From the NCBI GenBank assembly GCA_021771185.1, contig JAETPN010000006.1, forward strand, positions 1 to 57,489: DNA of 57,489 nt, read 5' to 3'. The translations under genes and the position numbers were made by a program. The notes beneath the pieces were generated by a model. It searched no databases and was not told the DNA's origin. It saw only the letters and a list, made by a program, of their open reading frames with translations. This document shows, piece after piece, positions 1 through 57,489 of this stretch; within the stretch, counting starts at the first letter, position 1; every line of letters starts with the position of its first letter. Origin of the DNA: Bacillota bacterium (GTDB lineage Bacteria > Bacillota_I > Bacilli_A > RF39 > UBA660).

Positions 1-33
1 ATCTTTTGTTAAAATATTTATTTTTTCGTTCAT
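1..33 (-). CDS. 5' end of an unidentified gene (partial, runs off the left edge)
   Basis: An ATG on the minus strand sits 5-6 bases after a strong AAAGGAG ribosome binding site. It opens an 11-codon reading frame (MNEKINILTKD) that continues out of the window. The fragment is too short to assign a family. It is preceded by a relatively GC-rich leader that can form hairpins, described separately. Confidence 0.5.
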   Translation of the reverse strand, partial: MNEKINILTKD

Positions 34-40
34 AAATATC

Positions 41-100
41 TCCTTTCAAGGGACTACCTTACAGGAACGAACTTTCGGAGTCAAACGGCACTTTTAATCT
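41..100 (-). promoter_or_regulatory. Possible structured 5' leader of the edge gene
   Basis: On the minus strand the 60 bases before the edge gene are richer in GC than their surroundings. They contain GACTCC facing GGTAGTC (a possible stem with one bulge), followed by CCTTGAAAGG, a small hairpin that would include part of the Shine-Dalgarno. I cannot match it to a known riboswitch or ribosomal leader. Confidence 0.25.
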
Positions 101-141
101 TTCTGAACTTCTTTTTGAACAGATTTTTAAAATGGATATAA

Positions 142-177
142 CAAAAAAACAATATTTGAAGCTAGTTCAAATACTGT
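142..177 (-). terminator. Rho-independent terminator after the 198-1088 gene
   Basis: On the minus strand, TATTTGAA and TTCAAATA flank a short CTAGC loop. The stem extends through AACA/TGTT with one mismatch and is followed by seven T residues. Confidence 0.8.
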
Positions 178-197
178 TTTATAAATTCTGTATATTT

Positions 198-1088
198 TTA
201 ATTTTTTGAAGCTTTTATTTTTTCTAAATAATAATTTATATTATCTAATGATGTAAATGTGTAAGTATAAATATAAACACCAGAAGATGGAGAATCACTT
301 GAAGAATCAAAATCCTTTTTTTGTGTAATAATTATTTTATTGGCTTCTTTAGTTGCACGAAGTAATTCATTCTTATGACCTCCACAATAACCACCATTTG
401 GTACTGTTAATGAAACATATCCATTTTCCTCAGGAATATATTTATACCAGCTTCCTACTAGGTCTACTTTATCTACTCGTTTGTACGTTCCAGGGCCAAA
501 AATTTGATCTATTCGCTTAGAAATAGTATCTTCTTTAAGCAATGTGGTAGAAGCATATGAACTTCCATTTTCATCTTCAAATCTATTTGTTTTAAGATTA
601 TAAGAATTAAATCCACAAGTATAAAGATCATAAGCATCAGGTGAAACATTATCAAAATATTTCTGTGCACTATACTTATTGCAAGCTAATAATTCTTTGT
701 CAGTATCTAACATAATTGCCAAAGCCATTTTAAATTTTAATTCATACTTAATATCAGAAGCAGAAATTTTCTTTTCTTTTTCTTTTTCTTCATCTGCCAT
801 GAATGAGGGAAAAATTTCAAAAGGCATACATCCACGATCGTCTTCAATTAACATATATAAATTTTTAACAATTTGACTATTAATATCTAAATCAACCGGT
901 TTATCTTCATTATCTTTGTCAACCGTCTTATCCTTATTCTTTTTAACTACCTTGTTCGTATGATCTTTTGAATCACTTGACCCTTTACCCAAAATTTTAT
1001 CATATACAATAAATCCACCGAACGCTAATACTGCCACACTCAATAATATGATAAGAAAAATTTTAGGATTTTTTCGTTTTTCTTCCAT
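198..1088 (-). CDS. Membrane-anchored extracellular protein, unknown function
   Basis: This 296-residue protein has a short Lys/Arg-rich cytoplasmic N-terminus and one membrane segment at about residues 9-30. A Lys/Asp-rich low-complexity linker follows to about residue 68, then an extracellular domain with several cysteines. The topology suggests an N-in, C-out surface protein. I recognise no enzyme motif or named family. The start has a good AGGAGG site seven bases upstream. The gene stands alone, with its own terminator downstream. Its TM-linker-globular layout is similar to the protein at 49266-50102, but I see no obvious sequence similarity between them. Confidence 0.75.
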   Translation of the reverse strand: MEEKRKNPKIFLIILLSVAVLAFGGFIVYDKILGKGSSDSKDHTNKVVKKNKDKTVDKDNEDKPVDLDINSQIVKNLYMLIEDDRGCMPFEIFPSFMADEEKEKEKKISASDIKYELKFKMALAIMLDTDKELLACNKYSAQKYFDNVSPDAYDLYTCGFNSYNLKTNRFEDENGSSYASTTLLKEDTISKRIDQIFGPGTYKRVDKVDLVGSWYKYIPEENGYVSLTVPNGGYCGGHKNELLRATKEANKIIITQKKDFDSSSDSPSSGVYIYTYTFTSLDNINYYLEKIKASKN

Positions 1089-1160
1089 TTTTTATTCCTC
1101 CTAAATTTATTATATCCCACCTCAATGTTAAATCAACAAAAAAACTATATTATATGTAAA

Positions 1161-1190
1161 GAAAAAGACAACTACATATCATTGTCTTAT
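1161..1190 (-). terminator. Terminator after the C26 amidotransferase gene
   Basis: On the minus strand, the AAGACAA/TTGTCTT stem has a ten-base loop and a short T-rich tail. It lies just past the stop codon at 1222. Confidence 0.6.
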
Positions 1191-1221
1191 AAAATACATA
1201 TTTATCAAGGATTCTTTTAGT

Positions 1222-1935
1222 TCATTTTTTATTTAATGTTTCGTTCATAAAATAATCAAATATTTTATTTGCGTTTTCATCATAATCAATCATCGTTTCT
1301 GGATGCCACTGAACACCTAATACAAATTGATCAACATGAGGATCTTCGATTGCCTCTATTAATCCATCGTCAGAATATGCAGAAACAATAAAATCATTAA
1401 CATTATTTATGTGATAATTATGACGACTATTTACTTTAATCGTTTCGCTTCCTACTATTTTTCTTAATAACGTATGTTCCAAAATGTGAACATTATGAAC
1501 ATAATCCCTCTCTCTTTGATGGTGATTTAATTTCGTTTCATTTTTTACTGTTATATCCAGAGCATAATCATCTTTTATAACATCCATTTTCCCAATCATT
1601 TGCATTCCTGCACATATACCTAATATTGGCATTTTTTTATGATAAGCATGATCGTAAACAAATTCATCATACTCATACCATTTATATCCACCAGGAAAAA
1701 TTATTCCATCACATAAATCAATAAGCACTTTTAAATCACTTTGTTCTTCACTTGTTAACCTAGGTACCTCTTTAGGTCTTACATTTTCATATTCTAATAA
1801 CTGTGGGGGTGTAATTAATAAAGGAATCCCACCTTTTTTTATAACACCTATTCTAATTTTTTCAAACATTCCTACTAAATTATCATGATCGCTATCACTC
1901 GTTGTTCTAGCAACAATTCCTATGATTGGTTTCAT
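1222..1935 (-). CDS. Class I glutamine amidotransferase-like hydrolase (peptidase C26, PuuD family)
   Basis: This 237-residue cytosolic hydrolase belongs to the gamma-glutamyl-GABA hydrolase/PuuD group. That family cleaves gamma-glutamyl amide bonds. The nucleophile elbow GICAGMQM places the catalytic cysteine at residue 108. The His-Glu pair lies in VQWHPE near the C-terminus, and a PGG oxyanion strand precedes the elbow (IIFPGGYKW). Length fits the family. It lies 17 bases downstream of the serine hydrolase gene and probably shares its transcript. The substrate cannot be told from sequence; spermidine/putrescine catabolism or folate polyglutamate trimming are family precedents only. Confidence 0.85.
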   Translation of the reverse strand: MKPIIGIVARTTSDSDHDNLVGMFEKIRIGVIKKGGIPLLITPPQLLEYENVRPKEVPRLTSEEQSDLKVLIDLCDGIIFPGGYKWYEYDEFVYDHAYHKKMPILGICAGMQMIGKMDVIKDDYALDITVKNETKLNHHQRERDYVHNVHILEHTLLRKIVGSETIKVNSRHNYHINNVNDFIVSAYSDDGLIEAIEDPHVDQFVLGVQWHPETMIDYDENANKIFDYFMNETLNKK

Positions 1936-1952
1936 ATGATCACCTACTTATA

Positions 1953-3218
1953 TTATCTTATGATATGAATATCCATATCTACTTCTTGATTTAAATTTTT
2001 ATATACACTTTTTATAATTTTTAATTTTAATAAAGCATCAAATTGGGCTTTTTTTAATTCATCCATCGTCCATACATATCCTGCCATTTTTCCTTCACCA
2101 GATAGTGGATTTGTTAAAAAATTAAAAGTCATTCCATTATCAATATCCATATTAACATAAGATCCTGTAAATCCTGATGATGCGAAAGCCGTTCCTTGTT
2201 CAGCCAACACTTCAGTAACCGCAATTCCTTTTGGATGACTTTTATACATCATTCCCCTTGTAACCGCAACTTTCCTATTTACTTTTTCACCTTTAACCAT
2301 AACTTCTTGTGTAATATAATCTTGTTTTATAACTGGAGTTGTAAGTTCCACCAAACTTTTTTTATTAATAAAAGTTAATTTAACAAGACCATCAAATAAT
2401 TTTACTAAATCCCCTGTCGTTGTATATATTCCAGCATGTCCAGCATTCTTTATCATACGAGCTTTAGGGTCATGAATTTCATTTAAACAATCTTTGGATC
2501 CACCAGTAATAGTATCCTCTTCTTTCACCTCATATCCCGTATTTTTAAGTCCCAACTCTTCTTGAAAATACTTTTTAAAGGTTTCATCTGGTTGATCCAT
2601 AATTAGTCTTGCGATCATATATGGAATATCACTATAAACATAAACACCACTTCTATTTATAGTTGCATTTTTTAATAAATCGATGGCCTCTTTTTCATCT
2701 TTCGCAGCATCTATTCTTCCGTTCGTTCTAATTTCATGATAAAACTTTAATACTTCTTTAAGTGGAATATCCAGTTTTATCGATGGATCTATTTCAGATA
2801 CCTTTTTATCTAAATCAATCCTTGATAATTCCTGATCTTTTAACAATTGAAGCGCTGTAAATAATTTAGTAACACTAGCAATATCAAATCTTGTCTTGGC
2901 ATCAATTGCTTTTTTATCATCATTGGTACTTGTATAGCCACGAAATACATTAATTTCCGGCCCATCTTCTAATTTTATAGAAGAAGCAATTCCTGGAGTT
3001 AAATTTGTTTCTACTAATTTTTCGTTTAATCTGATATAATCTTCAGTTAAAACATCAATAATTCTTGAAAGTTCTGCATCTTTATTATTTAATAAAATTT
3101 GTTTCGTTTGGAAAAGAACTTTTTGTAATCTTTCATTATCAAATGTTCCACCATTTTTTTCAAACGAATTTAGAACTTCATCAATTGAAGCATCAATTAT
3201 TTTTTCATAATTTTCCAT
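1953..3218 (-). CDS. Beta-lactamase-family serine hydrolase (class C/esterase type)
   Basis: This 421-residue protein has the penicillin-recognising fold. The SxxK motif SVTK puts the nucleophile at Ser115. A Tyr-Ser-Asp motif (VYVYSDIPY) corresponds to YxN, and GFTGS lies at the usual third-motif position. No signal peptide is seen, so it is probably cytoplasmic. I chose the ATG at 3218 rather than an in-frame ATG 15 codons upstream. A G-rich stretch (eight consecutive Gs, then TAAAT) sits directly before 3218 as the ribosome binding site, and the upstream residues look non-native. It may act as an esterase or peptidase; true beta-lactamase activity is not indicated. It is probably co-transcribed with the C26 hydrolase. 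Confidence 0.8.
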   Translation of the reverse strand: MENYEKIIDASIDEVLNSFEKNGGTFDNERLQKVLFQTKQILLNNKDAELSRIIDVLTEDYIRLNEKLVETNLTPGIASSIKLEDGPEINVFRGYTSTNDDKKAIDAKTRFDIASVTKLFTALQLLKDQELSRIDLDKKVSEIDPSIKLDIPLKEVLKFYHEIRTNGRIDAAKDEKEAIDLLKNATINRSGVYVYSDIPYMIARLIMDQPDETFKKYFQEELGLKNTGYEVKEEDTITGGSKDCLNEIHDPKARMIKNAGHAGIYTTTGDLVKLFDGLVKLTFINKKSLVELTTPVIKQDYITQEVMVKGEKVNRKVAVTRGMMYKSHPKGIAVTEVLAEQGTAFASSGFTGSYVNMDIDNGMTFNFLTNPLSGEGKMAGYVWTMDELKKAQFDALLKLKIIKSVYKNLNQEVDMDIHIIR

Positions 3219-3223
3219 ATTTA

Positions 3224-3231
3224 CCCCCCCC
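3224..3231 (-). repeat. Poly-G tract (8 bp) in the ribosome binding region
   Basis: Eight consecutive C residues on the plus strand (Gs in the mRNA) lie 5 bases upstream of the ATG at 3218. Such a tract is rare in DNA this AT-rich, and it serves as the apparent Shine-Dalgarno. Confidence 0.8.
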
Positions 3232-3324
3232 GCCAAATTTAAAACTATTATACCTTTCACCAACCAATTTTGTCAAGAAATAAAAGGGATCACAAATGAA
3301 TAACCCTATTTTTATTTTTGATAC

Positions 3325-3349
3325 AAAAAAAGGCAATTGCTTGCCTTTT
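3325..3349 (-). terminator. Terminator after spoVAE
   Basis: On the minus strand, AAAAGGCAA and TTGCCTTTT pair around a GCA loop and are followed by a T run. The stem overlaps the spoVAE stop codon. Confidence 0.85.
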
Positions 3350-3698
3350 AATCTTTAGGTTCAAATATTAAAGATAGAAAGAAGGAAATAATGATCGCTG
3401 CGATAATTCCCGTACTCGTAAGATCAAACATTCCCATTGCAAGCCCCATAAAACCAAAATCGCTTGCCTTTGCGAGTGCACCATGGATCAAAGAATGTCC
3501 AAAGCTCGTGATTGGAACCATGGCTCCTCCACCAGCCCATAAAATAATTTTATCGTAAATACCAAAGATATCTAAGAAAGCCCCAATGCATACAAACATA
3601 GAAGTCACATGTCCTGGCGTAAGTTTTGTATAATCTAAAATTAATTGTCCAAGGACACAGACAAATCCACAGAATAAGAATGCATTAACATAGATCAT
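3348..3698 (-). CDS. spoVAE: Stage V sporulation protein AE (SpoVAEb type)
   Basis: SpoVAE is a small membrane protein of the SpoVA channel, which moves dipicolinic acid into the forespore and out during germination. This copy is 116 residues, the usual SpoVAEb length, with about three hydrophobic segments. It carries the family signature region GAMVPITSFGHSLIHGA and FGIYDK. Its ATG overlaps the spoVAD TGA stop (ATGA), so translation is coupled. It is the last gene of spoVAC-spoVAD-spoVAE and is followed by a terminator. SpoVAA, AB and AF are not present here, as in many reduced Firmicute sporulation gene sets. Confidence 0.95.
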   Translation of the reverse strand: MIYVNAFLFCGFVCVLGQLILDYTKLTPGHVTSMFVCIGAFLDIFGIYDKIILWAGGGAMVPITSFGHSLIHGALAKASDFGFMGLAMGMFDLTSTGIIAAIIISFFLSLIFEPKD

Positions 3699-4684
3699 TC
3701 TACCACCTCCAAACTAACTGCATGTGCAATTGCTGGAATACTAAGTTTTTGATTGACCATCGTGGTACTCATTAATGCTCCTGTTGCAACTAATAATACT
3801 CTTTTTAATTTATGTTTTTTCATTTGATGAAAAATATAACTATACGTAACAAGTGGTGCACAAGCAGGTCCACTTCCTCCAGAATATACTTCTTGATTTT
3901 CCAAATCAAAAATCATAGCTGCTGTATCATCATAGTGTTTTAATTGAATTCCATATTCTGTATTCATATAATCTACTAAAATCTTTTTCCCAACACTTCC
4001 AAGATCTCCAGTTAATACAAGATCATAATAATCAATTTCTCTCTTTGTATCTTGTAAATGTTTAAAAATAGTATCTGCCGCTGCTGGTGCCATGACAGCT
4101 CCCATTTGATAAGCATCCTTAACACCCATATCAACAACTTTACCAACAGTTCCACTTTCTATACGAATACCCTTTTTATTATACGTTACATAAGCCACAG
4201 CTGCACCCGTTGTCGTAAACGTCGTCGTTTTTGGCTTTGGTCCACCATATTCTACAGGATAACGAAATTGTTTTTCAGCCGCATTATTATGAGAAGACGC
4301 TGCACATAAACAATGTTTTACTTGTCCCGCTTCAATCATATTAGCAGCTAAAAGTAAACCTTCTACACTACTCGCACAAGCATTATAAACACCTAAATAC
4401 GGAATATTTAACGTACTAGCCGCATAATTTGAAGCTACCAATTGATTTAATAAATCACCAGAAATAAATAAATCAATATCAAAACGATTTTTACCTAATT
4501 TATTTAAAGTAATATCAACCGCTTCTTCAATTAGTTTAGATTCCGCTTGTTCCCATGTCTTTGTACCAAAATAAAATTCATCATGACTTCGATCAAAATA
4601 ATTATTTAAGGGTCCTTTTTTTTCATAAGGACCTACCACTGTCCCCGTTTCATTAATATATACGTTTTTATAAGTAAATGTCAT
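3695..4684 (-). CDS. spoVAD: Stage V sporulation protein AD (thiolase-fold SpoVAD)
   Basis: SpoVAD binds dipicolinic acid on the inner forespore membrane and works with SpoVAC and SpoVAE. The 329-residue protein shows the thiolase/KAS-like fold. It has YNACASSVEGLLLAA around the position of the active cysteine, and VLTGDLGSVG and SGGSGPACAP near the C-terminus, all typical of SpoVAD. The ATG at 4684 is preferred over an in-frame TTG four codons upstream, because the GGAGG site lies between them. It starts one base after the spoVAC stop. Confidence 0.95.
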   Translation of the reverse strand: MTFTYKNVYINETGTVVGPYEKKGPLNNYFDRSHDEFYFGTKTWEQAESKLIEEAVDITLNKLGKNRFDIDLFISGDLLNQLVASNYAASTLNIPYLGVYNACASSVEGLLLAANMIEAGQVKHCLCAASSHNNAAEKQFRYPVEYGGPKPKTTTFTTTGAAVAYVTYNKKGIRIESGTVGKVVDMGVKDAYQMGAVMAPAAADTIFKHLQDTKREIDYYDLVLTGDLGSVGKKILVDYMNTEYGIQLKHYDDTAAMIFDLENQEVYSGGSGPACAPLVTYSYIFHQMKKHKLKRVLLVATGALMSTTMVNQKLSIPAIAHAVSLEVVE

Positions 4685-4685
4685 C

Positions 4686-5126
4686 TTAACCTCCAAATAG
4701 TATTAATCTCACAAGTCCAAATACATAAGCACTAACAACACCAAAAATAATTACACTTCCACTTAACTTTAACATGTTAGCACCAATTCCTGTTACAAGT
4801 CCCTCTTTACGATATTCTAAAGCAGCGCTCATCGTCGCATGGGCAAAACCAGTAATTGGAACAATTAAACCAGCTTTCGCAAAATTTACCCATTTATCAA
4901 AAAAACCAAAACAAGTAAGTAAACATCCAACAAAAATCAAGGTAATAATCATATAAGGAGAAGCTTCTGTTGTAGGAATATGAAGCCAGTTCGAATAAAG
5001 ATCAATTAAAAATTGTCCTAACACGCCCATAAGACCACCAGTAACAAAAGCAAGTAACCCATGATATAAACCATTTTCCTTTGGTGTATGTTTTGCGACT
5101 AAATGTTTATACTTATTTTTTTCCAT
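4686..5126 (-). CDS. spoVAC: Stage V sporulation protein AC
   Basis: SpoVAC is the pore-forming, mechanosensitive-like subunit of the SpoVA dipicolinate channel. This protein is 146 residues from the ATG at 5126, which follows an AGGAGGGA site. An in-frame start 13 codons earlier is less likely. Four hydrophobic segments are visible, with the family motifs GGLMGVLGQFLIDLY and KAGLIVPITGFAHATMSAA. It is the first gene of the spoVA operon and has a sigma-G-type promoter directly upstream. Confidence 0.95.
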   Translation of the reverse strand: MEKNKYKHLVAKHTPKENGLYHGLLAFVTGGLMGVLGQFLIDLYSNWLHIPTTEASPYMIITLIFVGCLLTCFGFFDKWVNFAKAGLIVPITGFAHATMSAALEYRKEGLVTGIGANMLKLSGSVIIFGVVSAYVFGLVRLILFGG

Positions 5127-5143
5127 AAAATCCCTCCTAAAAG

Positions 5144-5173
5144 TATTATGGAAACAATTTTTCATTTTTATAC
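5144..5173 (-). promoter_or_regulatory. Sigma-G-type promoter of spoVAC-AD-AE
   Basis: On the minus strand, GTATA (5169-5173) is followed after exactly 18 bases by CATAATA (5144-5150). This fits the Bacillus sigma-G consensus (GNATR, 18 bp, CATNHTA) at every defined position. spoVA is a sigma-G target in B. subtilis. Confidence 0.7.
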
Positions 5174-5201
5174 AAAAAAAACTAATGTTTCCATTAGCTT
5201 T
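5174..5201 (-). terminator. Terminator after the 5206-5922 gene
   Basis: On the minus strand, a CTAATG/CATTAG stem with a GAAA tetraloop is followed by eight T residues. Confidence 0.85.
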
Positions 5202-5205
5202 TTCC

Positions 5206-5922
5206 TTATTTTTTCTGACCTAATTTTTTTACTTTTTGCTCTTCTAATACTAATTCCGGAGCATTCTTCTTTAATACTTCAACATCCTCGTTAATATAAA
5301 GTTTTTGAGCTTCCCATGATTCTATAACCGCACGTAAACTTTCTAAAGAGTATATTTCTAAAGAATTTACCACATGAGGCTGAAAAACTTTTTCATCAGA
5401 TTGTTTTGGTTTTCCAGAACTCTTTATATCCTTTTTTTGAACCATTAAGCTTAGTCTATCATCATAATTCTTTAGATCATCTAAATGTTCTATAATATAA
5501 TCTGTTTTTTCCATTTCATTAGCTACATTATGATAACGAGTATATCGTTTGTGATGACGAATTTTCTTCGCAATTATAACAGGTCCCATATAACCTAAAA
5601 ATAATAATAGAGTTATCAAGCCAGGGAACACAACCGCACAAAGAAGAAGTAAAAGTGGAACTACTATCATTAGCAATTGGCCGGATTCATTCCTCCCATC
5701 AAATACAGGGTCTATTTTATTATATTCAAGATCCTTCACCACACCTTTAGCGTTTTCTAATTGTTCATATATTGTGTTTAAAATCTTTTTTTCGCACTCT
5801 ATACTATAATCAACTTCATTTTGAATTCCATTCGCATGGTAAATAATAATTTTATCTCCTACAATCTCATAATGCTCAATAAATAAATGTTCTGGTATTC
5901 CATATTCCTTATTATATTTCAT
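5206..5922 (-). CDS. Membrane protein of unknown function between sigF and spoVA
   Basis: This 238-residue protein has a soluble N-terminal region of about 75 residues. A hydrophobic hairpin (about 78-112, two membrane spans) follows, then a basic stretch and a charged C-terminal domain ending KKLGQKK. I do not recognise a family. It occupies the place between sigF and spoVA where B. subtilis carries spoVAA/spoVAB, but it does not resemble either. It has its own terminator and a sigma-A-like promoter, so it need not be forespore-specific. A role in sporulation is a positional guess only. Confidence 0.65.
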   Translation of the reverse strand: MKYNKEYGIPEHLFIEHYEIVGDKIIIYHANGIQNEVDYSIECEKKILNTIYEQLENAKGVVKDLEYNKIDPVFDGRNESGQLLMIVVPLLLLLCAVVFPGLITLLLFLGYMGPVIIAKKIRHHKRYTRYHNVANEMEKTDYIIEHLDDLKNYDDRLSLMVQKKDIKSSGKPKQSDEKVFQPHVVNSLEIYSLESLRAVIESWEAQKLYINEDVEVLKKNAPELVLEEQKVKKLGQKK

Positions 5923-5947
5923 TTATAATTCCTCCTAAATGTTATCT

Positions 5948-5976
5948 ATTATATCAAAAAAAAAAAAAAAAAGCAA
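5948..5976 (-). promoter_or_regulatory. Promoter embedded in the sigF terminator
   Basis: On the minus strand, TTGCTT (5971-5976) and TATAAT (5948-5953) are 17 bases apart. The -35 is the 3' arm of the sigF terminator hairpin, and the spacer is 15 Ts plus GA. It would drive the 5206-5922 gene. Confidence 0.55.
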
Positions 5977-5990
5977 CGAACATTGCTTAG
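5955..5990 (-). terminator. Terminator after sigF
   Basis: On the minus strand, AAGCAA and TTGCTT pair around a six-base loop and are followed by a long T run (17 As on the plus strand). The stem overlaps the sigF stop codon. Confidence 0.85.
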
Positions 5991-6634
5991 GAATAAGTTA
6001 AATCTTCACGAATTTTTTGTAAGACTTTCTCTTTTTTTCTAGATACTTGTACTTGACTTGTATGAAGTTCTTTGGCTACTTCTGATTGTGTTCGTTCTTT
6101 AAAATAAAGATCCTGAATTAACTGATGTTCTTCACGTGTTAATTTTTGAAGTGAATGTTTTAAATCTAATAATAAATCAATATCTTTTTGTTTATCACTA
6201 ATTAGTTCGTGGTAGCACATTTCTTTTCCATCTAAATTAACTGGTTCTTCCATACTTTTTACAGGTGTTTTAGAACCTAAAGCCTCAGCAATCATCCACT
6301 CTTCTAAACCTAATGTAGTTGCGATTTCACGAACAGTTGGTGTTCGACCTAATTTTTGTGTTAATAAAACATTTACCTTTTCAATCTTTGCATTTAACGC
6401 AGTTAAATCACGACTCACTTTAATTGGTTTATCCTCTCGAGTGAGTTTTTTCATTTCCCCTAAAATATAAAAATAGGCATAACTACTGAATTTGGTATCA
6501 AATCCTTCCTTATAATTTTTTTCTGCATTCAACAAACCAATATACCCTACTTGAAATAAATCTTCCTTGTTTGGGTAATACGGAAAATGTTTCACCACTT
6601 TCCAAATTAACTTCTGTTTCTGTAACTCATCCAT
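5987..6634 (-). CDS. sigF: Sporulation RNA polymerase sigma factor, sigma-F-like
   Basis: This sigma-70 factor of the SigB/SigF/SigG group would direct early forespore transcription. The 215 residues begin at region 2.1 (LIWKVVKHF), so the roughly 35 residues ahead of it in B. subtilis SigF (255 aa) are missing. Region 2 shows EDLFQVGYIGLL and FSSYAYFYILGEMKK. Region 3 has KVSRDLTALN and GRTPTVREIATTL. Region 4 has the helix-turn-helix TQSEVAKELHTSQVQVSR. The last two resemble SigF more than SigG. It follows the STAS gene by 13 bases, whose stop abuts its GGGGG ribosome site, and precedes spoVA as in Bacillus. No spoIIAB lies beside it. A SigB-like stress factor is the main alternative. Confidence 0.85.
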   Translation of the reverse strand: MDELQKQKLIWKVVKHFPYYPNKEDLFQVGYIGLLNAEKNYKEGFDTKFSSYAYFYILGEMKKLTREDKPIKVSRDLTALNAKIEKVNVLLTQKLGRTPTVREIATTLGLEEWMIAEALGSKTPVKSMEEPVNLDGKEMCYHELISDKQKDIDLLLDLKHSLQKLTREEHQLIQDLYFKERTQSEVAKELHTSQVQVSRKKEKVLQKIREDLTYS

Positions 6635-6647
6635 ATCTTTTTCCCCC

Positions 6648-6983
6648 TTAATTTTGATGTAACAGAATCAATTCATCTTGAATCTCATTCATATAAGTTA
6701 ATAGTCGACTGTGTTTTAATCGTCGTTTCACGAGTCGATGATGAATTCCACATAAGAAAGCCACGCCTCCATTTCCTTTAACAATTTGATACTCTTCCCA
6801 TAGTGCATTTAAACCTTGATCATCAATGAAAGTTAACTCCTCTAAATTAAAAACAACACAACTAATCCCTTTATTTAGCACTTGATCAACATCATCTAAA
6901 TCATGAATCGTCTCTTTATTTAAATTACCAATAAAACGAATAAATAAAATACCCTTTCGGTATTCCATATTAATATCTAACAT
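6648..6983 (-). CDS. STAS-domain protein, SpoIIAA-like anti-anti-sigma factor
   Basis: SpoIIAA proteins release sigma-F by binding the anti-sigma kinase SpoIIAB, which inactivates them by phosphorylating a serine. This 111-residue protein has the STAS strand-helix pattern and lies directly before sigF. At the phosphorylation loop, where SpoIIAA has Asp-Ser-Ser-Gly-Leu, it reads FIDDQGLNALW (residues 52-62), so Gln56 replaces the phosphoacceptor. It may be constitutively in the active-like form or work by another mechanism. The start at 6983 follows a GGTGAGGGG site. No spoIIAB gene is present in the operon. Other STAS roles cannot be excluded. Confidence 0.8.
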   Translation of the reverse strand: MLDINMEYRKGILFIRFIGNLNKETIHDLDDVDQVLNKGISCVVFNLEELTFIDDQGLNALWEEYQIVKGNGGVAFLCGIHHRLVKRRLKHSRLLTYMNEIQDELILLHQN

Positions 6984-7032
6984 AACCCCTCACCTAAAAC
7001 AAGATTATCACAACTATTTTTTGATTACTAGA

Positions 7033-7044
7033 GTTTCGACAAAA
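7033..7044 (-). promoter_or_regulatory. Candidate Spo0A box upstream of the STAS-sigF operon
   Basis: TTTTGTCGAAAC on the minus strand contains the Spo0A core TGNCGAA exactly. It lies 50-61 bases upstream of the STAS start codon, with a possible extended -10 (TGTGATAAT) between them. In B. subtilis spoIIA is Spo0A-activated. The core also occurs by chance inside valS, so this is suggestive only. Confidence 0.45.
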
Positions 7045-7063
7045 CTAGAATTCTTTTTTAATA

Positions 7064-7094
7064 AACAAAAAAGGATTTATTTTACAAATCCTTT
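7064..7094 (-). terminator. Terminator after the HAAS-domain gene
   Basis: On the minus strand, AAGGATTT and AAATCCTT pair around a seven-base loop and are followed by TTTTTTG. The stem includes the stop codon region at 7077. Confidence 0.8.
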
Positions 7095-8465
7095 GGTTTT
7101 TTTATTCGCATATACTTTAAGGTCTTCAATTTCATATAATAAATCATAATCATAAATTTTTTTATCTTTCAAATCTTTTAAAACTTGATGATAAATCTTT
7201 TTAACGGAATGACCTTGGTAATCCATATCAAATTCTACAGCATTTTCATCATCTACTGTTGCTTGATATTGACGATAATAAGGTGTCACATAATTGTGAT
7301 AATATTTAAACGATACCACAACTTCACCATCTTTTAGAGAATTATCCTCCATCACATCAAATTCATGATCAAAGATATAAAAATTAGTCTCTTCATTTAT
7401 ATTTTCTACTTTTGTTTTATAATCTTTTAATTGAAGTTCAGATGTAGGAAGTTGATTGTCGTGAAATTCAATATTCATGGCTAAATCAAAAGTTAATAAA
7501 CCACCAATCACAACAAATATAATACTAATAATGAAAGGATAAAATACTAATCGTTTATGGTGGAAAGTAACATCCTGAATAATCTTAATTAAATGAGAAA
7601 ATCCAAGGAGTAACCCAGCAAATAAAAGATCAGGTCCTAATAATGGAACACCTATACAGGTATAATAAATAAGAACAGCAAGCAAAATGGATAGACCAAA
7701 GACCGTACACCATAATGGTACTAAAACAACTAAAACGATCCATACACGTACAAGAATCATTAAGACTTCACTGAATCCTCGCCCAGATTTATTTTTTTTT
7801 ACTTGTTTTGTTTCTTCTTTGGTAACACTTTGTTTCGTTTTCGATTTTTCTTTTGTTTTCTCCTTTTTATCTTCTTTATGATGTGGAAAACAATCTTTAT
7901 ACATTGCAATAACAATTAAAATAGCTACACAGAAATATAAAATTCCCACTAAGAAACTCCAAATCACATTTAATACCATGTGGATAGGAAAAAACATCAT
8001 TTCTAAAATATTAGTTCCTAAACCTCGTAAGATACTAAAAGGAATGGTCGCAAGCGCTAAAACAAATAACGTTAAGATTCCCTTAATTACTAATTCTGTA
8101 ATAAATTCAATGGTTAATTCTTGTCCATTTTCTTTAAAATCTTCATTTAATTCTTGAAACCAATTCGATACCGCAACAGAACACTTTTTAATCCATTGAT
8201 TTAAACTATTTCCAACGTTCTTAAAAGAAATCGCTTCTTCCTCTTTTTCTTTTCCATACTCTGGATTAATTTTATATGCACTTAAAATATTTTTTACAAG
8301 CTCATCCATAGAACCAAAATCTTCAATAGCTTCCTTTTCACTACGTCCATGTTTTACTTTTTCTCTTAACGTATCTTTATATTCATTGATAATATCCATA
8401 CGTTCTTCTTCAGATAAAATCTGTAAACGTTTTTCCAATTCCTTAAAAAACTTTTCTTTATTCAT
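7077..8465 (-). CDS. HAAS-domain (DUF1700-like) polytopic membrane protein
   Basis: The N-terminal 60-70 residues ([21 protein letters not shown]-like [13 protein letters not shown]) form the HAAS signalling helix bundle commonly paired with PadR regulators. Several membrane segments follow, at about 125-200 and 230-330, interrupted by a Lys-rich cytoplasmic loop. A charged C-terminal domain closes the 462-residue protein. The start at 8465 overlaps the last codons of the padR gene by eight bases, with a GAGGAG site inside padR, so the two are translationally coupled. By family precedent it acts at the membrane under PadR control, for example in envelope stress or antimicrobial sensing. The exact role is unknown. 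Confidence 0.75.
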
Positions 8466-8781
8466 GTTTTTCACACTCCTCAATAAACACATTCACACTT
8501 TTTTGAAAAGATAACCAACTTGTCGTTAATTCTTCCATTCTTTTTTCTCCTAAAACCGTTAATTTATAATACTTCCTTGGTGGTCCTTCTGTAGATTCCT
8601 CCAGGTATGTATCAAAGTATTTTTCATTCGTAAGTCGCTTTAACAAAGGATAAATCGTTCCTTCATTCACATCCACAATTTTAGATACTTCCATCACTAA
8701 TTCATACCCATACATATCCTTTTTATGAACCGAAAGTAGTACAATAAGTTCTAAAACACCTTTTTTAAATTGTGTATTCAT
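8458..8781 (-). CDS. PadR-family transcriptional regulator
   Basis: This 107-residue winged-helix repressor has the PadR core: [24 protein letters not shown], then the recognition helix region [13 protein letters not shown] and the wing [10 protein letters not shown]. The start at 8781 has a GAGGTGGGG site. An in-frame ATG six codons upstream has none. It is co-transcribed with the HAAS membrane protein that it overlaps. The promoter upstream contains an inverted repeat within its spacer that fits autorepression. Confidence 0.9.
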
Positions 8782-8797
8782 ACCCCACCTCAACTTC

Positions 8798-8826
8798 ATT
8801 CTATACTAACTACTATGTATTGTCAA
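8798..8826 (-). promoter_or_regulatory. padR promoter with ATAC-N10-GTAT operator
   Basis: On the minus strand, TTGACA (8821-8826) and TAGAAT (8798-8803) are 17 bases apart. The spacer holds the inverted repeat ATAC-N10-GTAT (8803-8820), which resembles PadR-family operators and suggests autoregulation. Confidence 0.65.
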
Positions 8827-8851
8827 GTACTAATTTTATTTTAATAGTGAT

Positions 8852-8886
8852 TTATAAAAAAAAAGAATGAAAAAATCATTCTTTAA
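8852..8886 (-). terminator. Terminator after the large pseudopilin gene
   Basis: On the minus strand, AAAGAATGA and TCATTCTTT flank a T-rich loop and are followed by a run of Ts. The stem overlaps the stop codon at 8876. Confidence 0.85.
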
Positions 8887-10321
8887 ACTGTGTGATTGTT
8901 TTACTACACCTTCCAATATTTCCTGCTTGATCCTTGACCCAGGCATGATAGGTTCCATTCGATGTTACAACTTTAGTATTTTCAACATCAAAGGTTTGAT
9001 CATTAATCCATGAATAACCCTGAGTTGCTAGTTTTCCAATCGGATCTTTTGCCTTAATACTTAAATTCACTTGATGATCTTCTTTAGAAACTGCGTCAAT
9101 TGTACAAGTTGGTGGATCTATATCCAAACTAGTGACCATACAAGTACTACCCGACTTCGTGTTTACACCATCTGTTGTTTGAATTAAAATGCTTCCAGTA
9201 TCTGTTCCTGAAATGGGTTCCATGGTGAGTTCATGAACTTTCGTTGTTGACGTAATCCACTTTTTGTTCGTTAATAAAATTCCATTGTCCTTCGCTGATC
9301 CTTGATAAATTTGATATTGATATGTTAATCCATCACTTGCTTCAATACCAAAATCAATAGTAATTACTTTCGATGTTGTCCATCCTGTGGAAGGCATAAT
9401 TTTACATGTTGGGATTGGTATTTCACTCGTTTTTTGTTCAACAACCTCTGATTCTTTTTCTAAACCAGATCGATTGATACACTTTACTTTAAACTTATAA
9501 GTTCCTGTGGTTAAAGAATTAAATTTATAACTTTTATCAAGAGTTTCATCTGTCCACTTCGTTCCACCATCTTTACTATAACGATATCCACGAATCCCAG
9601 ACTCTTTATCTTCACATAAGGCATTAACTGTAATAGCGTTTGTTGATACGAAATTAATAGAAGCAATTGCCTTCTCTGGAACTGTTTTATCAATATGTTT
9701 TACTTTAACTTCTACTCTATTACTTCGCTGATCCAATCGGGAATCACGCGCAAGAACTTTATATGTTTCATTTTTAGTGACCGTTTTTTTAGGTGATGTC
9801 TGCCAATTTTTCCCATCATCAAAAGAATATTGATCTACTCGAATTCCTGGTGTTTGTGTAGTGGTAGCAGTTAATACAACATCGTTTGATGTCCACGCTT
9901 CTACATTTGGGTCAGGATTCATAGCAACACTCAAATGAATCGCATCAATCTCCTTCTTTAACTTATAATTGTATGTTAAAATATGTTCATCATTTGGTTT
10001 TATTTCAACAATACCAATATCTGTAACATCTTGTCCTGTTTTTGGATCCTTGATAGAATTTTTTAAATATCCCTTTTTTAGTAAAAGTTGAATCGATAAA
10101 TAAGAAGTTCCTCCACTATTCGCTTCAGCAAATTCCTCACGATGTCCTTCCACATATTGTTCAGAAGCAATATAGAGATTTTGAAGCCATTCATCATATT
10201 TTTGTTTATTTGCTTGTTTTAGCATCGAAGTGATCGCAGGGACTGAAATCATCACAATAATCGATAAAACAACTAAAATTCCTAGCATTTCAATCAGTGT
10301 GAATCCATTTTTCTTTTTCAT
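8876..10321 (-). CDS. Large type IV pilin-like protein with Ig-like repeats
   Basis: The first 40 residues form a class III prepilin signal: a short basic leader, the cleavage/methylation site NG/FTLIEM, and a hydrophobic helix. At 481 residues it is far longer than ordinary pilins. Past the pilin region (to about 130) there are three or four beta-sandwich Ig-like segments, with recurring phrases such as YSFDDGKNWQ, YRYSKDGGTKW and YSWINDQTF. A late region contains several cysteines. It is probably displayed at the cell surface after prepilin peptidase processing. No pilus ATPase, inner-membrane platform or prepilin peptidase gene lies in this window. The start has an AAGGGGTGAA site. It could be a minor tip pilin or adhesin. 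Confidence 0.8.
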   Translation of the reverse strand: MKKKNGFTLIEMLGILVVLSIIVMISVPAITSMLKQANKQKYDEWLQNLYIASEQYVEGHREEFAEANSGGTSYLSIQLLLKKGYLKNSIKDPKTGQDVTDIGIVEIKPNDEHILTYNYKLKKEIDAIHLSVAMNPDPNVEAWTSNDVVLTATTTQTPGIRVDQYSFDDGKNWQTSPKKTVTKNETYKVLARDSRLDQRSNRVEVKVKHIDKTVPEKAIASINFVSTNAITVNALCEDKESGIRGYRYSKDGGTKWTDETLDKSYKFNSLTTGTYKFKVKCINRSGLEKESEVVEQKTSEIPIPTCKIMPSTGWTTSKVITIDFGIEASDGLTYQYQIYQGSAKDNGILLTNKKWITSTTKVHELTMEPISGTDTGSILIQTTDGVNTKSGSTCMVTSLDIDPPTCTIDAVSKEDHQVNLSIKAKDPIGKLATQGYSWINDQTFDVENTKVVTSNGTYHAWVKDQAGNIGRCSKTITQFKE

Positions 10322-10367
10322 CTACTTCACCCCTTATTCTCTATTTATTATCATAACATATTTTTAA

Positions 10368-10393
10368 GAAAAAAAGAATAGATAACCTATTCT
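10368..10393 (-). terminator. Terminator after cse60
   Basis: On the minus strand, GAATAG and CTATTC pair around GTTAT and are followed by seven Ts. The stem overlaps the stop codon. Confidence 0.8.
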
Positions 10394-10562
10394 ACTGATA
10401 AATGATCATGGCAGAAAAACAATACACCTGTTCTTCTGAAAACACCGAAATAGCAACTTGATACTTAATGTCAATAATTTCTCCAGTACAATTTTCTAAG
10501 AAATTATTGACTGCCGTTTCTAAATCTCTTTCATGTCCTTCGTCAAAAACTTTCACTTTCAT
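10392..10562 (-). CDS. Cse60-like small sporulation protein
   Basis: This 56-residue gene lies in the gap between the pseudopilin and the flippase. The protein matches the pattern of B. subtilis Cse60 as I recall it: K-V-K-V-F-D-E-G-H-E near the start, DLETAVNNFLE, EIIDIKYQVAIS and a C-terminal QVYCFSAMIIYQ. Cse60 is a sigma-E-controlled mother-cell protein of unknown biochemical function. A GGTGAT ribosome site precedes the ATG. It is 26 bases downstream of the flippase stop and has its own terminator. No clear sigma-E promoter was seen. Confidence 0.8.
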   Translation of the reverse strand: MKVKVFDEGHERDLETAVNNFLENCTGEIIDIKYQVAISVFSEEQVYCFSAMIIYQ

Positions 10563-10588
10563 ACTATCACCACATTAAATATATCAAG

Positions 10589-12139
10589 TTATTCTTTCAT
10601 TTTTTGTCCAAATTTGGCGATAAATAATTCTCTAAATTTTTCATAAAAATAAGTAAAACTTTGAGTGTGATGGAAAATACATAAGAAAATCATATTTACT
10701 AAAATAGTTACCAATATTGCAGATAAAATCCACATGAAAATATTCTTAATCACAACACCTTGATATAAATAATAAAGGATCCCTGATACACTTAAGAAAA
10801 TCATGAAGTAACCAATATACATCACATAATATTTCCAAACCTTTTTTTCATTTTTAAAACCGTATTTATAAACGATTCTAGGATCCATCCAACAAATGGT
10901 ACAAATTCTACTAATAATGGTTCCTAAAAGAACACCAACAATACCAAATGGTTTTACTAAAATAATAGATACGATAATATTTAAAATAACCATGAAGATT
11001 GGACGATACCTACCTTCATAAAATAAGCCATAAGCATTTAAGAATGACGTAGACGCTGACTGCATTCCATTTAAATAAAAATCAATAACAAGGGCAAATG
11101 CCACACCATCAGATAAAACAAATTTTTCACCAAAGAATAATCCAATAAAAGGATTAATTAAGATTAATATGGCAATCGAGCAAAAAGCGTAAAACCAGAA
11201 ATTTAAGAACACTAGTTTTTCAAAGACATAGCGACTGTGTTTTGGATTTGTTGTAACTACCATATTTCCAATACTTGAAGTGATCGCATTAAATAACTGT
11301 GAAACAACATTATTTAAAGATTTCGTTACTAATACATAATTAGAGTAAATTCCTACAGGAATTAATCCTAAGAATTTGGAAATAACCATATTATCTGTTC
11401 CATTTGTAATTACACTACCTACTTTATAAACAAACAAGGAACTAACATTTTTAGTAATTTCTTTGACATCTTCTTTATCCATTTTTTCTTCTGTTTTATC
11501 TTTGATATAAGGGTATAACGTTGCGGCCTTTTTCGAAATATAAATATTTTGTAATACTACAAATACAATACTAGATAATAAATAAAAGATAAAATTATGC
11601 CAAACATATAAAATAACAATTTGGACAATCGATAAGACAAAAGAGAAAAGGAATGTTATTTTAGCTGTAATATATCCTTTTTGATCAGAATCAATTAGGA
11701 AACGTTTATAAACAAAAAAGTAACTTGAAGCAGAGTGAATCACAAACAAGGCATAAATAAACTCTAAATGCGGAACCCCTTCTCCCCCTTTAATTAACAT
11801 TGGTAAGAAAGGAATTAAACCTAATCCTACAAGTAAAACTACCGTCCCAATGATATTATAAATCTTCGCATAAAATTTCATTAAAATATTAACACGTTTA
11901 TGATCGTTTTCTGCCAAAGGTTTATATAAACTATAAGGAATCGCTGTTCCAATTCCTAAATCAGCTAAACTAAGCATTGTAATAATATTTGCAAATAACC
12001 CATTGACTCCCAAGTATTCCATACTAATGGTTCTGGTAAACACTACTTTAACTACAAAGTTCATTACTACCGTTAAAATCTGTGTGATAACAGAAGTTAA
12101 GGAATTTACTACAGAATTTTTTGTTCTCGATTGTTTCAT
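10589..12139 (-). CDS. Polysaccharide flippase (Wzx/MOP superfamily)
   Basis: This 516-residue polytopic membrane protein has about 12-14 predicted spans and no cleavable signal. The N-terminal region (NSVVNSLTSVITQIL, FTRTISMEYLGVNGLF, SLADLGIGTAIPYSLYKPL) is typical of Wzx-type exporters, which flip lipid-linked oligosaccharides across the membrane. No glycosyltransferase cluster surrounds it, so the glycan carried is unknown. It could be a capsule or teichoic-type repeat. A terminator-less short gap leads to the Cse60-like gene. Confidence 0.88.
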   Translation of the reverse strand: MKQSRTKNSVVNSLTSVITQILTVVMNFVVKVVFTRTISMEYLGVNGLFANIITMLSLADLGIGTAIPYSLYKPLAENDHKRVNILMKFYAKIYNIIGTVVLLVGLGLIPFLPMLIKGGEGVPHLEFIYALFVIHSASSYFFVYKRFLIDSDQKGYITAKITFLFSFVLSIVQIVILYVWHNFIFYLLSSIVFVVLQNIYISKKAATLYPYIKDKTEEKMDKEDVKEITKNVSSLFVYKVGSVITNGTDNMVISKFLGLIPVGIYSNYVLVTKSLNNVVSQLFNAITSSIGNMVVTTNPKHSRYVFEKLVFLNFWFYAFCSIAILILINPFIGLFFGEKFVLSDGVAFALVIDFYLNGMQSASTSFLNAYGLFYEGRYRPIFMVILNIIVSIILVKPFGIVGVLLGTIISRICTICWMDPRIVYKYGFKNEKKVWKYYVMYIGYFMIFLSVSGILYYLYQGVVIKNIFMWILSAILVTILVNMIFLCIFHHTQSFTYFYEKFRELFIAKFGQKMKE

Positions 12140-12200
12140 CGTATCACCTTAGTATTCATTATACCATGGATATTTTTAGAAGTAAATTCTCTCCTGAAAA

Positions 12201-12230
12201 CAAAAAAATTATGAATGAATCATAATTTTT
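12201..12230 (-). terminator. Terminator after the M23 hydrolase gene
   Basis: On the minus strand, AAATTATGA and TCATAATTT pair around a short loop, followed by Ts. Confidence 0.8.
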
Positions 12231-13441
12231 TAATATGCAGTAAAACGATCATACCATTCGTTATACGTTCCACCTGGGAAATTTACCATACTTCGAGGAT
12301 TTATACTACGTGAAATTAAAGTTGACCATGAACCATAATCTACACCATATAATCCTGTGGAAATTGTAAAGTGTAAATGGGCACCAAATGTACAACTATC
12401 ATAAGCTTTTGTATCATCATGTCCACCCATCACACCAATTTGTGTTTGACTCGTAACATATTGACCTGGTGAAACATGAATACTTCTTAAATGTGCATAC
12501 ATCGAAGTATAAGTTCGACCATTCACCGTGTGATGAATCAAAATCATATTACCACCACAACTACTACGGTGGATCGTTGATGCAACTACACCATTTCCAG
12601 TAGAATATACAGGAACATTGGTATTTGGACGTACTGTCATATCAATTCCCTCATGGAAACCACTAAATAATGGTCTATTTCCCCATTCACTTGTAATATG
12701 TCCTTGTCTTAGTGGTCGATAGAACGCTGTATTAGAAGGAAGTAATCCTCTACCACAACTGCTAATATCTTGATCTAAATCACATCCTAAATTAACATAA
12801 TTTTGAACGACTTCTTTTTGCGCCTTAATTTGATCTTTAATGGATACACTGGTATCTGCCAAAGCACTTAACTCATTTCCAAGTTTTGCTAATTCTTTAT
12901 CTAATTCACCTTGTTTTACCGTTAAATCTTCTTTTTTCTGTTTTAATTCAACTTTTTTATTTTCATTATCTTTAATCATCTTATTATAAGAAGCAATCAT
13001 TTCTTCATTATAAGAAGCTAACTTTTCAGATACTGCCATTCGATAAATAAAATCAGTAAAACTCTTCGCACCAAATGCATACTCTAAATAAGCAGATTCT
13101 CCATTCGATACTTGAACAAAATTTACTAAATCTTTAATTTCTTTATCTTTTTTTACAATACTATCTTCAAGTTCTGCAATTTCATTGGTTAAATTATCTA
13201 CATCGACATTAATTTGTTTCATGTCTGCTTTTATTTTATCAATATTTGCTTGAACTTCTGCCATTTGCTTTTTAGTAAGTTGTTGTTGTTGTGCATTCGC
13301 ATTATATTTATCTTCAATCGCTTGTAATTCATTCTTTAAATCTCTTAATGTTTTTGCCTGTGCTTCTTTTGGAACCATCAATGTTGGAACTAAAATTGCT
13401 AACATCAAACATACTTGAACTATTTTCTTCATATACTTCAT
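12230..13441 (-). CDS. Coiled-coil M23 peptidoglycan endopeptidase (EnvC/NlpD type)
   Basis: A signal peptide (about 1-29, ending AQAK) is followed by a long charged coiled coil (about 30-220) and a C-terminal LytM/M23 metallopeptidase domain. The zinc ligands are visible in GFHEGIDM (HxxxD) and AHLHFT (HxH). Such proteins cut peptide cross-links or activate amidases during division. The domain carries extra cysteines (CDLDQDISSCG, SSCGG, DSCTF). Length is 403 residues. The ATG has an AGGAGGACGT site. It is 9 bases downstream of the metalloprotease gene and likely co-transcribed. Confidence 0.9.
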   Translation of the reverse strand: MKYMKKIVQVCLMLAILVPTLMVPKEAQAKTLRDLKNELQAIEDKYNANAQQQQLTKKQMAEVQANIDKIKADMKQINVDVDNLTNEIAELEDSIVKKDKEIKDLVNFVQVSNGESAYLEYAFGAKSFTDFIYRMAVSEKLASYNEEMIASYNKMIKDNENKKVELKQKKEDLTVKQGELDKELAKLGNELSALADTSVSIKDQIKAQKEVVQNYVNLGCDLDQDISSCGRGLLPSNTAFYRPLRQGHITSEWGNRPLFSGFHEGIDMTVRPNTNVPVYSTGNGVVASTIHRSSCGGNMILIHHTVNGRTYTSMYAHLRSIHVSPGQYVTSQTQIGVMGGHDDTKAYDSCTFGAHLHFTISTGLYGVDYGSWSTLISRSINPRSMVNFPGGTYNEWYDRFTAY

Positions 13442-13450
13442 ACGTCCTCC

Positions 13451-14086
13451 TTATTCTTCTAACATTTTACTTACTTGTTTATACATTGGATAATATTTTT
13501 TTACGGTATCCCAAAATGCTCTAGAATGATCAAAATGAATAAAATGTGATAATTCATGAACAACCACATAATCAATCGTCCTTGGATCATATTTCATTAA
13601 TCTAGAATTTAAAGTTACGGAATTATCACGTTTATTACATACACCCCATCTAGTTTTCATTTTCCTTATTTTTAACTTAGGATATGGAATTTCTTCCTCA
13701 AACTGTTGATACCAATAATCCAAACGTTCCATAAATACCTTCTTCGTTTCCTTCTTTAACCAACGTTCTAACATTTCTTTTGATTTCACATAAAGATATG
13801 GATAATCTAGAGAAACACTCTTTATGGTATTCACTAATATTATATCATATTTCTGTCCAAGGTAATAAAAATTCTCTTCCTTTTCTCGTTCTTTACACTT
13901 TCTAGCAATCATTTTACGTAAATCACCTTCATGATCACGTAATAATTTTAAGATACTATGTTTACTTGTAAAAAAATTTGTTGTAATTAAAATAGTCAAA
14001 TCATCTTTGACTCTCAAATAAGTATTTTTATTATTTTTTTTAATAACCTCTACATCATATTCTTGATCATCTATTTTATATTTCAT
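13451..14086 (-). CDS. YgjP/DUF45-type zinc metalloprotease
   Basis: This 211-residue protein belongs to the YgjP-like (DUF45/WLM, SprT-related) metal-dependent hydrolases. The zinc site is HELSHFIHFDHS, with HExxH and a third histidine downstream, followed by the family phrase RAFWDTVKKYYP. A beta-rich N-terminal half precedes the helical catalytic half. No signal peptide is present, so it acts in the cytoplasm. The biological substrate of this family is not established. The gene has a GAGGG site and precedes the M23 hydrolase. Confidence 0.88.
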   Translation of the reverse strand: MKYKIDDQEYDVEVIKKNNKNTYLRVKDDLTILITTNFFTSKHSILKLLRDHEGDLRKMIARKCKEREKEENFYYLGQKYDIILVNTIKSVSLDYPYLYVKSKEMLERWLKKETKKVFMERLDYWYQQFEEEIPYPKLKIRKMKTRWGVCNKRDNSVTLNSRLMKYDPRTIDYVVVHELSHFIHFDHSRAFWDTVKKYYPMYKQVSKMLEE

Positions 14087-14123
14087 AAATCACTACCCTC
14101 TTCATTTTAGCATAAATAGAAAA

Positions 14124-14155
14124 GAAAAAAAAGACCACACAACTGTGATCTTTTT
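14124..14155 (-). terminator. Terminator after the YfcC-type transporter
   Basis: On the minus strand, AAAAGATCACA and TGTGGTCTTTT pair (one G-T) around GTTG and are followed by a run of Ts. Confidence 0.85.
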
Positions 14156-14158
14156 AAA

Positions 14159-15724
14159 TTAAACACTCATTGCAATAATGAATACAACAATAAGTGCAAC
14201 TACAAATATTTGAATTAAGAATTTCCAAATATATTTCATCCAATCTTTGAAAGAAACTTCAAAGTATGCTAGACCTGCAACAAGAATGGTACTTGTTGGT
14301 AACATTAACATTGCAAGACCATGCATCGTTTGCATAATAAATCCAATGATTGGATATAAAGTAGAATCGGTAATTTTTGTTGTTAACGTTGCGGAAAGTG
14401 CACTTACTAAATAAGGCATATCATTGAAGAAGAATCCACCAATGAAAGACACTAATCCAGTAGTGAACATATTAAATTCTTTCGTTAAATCAAGGATATA
14501 ATTTGTCATTGTAAAGTAAATATTTCCTGAATTTTGTGTTGCTACTAAAACAGTGACAATGACATTTGCCATGACAACATAGAAAGCAACAGGAAGTACT
14601 TTTTTAGCTCCTTCGAAGAAAGAAGAAACAATATCATTAAATTTAACACTATAAATCCATCCAATAAGAATTGATGCGAACACTAAAGCCATGCTAATTT
14701 CATTGGTTGCCCAATAACCTATTGGGTTAAATGTTCCTAATAAATTTTTGAAAATTGGGAAACCTTGTACTTCAAATGAAGTAATAGACTCATACATATT
14801 TTCAAAAACATCAACACTAAATGAATATCTCCAATTATAACAAGCAACTAATAGGAAAATAACAACAAAAGAACTAATAATAGCTAATGGCCAAATACTT
14901 TTTTCTTTTGTATTTTTAATTACTTTTACATCATCTTTTTTTGCAAAAGAAGCTGTATTTTTCTTTCCAGTTTTTTTAGCTGGTTTTTTCGTTGCTTTTG
15001 ACGTTTTCGTCGACTTTTTCTTTTCTGTTTTTGCTGTAGTTTTTTTAGCAGTTTCCTTTTTAGGTGCTGCTTTAACTACAGGTTCAGATTTTTTCGTTTC
15101 TTTTCTCTCTTTTACAGCTTCTTTACTTGCATGTTTTAACACAAACATCACAAGTAAAACAGTTAAGATAACAAATAAAATGATTTTTGTAATTAATTGA
15201 TTATTCATATTATCTATTCCTAAATAATAATTAATATAACCATTTACATTAAAACCATAAATGCTTGCCATACTACCTACTAAAATAGAACCAACCGTTG
15301 CGGCTAAAGCAGATACTTTATCATATCCTAATTTTAATAATACTGCAGCAAATAATGGAACTAAAATAAGTAATACATAACTACTTCCTGTAAGTGCAGA
15401 AAGAAGTGCAAACATGATAATAGTAAAAATCGCAAATCCTTTTTTACTACATTTTTTACTTAATTTTTCCACAATTCTAGGTAATACCTTCGTTGCTTCT
15501 AGTACTCCGTAGAATCCACCAATCACTAGAATTAAAATTCCATAGCCACAATAATTGGTAATTGTAGATAATGGCATAGATACTAGATCAAATAATCCTA
15601 AAGGTGCAAGATCTCCTTTCGTAAAACTTCCATTCGCAAATAACCCAGCTGGAATTAACCAACTAAGAACAACAAAAATTAGAAAACTTATTGCTAAAAC
15701 TTTCAATAAATTATTCTTTTTCAT
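14159..15724 (-). CDS. YfcC/DcuC-type membrane transporter with a lysine-rich insert
   Basis: This 521-residue permease has about 11-12 membrane spans and family-type segments such as GGFYGVLEATKVLPRIV, ALLSALTGSSY and GGFFFNDMPYLVSAL. The group includes YfcC/C4-dicarboxylate and arginine-ornithine carriers, so an organic or amino acid substrate is likely but not specified. Between the two halves (about residues 203-275) lies a hydrophilic loop made almost only of Lys, Thr, Ala, Ser and Glu, resembling histone H1 tails. That loop should be cytoplasmic and is not part of the normal family fold. A GGAGGTAATG ribosome site precedes the start. Monocistronic. Confidence 0.75.
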   Translation of the reverse strand: MKKNNLLKVLAISFLIFVVLSWLIPAGLFANGSFTKGDLAPLGLFDLVSMPLSTITNYCGYGILILVIGGFYGVLEATKVLPRIVEKLSKKCSKKGFAIFTIIMFALLSALTGSSYVLLILVPLFAAVLLKLGYDKVSALAATVGSILVGSMASIYGFNVNGYINYYLGIDNMNNQLITKIILFVILTVLLVMFVLKHASKEAVKERKETKKSEPVVKAAPKKETAKKTTAKTEKKKSTKTSKATKKPAKKTGKKNTASFAKKDDVKVIKNTKEKSIWPLAIISSFVVIFLLVACYNWRYSFSVDVFENMYESITSFEVQGFPIFKNLLGTFNPIGYWATNEISMALVFASILIGWIYSVKFNDIVSSFFEGAKKVLPVAFYVVMANVIVTVLVATQNSGNIYFTMTNYILDLTKEFNMFTTGLVSFIGGFFFNDMPYLVSALSATLTTKITDSTLYPIIGFIMQTMHGLAMLMLPTSTILVAGLAYFEVSFKDWMKYIWKFLIQIFVVALIVVFIIAMSV

Positions 15725-15833
15725 ATCATTACCTCCGTAATCATTATATCACGTAAATATAGAGTTTAGAAAGTTTTTTCCATATATTTCATAATTTTTT
15801 CAAATAGATGATTAGAAATACCACGAATTTTGT

Positions 15834-15839
15834 TATAAT
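15834..15839 (+). promoter_or_regulatory. Extended -10 promoter of the YtqA-YtqB fusion gene
   Basis: TGTTATAAT forms an extended -10 element 23 bases before the ATG. No good -35 is visible. Confidence 0.5.
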
Positions 15840-15861
15840 ATGTTGAAAGGGACGTGAAATC

Positions 15862-17346
15862 ATGAAACATTTTAAAGAGACAAGTGGAAATAAAAGATAT
15901 CATACACTAGATTATTTTTATAAACAAACTTTTGGTTCCAAAGTATTTAAGGTTAGTTTAAATGCTGGATTTTCATGTCCTAATTTAGATGGAACTAAAG
16001 GACGTGGTGGTTGCATTTATTGTTCTAAAGATGGAAGTGGTGACTATGCTGGAAATCCATGTATTCCTATCAAACAACAATTTAATGAAGTATTAAAAAT
16101 TATGAAAAATAAATGGGATAGTAATAAATATATTGCTTATTTTCAAGCGCGAACAAATACCTATGCCCCTCTTTCTGTTTTAAAAGAAAAATACGAAGCC
16201 GTTTTAAGTTTACCTAATGTGATTGGTCTTTCCATTGCAACACGCCCTGATGCCATTACAGACGAATGTCTAGATTATTTAGAAGAATTAAATAAACGAA
16301 CCTATTTAACCATTGAATTAGGTCTTCAAACAATTCATGAAGAAACCTCTCTGTTAATTAACCGTTGTCATACCTTAGAGTGCTTTTCTGACATGGTTCA
16401 AAAATTAAGAGAACGTCATATTTCAGTAGTTGTTCATATTATTAATGGTCTTCCCTTTGAAACCAAAGAAATGATGTTAGAAACCGTAGAATATTTAAAT
16501 CATATGGATATCCAAGGCATTAAAATTCATATGTTACACATGTTAAAAGATACCAAACTATATGAACTTTATCAAACAACGCCTTTTCATATTTTAACAA
16601 AAGAAGAATATGTAGATATTGTTTGTGATCAACTAGAACGTTTACGTCCTTCCATTGTTATCCACAGAATTACTGGGGATCCCAAAGAAGATGATTTAAT
16701 TGAACCTGTGTGGCTGACTAAAAAATTCGGTGTCTTAAATGCGATTGACAAAGAATTAAAAAGAAGAGATACCTATCAAAGTTTCAATAAAACCATATTC
16801 AACAAAACACATCAAATCATTGATCATCAAGTGAAAAGGAAGGATTTAGTCGTTGATGCGACCATTGGAAATGGGTATGATTCTTTGTACTTATTAGATA
16901 AAATTCCAGAAGGAACATTATTTGGTTTCGATATTCAAAAACAAGCATTAACAAATACAACTTCCCTATTAAAAAAGAATAAAAAGAAAAATTTCCAATT
17001 ATTCTTGAAAAATCATAATGAGATGTTTTCAACATTAGAAAGTTACAAAGAAAAAATTAGTCTTGTTATCTTTAATCTAGGATATTTACCAAATGGAAAT
17101 AAAGAGATCACAACAACACCAAAAACAACGATAGAAGCGATGGATCAAGCATATCAATTATTAAATAAAAAAGGAATCATTCTTTTAACGATTTATCCTG
17201 GACATAAAGAAGGAAAAAAAGAAGAACTTACGATTTTAAACAAATTAGAACATGCATATAAAGGAAAATATAAAATTTATCATAATACAAATAATCCAGA
17301 TGCACCCTATTTAATTGAAATAAGAAAAAACAATTTCATCAATTGA
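15862..17346 (+). CDS. Radical SAM protein fused to SAM methyltransferase (YtqA-YtqB fusion; tRNA wobble-uridine modification)
   Basis: The N-terminal part (about 1-300) is a TIGR01212/YtqA radical SAM protein. Three cysteines (39, 51, 54; GGCIYC) bind the 4Fe-4S cluster. The C-terminal part (about 305-494) is a YtqB-family class I methyltransferase with VVDATIGNGYDSLYLLD and VIFNLGYLPNGNKEI. In B. subtilis these are separate adjacent genes. YtqB (MnmM) methylates 5-aminomethyl-2-thiouridine in tRNA, and YtqA (MnmL) is proposed to act just before it. Fusion in one chain is consistent with consecutive steps at U34. The frame is open throughout, so this is not an obvious sequencing artefact. 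Confidence 0.88.
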   Translation: MKHFKETSGNKRYHTLDYFYKQTFGSKVFKVSLNAGFSCPNLDGTKGRGGCIYCSKDGSGDYAGNPCIPIKQQFNEVLKIMKNKWDSNKYIAYFQARTNTYAPLSVLKEKYEAVLSLPNVIGLSIATRPDAITDECLDYLEELNKRTYLTIELGLQTIHEETSLLINRCHTLECFSDMVQKLRERHISVVVHIINGLPFETKEMMLETVEYLNHMDIQGIKIHMLHMLKDTKLYELYQTTPFHILTKEEYVDIVCDQLERLRPSIVIHRITGDPKEDDLIEPVWLTKKFGVLNAIDKELKRRDTYQSFNKTIFNKTHQIIDHQVKRKDLVVDATIGNGYDSLYLLDKIPEGTLFGFDIQKQALTNTTSLLKKNKKKNFQLFLKNHNEMFSTLESYKEKISLVIFNLGYLPNGNKEITTTPKTTIEAMDQAYQLLNKKGIILLTIYPGHKEGKKEELTILNKLEHAYKGKYKIYHNTNNPDAPYLIEIRKNNFIN

Positions 17347-17362
17347 AATTGTTTCTTTTTTA
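17324..17362. terminator. Bidirectional terminator between the YtqAB fusion and clpB
   Basis: AAACAATTTCA and TGAAATTGTTT pair perfectly around TCAAT. T-rich tracts lie on both sides, so it can serve both convergent genes. Confidence 0.85.
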
Positions 17363-19471
17363 TTTTAATACCAGTTGATTATTTTCAAGTGCCACAAGAA
17401 CCTTCTGGTTCGTTTGAATTTCATCTTTAATCATTGCTTCTGCAAGTAATGTTTCTAAATTTCTACTGACAAAACGTTTCATTGGACGAGCACCATAACG
17501 TTCATCATAAGAAGAATCAATAATAAAATTCTTTGCTTCATCAGATAATGTAATGGTAATATGTTTATCCTTTAGACGAACTTCAATATCTCTTATAATT
17601 TTATCTAAAATTTCATAAATAACTTCTTTAGATAAGGAGTTAAAAATAATAATCTCGTCAATACGATTGATAAACTCTGGTTTAAATGTATGTTTTAATT
17701 CTTGCATAACCATTTCATTCGCATTATCTTTATTGTCTAAAATATATTCACTTCCTAAATTAGAAGTCATAATAATAATAGTATTTTTAAAGTCAACGGT
17801 TCTACCCTGAGAATCCGTAATACGACCATCATCTAAAATTTGAAGTAAAATATTAAAAACATCACGATGAGCTTTTTCAATTTCATCAAATAAAATGATA
17901 CTATATGGATTACGTCTTACAGCCTCTGTTAATTGTCCCCCTTCATCATATCCAACATATCCTGGAGGCGCTCCTACTAAACGAGATACTGAATGAGCTT
18001 CCATATATTCACTCATATCAATACGAACCATATGCGTTTCACTATCAAACAATTCATAGGCAAGTGTTTTAGCAACTTCTGTTTTTCCTACTCCAGTAGG
18101 TCCTAGAAAAATAAATGATCCAATAGGTCGATTAGGATCTTTAATTCCTGCACGAGAACGCATAATTGCCTCACTAACCAACTTTAAAGCTTCACCTTGC
18201 CCCTTCACTCGTTTATTCATACGTTCACTTAAATGAAGTAATTTCTCACGTTCTCCACTCACTAATTTAGCAATCGGAATATTCGTCCACTTTGAAATAA
18301 TACTAGCAATATCTTCCTCTGTTACGGTATCACTAAGAATTTTCGAACTATCTTGTTTGCGTAAATCCTCTAATTCTTTTTCTAGTTTAGGTAAAGTCCC
18401 ATGACGAAGACGCGCTGCACTTTCTAAATCATATTTATTTTCAGCCTGTTCCAATTCAAATTTAGTTCGTTCTATATCTTCTTTCTTTTTATTAATTTGT
18501 TCATTAATATATTTCTCAGCTTCCCAATCTTTACGTAACTTTGATTCTTGTTCTTTTAAGGTATCAATTTCCTCTTGAATCTCTTTTACTCGTTCTTTTG
18601 AACTTTCATCTTTATCCTTTTTTATCGCCTGAAGTTCTATTTCTAAACGCATAATGTTACGTGTTAACTGATCTAGAGAAGCAGGTACAGAATTCATTTG
18701 AACTTTTAAGGTTGCACAAGCTTCATCTACCAAATCAATCGCTTTATCTGGTAAATAACGATCAGTAATATAACGATTTGATAACGTTGCGGCCGCAACG
18801 AGTGCATGATCTTTAATATTTACTCCATGATATACTTCGAATCGTTCTTTTAAACCACGCAAAATTGTAATCGTATCTTCAACATTTGGTTCACTCACTT
18901 TTACTTTTTGAAAGCGACGTTCCAAGGCACCATCTTTTTCAATATATTTACGATATTCATTTAACGTAGTTGCTCCAACCACATGAATTTCACCACGTGC
19001 AAGCATCGGTTTTAACATATTTCCAGCATCCATAGCGCCTTCCATTCCACCAGCACCTACAATCATATGAATTTCATCGATAAACATAATAATACGACCA
19101 TCTGATTCTTTTACTTCCTTTAAAACCGCTTTTAAACGTTCCTCAAATTCACCACGATATTTTGCACCAGCAATAAGTGCTCCCATATCAAGTTCCCACA
19201 CTGTCTTATCTCTTAAACTATCTGGAACATCACCTTTCACAATGCGACTAGCTAATCCCTCTATAATCGCCGTCTTACCAACCCCAGGTTCTCCAATTAA
19301 CACTGGATTATTCTTCGTTTTTCTAGAAAGAATACGTGTAATACTACGAATCTCTTCATCTCTACCAATGACAGGATCAATTTTCCCCTTTTTTACATCA
19401 TCAGTAATATCTCGTCCATATTTTTCAAGAACATTTTCTAAATTTTCTGCATATGGATTTTGTCCATTCAT
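17360..19471 (-). CDS. clpB: ClpB-type AAA+ disaggregase lacking the N-terminal domain
   Basis: This Hsp100 chaperone has two AAA+ modules that unfold aggregated proteins with DnaK. Walker A motifs are GEPGVGKT (about residue 60) and GPTGVGKT (about 455). Walker B sites are IMFIDEIH and [10 protein letters not shown]. The long coiled-coil middle domain (about 250-380) favours ClpB over ClpC. It begins at the residue equivalent to about 150 of full-length ClpB, so the Clp_N repeat domain is absent (703 versus about 860 residues). The start has a GGGGAGGTG site, and the promoter carries CIRCE directly upstream, leaving no room for an N-domain. The natural short ClpB isoform in other bacteria has a similar form. 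Confidence 0.92.
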
Positions 19472-19486
19472 CCTAACACCTCCCCT

Positions 19487-19510
19487 AATATTTTAGGCAA
19501 ACAACCTAAA
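19487..19510 (-). promoter_or_regulatory. Hairpin in the clpB 5' leader
   Basis: TTTTAGG and CCTAAAA pair around a seven-to-ten base loop between the promoter and ribosome site of clpB. It may be a leader structure; no function is known. Confidence 0.35.
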
Positions 19511-19519
19511 AACATACTC

Positions 19520-19561
19520 ATTATAGCACTAAAAATAGCACTCGTCAATAGTGAGTGCTAA
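19520..19561 (-). promoter_or_regulatory. clpB promoter overlapped by a CIRCE operator (HrcA site)
   Basis: On the minus strand, TTAGCACTC-N9-GAGTGCTAT (19535-19561) matches the CIRCE consensus with one terminal mismatch. TTGACG (19543-19548) and TATAAT (19520-19525) are 17 bases apart, so HrcA bound at CIRCE would cover the -35. Heat-shock control of clpB follows. A partial extra AGCACT lies in the spacer. Confidence 0.92.
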
Positions 19562-19569
19562 TATTGTTT

Positions 19570-20562
19570 TTAAAGAATTTTTACAAAACTCAATTCTTCT
19601 AAATATTGTTTCCAAAATAAATATCGATTAATTTTAAGAGTAACTTTATACATAGATTGTTCTAATTTAATATGTTCTCCAACCATGTATTTGTATATTG
19701 ATAGATCATCATAATTTCTAACTGTTTTAAATAATTCTTGAAATAGCTTTCCTTTTTCGATCGTTGAAATATTACTATTATTAATAGCATCATAACGTTC
19801 TTTAAGTGAATCTTTTATATTTTGATTCGTTTTTTCTTTAAATATTTCATATTCTTTTTGAATATTATCCAATTTAATATCCTCAATTTCCAACATTTTC
19901 TTAAACTGTTTTATAAAATATTTTATTTGTTCAGCATTAAAATCAATTGTTTCTAAAAGATCGATAGTTAATAAATCATCTAGTTGTTCAGAATTATAAG
20001 TTCGATTAATTTCGATATTTCCATAAGATACATCAACAATCTTTTTATATGTATTTTGAATAGATTTTAAATTCGTAAACAATAATTTATGGCAACTTAA
20101 GCGTTGTTCATTAGTAATATCTTCATTTTTAGGAAATGATAAAACACCTAATCCTCTACTCATTTTAGCAATACTCTCTTCTTTTAGATAATTTAACACT
20201 TCATATTTAGGGTTATTTATAGCTTGTAAATATCCAACCTTAATACCATAATATACAATATGATTAAAATTATTTAAAATTTTAGAGCATTCCGCACTTC
20301 CATATAATTCATTTGAACCAGGTTTTCCTAAATAATTGTTTATATAAAGAGAAAATACACTATCATGATCTTGTCCATCTAACACTTTAATAAATTTTCC
20401 ATCTGGAGTAATTATATAACCACCCTCTAATATACTCACATCTTCTAATGATGATCCAATCATATAAAATGGATTCCTTTTGCAGTCAAAAACTTGAATT
20501 AAATCTTTTTCATTATATGCATCACCATATAATTCTTTTAAACGTTCAATTTGTGACATCAT
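19570..20562 (-). CDS. Hypothetical protein, 330 residues
   Basis: A soluble, highly charged protein with no signal peptide or membrane segment. The first 130 residues look globular (YMIGSSLEDVSILEGG, ITPDGKFIKVLDG, YYGIKVGYLQAI). The rest is mostly helical with a Lys/Glu-rich central part that may be coiled coil (about 205-265). I do not recognise a family. The start is the ATG at 20562 or the adjacent in-frame ATG at 20559, after AAGGAAGTGA. It is 74 bases downstream of the HAD phosphatase gene and may be co-expressed. Its codon composition looks slightly more AT-rich than housekeeping neighbours. Confidence 0.65.
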   Translation of the reverse strand: MMSQIERLKELYGDAYNEKDLIQVFDCKRNPFYMIGSSLEDVSILEGGYIITPDGKFIKVLDGQDHDSVFSLYINNYLGKPGSNELYGSAECSKILNNFNHIVYYGIKVGYLQAINNPKYEVLNYLKEESIAKMSRGLGVLSFPKNEDITNEQRLSCHKLLFTNLKSIQNTYKKIVDVSYGNIEINRTYNSEQLDDLLTIDLLETIDFNAEQIKYFIKQFKKMLEIEDIKLDNIQKEYEIFKEKTNQNIKDSLKERYDAINNSNISTIEKGKLFQELFKTVRNYDDLSIYKYMVGEHIKLEQSMYKVTLKINRYLFWKQYLEELSFVKIL

Positions 20563-20636
20563 TTCAACTTCACTTCCTTAAATATTCGTATCAACATGAA
20601 TTACATGTTTCAAGTGGGATTTATATTAACAAATAA

Positions 20637-21137
20637 TTATTTATCTGTCAAATCGAATATTTCATCTAAATTCGTGATTACTGGAAATTCATTTTCTTTT
20701 TTTATTGTAGAAAATTTAATTCCAATTCCGCCCTTCCTTTTCCATTCTTTTAAATTAAGTGTATAATCATCTACTAAAATAGCATCTTTGGGATTCACAA
20801 CTTCTGCTTTAGAAAATTCTTTAGGTACTAAAATAACAGGTAGCGATGGAATTCGCTTTTTTAAATAATCTATTTTAGCAACGCCCTCATCATAAGAAAC
20901 GATATGAGTTAAAACACAAAGTTCAATTTCTTCTATTTCCATTAATTTTTTTAATGTATCCACGGAATGATGAATTTGGGGCGTATTTTCTAATGTTTTT
21001 CGCCAATCTAGGGTACGATAAAAGATGCGAGCTTCTTTTACGTTATACTTATCTACACCCAACTCATCCATTAAATCGTATGTACTTTTAATAGTATCCA
21101 AAATAACACCATCAAAATCTATATATATTTTTCTCAT
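20637..21137 (-). CDS. HAD-superfamily phosphatase, 5'-nucleotidase-like
   Basis: This 166-residue protein has the HAD motif I IDFDGVILDT (nucleophile Asp8, acid/base Asp10), a motif II threonine in CVLTH, and motif IV AILVDDY. The size and the pattern are close to the NT5C-type deoxyribonucleotidases and YqfW-like phosphatases. It is cytosolic, and the substrate is unknown. The start follows GGAAGTAGG. It lies between two genes of unknown function on the same strand. Confidence 0.75.
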   Translation of the reverse strand: MRKIYIDFDGVILDTIKSTYDLMDELGVDKYNVKEARIFYRTLDWRKTLENTPQIHHSVDTLKKLMEIEEIELCVLTHIVSYDEGVAKIDYLKKRIPSLPVILVPKEFSKAEVVNPKDAILVDDYTLNLKEWKRKGGIGIKFSTIKKENEFPVITNLDEIFDLTDK

Positions 21138-21175
21138 ATCATTACCTACTTCCTTATATCAAAATAGCATATAAA

Positions 21176-21496
21176 TTACTTTATACGCCATGAAAATTTT
21201 AACTTTTTTTGACGAGCCATATTAACTCGAGCTTTTTGACGATGAGCTTCTTGCGTATCTTCTAATGATTTTAATTCATTAAGATAATCTGAAACAGATA
21301 TCAAAGTATCTTTGTCGATCCCTCTTTTATAACCATTTTTTTCATCTAATAAAGGATAAACAAAATCATCATCTATATTAATATAATGTCCTAACATATT
21401 GCGATAAAAAAATCCACTTTTGGTATATACTAGATGATTATTAATTTTAGTACCTACTTTACCAAAAAATAACTTACGACATGATTTTTCCTTCAT
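21176..21496 (-). CDS. Hypothetical basic protein, 106 residues
   Basis: A small protein with a basic, cysteine-containing N-terminus and a strongly basic C-terminal helix (HRQKARVNMARQKKLKF). There is no membrane segment or known motif. The frame has a strong AGGAGGGT ribosome site and sits directly after the rplT terminator. I do not recognise it. A nucleic-acid or ribosome interaction is possible from its charge, but this is only a guess. Confidence 0.6.
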   Translation of the reverse strand: MKEKSCRKLFFGKVGTKINNHLVYTKSGFFYRNMLGHYINIDDDFVYPLLDEKNGYKRGIDKDTLISVSDYLNELKSLEDTQEAHRQKARVNMARQKKLKFSWRIK

Positions 21497-21509
21497 TTAT
21501 AACCCTCCT

Positions 21510-21538
21510 AAAAAAATAATCAATTTCTTGATTATTTT
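21510..21538 (-). terminator. Terminator after rplT
   Basis: On the minus strand, AAAATAATCA and TGATTATTTT pair around a short loop followed by Ts, overlapping the rplT stop. Confidence 0.8.
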
Positions 21539-22077
21539 AAAGCATCTAATAACTCAGCTTTTTTCATTGTAGAATATCCTTCTACACCTTTTTCTTTAGC
21601 CATTTCGCGTAATTCAGCAACTTTTAATGTTGATAAATCTTTTGTTTCTTCTTTCTTAACTTCTTTTGTTGTTTCTTTCTTTGAAGCTTTTTTTACTTCT
21701 TTTTTTGGCGCTTTAACATCACCATTTAAAGCAGCTTTTGCAGTATTTACAAGTTCTGCGAATGTTTCTGGTGAATCAATAGCAATTTCAGATAACATTT
21801 TACGGTTTACTTCAACACCAGCAAGATTTAATCCATTAATGAATTTAGAATAACTAATATCATTCATTCTACATGCAGCATTGATACGTGTAATCCATAA
21901 CTTTCTGAAATCTCTTTTCTTTTGTCTACGATCTCTATAAGAATACGCTAATGAATTCATTAATTGTTCATTTGCTGTTCTATATAATCTATGTTTACTT
22001 CCGAAATAACCTTTAGCTTGTTTTAATACTTTTTTATGACGTGCACGACTAATCGTACCACCTTTTGCTCTTGGCAT
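21532..22077 (-). CDS. rplT: 50S ribosomal protein L20 with a C-terminal Rho_N/SAP-like extension
   Basis: Residues 1-118 are a standard L20 ([36 protein letters not shown]), which nucleates 50S assembly and represses its own operon by binding the leader. A Lys/Glu/Thr linker (about 119-145) is followed by a 35-residue helix-loop-helix ([31 protein letters not shown]) resembling Rho N-terminal/SAP nucleic-acid-binding motifs. Total length is 181 residues against about 118 normally. It is the last gene of infC-rpmI-rplT and has a GAGGAGG site. Confidence 0.95.
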
Positions 22078-22104
22078 AATATATCCTCCTCTACTTATTT
22101 ACAA

Positions 22105-22305
22105 CTATTTCCCTAATACTTCTTTTACTCTTTTGTGATCAGAATTGCTTAATCTACTTGATTTAGCATATCTTCTTGTAATCTTAGTTGATTTTTTACC
22201 ACTCTTGTGGTTTCCACCAGCACTAGTCATCTTATAACCATTTGCTGTTTTCTTAGTAACTTTTTTAAGTCCCTTATGTGTTTTATTTTTAACTTTCTTA
22301 GCCAT
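22105..22305 (-). CDS. rpmI: 50S ribosomal protein L35
   Basis: This 66-residue basic protein of the large subunit has the L35 pattern KTHKGLKKVTKKTANG and a C-terminal RRYAKSSRLSNSDHKRVKEVLG. It sits 12 bases after infC and 27 bases before rplT, the conserved operon order in bacteria. An AGGAGG site precedes the ATG. Confidence 0.97.
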   Translation of the reverse strand: MAKKVKNKTHKGLKKVTKKTANGYKMTSAGGNHKSGKKSTKITRRYAKSSRLSNSDHKRVKEVLGK

Positions 22306-22317
22306 AATTTCCTCCTA

Positions 22318-22848
22318 CTATTTTCCTTTTTTTGGACTTAGCATCATAATCATGTTACGACCATCTTGTTTTGGTTTACTTTCAATTTCTGCAACTTCAT
22401 TTAATGCTTCTGCAAAACGTAACATTACATCACGTCCAAGTTCTGGGTATGCTAATTGTCTTCCTTTAAAACGAATACTAACTTTAATTTTATGTCCTTT
22501 TTCTAAATAAGCTTTCGCATGTCTTACACGTGTATCAAAATCATGTACATCAATTGTTACGGATAACTGATATTCTTTTGTTTCTAAATTTTTCTCACGT
22601 TGACGTTTCATATTTTCTTTTTGTTTCTTTTTCATTTCATAGCGATACTTATTATAATCCATAATTTTACATACTTGTGGTGTAGCATTTGGATTAATTA
22701 GAACTAAATCAAACCCTGAGTATTCAGCAAGTGTTCGGGCATCTCTAATTGGTTTTACCCCTAATTGCTCACCATTTGGTCCAATCACCATGACTTCTTT
22801 TGCACGGATTTGTTCATTAATAAACATACCTTTTTCTCTCTTTGCGAT
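22318..22848 (-). CDS. infC: Translation initiation factor IF-3 with a probable ATC start codon
   Basis: IF-3 keeps 30S subunits free and checks start codons. The N-domain shows FINEQIRAKEVMVIGPNGEQLG. The C-domain shows TPQVCKIMDYNKYRYEMKKK and KIKVSIRFKGRQLAYPELG. No ATG lies at a suitable distance from the GGAGGTG site. The codon six bases after it is ATC, giving (M)AKREKGMFINEQ. Non-AUG initiation lets IF-3 repress itself in other bacteria. A TTG farther upstream overlaps the ribosome site itself and is unlikely. About 176 residues. First gene of the L20-controlled operon. Confidence 0.93.
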   Translation of the reverse strand: MAKREKGMFINEQIRAKEVMVIGPNGEQLGVKPIRDARTLAEYSGFDLVLINPNATPQVCKIMDYNKYRYEMKKKQKENMKRQREKNLETKEYQLSVTIDVHDFDTRVRHAKAYLEKGHKIKVSIRFKGRQLAYPELGRDVMLRFAEALNEVAEIESKPKQDGRNMIMMLSPKKGK

Positions 22849-22863
22849 ATCTGACACCTCCAA

Positions 22864-22990
22864 AAATTCAAAGTAAAAAGGTGAATATCCTCACCTTTCC
22901 TATGCGCAATAAAAATTATTATTTTATGGCATGGACCCATTGCTTAGGCAATCAGGTGAGTGTGGATACACTTCTTTCCTTTTTAATACA
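22864..22990 (-). ncRNA. L20 leader (ribosomal protein leader of infC-rpmI-rplT)
   Basis: The minus-strand leader contains CACTCACCTGATTGCC and AAGCAATGGGTCC, characteristic of the Firmicute L20 leader. It ends with the attenuator hairpin AAAGGTGA-GGATA-TTCACCTTT (about 22878-22899) just before the infC ribosome site. L20 binding would favour termination. Confidence 0.88.
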
Positions 22991-22996
22991 TATTTG

Positions 22997-23025
22997 ATTC
23001 TACTTTATTTTATTTTATTTGTCAA
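22997..23025 (-). promoter_or_regulatory. Promoter of infC-rpmI-rplT
   Basis: On the minus strand, TTGACA (23020-23025) and TAGAAT (22997-23002) are 17 bases apart. The promoter overlaps the end of the preceding kinase-like gene. Confidence 0.8.
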
Positions 23026-24210
23026 TACTTTATGATGATTTTTTTGTTTTTTTGACTTTTCATTTTGATAAGCAATTTCAAAGGGTTCATAATAATTTAT
23101 CTCCTTCAGTTCTTTTATATAATTAATGATAAACTTTTCCCTACTCTCATCTGACAGAGAATTAAAATTAATAAAATAATCTAAATCAATAATTACTAAG
23201 TCTCCTTTACTTTGTGAGCGATACGGAAATATACCCAAAAATTTTTGACCTAATGGGGAAATATTTGGAAATAAATCAACACTATTTTCTATAAGTCTAC
23301 CTAGATTATTTTCTCTCGCATCAATCCATAAACAATGATCATCACGCGCAAAAAAATACATCTTTTTAACATCTTCTGTTGTAATATTTTGTAAATCACA
23401 TAGTGGAACAATTTCTATGACTAAATTATTTTGTTCAAATTCTTTATAATAAATACGTTGAACAAAATGATGATAATCTTGATTGATTTGATAAGCTCGT
23501 CTCTTACCTATTTTTAATATGTAATTTCCTACTTGAAAACAATCGGAATAACTACCACTATTACAATAAGAAACAAAGTTTTGAGTCATATTTTTATCTT
23601 GTTCATTCAACCTTTTTAAATCATCAATCAAACAACAAATCAATTGATAGTAAAGATTTTTATTATTTTCTTCACTATAATAATCTATTACTTTTTCAAT
23701 CATCAAATAAATATATGATTCATATTCTTGCACCTTAGTAAATTTATAAGAAGAAAGTAATTTTCTACACTGAATAAGATCCCATTTCGCTAGATAGTCC
23801 ACAATGATCGAATGAAAATATTCATTTTCTTCAATTACAACGCCACTTTCTATCAATATTGGTAAAACTTGGTGTAGTAAATAATTTTTTGAAGCGTTTA
23901 AAATGAGGTGTAAATGCTGTTCAAATACTTTACCCATTCCAGGACAATCACCTAAACAATACAAAAATTGTACATAATCAATAGGACCTGTAAAGTTTGT
24001 ATTTAACCAAATTTTCTGAAAATTATTTTTAATATTTTCTAAAATTTCTGGATGCGTTTTATATATTCTTAAAAGTTCAAATTGAAGATCAAAACAATAC
24101 TCTAATTGATATCTTTTTATAAATGTTTGCCAAATCATTTTTTCTTTAATATCTTCAACACAATAACCATCAATAATACAATTTAATAATTCTTTGTTTT
24201 TATCAGTCAC
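23005..24210 (-). CDS. Protein with a degenerate kinase-like C-terminal domain
   Basis: This 401-residue protein has a helical N-terminal half (about 1-210) without recognised motifs. The C-terminal half has elements in kinase order. They are a small-residue loop GSYSDCFQVG, a following Lys in YILKIGK, DARENNLGRL at the place of the catalytic loop (Asp, then Asn), and VIIDLDYF at the DFG position. This suggests a protein-kinase/aminoglycoside-phosphotransferase fold, possibly inactive because the HRD histidine is missing. The start is GTG with a GGAGTGA site. It is divergent from the CDP-alcohol phosphotransferase/PRTase fusion gene. The function is unknown; the fold call is my inference. Confidence 0.6.
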   Translation of the reverse strand: MTDKNKELLNCIIDGYCVEDIKEKMIWQTFIKRYQLEYCFDLQFELLRIYKTHPEILENIKNNFQKIWLNTNFTGPIDYVQFLYCLGDCPGMGKVFEQHLHLILNASKNYLLHQVLPILIESGVVIEENEYFHSIIVDYLAKWDLIQCRKLLSSYKFTKVQEYESYIYLMIEKVIDYYSEENNKNLYYQLICCLIDDLKRLNEQDKNMTQNFVSYCNSGSYSDCFQVGNYILKIGKRRAYQINQDYHHFVQRIYYKEFEQNNLVIEIVPLCDLQNITTEDVKKMYFFARDDHCLWIDARENNLGRLIENSVDLFPNISPLGQKFLGIFPYRSQSKGDLVIIDLDYFINFNSLSDESREKFIINYIKELKEINYYEPFEIAYQNEKSKKQKNHHKVLTNKIK

Positions 24211-24299
24211 GATGTAATCACTCCATGTCTAGGTATTATATCATATTTATATAAATTTTTTTGTGAAATTTCATATCCTATAAAAGTAATATTAAAAAT

Positions 24300-24328
24300 T
24301 TGACTTTTTTACTAGCTTCCTTTACAAT
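24300..24328 (+). promoter_or_regulatory. Promoter of the CDP-alcohol phosphotransferase/PRTase fusion
   Basis: TTGACT (24300-24305) and TACAAT (24323-24328) are separated by exactly 17 bases, about 30 bases before the ATG. Confidence 0.75.
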
Positions 24329-24357
24329 AGTAACCTAATGAGAGAGAGAATATATTT

Positions 24358-25608
24358 ATGGTCAACAAAGAAAAAAAATTTCCCCGCCTTTTAGGTGTAG
24401 GTATTACCAATAGTATTACATTAATTCGTTTTCTAGGAATTTATTTTTTAATTTCTAGTTTTTTATCTGGTAACTTATTACAGACCGCAATTCTATCTGG
24501 TATGATTGGAACAACAGATTTATTAGATGGTATGTGTGCTCGTAAATTAAATGGTGCGACAAATTTTGGGAAAATTTTTGATGCCACAACGGATAAATTA
24601 TTTTCAATCACTTTACTTGCTCTTTTATCTATCTTAGAACCCTTATTTTTATTAAACTTTATTGGTGAATTAATCATTGGCTCAATAAATTCATATGCAC
24701 GATATAAACATTGTAAAGCTGAAACCATCTTTATTGGGAAAGTAAAAAGTGCGACTTTATTCGCATCTATGTCAATCTCTTTTGCCCTTACTCACATTAA
24801 TTCACCTTATTTACTGTCACTTATTGCTACAGGTAACTTCGTCTTTCAAAACTATGTTGCAAAAAAATATTATCAAGTTTATAAGCAAGAAAAAAAGAAA
24901 CAACAAATATATTCATATCAACAAATTAATTTAGAAGAAACAAAAAAACTTTCTAAAAATTTATGTCATAATATACATAAATCTTATCAACCTGATTTAA
25001 TTCTTTTTATTGCCAAAGGTGGTTATACTCTTGCCAAAGAAGCTAAACAAGAATTCCATGTACCTATCGTTGATATCAAATGTAGTTCTATAGATAAAAA
25101 TTTTTATAAATTAATTCTTCCATATTTACCTGAATCCTTAAAGAGATGGCTAAGAACAGATAATGTGTTACTTAAAAATAAAAATAAGAAATTTAACAAA
25201 AAAATAATTGTTCAGAAAAAACATTGGAAACTATATAAACAAAGAAAACATTTATTAATTGTTGATGATACAATTGAAACTGGTAAAACAATGAATCATA
25301 TCTTACCTACCATTCAAAATCATTTTAAAAACGCAGAAATTAAAACCGCTAGTTTAACTAATTTTAGTGATAGCAAAATAGATTATTCTCCTTATCAAAA
25401 TACTATTTTAGCTGGACCATGGGCGATGGATTCTAAAGATTACAAAACTTATTTAAAAGAATACAAACAATATTTAATCCAAAAAGAAAAAAAAATAAAA
25501 CAACTTGAATATATTGAAAAAACATTATTAAAACATAAAACTTTAAAAGGAAGTTATCAAGATTCTTATAAAGTTTTAGAATATAGTAAAATTAAAACAA
25601 AGAACTAA
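24358..25608 (+). CDS. Fusion of CDP-alcohol phosphotransferase and phosphoribosyltransferase-like domain
   Basis: Residues 1-180 form a CDP-alcohol phosphatidyltransferase with about five membrane spans. The complete motif D-G-x2-A-R-x8-G-x3-D-x3-D runs from DLLDGMCARKLNGA to FDATTDK. Such enzymes join a CDP-linked lipid or polyol to an alcohol. After a Lys-rich linker, residues about 190-360 resemble a type I PRTase. ILFIAKGGYTLAK is followed by the PRPP-binding signature LLIVDDTIETGKT, then a final Lys-rich helix. I do not know this combination from any described pathway. The lipid product could be a phospholipid head group or a ribosylated carrier. GAGAGAG acts as ribosome site. It has its own promoter and terminator. 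Confidence 0.82.
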   Translation: MVNKEKKFPRLLGVGITNSITLIRFLGIYFLISSFLSGNLLQTAILSGMIGTTDLLDGMCARKLNGATNFGKIFDATTDKLFSITLLALLSILEPLFLLNFIGELIIGSINSYARYKHCKAETIFIGKVKSATLFASMSISFALTHINSPYLLSLIATGNFVFQNYVAKKYYQVYKQEKKKQQIYSYQQINLEETKKLSKNLCHNIHKSYQPDLILFIAKGGYTLAKEAKQEFHVPIVDIKCSSIDKNFYKLILPYLPESLKRWLRTDNVLLKNKNKKFNKKIIVQKKHWKLYKQRKHLLIVDDTIETGKTMNHILPTIQNHFKNAEIKTASLTNFSDSKIDYSPYQNTILAGPWAMDSKDYKTYLKEYKQYLIQKEKKIKQLEYIEKTLLKHKTLKGSYQDSYKVLEYSKIKTKN

Positions 25609-25620
25609 CTTTGTTTTTTT
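25594..25620 (+). terminator. Terminator after the fusion gene
   Basis: AAACAAAG and CTTTGTTT pair around a short loop and are followed by Ts. The stop codon lies in the loop. Confidence 0.8.
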
Positions 25621-25623
25621 AAT

Positions 25624-25653
25624 AAAAAAAACGAACTTATTAAAGTTCGTTAA
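25624..25653 (-). terminator. Terminator after efp
   Basis: On the minus strand, AACGAACTT and AAGTTCGTT pair around TAAT and are followed by eight Ts. Confidence 0.85.
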
Positions 25654-26207
25654 GCTCTTGAAACATATTTTCCATCTTTCGTTGAAACAATAATCTCTTC
25701 ATCCTGTTCAATAAATAATGGAACCTTTACTGTTAAGCCAGTTTCTAATTCTGCATCTTTGGTTGCATTATTGGTTGTATTTCCTTTTACTGCAGGTTCT
25801 GTTTTAACAACTTTCATTGCGATCTTTTCAGGAACAGAAACACCTAAAAGTTCTCCTTGATAAAACGTTAAATCAACATCAAGTCCATCTTTTAAATAAA
25901 GAGCATCATCCCCGATTTGATCACGTGTAAGTTCAACTTGTTCATAAGTTTCCATATTCATGAAGTTATAAAGATCTCCTGTTGCATAAAGAAATTGCAT
26001 ATTTCTTTTTTCAATTAATGCTTTTTCTAATTTGATATTTGTATTAAATGTTTTTTCAATCGTCGCACCTGTTCTTAAATTTTTTAATTTTGTACGTAAG
26101 AAAGCTGGACCTTTCCCTGGTTTTACATGTAAAAACTCTAATACTTGATAAATTTGTCCATCTAAGACAAATGTAATTCCATTTTTAATGTCATTAATAT
26201 TAAACAT
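25650..26207 (-). CDS. efp: Translation elongation factor P
   Basis: EF-P relieves ribosome stalling at polyproline. The three-domain, tRNA-like protein is 185 residues. The modification-loop lysine is Lys32 in KPGKGPAF. Domains II/III carry MNMETYEQVEL, LTFYQGELLGVSVP and the C-terminal GLTVKVPLFIEQDEEI. Length and motifs are normal. The start has a GAGGAGG site. It is expressed between its own terminator and that of rpmG. Confidence 0.97.
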   Translation of the reverse strand: MFNINDIKNGITFVLDGQIYQVLEFLHVKPGKGPAFLRTKLKNLRTGATIEKTFNTNIKLEKALIEKRNMQFLYATGDLYNFMNMETYEQVELTRDQIGDDALYLKDGLDVDLTFYQGELLGVSVPEKIAMKVVKTEPAVKGNTTNNATKDAELETGLTVKVPLFIEQDEEIIVSTKDGKYVSRA

Positions 26208-26223
26208 AACATCCTCCTCTTAA

Positions 26224-26250
26224 CAAAAAATAAGGGACTACCTTATTTCT
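26224..26250 (-). terminator. Terminator after rpmG
   Basis: On the minus strand, AAATAAGG and CCTTATTT flank TAGTC and are followed by Ts. The stem overlaps the stop codon. Confidence 0.8.
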
Positions 26251-26410
26251 TTTCTCTATGTGTAGTTTGTTTTCTACAGTGTTTACAATATTTATTTAAT
26301 TCTAAACGTTCTGGGGTATTCTTTTTATTTTTTTCTGTTAAATAATTTTCATTCCCACATTCTGTACATTTTAAGATTGTACCTTCTCTGTTTTCACCTT
26401 TTTTAGCCAT
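26243..26410 (-). CDS. rpmG: 50S ribosomal protein L33 (zinc-binding form)
   Basis: A 55-residue protein upstream of efp. It begins [19 protein letters not shown] and ends [14 protein letters not shown], the bacterial L33 pattern. Two CxxC pairs (CTEC and CKHC) form a zinc ribbon, so it is the Zn-containing isoform. An AAAAGGAGGG site lies nine bases before the ATG. It was found by translating the gap between efp and PBP2. Confidence 0.93.
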
Positions 26411-26483
26411 GAGTCTTCCCTCCTTTTGTTTGATCTATACTATTATATCAAAGAAATTCTAAAATTCAAAGATTTTTTTCATA

Positions 26484-28625
26484 TCACCCATACATTTCAA
26501 AATATTTTTGACTAACTGCTTGTGAAATTCTCTTATTTACGGTTGTTTGATAAGTACTATTATTGCCATAATGATAAATATCTGGAGAAATGACCGTAAA
26601 TGCAACTTTCGGATTATCATAAGGTGCATATCCTGCGAAAGTGTTTGTAACTGTCTCTGTATCAATTACACCATCATCATTCGTATCAACAAAGCTTTGA
26701 CTCGTTCCGGTTTTACCAGCTGGTTTAAAAGAGGAATCAATATAATTGTATCCTGTTCCGCCAGGTTCTAATACTGCCTGAAATCCCAGTTTTACACGTT
26801 CCATATATTCTGGTTTCGTATTTACCTGATTTAATACTTTTGGTTCTGTTGATTGAATCTTTTTAGATAAGCTAATTTTGGAATCGGATGCATAAACTTC
26901 TTTTAATAAATATGGTTGCATACGATTTCCACCATTCGCTATGGTGCCAATATACTGTGATAATTGAATTGGTGTATAAGTATCATACTGTCCAATGGAA
27001 AAGTCAAGTAAATGACCACTTACTGTACTTTCACCCTTATAACCTAAACTTTCTAATGGTAAATCAATACCAGTTTTAACACCTAATCCAAATTCTGCAA
27101 ATGTATTTCGGTACGTATCATAAGCAGCTGGATCTAAGGATAAAGTTTGATTATATTGATAAACACCTTTCCCAACATTAATCGCTGTATAAAATTGATA
27201 TGTATTAGAAGATTGTTTTAATGCTGTAATATCATCTAAACGTCCAAGGTATTTCCAAGAACATTTTTCTGGTGTTGCGGCTATTTTTACACAATTATCA
27301 TAACGAACATCACCAATATTTAAAGCTCCAGTATTATATCCTACAATATGAGAAGCACCTTTGATTACAGATCCCACAACCACAGGTGATGTGGTTATTC
27401 CTGGGGTATAATCAACAATTTTCACATCATCACCATTCTTGATAATTTGTTTTCCAGCCATAGCTAAAATTTCTCCTGTTTTAGGTTCTGTAATTAACAC
27501 AAAAGATCGATTATACAGTTCTGTATTAGGTTCTTCTTTCGCTTTTCTAAGTTCATCTTCTAAAATTTGTTCAATTGCCCTTTGTAATTCAATATCAATG
27601 GTTAAAACAAGATCATTACCACGATGTCCCTTTTCAATTGTTTTTTGTTCCCCATCAGCCATCATTTGGTATTTATTCTTTGTTCCACGTAAAAGAGACT
27701 CGTATTGATATTCTAAATAACTTGTACCTACACGATCATTTAAACTGTAACCTTTTGCCAAATAATAGTCTTTTAACTCATAAGGAATTCCACTATCACT
27801 ACTAGAAACACTACCTAACATGGCTTTAAAAGTACTACCATAAGGATAAGATCTTTCCCAATCAAGTCTTGTATTAAATCCTTTTAACAAATGAGAACGT
27901 TCACTAATAATCGCATATTCCTGATCTGTAATATCACTCTTTTTAATAATTTTTTCTTGACTTGCATAACCTTTATTCATTAAAGTATAAATCATCGCAG
28001 CTTCTCTATCTACATCAGTTAGTGCCGCCAGTTCTTCTTCCGTAATACGTTCTAATTTATATGAATTAATTTTTTCACTTGTTAGTTTTCTCTCTTCTAA
28101 TGCTTTCCATTCTTTATCTGTAATTTTTTTATTTACTTTTTTTGGATATTTTGTTACCCAAAATTTTCGGAGATTAGTATCGGTTAGGTGACTAAAATCA
28201 ACTTGAATTAACGATCCAACTTCATATGCCAACTGAATCTCTTCTTGACTTGTTATGGCTTGTTGTTTTTTATAGTAAATAATTTTACTTGGTTCATTAT
28301 CTACAATAAGACGATGATGTCTATCATAAATACGCCCACGAGGAGCCGTTGATCCTTCAATAATATTTTGTGTTAAACGATCCACATTTTTTTGATAATG
28401 TGATGTTTTCATCACTTGTATATAAAATAAATTCACAAACAAAATACACATCAATAAGATAATACATCCAATTAATATATTATAGCGATTTTCTATGATT
28501 TCTTTAATATCCTTATATTTTTTATAATAACTGTATTTTACATTTTTTTGTGGACGAATTTTCTTTTTATGATATAACACTTTTGATTTTTTAGTTCGTT
28601 TTTTCATACCAATAAAAGAAATCAT
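26484..28625 (-). CDS. Class B penicillin-binding protein 2 (transpeptidase)
   Basis: This peptidoglycan DD-transpeptidase acts in elongation or sporulation. A basic cytoplasmic N-terminus precedes one membrane anchor (about residues 48-70). The dimerisation domain includes PRGRIYDRHHRLI. The catalytic domain has SVIK (SxxK), SSN (SxN) and PAGKTGTSQSF (KTG). Length is 713 residues. The ATG at 28625 and the one six codons later both lack a good Shine-Dalgarno. Instead a 26-codon upstream frame overlaps the start, so initiation may be coupled to it. The C-terminus has no PASTA repeats, unlike a division or SpoVD type. Probably elongation PBP2; the sporulation role is unresolved. Confidence 0.9.
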   Translation of the reverse strand: MISFIGMKKRTKKSKVLYHKKKIRPQKNVKYSYYKKYKDIKEIIENRYNILIGCIILLMCILFVNLFYIQVMKTSHYQKNVDRLTQNIIEGSTAPRGRIYDRHHRLIVDNEPSKIIYYKKQQAITSQEEIQLAYEVGSLIQVDFSHLTDTNLRKFWVTKYPKKVNKKITDKEWKALEERKLTSEKINSYKLERITEEELAALTDVDREAAMIYTLMNKGYASQEKIIKKSDITDQEYAIISERSHLLKGFNTRLDWERSYPYGSTFKAMLGSVSSSDSGIPYELKDYYLAKGYSLNDRVGTSYLEYQYESLLRGTKNKYQMMADGEQKTIEKGHRGNDLVLTIDIELQRAIEQILEDELRKAKEEPNTELYNRSFVLITEPKTGEILAMAGKQIIKNGDDVKIVDYTPGITTSPVVVGSVIKGASHIVGYNTGALNIGDVRYDNCVKIAATPEKCSWKYLGRLDDITALKQSSNTYQFYTAINVGKGVYQYNQTLSLDPAAYDTYRNTFAEFGLGVKTGIDLPLESLGYKGESTVSGHLLDFSIGQYDTYTPIQLSQYIGTIANGGNRMQPYLLKEVYASDSKISLSKKIQSTEPKVLNQVNTKPEYMERVKLGFQAVLEPGGTGYNYIDSSFKPAGKTGTSQSFVDTNDDGVIDTETVTNTFAGYAPYDNPKVAFTVISPDIYHYGNNSTYQTTVNKRISQAVSQKYFEMYG

Positions 28626-28671
28626 AGTGAGAGTAAGGATGAAAAAAGCCTTTTATATTCATATATATCAT
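28591..28671 (-). CDS. Possible 26-residue leader peptide overlapping the PBP2 start
   Basis: An ATG preceded by GAGAGTGA opens a 26-codon frame (MIYMNIKGFFHPYSH...) that ends at TAA 17-34 bases past the two candidate PBP2 starts. PBP2 itself has no visible ribosome site. It could drive reinitiation, or mark a frameshift in the N-terminal coding. There is no homology evidence. Confidence 0.35.
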   Translation of the reverse strand: MIYMNIKGFFHPYSHYDFFYWYEKTN

Positions 28672-28758
28672 CGTATCACTCTCTTTCTATTTATATTATA
28701 TTATCTTTTTGTCTACATTATTCAGTAACTTTATCATATGATAAACTAGAGGTGTTTT

Positions 28759-29022
28759 ATGAATCAATATTTAATAAAGATGTACTTAAACAAATTAACC
28801 ACAGAGGATATTTGCTTATTCGCACAAAAAGAAGGTGTTCATTTATCCAATGAAGAAAGTAGTTATTTACTAAAAACGATTCGTACCCATTATCAAGAAC
28901 TTCTATACGGAGATCCTACACCTGTTTTTAATGAAGCCAAAAAACATTTATCCGAAAATCACGTTCAGATCGCATTAAAATTATACCACTATTATAAAGA
29001 AAAATATCAATCTTTTTTATAA
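28759..29022 (+). CDS. yqfT: DUF2624 protein (YqfT-like)
   Basis: An 87-residue all-helical protein (IKMYLNKLTTEDICLFAQ, HLSENHVQIALKLYHYY) like B. subtilis YqfT, whose gene neighbours yqfS (nfo). Here it is convergent with nfo, and the last 16 bases overlap the nfo 3' end. The function is unknown. A GAGGTG ribosome site precedes the ATG. The conserved neighbour supports the family call. Confidence 0.75.
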   Translation: MNQYLIKMYLNKLTTEDICLFAQKEGVHLSNEESSYLLKTIRTHYQELLYGDPTPVFNEAKKHLSENHVQIALKLYHYYKEKYQSFL

Positions 29023-29918
29023 AATTCTCGAATATCCGAAATTAATTGGGTATTCTTTTTTTTATCACGAATTTGTTTGATCTCAAACAAATATGGCGGA
29101 TATATTTTTTCTTTTGTATCATCATTCGCACTAACATAAGGTGTTTCTAAAATTTTAGGAACATGAGCTAAAATAGGATGATATATAATTGTTAATAAAG
29201 TTTCAAAGGGAATGGTCCCATATCCTATATTTTCATGACGATCCTTGTGTGTTCCACGTTCGTTCTTACTATCATTAACATGTACACATCCAATTTTATT
29301 TAAACCAATTTTTTGATCAAATTCTTCTAAAAAAGTATCAAAATCATTTAAGTCATATCCAGCATCATTTAAGTGACACGTATCTAGGCAAACCATTAAT
29401 TTATCTTTTAATAAAACGTGATCCATAATATACTTTAGGTCATCTAAATTACCTAATTCTGTTCCCTTACCAGCCATCGTTTCTAAGCAAATGGAAACAT
29501 TCATTTCTTCGGTTAATACTTCATTCAATGAATTTACAATATTTTCTAAACCAATTTCTCTTGTTAATTTTACATAGCTTCCTGGATGAAGAACTAATTT
29601 TTTCATTCCTAATTGTTCACATCGATCAATTTCTTCTTTTAAAAAACGCACAGAAAAATCATGGTTTTTAGGATTCGCTAAATTAATAATATAAGGAGCA
29701 TGTACAACTACATGTTCTGGATTTATTCCTTGTTCTTTCATTAAATCAAACGCTTTTTTTGTTTTTTCCTCATCAATTGCACTACGCATTGTGTTTTGTG
29801 GTGCACCTGTATAAAACATAAAAGTATTTGCTTGATAAGACAAGGCTTCTTCTACACACCCAATTAACCCCATATCTTTTTTATAAGACACATGAGAACC
29901 AATAATTAAATTTTCCAT
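29007..29918 (-). CDS. nfo: Endonuclease IV (apurinic/apyrimidinic endonuclease)
   Basis: This enzyme cuts DNA at abasic sites with a trinuclear zinc centre in a TIM barrel, in base excision repair. In spores it repairs damage on germination. Motifs: IGSHVSYKKDMG at the N-terminus, VVHAPYIINLANP, KLVLHPGS, CLETMAGKGTELG, CLDTCHLNDAGYD and HVNDSKNERGTHKDRHENIG. Length is 303 residues, near the usual 280-300. It converges on yqfT with overlapping ends. Confidence 0.96.
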   Translation of the reverse strand: MENLIIGSHVSYKKDMGLIGCVEEALSYQANTFMFYTGAPQNTMRSAIDEEKTKKAFDLMKEQGINPEHVVVHAPYIINLANPKNHDFSVRFLKEEIDRCEQLGMKKLVLHPGSYVKLTREIGLENIVNSLNEVLTEEMNVSICLETMAGKGTELGNLDDLKYIMDHVLLKDKLMVCLDTCHLNDAGYDLNDFDTFLEEFDQKIGLNKIGCVHVNDSKNERGTHKDRHENIGYGTIPFETLLTIIYHPILAHVPKILETPYVSANDDTKEKIYPPYLFEIKQIRDKKKNTQLISDIREFYKKD

Positions 29919-29954
29919 ACACTACCTCATTTCCTTTTTTATTATAACATGTCA

Positions 29955-29986
29955 AAAGAAAAAAGCGAATCTTTTCTTCGCTTTTC
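29955..29986 (-). terminator. Terminator after the short pilin gene
   Basis: On the minus strand, AAAAGCGAA and TTCGCTTTT pair around a seven-base loop and are followed by T-rich DNA. Confidence 0.8.
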
Positions 29987-29989
29987 TGA

Positions 29990-30448
29990 TTACTTACAGA
30001 AATTTTGATAATCTTTATTTGTGGAATCTTTTATATCTTGTAAATTCCCCTTATCATCAACTTTCCAACATCCATTCGCATATTTTAATAGACCACGAAT
30101 TTTTCCATCATTTTGATCGTAAGTTAAAGATACTTTTTGAGGTGCAGTTCCTTTAAAATCAATTTTAATTTTATTACTATCATCACAATTAGAACAAGAC
30201 CATGTATACATGTCATTTTTTGTACTAGTTTCTAATTTACTACCAATTTCAATATTTGGATATTCTAAAATAGCTTCTGTAATTTTGGTTTCAATAATTG
30301 AAATATAAGAACGTGCACTTTCACGATCCGCATTTTTTCTTGAAGTATTAATTGTGTTTGTAATAAGTGGTGTTGTAATTAAAGCAATAACCGCCAAAAT
30401 AACAATAACCGCTAGCAATTCAATTAATGTAAAACCTTTTTTATTCAT
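29990..30448 (-). CDS. Type IV pilin-like protein
   Basis: A 152-residue protein with the class III signal MNKKG/FTLIELLAVIVILA, including the conserved Glu5 of the mature chain and a hydrophobic helix that anchors in the membrane or packs in a pilus core. The C-terminal domain holds a cysteine pair (SCSNCDD) and further Cys residues near the end (GCWKV, NFCK), suggesting disulphides. It is like ComGC-type or minor pilins by size. It has its own promoter and terminator, with no assembly machinery nearby. It is distinct in sequence from the large pseudopilin at 8876-10321. Confidence 0.82.
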   Translation of the reverse strand: MNKKGFTLIELLAVIVILAVIALITTPLITNTINTSRKNADRESARSYISIIETKITEAILEYPNIEIGSKLETSTKNDMYTWSCSNCDDSNKIKIDFKGTAPQKVSLTYDQNDGKIRGLLKYANGCWKVDDKGNLQDIKDSTNKDYQNFCK

Positions 30449-30477
30449 TTGTACTTCCTCCTCTATTCTATATTTTT

Positions 30478-30506
30478 AATATATCATAAAGTATACCCAA
30501 ATTCAA
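30478..30506 (-). promoter_or_regulatory. Promoter of the pilin gene
   Basis: On the minus strand, TTGAAT (30501-30506) and TATATT (30478-30483) are 17 bases apart, starting near the end of valS. Confidence 0.6.
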
Positions 30507-30511
30507 CCAGT

Positions 30512-33067
30512 TTATACCATTTCATGTAAAATAGCTGCCAATTCATGTTCCTCTTTTTTTAGGGAAGCACGTTCAGCTTCGACAATCTGTGCTGGTGCTT
30601 TTGCTACATAATTTTCATTTGATAACAACTTCTTACGACGTTCAATTGACGCTTCTAATCGAACACGTTCTTTTTGTAGTTGTTCATTCTTTTCTTGCTC
30701 ATTTTTACTACCATCATAATGTAAAGTAAATGATACATCACCAACGGCTAATACCATTGTTTTAAGCTGTTCATCCACTTCTTTTTGATATACCATTTGA
30801 TGAGATTCTAACTTCAACATACGTTGTAATAAAGACTTATTTTTTTCAATTAATTCATGTTGATATGATAGAACATAAGACTTATCAATTTTAGCCTCTA
30901 AACGAGCTTTTCGAACTTTTTTAATGATTTCAATACAAGTATCTAATTCATTGATTCCATCAAAAATTTGTTCTTCATGTACGGATGGGAAGTTCGATAC
31001 CATAATCGATTCCTCATGCATTGGTAACATCAAATAAATTTCTTCTGTTACATAAGGCATAAATGGATGTAACATCTGTAAAATATTTGTAAGTACATAA
31101 AGGAGTGTTGATTTCTTTGTATCGTTTAAATCGATTTTTGCAAGTTCGATATACCAATCACAGAAATCATTCCAAACAAAGTTATAAATTTCAGAACCTA
31201 CGACATTAAATTCATACGTATCTAAGTGTTTTCTTACCTTCGCTATTAATTTGTTTAATTTAGTTAAAATCCATTGTTCTGGTAATTCTAGATGTTCTAA
31301 CGTATAATTAGTTTCCTTAAAATCTTCTAAATTCATTAATACAAATCGACTAGCATTCCATAATTTATTAATAAAATTCCAAGTCGATGCGACTTTTTCT
31401 TCATCATAACGTAAATCCATTCCTGGAGCTACAGAAGTAGCTAAGAAGAAACGTAGGGAATCTGCCCCATACTTTTCAATCACATCCATAGGGTCTACCC
31501 CGTTACCTAAAGATTTAGACATTTTTCTTCCTTGTTTATCACGAATAAGCCCATGAATTAAACAATCTTTAAATGGACGAGTATTGGTAAATTCTAATCC
31601 TTGGAACGTCATACGATTCACCCAAAATGGAATAATATCATATCCAGTAACTAATACATTATTTGGATAATAACGCTTTAACTCTTCGGTTTCTTCTGGC
31701 CACCCCATGGTTGAAAAAGGCCATAAAGCACTTGAAAACCATGTATCTAATACATCTGGATCTTGTACCCATCCTTCACCTTCTGGAGCTTCTATTCCTA
31801 CATAAACTTCATCCTCTTTATACCATGCTGGAATTCTATGTCCCCACCATAACTGACGTGAAATACACCAGTCATACGTAATTTCCATCCAGTGGTTCAT
31901 TGTTTTTTCAAAACGTTCTGGAACAAAATTTACTTTCGAATCTTTATCTTTTTGATTTTCTAATACACGATCTGCGAGTGGACGCATTTTAACAAACCAT
32001 TGTTTTGAAAGATAAGGTTCAACCACTGCATCTGTTCGTTCACTATGTCCTACACTATGAACAATTTTTTCAACTGAAAGTAATAATCCTTCTTTTTCTA
32101 AATCTTCAATTAAAGCCTCACGACAAGCTTCCCTACTCATACCAGCATACTTTAACGCTTTTTCATTCATTGTTGCATCTGGATTCATCACTACGATACG
32201 TTCTAAATCATGACGTTTCCCAACTTCGAAGTCATTTGGATCATGAGCTGGAGTAATTTTTACCACAGCTGTTCCTTTTTCCATATCTGCATGAGCGTCA
32301 GCAATAATAGGTATTGGTTTTCCAACAATTGGTAAAATAACATTCTTCCCAATAAGATGTTTATAACGTTCATCTTCTGGATTTACGGCAACAGCTGTAT
32401 CTCCAAATAACGTTTCTGGACGTGTAGTAGCAACCTCTAAATAACCACTACCATCTTCTAACATATATTTTAAATGATAAAAGGCACCCTCATCATCTTT
32501 ATAAATAACCTCTTCATTAGATAACGCTGTCATAGCTACTGGATCCCAGTTAATAATACGTTCTCCACGGTAAATCAACCCTTTATTATAAAGTGTCACA
32601 AACACATGACGAACAGCTTTAGATAATCCTTCATCTAGCGTAAAGCGTTCTTTCGTATAATCTAGGCTAAGTCCTAATTTTTCCCATTGTTTATGAATAT
32701 TATCTGCATATTCACTTTTCCAACTCCATGCATGTTCCAACCACTCTTCACGTTTCATCTGACGTGGATTCATTCCCATATCACGTAATTTAGCATCCAC
32801 TTTAGCCTGTGTTGCAATACCAGCGTGATCCATTCCAGGTAACCATAAGGCATCATAACCATCCATACGTTTATAACGAATTAAAATATCCTGAATGGTT
32901 GTATCCCAGGCATGACCTAAATGTAATTTCCCTGTAACATTTGGTGGTGGAATAACAATCGCATAAGGTTTCTTTCCTTTATCACCACTTTTAAAATAAC
33001 CATGCGAGAGCCACGTTTGGTATTTTCCTTGCTCCACTTCTTTCGCATTATATTTTTTTTCTAACAT
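30512..33067 (-). CDS. valS: Valyl-tRNA synthetase
   Basis: Class I synthetase charging tRNA-Val, 851 residues. It shows the HIGH motif [23 protein letters not shown], a CP1 editing domain (about 190-340, [15 protein letters not shown]) and a C-terminal coiled coil starting at about 790. All features are normal. I prefer the ATG at 33067, which has a GAGG site seven bases upstream. The ATG at 33073 is too close to it. The start overlaps the preceding gene's end. The T-box leader at 33768 controls this two-gene operon. Confidence 0.97.
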
Positions 33068-33752
33068 ATTCATTCCTCTTTTCTTTTTCCATTAATATTT
33101 CAACAATCCCCACTAAATATTCGTAGCACTGATCAAAAAGTATTAAAAATTCTTCTTCCTGAAACATTCGATATGTTGGGATTTTTTTAACATCTTTATT
33201 TACTATTGAATTTATTTTATCACAAATTAACACAAGATCTTCACTGGTTAATGGATAAGTTAAATCTTCACAAAAATGCATCGTTTGGTCCGAACATTTT
33301 ATTGTAGAGCCGACCCGTTTCTGGTAAATTAAGTAATCACCAAAACGCCTAAAATCCTCTTGTTTTAAACGCCATGGTGTAACCTTATCATCGATACTTC
33401 CATCCTTTAAAATGGCAACTCGTTTTCCATTCATTACTTTCATGTGTTTTTGTAAAGTATAATCATTATAAAAATTATCCGTTAATAAATGGATTAAACT
33501 TCCTAAAATAAGTGGATTATCTAAGGCCAGATGATAAACAGATAAAAAAGCATTAATATCATTTTTCGGTGGTTTTCCAGGTCCCATAAAATTATAATGG
33601 GTTGTAGCATGTCTGACCGTATGTGATATATCACGTATAACAAAGCCATTCGTTGCATCTGGTAAAACATTTCCAATTACAAAATCATCAGAAAAATTAA
33701 ATTTCTTTTTTAGTTTATGCGCTAAAGCAATATGAATAGACCATGATGGCAT
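33048..33752 (-). CDS. Zinc-dependent phospholipase C-like protein
   Basis: This 234-residue protein resembles the small Firmicute proteins called zinc-dependent phospholipase C family. It starts [14 protein letters not shown] and has [43 protein letters not shown] and [10 protein letters not shown]. His and Asp residues are placed like those metal ligands. There is no signal peptide, so a secreted lipase role is doubtful; phosphodiesterase or nucleotide chemistry is possible. The ATG at 33752 has an AGGAGG site (33758-33763). The gene sits between the valine T-box and valS, overlapping valS, so charged-tRNA level controls it too. The specific substrate is unknown. Confidence 0.65.
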
Positions 33753-33767
33753 AACATTCCTCCTAAC

Positions 33768-33990
33768 AAAAAAACACCCATCCATATAAGGACGCGTGTT
33801 ACGTGGTACCACCTTAATTTGTAATAAAATTTATTACCTCAAAACATGTAACGTATGTCTACGAAATATTCTACTAATTTCAAATATTCAACTCCAAAGC
33901 TACATTTTAATTTCCCTTTATTCGTTTCCACCAACCACGAACTCTCTTTCAAAGGATTCAATTAAAACCTCTTCTTCTCTGTTTTTCTTT
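33768..33990 (-). ncRNA. T-box leader with a valine specifier (GUU)
   Basis: On the minus strand the leader shows stem I features (AGAGAGTT, GGTTGGTGGAAAC), a probable specifier GTT within GGAGTTGAA (33890-33892), the T-box AAGGTGGTACCACG (33802-33815) and a terminator helix (ACACGCGTCC pairing GGATGGGTGT) with a T run. Uncharged tRNA-Val would allow read-through into the phospholipase-like gene and valS. Confidence 0.95.
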
Positions 33991-33994
33991 TTGT

Positions 33995-34022
33995 ATTATA
34001 TCACATTTTTAATTATTTACAA
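33995..34022 (-). promoter_or_regulatory. Promoter of the T-box/valS operon
   Basis: On the minus strand, TTGTAA (34017-34022) and TATAAT (33995-34000) are 16 bases apart, with an extended TG. It overlaps the last codons of the glycine-rich protein gene. Confidence 0.7.
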
Positions 34023-35259
34023 CTTTTAATTGTAAGATTTTAACATAACCATGTCCTTGATTTCCAGTCATTGTTCCTGTTCCATCATGTTTAGGCATCA
34101 CAGCATCTCCCGGAATCATAACCATATTACTAAAAATTTTTGAAGGATAAGTTTTACAACCATCAAAACCAGAGATGTACGAAGAACCACCTGCTCCACT
34201 ACTACCAGCATAAGGAGTTCCATAGCCTCCGCGATAACCTCCACCTCCAGCAGATCCATTAGATGCTCCACAAGTCGTACTTGCACTTCCAGCATTTCCA
34301 CCAATGCCTAAAGTACCCTCATCTTGCGTTGCTCCCTTTCCACGACTAGGTCCATTTCCACCTTTACTGGTTAAGGTTCCACCATCACCACCAGCAATGG
34401 TTGGATTATTATCTTTTGATGTCTGCCCAGCAGCTCCACCTCCGGCCGCAACCATAATGCGACCCTCAAGGCTATTTTTATCTCCCCAGTCATCATTATC
34501 CCCTGGCTTTACAACACGAATATCGCTGGCTCCTCCTCCAGTATAATGAACATTATTATTACAAACAAAAGAGCCACCACCATTAAATGAAATCGTTTTT
34601 GCATTATAAATTCCTGTTTTTCTACTTCCAGCTTCTCCTACAAACGCATATAAAGCTTGATCCTTATTTAATTCAATTTGACCACGTGTGTAAGAACCTT
34701 TACCACTAAAGTTTCCACCATAACCACTAGCTCCCCAGGCTTCTATTTGATATAAACCATCTGCTGGTATAACTAACGTTTGATAAGCTCCAGTATAAGA
34801 ATACTCCCAAAAATTCACATTTTTTGTTGCATTCACCACACGAACGATTCTTGTCGCCGTCGCTTTTTTCGCATAACGATCGGTCACTGTATACGTAATT
34901 TTATATGTTCCTGCTTTTCCAGGCTGAAAGGCAGGCTCTGAATGAACCATAATTTCATTTTTAGAAAATGGTTTCTTATCTGATGAAATAGCGGAAACAT
35001 TTTCCTTTAAATCATAGGTAAACCCTGGAATATGTTGATTATTTAAAATTGTTACATCTACACCTGTTACAGTAATTTTAGGTGCATTTAAACTATTTGG
35101 ATCATTTAGCTCTGTGAGCATCTCATTTTTAGTTTGATCAAATACTACTTTACGTGAAGACATGATACCAAGGACACCAACAATTAACATTAAAAATAAA
35201 ACTAAAATCGGATATAAAATCCCAGATACTGCAAAACCACGATTATTTAACTTTATCAT
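34009..35259 (-). CDS. Pilin-like protein with Ig-like (DUF5011-type) and glycine-rich domains
   Basis: 416 residues from the ATG at 35259, which follows AGGTGA; 20 codons before it lack support. The N-terminus (LNNRGFAVSGILYPILVLF) looks like a class III signal, but mature residue 5 is Gly, not Glu. An Ig-like segment follows (about 45-130, PKITVTGVDVTI to YKITYTVTD). The rest is a glycine-rich domain (LVIPADGLYQIEAWGASGYGG, GGGGYRGGYG, GAGGSSYISG) like PF12810-type domains; the animal ALK receptor has a similar glycine-rich fold. It is the third gene after the adhesin and sortase and is likely anchored at the surface. The fold call is partly inference. Confidence 0.72.
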   Translation of the reverse strand: MIKLNNRGFAVSGILYPILVLFLMLIVGVLGIMSSRKVVFDQTKNEMLTELNDPNSLNAPKITVTGVDVTILNNQHIPGFTYDLKENVSAISSDKKPFSKNEIMVHSEPAFQPGKAGTYKITYTVTDRYAKKATATRIVRVVNATKNVNFWEYSYTGAYQTLVIPADGLYQIEAWGASGYGGNFSGKGSYTRGQIELNKDQALYAFVGEAGSRKTGIYNAKTISFNGGGSFVCNNNVHYTGGGASDIRVVKPGDNDDWGDKNSLEGRIMVAAGGGAAGQTSKDNNPTIAGGDGGTLTSKGGNGPSRGKGATQDEGTLGIGGNAGSASTTCGASNGSAGGGGYRGGYGTPYAGSSGAGGSSYISGFDGCKTYPSKIFSNMVMIPGDAVMPKHDGTGTMTGNQGHGYVKILQLKVVNN

Positions 35260-35334
35260 CTCTTCACCTACACTCTTTATTCTTCTTTTATTATATACTA
35301 GATAAAAGAAGAAAGTCAAAAGATTTTCATAAAA

Positions 35335-35799
35335 TCAAATTGTTTTTACCGCACGAACCATCAGTCTGGTATACGGATTCCTTGTACAAGTAAACATTCG
35401 AATTTCATGTTCCATATCTATTTCTAAATAATTCTTTTGCGACACAGAAATAATTTTTTTGGTAATAACCTGATATTTTTCTTGCTTACCACCATGTTCT
35501 AAGAAAAAAAGATCCCCTATTTCCACTTCATACAAGAAATGAAAAACATCTGTATGATTATGTCCAAAAAGTAAAATCGTAGAATTTTCCTTTATCAGGT
35601 GTAAACTACAAATTTTATTTTCATCTAACCAACGAAGGCCATAATAAATTTCTTTTCGAATTCCTTGATCTGGAAAAACTAAATAATATGGAGTCTTTAC
35701 TCGTTCTAACTTTTTTTCTTTTTGTGGTTCCTGACTGACTGGTAGAAACAATATTCCAATAAAAATTAAGCTAAATATCTTTTTAATAAGCCTACGCAA
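35335..35799 (-). CDS. Sortase (cysteine transpeptidase)
   Basis: A small 154-residue sortase with an N-terminal membrane anchor (about 8-20). Catalytic residues are His80 (LLFGHNHTD), Cys138 (FTCTRNPYTR) and Arg145. The length suggests a compact class D or E-type enzyme. It anchors surface proteins to peptidoglycan. It overlaps the 3' end of the adhesin gene by 34 bases and has no own promoter, so the two are coupled. The adhesin's YPNTL-like motif is the likely substrate. Class assignment is uncertain. Confidence 0.88.
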   Translation of the reverse strand: MRRLIKKIFSLIFIGILFLPVSQEPQKEKKLERVKTPYYLVFPDQGIRKEIYYGLRWLDENKICSLHLIKENSTILLFGHNHTDVFHFLYEVEIGDLFFLEHGGKQEKYQVITKKIISVSQKNYLEIDMEHEIRMFTCTRNPYTRLMVRAVKTI

Positions 35800-37901
35800 A
35801 GTGCGAATACCACAATAGATTTCAGGAAAGAAACGGTAGGAGACGTAAGGGTGTTTGGATAATCTATTTTATGATTTGGTAATTCTAATTGATAAGAAGT
35901 TTGTTCTTCATCTAAAGTAAAAGAATACGTTTGATCATTTAATTCATACGTTGCTAAAGAAGCAATTTCTTGAATATAGTATTCACCATAGGCAAGATCA
36001 TTTAACGAAATAATTCCTTGTTCATTTGTAACACCAGTGTATATAAGTTGTCCATCTTTTGTATATATTCCAATTTTAACACCTTTTAAAGGTTTTTTTG
36101 TTTCCTCATCAATTTTTTTAATCAAAACACTTCCCTTTTTTAAATGATTTACCAAATGAAATTCTTGAACAGTATGATCTGGATCAAATACAAACATTAA
36201 TGCCTTTTCTTCCTCATATTCCTTTGGTACTTTTTCTTTTAATACATATTTTCCATAAGGTAAAGAATCAAGAGAAAGATATCCTTGTTTATCTGTTTTA
36301 ATTTCTGTAATAAGGTCTCCCTCTTTAAATATGAAATGCCCATTTTCTGTAATATCTTCTCCAGCATATAATTCAAAAACAATCTGTTCTAATAGCATTC
36401 TTTCATAAAAATATTGATTCTTACTCACAGAAAAAATTTCACCTTGTTTATATAATTTTAATTCTGTTCTTTTGCGTTCGTTTTTCAATTCTATCTTTTT
36501 AACTTCCTCTATCGTAGGTTCTGGAAGAATGACTTCATGACATGTTTGATCCAATTCAAATTCAATATTTGTTTTAGTCTCTCTTAAACAATATGTTCCA
36601 TAAGGTAAATTTTTTGTTTCAGCATGCCCCTTCGCATCTGTAGTGATCACATCTACCACATCATTTTTAGAATAATATAAATATCTTCCATCATAAATAT
36701 CTTCTTTAGCAACAACATCAAATGATACTCCTTCCAAATCATCGGTTTGATATAATGGTATACCATGTTCCATGGAAATCAAATGATCTCCTTGTTTATG
36801 TATTTGAATCTTCGAACGAAATGGTTCATTGCCAAATTCAATATAAAAAGACTCTTCTTTATATGGTGTATTCTCATCAATTGTTACCACCATTTCTATT
36901 TTTCCATAATACCCACCGGGTGGCGTAATCTCCTCTATTTTATAATGTCCTGGAAGAATCTTTCCAGTCTTTATTACTCCCTGTTCATCCGTTTCATAAA
37001 TTTTTCCATTTTCAAGATATTGATCCAAATCCATGTTCTTAATCTTAAACTGAATCCCTGCTTGTTTAATGGGTTCTTTGGTTCTTTGATCAACTTTTTG
37101 TAACTTCAATGTATGTTCCTTAGGCTCATTAATAATCTTAAATTTCCATGGTTGATTTTTACGAAGTCCAAAGCTTCCAATTGTTTGTGAATCTCCTTTA
37201 AAATACAAAAATGAAATTGGATTTCTCGTTTTCATATGCATACCAAATTCATAAATACCATATGTACCTGACTCAAAATGAAGTTGATTTCCTTGAATAC
37301 TTAATTCTTTATAAGCTTTATCTAGTTCGTATCGCTCTAAGGTATGGTGAGTATCTTCCTGTACCCATTTTTCACCTTCTTTCACACGATAAACTTGATC
37401 TTTAAACACTGGTAATGAAGAATGTGTACGAATTAAATAAAGAATATTTTGTTTATAAGGCTCTAAATTAATCACATTCCCTTGTCCTTTCGATTCTGTA
37501 GTAAAATACACATCCACACCTTCTAAATATTCCCAAATAAGTTCCTGACTTGCCAAATAAAATTCTCTATAATTATATTGATATCCATAACCATAATACG
37601 CAAGCAACTCTACATAATCACGTTGTTCGTCAGTTAAAATACGACTAAAGTCTGTCGTTGAATGATATACATCTTCAGTAATAAATTTCGTAGATTCTAA
37701 ACAATAACTAAGAACACCATTCGTATAAATAAAACCCATTTGATTATAATAATTAAGTCCATTTACTTTACGATTCGCATATACTCCATTCATCCAATCT
37801 ACAGTAACATAAGTATCTAAGGATCCAGCCTGTACCCTTTTCATCATGAATAAACTACATATCATGAGTATTAAAAAACTCATTCTTTTTATTATTTTCA
37901 T
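35766..37901 (-). CDS. Thioester-domain adhesin with SpaA/Cna-B repeats
   Basis: A 711-residue secreted surface protein with a signal peptide (1-25). Cys67 (LSYCLE) and Gln119 (ASQELIWEYL) fit the TQXA thioester domain, which attacks host or surface amines. Four SpaA/Cna-B-like beta-sandwich repeats follow (about 250-355, 357-465, 467-580, 580-675), each able to form Lys-Asn isopeptide bonds. A C-terminal sorting region has YPNTL, a hydrophobic span and KRYLA. The motif deviates from LPxTG but the layout is right. It is probably anchored by the downstream sortase. A GGGAGGG site precedes the ATG. Confidence 0.85.
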   Translation of the reverse strand: MKIIKRMSFLILMICSLFMMKRVQAGSLDTYVTVDWMNGVYANRKVNGLNYYNQMGFIYTNGVLSYCLESTKFITEDVYHSTTDFSRILTDEQRDYVELLAYYGYGYQYNYREFYLASQELIWEYLEGVDVYFTTESKGQGNVINLEPYKQNILYLIRTHSSLPVFKDQVYRVKEGEKWVQEDTHHTLERYELDKAYKELSIQGNQLHFESGTYGIYEFGMHMKTRNPISFLYFKGDSQTIGSFGLRKNQPWKFKIINEPKEHTLKLQKVDQRTKEPIKQAGIQFKIKNMDLDQYLENGKIYETDEQGVIKTGKILPGHYKIEEITPPGGYYGKIEMVVTIDENTPYKEESFYIEFGNEPFRSKIQIHKQGDHLISMEHGIPLYQTDDLEGVSFDVVAKEDIYDGRYLYYSKNDVVDVITTDAKGHAETKNLPYGTYCLRETKTNIEFELDQTCHEVILPEPTIEEVKKIELKNERKRTELKLYKQGEIFSVSKNQYFYERMLLEQIVFELYAGEDITENGHFIFKEGDLITEIKTDKQGYLSLDSLPYGKYVLKEKVPKEYEEEKALMFVFDPDHTVQEFHLVNHLKKGSVLIKKIDEETKKPLKGVKIGIYTKDGQLIYTGVTNEQGIISLNDLAYGEYYIQEIASLATYELNDQTYSFTLDEEQTSYQLELPNHKIDYPNTLTSPTVSFLKSIVVFALCVGLLKRYLA

Positions 37902-38033
37902 CTTTTCCCTCCCATAAGATATATACCGTATAACTTTCTTATTTCCTTTTTTTCTTTTTTAAATCGAAAATCAAATTTATCTTTTTGGAGAGTAAAAATC
38001 ATAAATTTCTTAAAGCCAATTTCCGATTTCTGC

Positions 38034-38063
38034 ACAAAAAAAGTTTAGAATATCTAAACTTTA
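38034..38063 (-). terminator. Terminator after dacF-like gene
   Basis: On the minus strand, AAAGTTTAGA and TCTAAACTTT pair around TAT and are followed by seven Ts. Confidence 0.85.
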
Positions 38064-39217
38064 AAATTTACTTCACCAGATAACATATCGCGCATATATC
38101 TAAAATAAAGTTCAAAGAAATTTGCTTTATCGATATTTTCCTTAACCGTTAAATCAATCGTAGACGTATGTTTTCCATTTTCTTTTACCAAAAGTGTTCC
38201 GACTTTATCTCCCTTTTTTAGTGGGGCTTTTACTTTATTTAATTGAACTTCATACGTTGCCTTTTTCTTTTCTGATGATTTTTCATTAATAATAGAAACA
38301 TTTTCTTTTGGCACCACGGTTGCATACTTTTTCTTTCCTTTTTCTACTTCCACTTTACCAATCGATGTTTTTGTTGTTAAAATATTTTCACTATAATATC
38401 TTGAAAAACCATAATCTAACATCGACGTAACTTCACTATTTCTTGTTTTACTATCTGGTTCATTCATCGCAACGGCAATTAATCGCATTCCATTTTTCTT
38501 CGCTGTTGCGGTTAAGCAATACCCAGCTTCCTCTGTAAATCCAGTTTTCATACCATCCACACCATCATAGAATCGAACAAGTTTATTCGTATTTACTAAC
38601 CAAATCTTACGATCTGTATCTTTTCTTAGATAGTCTTCATAAATCGATGTAAATTTAAAAATATCAGGATGTTTTGATAATTCCATCGCAATCATGGCCA
38701 TATCATAAGCACTTGAATAATGATTTGCCGCTGTTAGTCCATGCGGATTTTTAAAACTAGTATCTTTTAAACCCAACTCTTTGGCACGCTTATTCATCAT
38801 GTTTACAAAGTTTGCTTCCGTTCCAGCAATATGTTCTGCCATGGCGACTACTGCATCATTTCCACTGGCAACCGCAATACCTTTAAACAAATCTTCAACA
38901 GACATCTTTTCTCCAGTTTCAAGTAAAATTTGGCTTCCACCCATACCTGAAGCATTTTCACTGACAGTAACAATATCCGTCCATTTTAAATAACCTTGAT
39001 CAATTTGCTCCATAATCAGAAGCATACTCATCATTTTTGTCATCGATGCTGGCGCCTGTCTTTCGTGTGCATTTTTCTCATAAATGACTTTTCCCGTACT
39101 CGCTTCAATTAAAATAGCTGACTTTGCTTTCTCTGCTAAATTTAAATCCTCTGCTTTTACAAACATCGGGATACAGAGTAAAACCATTAATAACAGTCCC
39201 ATTATTTTCTTTTTCAT
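38054..39217 (-). CDS. D-alanyl-D-alanine carboxypeptidase (PBP5/DacF family)
   Basis: A secreted S11 serine peptidase that trims D-Ala from pentapeptides. The signal peptide covers 1-22. The active site has SMTK (SxxK), ASGNDAVV (SxN) and DGMKTGFT (KTG). The C-terminal beta domain and a possible amphipathic anchor (about 365-387) complete the 387 residues. DacF is a sigma-F target adjacent to spoIIA in B. subtilis. Here it is 31 kb away, so it could equally be the vegetative DacA. No sporulation promoter was seen. Confidence 0.92.
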   Translation of the reverse strand: MKKKIMGLLLMVLLCIPMFVKAEDLNLAEKAKSAILIEASTGKVIYEKNAHERQAPASMTKMMSMLLIMEQIDQGYLKWTDIVTVSENASGMGGSQILLETGEKMSVEDLFKGIAVASGNDAVVAMAEHIAGTEANFVNMMNKRAKELGLKDTSFKNPHGLTAANHYSSAYDMAMIAMELSKHPDIFKFTSIYEDYLRKDTDRKIWLVNTNKLVRFYDGVDGMKTGFTEEAGYCLTATAKKNGMRLIAVAMNEPDSKTRNSEVTSMLDYGFSRYYSENILTTKTSIGKVEVEKGKKKYATVVPKENVSIINEKSSEKKKATYEVQLNKVKAPLKKGDKVGTLLVKENGKHTSTIDLTVKENIDKANFFELYFRYMRDMLSGEVNFKV

Positions 39218-39286
39218 AATTCACCTCTACTTCAAAATATGACAATCTTTCTTCCTTCATTCATTTTTGTTTAAAAAAAATGAATA

Positions 39287-39799
39287 TTATTTGATATATC
39301 CATTCTGTACAAATTTTGTTTCATTAACAACCATAAAAGCTTTTGGATCTATTTCTTTAATAATACGACTTAAATGATTAAAATCTAATTTATTAATTTC
39401 AATAAATAATAAATGTTTTTCTCCTTCGCTTTTTCCTTTCACATCAATCACAGATACGGCAAACCCTTCTTCTCTTAGTGAACGAACAAGTTTCATTGAA
39501 TTATTACTTGTGATTACTTGAACACCAAAATTTCCAGCAATATATCGTTCAGAAATAAAAGCACCTAAATAAGTTCCGGTCGCAAAACCACTGGCATAAG
39601 AAATACCTAACCATATACTATTTTCACTCGTATTTAAAACTTCTTTTACAATAATAAACCAAACTAAAACTTCCACAAAACCAACTAAACTAGCAACTAA
39701 ACGATTCCCTTTTACCGTAATAATTGTTCGTACAGTTCCTAAAGATACATCTAGAATGCGAGCAAAAAAAACTTTCACACATAGCCACCATAAGGTCAT
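39287..39799 (-). CDS. DUF2179/DUF5698 (UPF0316) membrane protein
   Basis: A 170-residue protein like B. subtilis YebE. Three hydrophobic segments (VFFARILDVSLGTVRT, LVGFVEVLVWFIIV, GISYASGFATGTYLG) are followed by a DUF2179 domain (GVQVITSNNSMKLVRSL, GFAVSVIDVKG) that may bind a nucleotide or small ligand. A GAGAGGTG site precedes the ATG. Function unknown. A palindromic sequence lies upstream. Confidence 0.85.
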   Translation of the reverse strand: MTLWWLCVKVFFARILDVSLGTVRTIITVKGNRLVASLVGFVEVLVWFIIVKEVLNTSENSIWLGISYASGFATGTYLGAFISERYIAGNFGVQVITSNNSMKLVRSLREEGFAVSVIDVKGKSEGEKHLLFIEINKLDFNHLSRIIKEIDPKAFMVVNETKFVQNGYIK

Positions 39800-39818
39800 A
39801 TTTTAAACACCTCTCGTT

Positions 39819-39833
39819 CATACTACTAGTATG
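39819..39833. promoter_or_regulatory. Palindrome CATACTACTAGTATG upstream of the UPF0316 gene
   Basis: A perfect 7-bp inverted repeat with a one-base centre, 20 bases from the UPF0316 start on the minus strand. It could be an operator; no matching regulator is known. Confidence 0.4.
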
Positions 39834-39864
39834 ACCAACGTTTTTACTTTTCATGTAGAAAGTG

Positions 39865-39893
39865 TTGTTTTTTATAAAATTATTCGTTATAAT
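39865..39893 (+). promoter_or_regulatory. Promoter of the first VanY-type gene
   Basis: TTGTTT (39865-39870) and TATAAT (39888-39893) with exactly 17 bases between them, 22 bases before the start. Confidence 0.7.
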
Positions 39894-39915
39894 GAACATA
39901 AGGTAAGGTGATTTC

Positions 39916-40872
39916 ATGGAAACAATTCAACCCATTCGTCGAAAAAGAAAATTAAAAAAAGGAGTAATTTATCTAGGTATTGCGGTAGTCGCAGCCATTA
40001 TCCTCAGTATTTGGGGAATAAATTACTATAAGAAAATTAATAGTTATCCTTATAAATTAGAAAAAAAAGGATATAACGAACAAGAAATTACAACAATTAC
40101 AAAAAAATTAAAAGAGAAAGAAATCGATCAATTATTAGAAATGAAATATCATAAATTATATGATGATTTTATCAAAGAAAAATATTTTATCTTTAAAAAT
40201 TTAAAAGCATACGTTGACTATTATACTGATGAATCTGAACAAACCCTAACACATGCTGTTGCGATGATTAATGTAGGCGCGAATAAAGATCATTATGAAG
40301 ATATCAAAAAAACAGATACCAGTAAAGGTGATCTTATTTTAGTAAATAAATATCATCAATTAGATAAAGACTTTGTTCCAGAAGATATTAGGGATATTTC
40401 TTTAAAATACTGTTACGGAGAGAACGAAATTACAAATAAGGTTTATCAAAAATTTATTTCAATGTATAATGACGCAAAAAAGGAAGATTTAAATCTCATT
40501 ATTACATCTGCTTATCGTGATTACGAATTTCAAAATGAATTATGGCAACAATATGCAAAAAGTCAAGGGGAAGAATGGGCAGATAGCGTTTCTGCTCGTG
40601 CAGGACATTCAGAACATCAAACAGGATTAACCCTAGATATTGTAACTTATAAAGTTAATATGAATGAATTTGAAAACACAGATGAATTTAAATGGTTACA
40701 AAAAAATGCCCATAAATATGGATTTATTCTTCGTTATCCAAAAGATAAAACAGATATTACTGGATATGATTATGAAGCATGGCACTATCGTTATGTAGGT
40801 GTTAAAGATGCGACTAAAATTCATGACTTAGGAATTACTTTTGATGAATATTATGCTTATTATATAGGATAG
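39916..40872 (+). CDS. VanY-type D-alanyl-D-alanine carboxypeptidase 1
   Basis: Of three tandem M15B peptidases, this 318-residue copy comes first. A membrane anchor (about 18-36) precedes a helical spacer and the catalytic domain. Metal-ligand and catalytic motifs are visible: SARAGHSEHQTGLTLDI and AWHYRYVG. They cleave D-Ala (or L,D) bonds in peptidoglycan precursors. A GGTGA ribosome site and its own promoter precede it. Vancomycin resistance is not implied: VanY-type domain proteins are common without van operons. Confidence 0.9.
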   Translation: METIQPIRRKRKLKKGVIYLGIAVVAAIILSIWGINYYKKINSYPYKLEKKGYNEQEITTITKKLKEKEIDQLLEMKYHKLYDDFIKEKYFIFKNLKAYVDYYTDESEQTLTHAVAMINVGANKDHYEDIKKTDTSKGDLILVNKYHQLDKDFVPEDIRDISLKYCYGENEITNKVYQKFISMYNDAKKEDLNLIITSAYRDYEFQNELWQQYAKSQGEEWADSVSARAGHSEHQTGLTLDIVTYKVNMNEFENTDEFKWLQKNAHKYGFILRYPKDKTDITGYDYEAWHYRYVGVKDATKIHDLGITFDEYYAYYIG

Positions 40873-40890
40873 AAAATCTATCCTTTTTTT
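40867..40890 (+). terminator. Terminator after VanY 1
   Basis: GGATAG and CTATCC pair around AAAAT and are followed by seven Ts. Confidence 0.8.
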
Positions 40891-40922
40891 CTTTTCTGTA
40901 GTATAATTAAAAAGGTGATTCT

Positions 40923-41969
40923 ATGAAAAAAATAATAATAAGCTTAATTTTTGTTGGATGTATCTTTGGTGGAGGATATCTTACCAAACAAATACAATAC
41001 CATAACACAACAGAGTATAAATTGCTAACCAAAGGATACACAAAAGAACAGTATCATACTTTAAAAAAATATTTAAATGAGCAACAACTAACAAGTCTTC
41101 TAAATTTAGATGTAGAAAGTGAAATTTTAAATCTCGTTTCTATGAAGGATTTTAAATTTAATCATTTAGAACGTTATCTCGCCTATCAAGGTCCAAAGGA
41201 CGTGCAAGAAAAGATTCACTTAGTAAATGCGGATATTGATAAGTTAAATATTCCCTATCATGAAAGTATGATCAAATTTATGGATGCGACCTATTATATA
41301 AAAGATCATATGGAAAGGTATATGGCTTATCAACAAAGTCATTCTGATCTAACTATCGATGAGATCATTACCAATGTCAATAGTAATTTAGACTATGATT
41401 ATTACACGAATATTCAAGATACGGATTTATCAAAAAAGAACCTTATTATTGTAAATAAATATTATAAATTAGACCAAAATTATATTCCAGAATTAGTAAG
41501 TATAGATCATGCTGGACATCAAGCAACCAAAGAAACAGCGGAACACTTTAATGAAATGATTGCGGCGGCAAAAAAAGAAAAAGGATATACCTTTAAAGTA
41601 AATAGTGCCTACCGAAGTTATAATACTCAAAATTCTTTATATCAACGTTATAAAAATCAACATGGATTTGCCTGGGCAGAAAGTTACTCTGCACGTCCAG
41701 GACATTCGGAACATCAAACAGGGCTTGCGATTGATATGGTTACTTCATCTAGTACTTTTGATAATTTTGAAGACACAAAAGAATATCAATGGTTAATGAA
41801 TAATGCCCATAAATATGGATTCATTCTTCGTTATCCAAAAGGAAAAGAGCATATCACAGGATACCATTATGAATCATGGCACTATCGTTATGTAGGAAAA
41901 GAAATCGCTACAAAAATCCATGATTTAAATATTACATATGAAGAATATTATGCATATTTTATCAAATAG
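40923..41969 (+). CDS. VanY-type D-alanyl-D-alanine carboxypeptidase 2
   Basis: The second tandem copy (348 residues). It has an N-terminal anchor (about 3-20), a longer helical spacer than copy 1 and the same catalytic signature: SARPGHSEHQTGLAIDM and SWHYRYVG. It differs in the surrounding loops, so recent duplication is not evident. An AAAAAGGTGATTCT site sits before the ATG, and a TATAAT lies about 20 bases upstream. The copies probably act on different peptidoglycan forms or at different times. Confidence 0.9.
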   Translation: MKKIIISLIFVGCIFGGGYLTKQIQYHNTTEYKLLTKGYTKEQYHTLKKYLNEQQLTSLLNLDVESEILNLVSMKDFKFNHLERYLAYQGPKDVQEKIHLVNADIDKLNIPYHESMIKFMDATYYIKDHMERYMAYQQSHSDLTIDEIITNVNSNLDYDYYTNIQDTDLSKKNLIIVNKYYKLDQNYIPELVSIDHAGHQATKETAEHFNEMIAAAKKEKGYTFKVNSAYRSYNTQNSLYQRYKNQHGFAWAESYSARPGHSEHQTGLAIDMVTSSSTFDNFEDTKEYQWLMNNAHKYGFILRYPKGKEHITGYHYESWHYRYVGKEIATKIHDLNITYEEYYAYFIK

Positions 41970-41987
41970 GACATAGTCCTATTTTCT
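41963..41987 (+). terminator. Terminator after VanY 2
   Basis: AATAGGA and TCCTATT pair around CATAG, followed by T-rich DNA. Confidence 0.7.
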
Positions 41988-42017
41988 TTTGGGTGCATAT
42001 ACTATAGTGGTGGTAAA

Positions 42018-42665
42018 ATGAAAAAAGAAATTTTAATTATCGTTTTTCTCCTATATAGCCTTATGATTCACCAAGATAAACCATTGTTTACTAAATTTTA
42101 TTATCAAATCAAAGAAATTCAAAAACCAGATTCATTTGATGTTTTAGTAAACAAAAATAATTGTCTCTCCCCTACCTATATTCCTAAAGATCTTGAAATA
42201 GTAAATACAAAGGTCGCATATGATCAAAAATTTTTAAGACATGAAGCAAAAGAGGCCTTTGAAAAATTAAGTCTTGATGCCCTAGAATTAGGATATCATA
42301 TTGTGTGTGTCTCTGCCTACCGAGATTATGATTATCAAAAAGATTTATATCAATACTATGTAGATAGTAAAGGATTGGAATATGCAGATCAATGTTCTGC
42401 CAGACCAGGACACTCAGAACATCAAACAGGTTTATCGCTAGATGTTATGGGATCCAATATGGACTATAATTTATTTCTTCATAGTGTAGAATATGATTGG
42501 ATGCATAAAAATGCCCATAAATATGGTTTTATTTTAAGATATCCCAAGGGAAAAGAACATATTACAGGATTTAAATTTGAACCCTGGCACTATCGTTATG
42601 TTGGGAAAAAACTTTCCACATATTTATATGAGAATCATTTAACATTAGAAGAATATAAAAAATAA
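42018..42665 (+). CDS. VanY-type D-alanyl-D-alanine carboxypeptidase 3
   Basis: The third copy is shorter (215 residues), lacking the spacer but keeping a hydrophobic N-terminus and the catalytic motifs (SARPGHSEHQTGLSLDV, PWHYRYVG). It is next to a cotD-like spore coat gene on the opposite strand and shares a bidirectional terminator with it. The short form could be secreted rather than anchored. Confidence 0.88.
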   Translation: MKKEILIIVFLLYSLMIHQDKPLFTKFYYQIKEIQKPDSFDVLVNKNNCLSPTYIPKDLEIVNTKVAYDQKFLRHEAKEAFEKLSLDALELGYHIVCVSAYRDYDYQKDLYQYYVDSKGLEYADQCSARPGHSEHQTGLSLDVMGSNMDYNLFLHSVEYDWMHKNAHKYGFILRYPKGKEHITGFKFEPWHYRYVGKKLSTYLYENHLTLEEYKK

Positions 42666-42686
42666 GGGATAACCCTTATTTTTTAT
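42655..42686. terminator. Bidirectional terminator between VanY 3 and cotD-like
   Basis: AATAAGGG and CCCTTATT pair around ATAA. T runs lie on both sides for the two convergent genes. Confidence 0.85.
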
Positions 42687-42952
42687 TGAAATTGACTACA
42701 ACTACCACAATCAACATTGATTACTTGGTCTTCTTCAGAACAAGTGTATTGTGGTGTATAAGTGTGTTTGTAAATATGTTTGTTTATTTTGTGTGTATGA
42801 ATAGGACATACGTGTTTTACTTCATGACAAAATTCTTGTTCGATGCATTTTGTTGTTGTTGGTTCAACGATTGGACCACATCCACAATTGTTCATGTTTC
42901 GTGCAGGCATCATCATATTTTGTCTGCGATTACAACAATTATTAAATAACAT
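42683..42952 (-). CDS. CotD-like spore coat protein (Cys/His-rich)
   Basis: An 89-residue protein very rich in Cys, His, Asn and Thr. The middle has PIVEPTTTKCIEQEF and HVCPIHTHKINKHIY, in the arrangement of B. subtilis CotD (P-I-V-x-P-T, then His-rich VNHxH-like repeats), and it ends in Cys pairs (DCGSCSQ). CotD is an inner coat protein made in the mother cell. Its promoter fits sigma-K. It starts with an AAGGGGG site. The family match is by pattern rather than computed identity. Confidence 0.75.
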   Translation of the reverse strand: MLFNNCCNRRQNMMMPARNMNNCGCGPIVEPTTTKCIEQEFCHEVKHVCPIHTHKINKHIYKHTYTPQYTCSEEDQVINVDCGSCSQFQ

Positions 42953-42974
42953 ATTTTATCCCCCTTACCTAGTG

Positions 42975-43001
42975 TATTATATGAAGGAGTACTTTTCTGG
43001 T
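42975..43001 (-). promoter_or_regulatory. Sigma-K-type promoter of the cotD-like gene
   Basis: On the minus strand, AC (43000-43001) is followed by 16 bases and CATATAATA (42975-42983). This matches the sigma-K consensus AC-N16-CATANNNTA fully. cotD is a sigma-K target in B. subtilis. Confidence 0.6.
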
Positions 43002-43019
43002 ATAAGCAAATGTCATGAT

Positions 43020-43050
43020 TAAAAAAAATATCTTTTCAGATATTTTTAAA
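43020..43050 (-). terminator. Terminator after ffh
   Basis: On the minus strand, AAAAATATCT and AGATATTTTT pair around GAAA and are followed by Ts. Confidence 0.85.
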
Positions 43051-44353
43051 ATGGCATTTTAAAATTTCCATTACGCATTTGTTTCATCATTTTTTTCATC
43101 TGTTCAAATTGTTTTAATAAACGATTTACTTCTTCAACACTACGTGCAGATCCCAAAGCAATTCGCTGTTTACGGCTTGCTTTTAAAACTTCTGGATGAC
43201 GTCGCTCATAAGGAGTCATGGATAAAATGATTGCTTCAATATGGGCCATATCTTTCGGATCTACTTTAACATTCGTCAGTCCCATTTTTTTAGCTCCTGG
43301 AATCATTTTAATTAAATTTTCTAAAGGACCCATTTTTTTAATTTGTTTCATATAACCTAAAAAGTCTTCTAAATCAAAACTTCCCTTTTGAAGTTTTTTA
43401 GCTGCCTTCATTGCTTCATCTTCATCAATAACCTCTTCAGCACGCTCAATCATGGTCATCAAATCGCCCATGCCTAAAATACGTGTTGCCATACGTTCTG
43501 GATGGAACATTTCTAATCCATCTAATTTCTCACTTGTACCAATAAATTTAATAGGAACTTGTGTTAAATGGCGAATGGAAAGTGCTGCCCCTCCTCTAGT
43601 ATCTCCATCTAGTTTCGTTAAAATTGCCCCAGTAAGAGGTAACGTTTCGTTAAATCCTTGAATGACATGAACCGCATCTTGTCCAACCATACTATCTAAA
43701 ACAAGAAGAATTTCTTCTGGCTGAATTTCCTCATTGATGTTTTTTAACTCATTCATTAATTCTTCATCAATATGTAAACGTCCAGCGGTATCAATTAATA
43801 CATAATCATAATGATGTTCTTTGGCATAAGTAATTGCATGTTTACTAATTTCTACTGGATTACCAGCACCTTCGTCATAAACTTCAATATTTAATTCACG
43901 ACCTAGTTGCTTTAACTGATCAATCGCCGCTTTTCTATAAACATCACAAGCAACTAATAAAGGTTTCTTTTTATATTTTTTACGAATTACATTTGCAAGT
44001 TTTGCGATTGTTGTTGTTTTTCCACTTCCTTGAAGTCCCACAAGCATTAGCGTCGCCGGATTTCCTTTCATATTTAACTCTTCGGCATCTCCACCTAAAA
44101 GTTCTACTAACTCATCTTTAACAATTTTTACAAACTGTTCTCCTGGTTTTAGACTCTTAGTAACTTCTTCCCCTAACGCCTTTTCTTTTACCTTGGCAAT
44201 AAATTCTTTTACAACGGTATAGTTTACATCGGCCTCTAATAAAGCAAGACGAATCTCTCTTGTAACTTCACTCACATTTGCCTCTGTAATTTTGCCATAA
44301 CCTTTAATTTTATCCATCGCATTTTGTAAACGATCACCTAAATTTTCAAACAT
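43046..44353 (-). CDS. ffh: Signal recognition particle protein Ffh
   Basis: The GTPase of SRP, which targets nascent membrane proteins with 4.5S RNA and FtsY. NG domain: GLQGSGKTTTIAKLA (P-loop), DTAGR and TKLDGDTRGG. The M domain (about 300-435) has methionine-rich helices and the RNA-binding SARSVEEVNRLLKQF. Length 435. It follows a small gene by 4 bases. Confidence 0.97.
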   Translation of the reverse strand: MFENLGDRLQNAMDKIKGYGKITEANVSEVTREIRLALLEADVNYTVVKEFIAKVKEKALGEEVTKSLKPGEQFVKIVKDELVELLGGDAEELNMKGNPATLMLVGLQGSGKTTTIAKLANVIRKKYKKKPLLVACDVYRKAAIDQLKQLGRELNIEVYDEGAGNPVEISKHAITYAKEHHYDYVLIDTAGRLHIDEELMNELKNINEEIQPEEILLVLDSMVGQDAVHVIQGFNETLPLTGAILTKLDGDTRGGAALSIRHLTQVPIKFIGTSEKLDGLEMFHPERMATRILGMGDLMTMIERAEEVIDEDEAMKAAKKLQKGSFDLEDFLGYMKQIKKMGPLENLIKMIPGAKKMGLTNVKVDPKDMAHIEAIILSMTPYERRHPEVLKASRKQRIALGSARSVEEVNRLLKQFEQMKKMMKQMRNGNFKMPF

Positions 44354-44357
44354 ATTT

Positions 44358-44600
44358 TCACCTTTTTCTATTTTTATTTTCTATTATATCAGAATTTTTT
44401 ATGTGATTCACAGATGATAGATTTCCTGCTTGATATACTTCTTTTAGATATTGATCAACCGAATCTTCAAATGTATTTTCTGGATGACTATAGACATAAA
44501 ACATAATTTCACGAGCTAATTTCATTGCCTCTTTATCCGAACTTACAACGTGCTTTCTCAAATAAAATAATAAAGATTCTCCATGATAACTATATTTCAT
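44358..44600 (-). CDS. Small protein upstream of ffh, unknown
   Basis: An 80-residue charged, mostly helical protein (MKYSYHGESLLFYLRKHV, AMKLAREIMFYVY) in the place where Bacilli usually carry ylxM, the SRP cofactor. It does not show the YlxM helix-turn-helix pattern. The ATG at 44600 has AGGTGTGG; an upstream GTG is less likely. Transcribed with ffh, 4 bases apart. A link to protein targeting is inferred only from position. Confidence 0.6.
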   Translation of the reverse strand: MKYSYHGESLLFYLRKHVVSSDKEAMKLAREIMFYVYSHPENTFEDSVDQYLKEVYQAGNLSSVNHIKNSDIIENKNRKR

Positions 44601-44656
44601 ATCTACCACACCTAACTTCTATAGTATAACATAAAATCATAGCTTTATAAATACTT

Positions 44657-44698
44657 GATAAAAAAAAAGAATTAGAGATCTCCGTCATCTAATTCTTC
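44657..44698 (-). terminator. Terminator after rpoE
   Basis: On the minus strand, AAGAATTAGA and TCTAATTCTT pair and are followed by nine Ts. The first arm lies inside the final codons of rpoE. Confidence 0.85.
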
Positions 44699-45133
44699 TT
44701 CATCAAGAACAATATTTAAATCTTCTAGTCCCTGATCTTGATCTAAGATATCATCATCTTCAATAGGTGTTTCTACATCCTCACTAATTTCTTCTTCTAA
44801 AGCATCTTCCACTTCATTATCTTCAACGATATCATCTTCTTCAATGTCATCATCACTCACTTCATCTTCTACATTTAAATCAATGGAATGATGATCCCTT
44901 ACATCCCATTCTCCACTATCTAACATTAAGAAACGTTTATCTAAAGAAATAGATGTATAATAATCACCAATTTTATTCGTATAATCTTCTTCACTATATT
45001 CTAACAAATCACAAATTTCTCTGAAAATTTCAGGTGTGGTCATTGGTTTTTTATTTTCCTTTAAAATCATATACGTTAAATCAGTATAAGGTAAAATTCT
45101 AATTTCCTCTAAGGGCATTTTTTTTAATTTCAT
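44672..45133 (-). CDS. rpoE: RNA polymerase delta subunit
   Basis: Delta speeds RNA polymerase recycling and promoter selectivity in Bacilli. The N-terminal HARE-HTH domain (about 1-90, KPMTTPEIFREICDLLEYS) is followed by a low-complexity Asp/Glu tail (about 90-153), as expected. 153 residues. It is 19 bases downstream of argS. The presence of rpoE is a marker of Bacilli and related lineages. Confidence 0.93.
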   Translation of the reverse strand: MKLKKMPLEEIRILPYTDLTYMILKENKKPMTTPEIFREICDLLEYSEEDYTNKIGDYYTSISLDKRFLMLDSGEWDVRDHHSIDLNVEDEVSDDDIEEDDIVEDNEVEDALEEEISEDVETPIEDDDILDQDQGLEDLNIVLDEEELDDGDL

Positions 45134-45152
45134 AAAAATCCTCTCCTACTAT

Positions 45153-46841
45153 TTACATAAATTCAGGAATCGAAATCATAATAAGATCCAGCATTTCACG
45201 TAAAATTTTACTTGTTAAGTTTAAAATATATAGCCAATCTTCTTTCTTGACTTCATCCTCTAATCCTAAGATATGATTATTTTGATAAAAGGTGTTGGTA
45301 AGTAATGAAAGTTGATAAAGATAATCCGCAATATAATGTGGTTTACGTTCTGTAAAAGCAGAATGTATTGCACGTTCTAACATGATTAACTTTAATCTTA
45401 AATTGCGGTCTTCTTCATTATATACCATATTACTTAGATTATACATTTTATCTTCACTTTTTAATATTCTATGAATTCTTAAATATGTGTATAAAATATA
45501 TGGACCTGTTTTTCCTACAACACTTGAAAATTTATTAATATCAAAAATGTAATCTTTTTCACGACTGTTTTGTAAATCTGCAAATTTTAAAATAGCATTT
45601 ACCACTTTTTTTCGATCCGTCGTACTCATCGCTTTATTATCTTCTTTTTTAGATATAAAAATTTCTTCAGTTTCTTTAAAAAGTTCATCTAATTTTGGGG
45701 TATGACCACTTCTTGTTTTATATGGTTTTCCATCCATTCCATTAATCGTTCCAAAACCTAAATGTTCTAATTTAGCATCCGTAATTCCTGATTTTAAACT
45801 AGCACGAAATACTTGTGTAAAATGAAGACTTTGACGTAAATCTGTCACATATAAAATATAATCTGGATGAAAATCTTGTTCTCTTTGATAAATCGTTGCC
45901 ATATCCGTAGATCCATAAAGATAAGCGCCATTACTTTTTTTATAAATTAATGGTGGAATTTCTTTGGCATCATTTTCTTCACTTACATGAACCACTTTAG
46001 CTCCATCACTATCTTCTAATAGTCCTTTTTCCTCTAGAATTTCTTCTACTTTAGGAATATAAGAACGGGCATCCATTTCCCCATACCAAAGGTCAAAATC
46101 AACATCTAAATATTTATAAATACGTTTAATATCATCACTTGATAACTTTTTAATTTTTTCATAATACTTATAGTATTCTTCATTACCTTCTTGTAATTCT
46201 TTCGTAATCTCAGCACAGATTGCACGAACCTCGTCATCTTCTTTACAACGTGCACTCATCGCTGGATAAATTTCTTCTAAATCTTGAAGTGTTAAATCAT
46301 CCAATTTTAAATTTCTTTGTTGAATACCATAAATGACTTGACCAATTTGTAATCCAAAATCACCAAAATGGACATCACTAATTGTTTTATGTCCCATATA
46401 ATTAATAATTCTTTTAATCGATTCACCAACAATGGCAGGTCTCATATGCCCAACATGAAGAGGTTTGGCAATATTCGCACCACCATAATCAATCACAAAT
46501 GTTTCTGGTTTATCTGGTCTCTTTAACCCAAAATGATCCTGATCATTCATGTCACGAAGTGTTTGATTAATAAAAGCATCACTTAATGTAAGATTAACAA
46601 ATCCAGGCGCAACAAAAGACACCTCTTTAAAATAAAAATCTTTTTCTTCTAAACGATTAATCGCATCAACAAGTTTTTCCCCAATCACTACAGGACTTTG
46701 ATGATACTCTTTCGCTAAACGAAAACAAGCATCACATTGATAATCGCATAGTTCAGGACGATTCGATGGAATCACATGTAAATCTTGATAACCTAAAGAT
46801 TTTCCTGCTTGATTTAAAATTTCTTCTAACTTTTCAATCAT
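45153..46841 (-). CDS. argS: Arginyl-tRNA synthetase
   Basis: Class I synthetase for tRNA-Arg. It has the N-terminal additional domain, the HIGH-like motif KPLHVGHMRPAIVGES with upstream GGANIA, a degenerate KMSK region and a C-terminal DALR anticodon-binding domain (about 440-562). Length 562, near the usual. The start overlaps the ywiB stop by one base. ywiB-argS is conserved in Bacilli. Confidence 0.97.
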   Translation of the reverse strand: MIEKLEEILNQAGKSLGYQDLHVIPSNRPELCDYQCDACFRLAKEYHQSPVVIGEKLVDAINRLEEKDFYFKEVSFVAPGFVNLTLSDAFINQTLRDMNDQDHFGLKRPDKPETFVIDYGGANIAKPLHVGHMRPAIVGESIKRIINYMGHKTISDVHFGDFGLQIGQVIYGIQQRNLKLDDLTLQDLEEIYPAMSARCKEDDEVRAICAEITKELQEGNEEYYKYYEKIKKLSSDDIKRIYKYLDVDFDLWYGEMDARSYIPKVEEILEEKGLLEDSDGAKVVHVSEENDAKEIPPLIYKKSNGAYLYGSTDMATIYQREQDFHPDYILYVTDLRQSLHFTQVFRASLKSGITDAKLEHLGFGTINGMDGKPYKTRSGHTPKLDELFKETEEIFISKKEDNKAMSTTDRKKVVNAILKFADLQNSREKDYIFDINKFSSVVGKTGPYILYTYLRIHRILKSEDKMYNLSNMVYNEEDRNLRLKLIMLERAIHSAFTERKPHYIADYLYQLSLLTNTFYQNNHILGLEDEVKKEDWLYILNLTSKILREMLDLIMISIPEFM

Positions 46842-47191
46842 TACTTTAACACCTCATACTCTATATATAATTTAAATAATTGATCTTCTACTTTATAATG
46901 TAGTTCTAATCTTTGTTCTTCTTTATTCATATAAGAAAGTTCACAAGATAAAGGAAGTGACATTCGATTTTGTTTTAATTCACAACTTGATTTTCCCTGT
47001 TTAGAAAAATCCAAAATTGTTTTTGTTTCACTATCTTCCCGTATTAACTTCATATCATCCGTTAAAAAAAGTGCTGTTTTCACGTTTTGATCATGAAAAA
47101 TTAATTGATCATCATGGATGATTCCAAGACCATGAAACTTATGTGTTTCCATATCATTTTTAACGCTTAAGGTTACCGTCACTTTTGCCAT
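46841..47191 (-). CDS. ywiB: DUF1934 beta-barrel protein (YwiB-like)
   Basis: A 116-residue lipocalin-like beta protein (VTVTLSVKNDMETHKFHG, MSLPLSCELSYMNKEEQRLEL) upstream of argS as in B. subtilis. No enzymatic motif is visible. It is translationally coupled with argS by end overlap. An AAAGAGG site and an extended -10 (TGTTATAAT) precede it. Confidence 0.85.
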   Translation of the reverse strand: MAKVTVTLSVKNDMETHKFHGLGIIHDDQLIFHDQNVKTALFLTDDMKLIREDSETKTILDFSKQGKSSCELKQNRMSLPLSCELSYMNKEEQRLELHYKVEDQLFKLYIEYEVLK

Positions 47192-47297
47192 TGATCTGCC
47201 TCTTTCTTAACTGAATGTAATTATAACATAAGTTTTATAAAAAAGCACTCATATTTTTATCTTTTTTTGTAATACTAAAGTTAGATAGGAGGAATAC

Positions 47298-49259
47298 ATG
47301 AAAAAACGTGAAAAAATATTTAAAATTTTTCTTGCGACTGTCCTTCTTATGATTGCCGGATATATAGGACTTTATGCATGTGCTAGAATGACTCCTAAAT
47401 TATCTATTAATAGTGCGAATTCCTTTTTCTTATATGATAAAGATAATAATTTATATGAAGGAAATCACACGAATGAGTGGGTTAAATTAAAAGATATCTC
47501 ACCACATTTAATTCAAGCAACTTTAGCCATTGAAGATAAAAATTTTTATCGTCATAAAGGATTTGACTATGCTAGAATTTTAAAAGCCATTTACATTAAT
47601 TTTACAAACGGGAAAATTCTACAAGGCGCAAGTACCATTAGTCAACAGTATGCCAAAAACTTATTTTTAGACTTTGATAAAAATTTCAAGCGAAAAATTG
47701 ATGAAGCCTGGTTAACACTACGCCTAGAAATGCATTATAGTAAAGATGAAATTTTAGAAGGATATTTAAATTCAATTAATTATGGTGGTATTTTCGGCAT
47801 TGAAAACGCGAGTCATTACTATTTTAATAAAAATGCCAAAGACTTAACCCTTGCGGAGGCAACCATTCTTGCTGGTATTCCAAAAGATCCATCCTACTAT
47901 TCCCCTATTTCTAATTTAAAAAATGCAAAAAAAAGACAAACCTTAATTTTAGATGTAATGCTAGAGAACAAAATGATTTCAAAAAAAGAATATCATCAAG
48001 CGAAAACGACTGAATTAACCTTTCATCAAGGGGAAGAAAATGAAAATGGAAAAATGTTAATGTACTATCAAGATGCAGTATTAAAAGAATTAAAACATAT
48101 TAAAAGCATTCCTACTTCCTTTTTGGAAACTGGTGGTCTTAAAATTTATACAAATTTAGATAAAGAAGCTCAAAAAAATATGGAAACCAGTATTGAAAAA
48201 AATTTAAATAAAAATGAAGCCCTACAAGTAGCTTCTGTAATGATGAATCCAAAAAACGGAAAAATATTTGCACTTACTGGCGGAAGGGATTATTCAAAAA
48301 GTCAATTTAACCGAGCGACAAATGCAAAAAGACAAGTAGGATCAACCATGAAACCCTTTTTGTATTATGCAGCTTTAGAAAATGGATTTACACCTTCAAC
48401 AACGTTTACAAGTGAAAAAACAACCTTCATGTTTTCGGAAAACAAAACGTATAGTCCAACAAATTATGAAGAAAATTATCCAAATAAAGAAATATCGATG
48501 GCTGCGGCTATTACTTATTCAGATAATATTTATGCGGTTAAAACACATCTATTCTTAGGCGAAAAAACATTGGTTGATACCGCAAAAAGAATAGGTATTC
48601 AAACGCCCATTGATGAACTACCATCCTCTCCCCTTGGCACGAAAGAAATTAATATCATTGATATGATGAGTGGATATGCTACTTTTGCAAATGGTGGTGA
48701 AAAAGTTGAACCATACCTTATTCGTAAAGTTACAGATATTGATGGAAATGTTTTATATAAACACAAAGAAAAAGAAGAGAATGTTTTAAATAAAAGTTTG
48801 GTTTATGTTTTAAATGAAATGCTGAGTAATGCCTATGCAAAAGAATTTATTGATTACAACTATCCTACTTGCATTAATCTGGCTGCTAAATTAACAAAAA
48901 AATATGCGATTAAAACCGGAACTACAAATACGGATCACTTAATTTTTGGTTATAATCAAGATGTTTTAATGGGAATGTGGACCGGATATGATGATAATAG
49001 TGAAACAGATTTAATGGATGGATCAAATATGAAATTAGCCTGGGCTGATAGTGTAGAAAGTTATTTAAAGGATAAAGACACAAAATGGTATGATATGCCA
49101 AATAATGTAGTTGGTGTTTTAATCGATCCAATTAGTGGAAAACCAGCAACTGCTGAAACAAAAAAGAAAAAGATGTTATATTATATTAAAGGAACCGAAC
49201 CTTCGAATGATGAACCAGATCTTGATGCTTTGGTTCCGACCATAAAAAATGATGAATAA
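47298..49259 (+). CDS. Class A penicillin-binding protein (PBP1A-like)
   Basis: Bifunctional glycosyltransferase/transpeptidase of 653 residues. After an N-terminal anchor (about 9-27) the GT51 domain has EDKNFYRHKGFDY and GASTISQQYAKNL. The transpeptidase has RQVGSTMKPF (SxxK, Ser-Thr-Met-Lys), YSDN (SxN) and AIKTGTTNTD (KTG). A GGAGGAAT site precedes the ATG. It is monocistronic, with a bidirectional terminator after it. Confidence 0.95.
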   Translation: MKKREKIFKIFLATVLLMIAGYIGLYACARMTPKLSINSANSFFLYDKDNNLYEGNHTNEWVKLKDISPHLIQATLAIEDKNFYRHKGFDYARILKAIYINFTNGKILQGASTISQQYAKNLFLDFDKNFKRKIDEAWLTLRLEMHYSKDEILEGYLNSINYGGIFGIENASHYYFNKNAKDLTLAEATILAGIPKDPSYYSPISNLKNAKKRQTLILDVMLENKMISKKEYHQAKTTELTFHQGEENENGKMLMYYQDAVLKELKHIKSIPTSFLETGGLKIYTNLDKEAQKNMETSIEKNLNKNEALQVASVMMNPKNGKIFALTGGRDYSKSQFNRATNAKRQVGSTMKPFLYYAALENGFTPSTTFTSEKTTFMFSENKTYSPTNYEENYPNKEISMAAAITYSDNIYAVKTHLFLGEKTLVDTAKRIGIQTPIDELPSSPLGTKEINIIDMMSGYATFANGGEKVEPYLIRKVTDIDGNVLYKHKEKEENVLNKSLVYVLNEMLSNAYAKEFIDYNYPTCINLAAKLTKKYAIKTGTTNTDHLIFGYNQDVLMGMWTGYDDNSETDLMDGSNMKLAWADSVESYLKDKDTKWYDMPNNVVGVLIDPISGKPATAETKKKKMLYYIKGTEPSNDEPDLDALVPTIKNDE

Positions 49260-49290
49260 AAAATCTTACGATTCAGTAAGATTTTTTTCA
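49255..49290. terminator. Bidirectional terminator between PBP1A and the 49266-50102 gene
   Basis: AAAAATCTTAC and GTAAGATTTTT pair around GATTCA. The stem overlaps both gene ends and has A/T runs on both sides. Confidence 0.85.
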
Positions 49291-50102
49291 TTCGTTAAAG
49301 TGATATTTCCTAAAAGAATGTGCTCTTCTGTATAAGGTAGTGTAATCATATTAGTTCCAGCTAAATTAGTTACTTTAACGCCTGCTGGAAGCGTACACGT
49401 AAATTCCCCGTTACTTGCCCTACATCCTGAAACAAAAGCAAGCATAATGCTATTTCCTCTAATTTGATAACCACCAGTTGCTAATTCCTGTGTATCATTA
49501 TCATGAATATCAAATACAAAATAAGGTTGATTTTCACTAGAAGATTGAATATAGTTATTTTCATGTCCTAACATTAAAAAATATCTACCATCAGAACTCA
49601 CATAATACTGTGCATTATCCTCTTCTTCCTCTTTTTCTACAATCTCTTCCTCATCAAGTGTCTTTAAACCAACAAAAGCAAATTCACGTGTTTCCTTATC
49701 ATATGTAACAATTCCTTTATCAAATAAAACATAAGCCACAAGACCTAAGATAATTAAAAACAAAAAACTAGCACATCCATAACCACTTCCACCATCTTTT
49801 TGTTTTTTCTTTTTAGCCTTCTTCTTTTTAGTTTCTTTTAAGGATTCCTCTACATTTTGTTCTTCATTCACTGTTTCATTAGTTAACGACGCTTGATTTT
49901 CAATTGGAAGAGATGAAGCATTCACAGATTCGCTTGAAGAAATTGTTTCTACCGGATTTTCTACTACATGTTGTAAAGGTACAGAATTTAATGGTACACT
50001 TGAAGGTTCCACTATCTCACTACTAGTTCTGGCCCCTGTATAAGGTGTTTTTTCTAAAATCGTAGATTGTTCATTTTGTATTTCACTTTGATTTTCATTC
50101 AT
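49266..50102 (-). CDS. Membrane-anchored protein with low-complexity cytoplasmic region
   Basis: A 278-residue single-span protein. The N-terminal 90 residues are rich in Ser/Glu/Asn. A Lys-rich stretch (KKKKAKKKKQKDGG) precedes the membrane span (about 108-127, ASFLFLIILGLVAYVLF). A Glu-rich linker and an extracellular beta domain follow (SSDGRYFLMLGHENNY, TGGYQIRGNSIMLAF). I do not recognise the family. Its topology resembles the protein at 198-1088, but no similarity is clear. Probably surface-exposed. Confidence 0.65.
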   Translation of the reverse strand: MNENQSEIQNEQSTILEKTPYTGARTSSEIVEPSSVPLNSVPLQHVVENPVETISSSESVNASSLPIENQASLTNETVNEEQNVEESLKETKKKKAKKKKQKDGGSGYGCASFLFLIILGLVAYVLFDKGIVTYDKETREFAFVGLKTLDEEEIVEKEEEEDNAQYYVSSDGRYFLMLGHENNYIQSSSENQPYFVFDIHDNDTQELATGGYQIRGNSIMLAFVSGCRASNGEFTCTLPAGVKVTNLAGTNMITLPYTEEHILLGNITLTNEKNLTES

Positions 50103-50152
50103 TACATATCCCTATCTTTCTAGTATTATTATAACGAATCCAAAAATTTTTG

Positions 50153-50176
50153 TCAAAAAAACACCATAGTGGTGTT
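50153..50176 (-). terminator. Terminator after the 2Fe-2S protein gene
   Basis: On the minus strand, ACACCA and TGGTGT pair around a short loop and are followed by seven Ts. Confidence 0.75.
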
Positions 50177-50396
50177 AATGTAAATACAATTTTATCTGGT
50201 TCATGAGTTCATCTATATTTTCACAAGTAACTAATTTTTTATTCACAATCACAAAAGGTTGTTTTCTACCAATACCACAAGCATTTTGACAACCTACTTT
50301 AATTTCAGCCTGAGGGTCTAAGTCTTGTAATCTCCTTTTTAATTCTTCAAAAGGAACACCACGGCATACATTACAAATACGAAATTCATTCTTCAT
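50175..50396 (-). CDS. DUF1450 thioredoxin-like 2Fe-2S ferredoxin-type protein
   Basis: A 73-residue protein with Cys8 and Cys11 (RICNVCRG) and Cys36 and Cys40 (VGCQNACGIG). This is the pattern of small YuzB/DUF1450 proteins, which have a thioredoxin fold and may carry a 2Fe-2S cluster or a redox disulphide. It overlaps the pduL end by 11 bases, so the genes are coupled. The electron partner is unknown. Confidence 0.75.
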   Translation of the reverse strand: MKNEFRICNVCRGVPFEELKRRLQDLDPQAEIKVGCQNACGIGRKQPFVIVNKKLVTCENIDELMNQIKLYLH

Positions 50397-50967
50397 TTGA
50401 TGGTCCTAAAATGATTGCCTTCGTATCTTTTGTACAAAGATGAGCATTTCCATCATCGGTATCTAAATGTAATTCTAACGTATAACTTGGATCTACCTTA
50501 ACAGAAACATGGTGTAAAATACCACCTTTTAACCCAGGAATTTTTACATCCACTTCATCTACACCTTCTAATCCTAAGTTCTTCACATCCATAGGATTCG
50601 CATGAATATGACGAGTGGCAATAATACATCCCTCTTCTAAAGTTATGTCTCCTTTGGGCCCTATAATTGTAATACTAGCACTATCTTTAATATCTCCAGA
50701 TTCACGAACTGGTGGATTTAGCCCTAAGGTAAACGCATCTGTTTTAGAAATTTCTACTTGTGTATAAGCACGAACAGGACCCAACACGCGAACACGTGCA
50801 ATTTCATTTTTTTTTGTTTTAATCGTTACCGTTTCGTTACAAGCATATTGTCCTGTTTGTGACAATTCATTTTTCTTTGTTAACTCATATCCTTCACCAA
50901 ATAAAATCGCTACATGTTCTTTTGTTAAATGAACATGTCTATTTGAAATACCAATCTTAATTTCCAT
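50386..50967 (-). CDS. pduL: Phosphate acyltransferase, PduL type
   Basis: PduL converts acyl-CoA and phosphate into acyl-phosphate, giving ATP with an acyl kinase. The 193-residue protein shows the metal-binding histidine motifs SNRHVHL at the start and IIATRHIHA, plus VRVLGPVRAYTQVEIS. No encapsulation peptide or microcompartment genes are seen, so it probably acts as a free phosphotransacetylase in fermentation. It is cotranscribed with the HAD and DUF1450 genes by 11-base overlaps. Confidence 0.9.
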   Translation of the reverse strand: MEIKIGISNRHVHLTKEHVAILFGEGYELTKKNELSQTGQYACNETVTIKTKKNEIARVRVLGPVRAYTQVEISKTDAFTLGLNPPVRESGDIKDSASITIIGPKGDITLEEGCIIATRHIHANPMDVKNLGLEGVDEVDVKIPGLKGGILHHVSVKVDPSYTLELHLDTDDGNAHLCTKDTKAIILGPSNEE

Positions 50968-51814
50968 GTTTTTTCACCTTAACTTTCTCTTTTTCTAATT
51001 TTATATTGTGATTTTCTAGATAATTTTCTACATCTTCCAACCTCAACCCTTGTTTTCCTACAGCAATTAAATTTTTGCCAAAACAAGTATATGTCGGTGT
51101 AATATCATCATCGACAACAACATAAGATTGTCCTATATTTCTTTTCAAAATTTCAGCTGCAATACTAAGACCTAAATCTGTATCTGTACGCCCTAATCTT
51201 TCTATTTCAATATTCTCTAAATCAACACCTTGATATCTTAACATATCTCTTGTGTAATTCATATATATATTCCAGCTACTACGAACTAATATTATTTTAG
51301 GATGAACAGCTTGGTGAAGTTTATTTAATGCTTCAACACTTTCAGGTCGAAAGACTTCTGTTTGGAACCATCGTGGTAATTTCTTTTTACTATCATGTTT
51401 TAAATCATATATTTTATATGTTTTTTCTCTCTTATTTTGTAAAACAATTTGATAACAATAAATTCCATCCACTTCTTTAAATTGATGATGCCATTCATAA
51501 TTTTTAAGTTTTTTATTTTCTTTATTTAATTCTTTTTCTAAAGTACTAAAAGACCAACCATTCATATTTATACTTGAAATTTGATCAATCATTTCTTTTG
51601 AAAAATCCATCGATAATTTAAAATGAATATATACATTATGATGTTTCCACGCTTCTTTTAATTCTTCCCTTGGTGGAAAGGTTAACTTAAATTCATCAAA
51701 TACTTCCTGCATATAATCTAGATGTTGTTCAAGTTCTTCTTCATTCATATGAACTACATACTTAGTTAATACACCATCTATATCTAAACTTTCTACTTCT
51801 AAGTTGTGTTTCAT
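50957..51814 (-). CDS. HAD-like protein with long insert, unknown
   Basis: This 285-residue protein starts at 51814 (ATG after GGGGAT; an in-frame ATG 10 codons earlier lies across the -10 element). HAD-type motifs: SLDIDGVLTKY near the N-terminus, VRSSWN in the middle and VVVDDDITP later, with a large insert between the first two. The spacing is like HAD domains of RNA-repair-type (Swiss Army Knife) or similar small phosphatases. The substrate is unknown. It overlaps pduL by 11 bases, an odd partner for a fermentation enzyme. Confidence 0.65.
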   Translation of the reverse strand: MKHNLEVESLDIDGVLTKYVVHMNEEELEQHLDYMQEVFDEFKLTFPPREELKEAWKHHNVYIHFKLSMDFSKEMIDQISSINMNGWSFSTLEKELNKENKKLKNYEWHHQFKEVDGIYCYQIVLQNKREKTYKIYDLKHDSKKKLPRWFQTEVFRPESVEALNKLHQAVHPKIILVRSSWNIYMNYTRDMLRYQGVDLENIEIERLGRTDTDLGLSIAAEILKRNIGQSYVVVDDDITPTYTCFGKNLIAVGKQGLRLEDVENYLENHNIKLEKEKVKVKKHGN

Positions 51815-51839
51815 TTTATCATCCCCATGAACATTATAA

Positions 51840-51862
51840 CACATATTTAAAAATTTATTTAA
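51840..51862. promoter_or_regulatory. Divergent regulatory gap between the HAD-pduL operon and gerQ
   Basis: On the minus strand, TGTTATAAT (extended -10) serves the HAD-pduL operon. On the plus strand, a CATATT followed after 15 bases by TATACTAA is a weak sigma-E-like match for gerQ. Confidence 0.35.
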
Positions 51863-51887
51863 TATACTAAATTGAAAGGATGATACA

Positions 51888-52223
51888 ATGAATAATTATT
51901 ATCAAGGGCAACCCGGAAGCCCATTATTTACAAACTCCGGAATAGAAACACCAAACCAAGCTAATGCACCTATTCCACCATTTAATAATGGAAATAATAA
52001 TCAATATATGGATCAAACATTAAATCAAAATATTGGAAAAAAGCTCACTGTTTTTGCAACTTTTAATGGTTCTGTTGAATGGCCAAATAAAGCATTTACT
52101 GGGATTTTAGAATTTGCGGCAATTGATCATTTAACTTTAAGCGACCCAACGACTGGAAAATGGTATGTCATTCCATCTATTTATATTAACTATGTAGAAT
52201 CCGATGAAAAGATCATTGAATAA
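51888..52223 (+). CDS. gerQ: Spore coat protein GerQ
   Basis: GerQ is an inner coat protein required for the cortex-lytic enzyme CwlJ to function and is cross-linked by transglutaminase in Bacillus. The 111-residue protein has an Asn/Pro/Gln-rich N-terminus (about 1-45). The conserved GerQ domain follows: NIGKKLTVFATFNG, EWPNKAFTGILEFAAIDHLTL, SDPTTGKWYVIPSIYINYV. A GAAAGGATGAT site precedes the ATG. Confidence 0.88.
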   Translation: MNNYYQGQPGSPLFTNSGIETPNQANAPIPPFNNGNNNQYMDQTLNQNIGKKLTVFATFNGSVEWPNKAFTGILEFAAIDHLTLSDPTTGKWYVIPSIYINYVESDEKIIE

Positions 52224-52224
52224 G

Positions 52225-52253
52225 TTGATTAATCCGACAAGATTTGCTATAAT
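52225..52253 (+). promoter_or_regulatory. Promoter of the LemA gene
   Basis: TTGATT (52225-52230) and TATAAT (52248-52253) with 17 bases between and an extended TG. It begins in the gerQ stop region. Confidence 0.75.
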
Positions 52254-52270
52254 TTATAAAGGTGATTAGA

Positions 52271-52816
52271 ATGACTTTATTACTTATTGGCTGCGTACTT
52301 ATTATTATCATTGGCTTATTTCTTATTGGATATGTAAGTATTTATAATAAATATCAAGAATATATTATACGTATTAATGAAGCGGAAGTAGAAATTGATA
52401 CTATTTTGCGTAAAAGATTTGATTTACTAAATAAATCTATTAGTATTATTAAAGGTACAACCGATACAGAAGAAGATGTTTTAGGATTAATTGTCAAACT
52501 TCGTTCAAGAAAATTAACTAATTTTGAACTAGATCGTCAATTATATGATGCAATAAATGAATTTAATGAATATAAAGACAAATATCCTGTCTTAAATGAT
52601 TCAGATAATTTTATTAAGATTGAATTAGGTTTAAATGAATCTGAAGCTGAAATTATCGCATGCCGTAAGTATTATAATGATATTATTACTGATTATAATC
52701 GTCTAATTAAAACCTTTCCAAATAATATTGTTGCTCATTTTTCTAAATTTAAAGAACGTACTTATTTCGATGGAAGAGATCGAAGTGACGATGTTTTAAA
52801 TGATTTTAAATTATAA
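52271..52816 (+). CDS. LemA-family protein
   Basis: A 181-residue protein with an N-terminal membrane helix (about 1-20) and a long helical domain (YNKYQEYIIRINEAEVEID, YKDKYPVLNDSD, ESEAEIIACRKYYNDIITDYN), the LemA pattern. The domain faces out, and its role is not established. The ATG at 52271, after AAAGGTGATT, is preferred over an in-frame GTG three codons before. It has its own promoter and a shared terminator. Confidence 0.88.
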   Translation: MTLLLIGCVLIIIIGLFLIGYVSIYNKYQEYIIRINEAEVEIDTILRKRFDLLNKSISIIKGTTDTEEDVLGLIVKLRSRKLTNFELDRQLYDAINEFNEYKDKYPVLNDSDNFIKIELGLNESEAEIIACRKYYNDIITDYNRLIKTFPNNIVAHFSKFKERTYFDGRDRSDDVLNDFKL

Positions 52817-52846
52817 AAAAAAAGTAATTCATCATTACTTTTTTTG
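52817..52846. terminator. Bidirectional terminator between lemA and nth
   Basis: AAAAGTAAT and ATTACTTTT pair around TCATC, with A and T runs at the sides. Confidence 0.85.
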
Positions 52847-53467
52847 TTGCTTTTTATAATTTTTACACATATCTTGAAACGGACAAGTTTCACATTCAGG
52901 ATTTCTACTTTTACAATAATAACGTCCAAATAATAATAATTGATGATGTAATTTGTTTAACTGATCTTTTGGAAGCTTACGTGTTAACTTCTTCTCTACT
53001 TCTAAAACACTATCCTTTTCATTAGCAAGTCCAATTCTTTTACTCACACGTTCCACATGGGTATCTACAGCAATACAGGGAACATTATAAAGAATACTCA
53101 ATACTACATTGGTTGTTTTTCTACCAACACCAGGAAGACTCTCTAAATAAGCTCGATCATTAGGAACTTTCCCGTCTGAATGCTCAAGTAAATCTTTTGC
53201 AATCATTTTAATATTTTGTGCCTTTTTATGAAAAGTACCAATAGGACGAATAATTTGTATTAAATCCTCGATTGATGCATTTTTTAACTCCTCCAGCGTT
53301 GGATATTTTTTATATAAAATATCTGTTACCATATTCACTCTTTTATCTGTTGTTTGTGCACTCATCATAACTGCAAGTAATAACTCATAATCTTTTGTAT
53401 AATGAAGTTCACACACAGGATTTGGAATTAAGCGATCTAAATCTTCATAAAACTTATTCGTTATCAT
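52835..53467 (-). CDS. nth: Endonuclease III (DNA glycosylase/AP lyase)
   Basis: Base-excision glycosylase for oxidised pyrimidines. Helix-hairpin-helix LPGVGRKTTNVVL contains the catalytic Lys, and VDTHVERVSKRIGLA the catalytic Asp. The 4Fe-4S cysteines are in CKSRNPECETCPFQDMC. Length 210. It overlaps the 3' end of dnaD by 14 bases. The dnaD-nth pair is conserved in Bacilli. Confidence 0.96.
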   Translation of the reverse strand: MITNKFYEDLDRLIPNPVCELHYTKDYELLLAVMMSAQTTDKRVNMVTDILYKKYPTLEELKNASIEDLIQIIRPIGTFHKKAQNIKMIAKDLLEHSDGKVPNDRAYLESLPGVGRKTTNVVLSILYNVPCIAVDTHVERVSKRIGLANEKDSVLEVEKKLTRKLPKDQLNKLHHQLLLFGRYYCKSRNPECETCPFQDMCKNYKKQQKK

Positions 53468-54101
53468 TTAACCAATCATAAGAAAACACATCAGGCGTTT
53501 CCTCATTCTCCTTATAGCTATGAAACTGTACTTTATTTTTTTCTACATCATCTTTTGTTTTAATTTCTTTTTTCTTCCATTCATACAAAATTTTGTCAAT
53601 ATAACGTAAATTAGACACTCCGTTATATACCGCTTCTTTTAAGGCACAACGCACAAGTTCCTCACTAAACTCATTATCTAACCATCCATTAATTAATTCA
53701 TATTCAATTGGTGATAAAGTACGTCCAAATTCTTTTTCAAAAACATCAAATAAATGTGGTGTCGTTTCTTCTTCCTTTTCATTAATTAATAAAAATCCCA
53801 ATTTATGATATAACTTTTCAAGGCTTAAATATTCATTTCGAATATTTCCTTCTTTTTTTAATTCTAAAGTTAAAACATCCTTTCCTGATAAATTATTTAC
53901 CATTTCGAGTATCCTAGACATATCCATTTCTAAATCTATACTCATCTTTTTAGGATTGAATACAAGTGAAGTTGAATTTAATAAATAAATCAAAAAGTAT
54001 AATTCATCTAATGTTACATTAAGTTCTTTATAACGATAAAATAAAATTTGTGGAACCTGAAAATCTTTTGATTTTAATATTCCAATCATCTTTTCGGTCA
54101 T
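53454..54101 (-). CDS. dnaD: DnaD replication initiation protein
   Basis: DnaD helps load the replicative helicase at oriC and restart sites. The N-terminal winged helix (about 1-95) and the C-terminal DnaB/DnaD helical domain (about 115-195, VFEKEFGRTLSPIEYELI, YIDKILYEWKKKEIKT) are in the correct order. 215 residues. It is coupled with nth. Confidence 0.9.
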   Translation of the reverse strand: MTEKMIGILKSKDFQVPQILFYRYKELNVTLDELYFLIYLLNSTSLVFNPKKMSIDLEMDMSRILEMVNNLSGKDVLTLELKKEGNIRNEYLSLEKLYHKLGFLLINEKEEETTPHLFDVFEKEFGRTLSPIEYELINGWLDNEFSEELVRCALKEAVYNGVSNLRYIDKILYEWKKKEIKTKDDVEKNKVQFHSYKENEETPDVFSYDWLNDNE

Positions 54102-54173
54102 AGAATCACCTCTTCATTTTATTATAACTGATTGACTACAAAAAGAAAAGATAAATTTACACGAGTTCTATGA

Positions 54174-54199
54174 AAAAAAGAGGTTATCCTCTTTTTTTT
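54174..54199 (-). terminator. Terminator after the 55-residue protein gene
   Basis: On the minus strand, AAAAGAGG and CCTCTTTT flank ATAA and are followed by Ts. The arm abuts the stop codon. Confidence 0.8.
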
Positions 54200-54365
54200 A
54201 CATCATATCTTCTAGTTTTTTTGTTTGTTTTTTTACATTTTTCATGGCCTTATTCGTCATTTTACATACTTCTTCTTTTACTGGCTCATTATATTTTTGG
54301 TATGCTAAAACAGCAGCACCACCTAACATCATAAGAGCAATATCTCGACTCATTTTCATATTCAT
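54198..54365 (-). CDS. Small membrane-associated protein, 55 residues
   Basis: The frame lies in the gap between dnaD and recD2. It begins MNMKMSRDIALMMLGGAAVLAYQ (hydrophobic helix at about 8-22) and has a Lys-rich tail (KNVKKQTKKLEDMM). An AGAGGGTGATTT ribosome site precedes the ATG, and terminators frame it on both sides. I do not recognise it. Small cell-envelope proteins of this layout are common but poorly characterised. Confidence 0.7.
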   Translation of the reverse strand: MNMKMSRDIALMMLGGAAVLAYQKYNEPVKEEVCKMTNKAMKNVKKQTKKLEDMM

Positions 54366-54386
54366 AAAATCACCCTCTTGCTAAAA

Positions 54387-54425
54387 AATATGATCGTATG
54401 TTATTAACATACAATCATATTTTAA
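54387..54425 (-). terminator. Terminator after recD2
   Basis: On the minus strand, AATATGAT(T)GTATGTT pairs almost perfectly with AACATAC(G)ATCATATT, followed by Ts. Confidence 0.85.
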
Positions 54426-54433
54426 CCATTAAT

Positions 54434-56644
54434 TTAAAAACTATTCAGTATTTTCTCGCGCAAATGTGTTTTTCTCATATTCTCATCATGATTCCTTACG
54501 GCATACACAAAAGCTTGTGGTTCACCAATTAAAATTAGTTTATTTTTTGCTCGTGTAATACCTGTATATATTAACTTACGATATAACATCCTGAAATAAC
54601 TCTTTGTCATTGGCATCACTACACAATCAAATTCACTTCCTTGTGATTTATGAATACTAATAATAAATCCATGTTTTATTTTATTAAAATCCTTAGGTTG
54701 ATATTTAACAATTAATCCATCATAATCTACATAAATTTCATTTTTCCCTGATTTTGATTTATATGCATAATCAATTTTTTCAATATATCCAAGGTCACCA
54801 TTAAAAACATTTTCTTCTGGCATATTAACAAGTTGTAAAATTTTATCTCCTTCACGATATATGATATCGCCAACACGAAGTTCGTTTTTCATTGGATCTT
54901 CCGGATTAAATACTTTTTGTAAATCTTTATTTAAATCATCAATGCCACATCTTCCACGGTACATTGGTGCCATTAACTGAACACGTTTAGCATCATAGCC
55001 TTTACTTACCATTTTTTTACATAAATTCATTAAACTAGGTGGAATGGATTCTGTAGAACACTCCAAAAAGGTATAATCATCCTTGGTTTCCATAAAAAAT
55101 TCACTTAGTTCCCCATCCTTAATTTCATTGGCAAGTGTTGTTATATAAGAATTTTCTTCTTGCCGATATAGTAAATTTAAATAAATTGTTGGAATACAAT
55201 CACTAAGTGTAAAATCTCTTAACAGTTGCCCAGGTCCTACTGATGGTAACTGGTGGTAATCACCTACTAAAATTAATTTAATATTATTTGTTAAACCTTC
55301 CAATAAGTGATAAAATAAGAACGTATCAATCATACTAACTTCATCGACGATAATTAAATGACTTTGGTCCTTATTATATTTATTAACCAAAAAAGAATTA
55401 TTATCCTTATTCCATTTTAAAAAACGATGAATTGTAGTTGCTGGTAAATGTGTAGATTCACTCATTCGTTTACTTGCTCTTCCGGTTGGTGCAAGTAATT
55501 TAACGCGTTCCATTAACTTTTGATCACTCAAATTATTTAGCTCTTTATATAAATCAACAATTGCCTTAATAATGGTTGTTTTTCCTGTTCCTGGACCACC
55601 TGTAATAATTAATAAATTGTGTTCCAATGCCTGTTTAATTGCCGCACGTTGATCACTGTTATAAGTAATTTGATTTACTTTCTCCAATTCTTCTAGTGAA
55701 GCATCCAACTTTTTATATTCCGTTTTTTCTTGTTCACTTAAATATTTTAATTTATGAATAATCTGTTGTTCAGCTTCATGAAGATGGGAAAGCTCATATT
55801 CTTCTCCATTTTGAACAAAATATTTTTCAGTAACCAATTCCTCTAACATCATAGAAAAAATCTCCATAGAAATTTCATACTTTAAATAATTTCGTACTCC
55901 ATAATATAATTCATCAAATGTAAAATAAGTATCCCCAGTTTGAAATGTAATTTCTTTTGCAATATAAAAGATACAAGCTTTAACACGACGCTCATCATTA
56001 TCTTCAATATGAAGTTGATCTCGTAATTCATCAATTTTAGGAAATGATAGTTCATCAAGGTCATTTAATACCTCAAAAATATTATTCTCTATTTGACGAA
56101 TTGTATTCTCTTTATATTTATTATAAATAAGGAGAGCATCTCGCATACTAAAACCTAATTCTGTTAAATAGACAATCGTTTTATGACTTTCTTCATAACG
56201 ATTTAAAATAGATACAATTTTTTTTGCTTTAGCTGTACTAAGTTTAGGTACAAGTGCTAAACATTCTTCCTCTTCCAAAATGCGATCTAGTGCATTTTCA
56301 CCTAATGTATGAACAATTTGCTTCGCCATTTTTTCACCAATACCTGGGAATAAATCACTAGATAAAAATTCAATAACACCATCTTTTCCCTCTGGTTTTA
56401 CTCGCTCATATTCATGAACCTGATATTGAAATCCATATTTCGGATGTTCCATAGGTGAACCATAAAGATAATACATATCATCTTGTTTCAAATCCGCAAA
56501 ATATCCAGTAAATGTTAGACTTTTATCTATATAATCCATCATTTCTTCATCATTCGTATCCTGAACTTTTAAAAGTCCAATCACATAACCATTATTGGAT
56601 GAAAAAATCGTCCTTGTAAATTTTCCCTTAATATAGTTTTTCAT
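54434..56644 (-). CDS. recD2: RecD2-type ATP-dependent 5'-3' DNA helicase
   Basis: RecD2 lacks RecBC partners and acts in replication fork repair. The 736 residues show an N-terminal OB/helical region (about 1-300), a P-loop GGPGTGKTTIIKAI (about 350), LIIVDEVSMID (Walker B), and TGITRAKNKLILIGE motif VI. Stand-alone gene. Confidence 0.94.
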   Translation of the reverse strand: MKNYIKGKFTRTIFSSNNGYVIGLLKVQDTNDEEMMDYIDKSLTFTGYFADLKQDDMYYLYGSPMEHPKYGFQYQVHEYERVKPEGKDGVIEFLSSDLFPGIGEKMAKQIVHTLGENALDRILEEEECLALVPKLSTAKAKKIVSILNRYEESHKTIVYLTELGFSMRDALLIYNKYKENTIRQIENNIFEVLNDLDELSFPKIDELRDQLHIEDNDERRVKACIFYIAKEITFQTGDTYFTFDELYYGVRNYLKYEISMEIFSMMLEELVTEKYFVQNGEEYELSHLHEAEQQIIHKLKYLSEQEKTEYKKLDASLEELEKVNQITYNSDQRAAIKQALEHNLLIITGGPGTGKTTIIKAIVDLYKELNNLSDQKLMERVKLLAPTGRASKRMSESTHLPATTIHRFLKWNKDNNSFLVNKYNKDQSHLIIVDEVSMIDTFLFYHLLEGLTNNIKLILVGDYHQLPSVGPGQLLRDFTLSDCIPTIYLNLLYRQEENSYITTLANEIKDGELSEFFMETKDDYTFLECSTESIPPSLMNLCKKMVSKGYDAKRVQLMAPMYRGRCGIDDLNKDLQKVFNPEDPMKNELRVGDIIYREGDKILQLVNMPEENVFNGDLGYIEKIDYAYKSKSGKNEIYVDYDGLIVKYQPKDFNKIKHGFIISIHKSQGSEFDCVVMPMTKSYFRMLYRKLIYTGITRAKNKLILIGEPQAFVYAVRNHDENMRKTHLREKILNSF

Positions 56645-56755
56645 ACAACCACCATATGTATTTTACCATACTATCAGAAGATTATTTTAAAATTAATTGC
56701 AAATTAATCCTTTTTTTGTTAAACTTATTAATATAGGAATAAACAAGGAGGATTT

Positions 56756-57136
56756 ATGAAAAAAATTGGATATCTAAGCTTCATTGGATTTCTTTCAATC
56801 ATCTTAACAGGATGTTTCAATAAAGCTCTTTCAACAACAGACTTCAAAAGTAAAATGGAAAATTTAGGTTATACTGTTGAAACTTCAACTGTTAGTGAAG
56901 AATCTAGTGAAATTACAGAAATGGCTACTGCACAAAAAGACAATTATGAAATTAAGTTTTATACTTTTACGAATAGTGGAACCGCTATTGAGTTTAGCGA
57001 AAGCTTAAAAGAATCCTGGGCAAATGAAACAAATTATACAAATACCCATCGTAATGATAATACATTAATTGTTGTCAATGTCCAAGAAGCTTACAAAAAT
57101 CAAGTTCAAAAGGACATAAAAGAGTTAGGTTACTAA
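56756..57136 (+). CDS. Small lipoprotein of unknown function
   Basis: A 126-residue secreted protein with the lipobox LTGC (Cys20) after a hydrophobic signal. The mature domain has a Ser/Thr/Glu-rich part and a beta-alpha fold (YEIKFYTFTNSGTAIEF, TLIVVNVQEAYKNQVQ). No family was recognised. A GGAGG site precedes the ATG and a terminator follows. Confidence 0.78.
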   Translation: MKKIGYLSFIGFLSIILTGCFNKALSTTDFKSKMENLGYTVETSTVSEESSEITEMATAQKDNYEIKFYTFTNSGTAIEFSESLKESWANETNYTNTHRNDNTLIVVNVQEAYKNQVQKDIKELGY

Positions 57137-57147
57137 CTCTTTTATTT
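57117..57147 (+). terminator. Terminator after the lipoprotein gene
   Basis: AAAAGAGTTAG and TAACTCTTTT pair around GTTAC. The stop codon lies in the loop. Confidence 0.75.
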
Positions 57148-57489
57148 TTATAATTGTTCAATTTTTTCTAAAGATAAAGAGGTAACTCTAGCAATCATCT
57201 CAAGGGAAAGTCCTTCTTCTTTCATCTTTTTTGCAGTATCTATTTTATTTTGTTCAATTCCTTGTTCAAGACCTTTCTCTAGGCCCTGTTTCATTCCCTT
57301 TTCTATTCCTTCTTCTAATCCTTTTTCAAGGCCTTTTTCCATTCCTTTTTCTAATCCTACCTTCTCCGCATATGCCATTCGATCTTTATATTCTCTTTCT
57401 TTCGCTAACTCCTCATCATATAATCCTATAAACTCTCTATCTTCTGTTAATTTCGTGATCTTTTCTTTGGCCTCTTCCATCACTCTATC
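57148..57489 (-). CDS. C-terminal part of a Rpn-type PD-(D/E)XK nuclease (partial)
   Basis: The frame is open to the right edge, so the N-terminal nuclease part is outside. What remains (about 113 residues) is the typical tail of Rpn-family recombination-promoting nucleases. A helix with EDREFIGLYDEE is followed by (K/E)G(L/M/I)EKG-type repeats (GLEKGMEKGLEEGIEKGM) and a terminal KMKEEGLSLEMIARVTSLS. The family assignment rests on this tail only. An in-frame GTG/ATG near the edge is an unlikely true start. Confidence 0.6.
   Translation of the reverse strand, partial: DRVMEEAKEKITKLTEDREFIGLYDEELAKEREYKDRMAYAEKVGLEKGMEKGLEKGLEEGIEKGMKQGLEKGLEQGIEQNKIDTAKKMKEEGLSLEMIARVTSLSLEKIEQL

Follow-up and report, generated by a model that had tools for sequence, protein, structure and literature searches.

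The bacterial family represented by the window (the whole stretch of 57,489 nucleotides analysed here) has lost the SpoIIAB/SpoIIE partner switch, a conclusion that we regard as practically certain. In most members the spoIIA-like operon retains sigma-F along with a STAS protein derived from SpoIIAA, which very probably has taken on a new function rather than being in decay. Since SpoIIAB and SpoIIE are gone, the ATP-dependent partner switch is inoperable, and because the STAS protein cannot be controlled by phosphorylation either, some other mechanism must govern the initial step of spore development.

Organization of the locus

The STAS gene (6648..6983, minus strand) encodes a protein of 111 amino acids and is followed by the gene for sigma-F (5987..6634, minus strand), a protein of 215 amino acids with regions 2, 3 and 4 present and a short N-terminus. 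The junction between them, GGGGGAAAAAGAT (6635..6647, minus strand), lies where spoIIAB is found in related families. Coordinates and strand thus confirmed the sequence-only reading of this DNA, according to which the two ORFs are 13 bases apart with no spoIIAB between them. Downstream of sigF, also on the minus strand, are a membrane protein of unknown type (5206..5922), SpoVAC (4686..5165; TIGR02838, 2.8e-47), SpoVAD (3695..4696; TIGR02845, 1.4e-125, above cut-off) and SpoVAEb (3348..3698; TIGR02839, 5.2e-39, above cut-off). The spoVA synteny, taken in the same reading as support for the identity of the operon, stands, with the spoVAC-spoVAD pair shared with true spoIIA operons. The order STAS-sigF without spoIIAB is repeated across genera of the family, and the arrangement is therefore not due to chance.

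Some local variation was seen. The membrane protein has no convincing Pfam or NCBIfam match, and its gene is absent from the sigF-spoVAC interval in the related genomes examined, where spoVAC comes directly after sigF. A run of about 18 A (5956-5974) lies between sigF and this inserted gene, in plus-strand coordinates just upstream of the sigF stop codon. In one family genome (G005), metK is found between the STAS gene and sigF, the Spo0A box is kept by the STAS gene, and a glyS-like gene instead of spoVAC follows sigF.

Loss of SpoIIAB and SpoIIE

The window's genome has 1.24 Mb and is 94% complete. Only three weak matches to the SpoIIAB profile were detected in it, all of them histidine kinases, which share the ATPase fold, and the possibility of SpoIIAB elsewhere in the genome was rejected. 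The sequence-only reading had proposed that SpoIIAB was elsewhere or lost; it is lost, being absent from the window's genome and from all 243 family genomes searched (148 genera), and no matching spoIIAB elsewhere, which that reading had named as evidence against itself, was found. None of the first 25 family genomes reached the SpoIIAB cut-off, which was passed by five genomes from other families of the same class. Weak profile matches occur in most genomes. Hits to small, seemingly standalone ATPases that were inspected in five genomes (G002, G003, G017, G018 and G020) were discarded as kinase C-termini, kinase fragments or truncations at contig ends.

In related families, the order SpoIIAA (with the motif DSSG), SpoIIAB, SigF and SpoVAC is found at the same place. 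In an even sample of 345 genomes from the class, SpoVAD was detected in 108, 44 inside the family and 64 outside; among these, a comparison of the two hit lists shows SpoIIAB in none of the 44, versus 63 of the 64. The sole exception outside the family (G422) is an assembly with 6% contamination, and SpoIIAB is present in its genus-mate (G404). Given these proportions and the 243 genomes without a single SpoIIAB, missing parts of assemblies do not explain the absence.

A search for spoIIE, also suggested by the sequence-only reading, found no copy in the window's genome and no bona fide SpoIIE in the family. Matches to the SpoIIE domain (PF07228) were obtained in 5 of the 243 family genomes, and by their architecture these are RsbU-like or other PP2C proteins, the RsbU-like ones having an ATPase at the C-terminus or in the neighbouring gene; they were rejected as SpoIIE since none has the SpoIIE architecture. 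In three family genomes (loci L148, L149 and L150) an RsbU-type PP2C protein occurs with an RsbW-like ATPase, either fused or directly downstream, as a separate signalling module. A search for Gin/CsfB as a substitute anti-sigma factor gave only two sub-threshold matches, one with internal stops, and the control genomes, including Bacillus subtilis, were also unmatched, which makes the negative a weak one. The absence of both SpoIIAB and SpoIIE supports the rewired sigma-F switch that had been suggested from the window.

Identity of the sigma factor

The top NCBIfam model for the window's sigma factor is spore_sigF (9e-48), with 163 bits against the curated SigF cut-off of 321 bits (TIGR02885). 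Strong divergence, visible as long tree branches, is likewise seen in the sigma factors of relatives from the class that have spoIIAB, and a fast-evolving lineage may be the source of the sub-cut-off scores of both the STAS protein and the sigma factor. The best solved structure for the sigma profile is sigma-F (1l0o_C, 1.2e-61), from the SpoIIAB-sigma-F complex, while another sigma factor (8x6g) was matched at 2.8e-41. The gene also occupies a position orthologous to sigF, with the STAS gene upstream, spoVAC-spoVAD downstream and a Spo0A box.

SigB, SigF and SigG are close paralogues, and the gene could in principle encode a SigB-type stress factor accompanied by RsbV, an assignment that the sequence-only reading had named as its refutation. 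We find this hardly credible. The SigB model (TIGR02941) reaches 6e-26 versus 9e-48 for SigF, the SigF model and the sigma-F structure rank first, the spoVAC-spoVAD synteny is common to true spoIIA operons, and a Spo0A box is present upstream. No RsbW-type gene was found in the window's genome by profile search. In a tree of 92 sigma factors (SigB rows left out, midpoint rooting for drawing only, long branches present), the 51 SpoIIAB-less sigmas form one clade with support 100/98, apart from SigG, and placed next to it, with weak support, are the sigma-F proteins of class relatives that have SpoIIAB. This single clade points to one old loss of SpoIIAB.

The N-terminal truncation of about 35 residues described in the sequence-only reading is real; its link to the loss of SpoIIAB is not sustained, as the same short N-terminus is common to spoIIAB-bearing relatives (G026, G028, G031 and G038), which rules it out as a component of the rewiring. 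The sigma-F proteins of several SpoIIAB-bearing class relatives are strikingly short, with 181-223 amino acids (L031-L035), and in two of these relatives (G026 and G038) part of region 3 is missing and SpoIIAA and SpoIIAB are still kept.

A remodelled SpoIIAA-type protein

The STAS protein of the window matches the Pfam STAS family (1e-9), and the best solved structures for its profile are those of SpoIIAA (1auz and 1th8, 4e-20). Its AlphaFold model (pLDDT 88.9) superimposes on SpoIIAA 1thn_B with a TM score of 0.88. The curated SpoIIAA model (TIGR02886) gives 41 bits, under the cut-off of 114.75. The loop without a phosphorylatable serine noted from the sequence was verified: it reads F-I-D-D-Q-G here versus F-M-D-S-S-G in SpoIIAA, the codons for I-D-D-Q-G (6813..6827, minus strand) standing in place of M-D-S58-S59-G. 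All 50 operons that contain spoIIAB have Ser58, within the motif DSSG, versus 3 of 43 without it (two of the 43 rows duplicate another row and one is a fragment), and the loop is freely variable among the SpoIIAB-less rows.

The change extends along the protein. E21, D23, H25, F55, S58, S59, G62, G66, R67 and G95 are near-invariant in SpoIIAB-bearing operons and lost in the others, and of these R67 is part of the interface of SpoIIAA with SpoIIE as well as of that with SpoIIAB (PMC11418112). L3, G12, I13 and G42 (SpoIIAA numbering) are newly near-invariant or strongly conserved in the SpoIIAB-less proteins. Between close species, dN/dS is 0.02-0.16 for the STAS gene and 0.09-0.13 for sigF; in one pair (G001/G002) the values are 0.022 and 0.123, respectively. 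This low dN/dS, together with the shift in constraint, indicates a functional gene whose task has changed and not a relic. The operon as a whole is not decaying either, since the dN/dS of the STAS gene is similar to that of sigF, new conserved residues have appeared and the Spo0A box is kept.

Where the two genes are adjacent, the distance from the STAS stop to the sigF start ranges from -13 to +17 bases. No recognisable STAS gene accompanies sigF in 3 of 25 family genomes (G012, G017 and G019), and the same was seen in eight named loci. As these genera keep sigF, the STAS protein is not a universal substitute for the switch, and sigma-F can run with none of its known partners. For a read-through fusion of STAS and sigma from one locus (L004), AlphaFold gave a pTM of 0.36 and no confident packing, and hence no support for direct binding; with a shallow alignment and a linker of five residues, this was a weak test. 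Our literature search found no paper on direct binding between a STAS protein and a sigma factor.

Spo0A box and promoter region

A perfect Spo0A box, TTTGTCGAA (7035..7043, minus strand), is located upstream of the operon, and a candidate -10-like element, GATAAT (7004..7009, minus strand), lies in a genus-conserved block of a five-species alignment. The core motif of Spo0A is TGTCGAA (PMC3485338). At 35 of 42 SpoIIAB-less loci this core occurs in the 200 bp that precede the STAS gene, where simple shuffling predicts 0.54; in most cases it is 50-66 bases ahead of the STAS start. A lone site of this kind is expected by chance about once per window, and the evidence therefore consists in the conserved place. 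The box also occurs upstream of sigF in most genomes without the STAS gene. Spo0A likely drives transcription of the operon, as judged from these motifs.

Certain relatives that retain SpoIIAB (G028, G031 and G034) likewise carry the perfect core. The box thus marks continuity of control and not a shift to transcription, and the idea of a stronger Spo0A box as a compensating change is unsupported.

Rest of the sporulation pathway

The family is apparently spore-forming, as suggested by its gene content. Of 25 family genomes, 24 encode SpoIIR, which in B. subtilis is the sigma-F-dependent signal that triggers the processing of sigma-E; the genus alignment shows no evident conservation of a sigma-F promoter ahead of spoIIR. 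In the window's genome, one contig (C29) carries an ORF in the position of spoIIGA, assigned by position only, followed by sigE and sigG, and a probable sigK is on another contig (C17). Between sigE and sigG, the genome encodes a 260-residue protein of unknown type (L146, 5143-5925, plus strand). SpoVAD was unmatched in some family members. To our knowledge, no member of the family has been cultured; its named relatives include Candidatus Coprosoma intestinipullorum. The passages found of a 2024 survey of Bacilli list spoIIAB and spoIIE among the genes reduced or absent in the order RF39 and spoIIGA, spoIIM, spoIIP and spoIIQ as present, and predict spores with markedly different regulation (PMC10868615).

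Proposed regulation of sigma-F without the switch

The overall picture that we propose, to which we give about an even chance, is that of a spoIIA operon in which one ancient event removed spoIIAB and spoIIE, leaving sigma-F outside partner switching, driven by Spo0A and accompanied by a phosphorylation-independent STAS partner. Sigma-F would no longer be held by an ATP-dependent anti-sigma kinase, nor released by dephosphorylated SpoIIAA, and Spo0A, to judge from its conserved box, would be the trigger of operon transcription. The descendant of SpoIIAA would have lost the phosphosite and the residues facing SpoIIAB and SpoIIE and gained conserved residues of its own under purifying selection. 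Translationally coupled to sigma-F and made together with it, the STAS protein would, as its most likely role, bind sigma-F or its RNA polymerase and so limit or license the sigma factor, while in several genera without even the STAS gene sigma-F would be run from the Spo0A box alone. That the STAS protein acts directly on sigma-F, through a predicted binding, is a possibility that we place somewhat below even. More tentative still is the stronger claim that sigma-F is under the direct control of the SpoIIAA-derived protein, with neither an anti-sigma kinase nor a phosphatase involved, which would make the earliest cell-specific event in endospore formation unlike the textbook switch.

The main rival is purely transcriptional control, in which Spo0A and, downstream, SpoIIR-SpoIIGA would account for all regulation of sigma-F, and the STAS protein would act elsewhere in sporulation with no hold on the sigma factor. 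The persistence of the Spo0A box before sigF where the STAS gene is absent, the loss of that gene in several genera and the retention of SpoIIR in 24 of 25 genomes agree with it. However, the tight translational coupling of the two genes wherever they are adjacent, and their equal selective constraint, suggest a joint function, and the perfect Spo0A core is in part an ancestral trait; we consider this explanation rather unlikely, although it deserves more weight than the others that follow.

Selection on the STAS protein could also be due to an anti-sigma factor that escaped recognition, either a histidine-kinase ATPase recruited to this role or a small protein of unrelated origin, which would have replaced SpoIIAB and would still partner the STAS protein. 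Weak SpoIIAB-profile matches in most genomes would fit such a replacement, but those inspected are histidine kinases or their fragments, Gin was not found (the controls, B. subtilis included, being likewise unmatched), and the residues lost from the STAS protein are precisely those conserved alongside SpoIIAB. We judge it improbable. A relic on the way to the loss of sporulation, with the STAS gene as a passenger, is very improbable: the dN/dS of 0.02-0.16 between close species, the newly conserved STAS residues, the near-fixed position of the Spo0A box and the SpoIIR genes all speak against it, despite the small genomes (about 1.2 Mb), the free variation of the STAS loop and the family members in which SpoVAD is unmatched. 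At least 148 sampled genera of the family live without the switch, and most members nevertheless keep sporulation genes, among them those for sigma-F, SpoIIR and SpoVA. Such a family would show that cells can do without the paradigm for setting up forespore fate, would account for the scoring of such bacteria as non-spore-formers, and offers a natural experiment for learning the purpose of the switch.

Comparison with known systems

The locus resembles the B. subtilis spoIIA/SpoIIE system in its gene order except for spoIIAB, in its Spo0A box and in having orthologues of the STAS protein and sigma-F, and it shares neighbouring spoVA genes with the spoIIA operons of class relatives. It differs from B. 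subtilis in that the family has neither SpoIIAB nor SpoIIE, and its STAS proteins differ from SpoIIAA in the loss of Ser58/Ser59 and R67 and in the new conserved residues. The RF39 survey, in the passages found, describes the same reduction or absence of spoIIAB and spoIIE, and the family fits this description (PMC10868615). To judge from its gene content and its named relatives, the family very probably belongs to RF39. As a gene list, the lack of both proteins had therefore been reported before; these passages stay at the level of gene presence and do not treat SpoIIAA, its phosphosite, the operon or the promoter (PMC10868615). Our analysis adds the operon structure, the clade-wide loss of the phosphosite, the shift in constraint, the purifying selection and the Spo0A box.

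Other STAS proteins offer partial parallels. MlaB, which binds an ABC transporter directly and thereby regulates it, is similar in that a STAS domain serves as a regulatory subunit (PMC7367683); its partner, in contrast, is the transporter ATPase and not a sigma factor. RsbS of the stressosome has the STAS fold and a weaker sequence match to the window's protein (5e-4), but it forms large complexes with RsbR and RsbT, and there are no such neighbours at the window locus. A second STAS-like protein, of 82-95 amino acids and without DSSG, aligns with only the initial two thirds of the model and occurs in the genus of the window and in close relatives. In the window's genome its gene is at L135 2245-2532, minus strand (G000:C17, about 212744-213031), with similar genes in L136, L137, L138 and L139. 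It adjoins a MurT/GatD-like pair, and in G005 lies just upstream of yqfC-yqfD-like genes.
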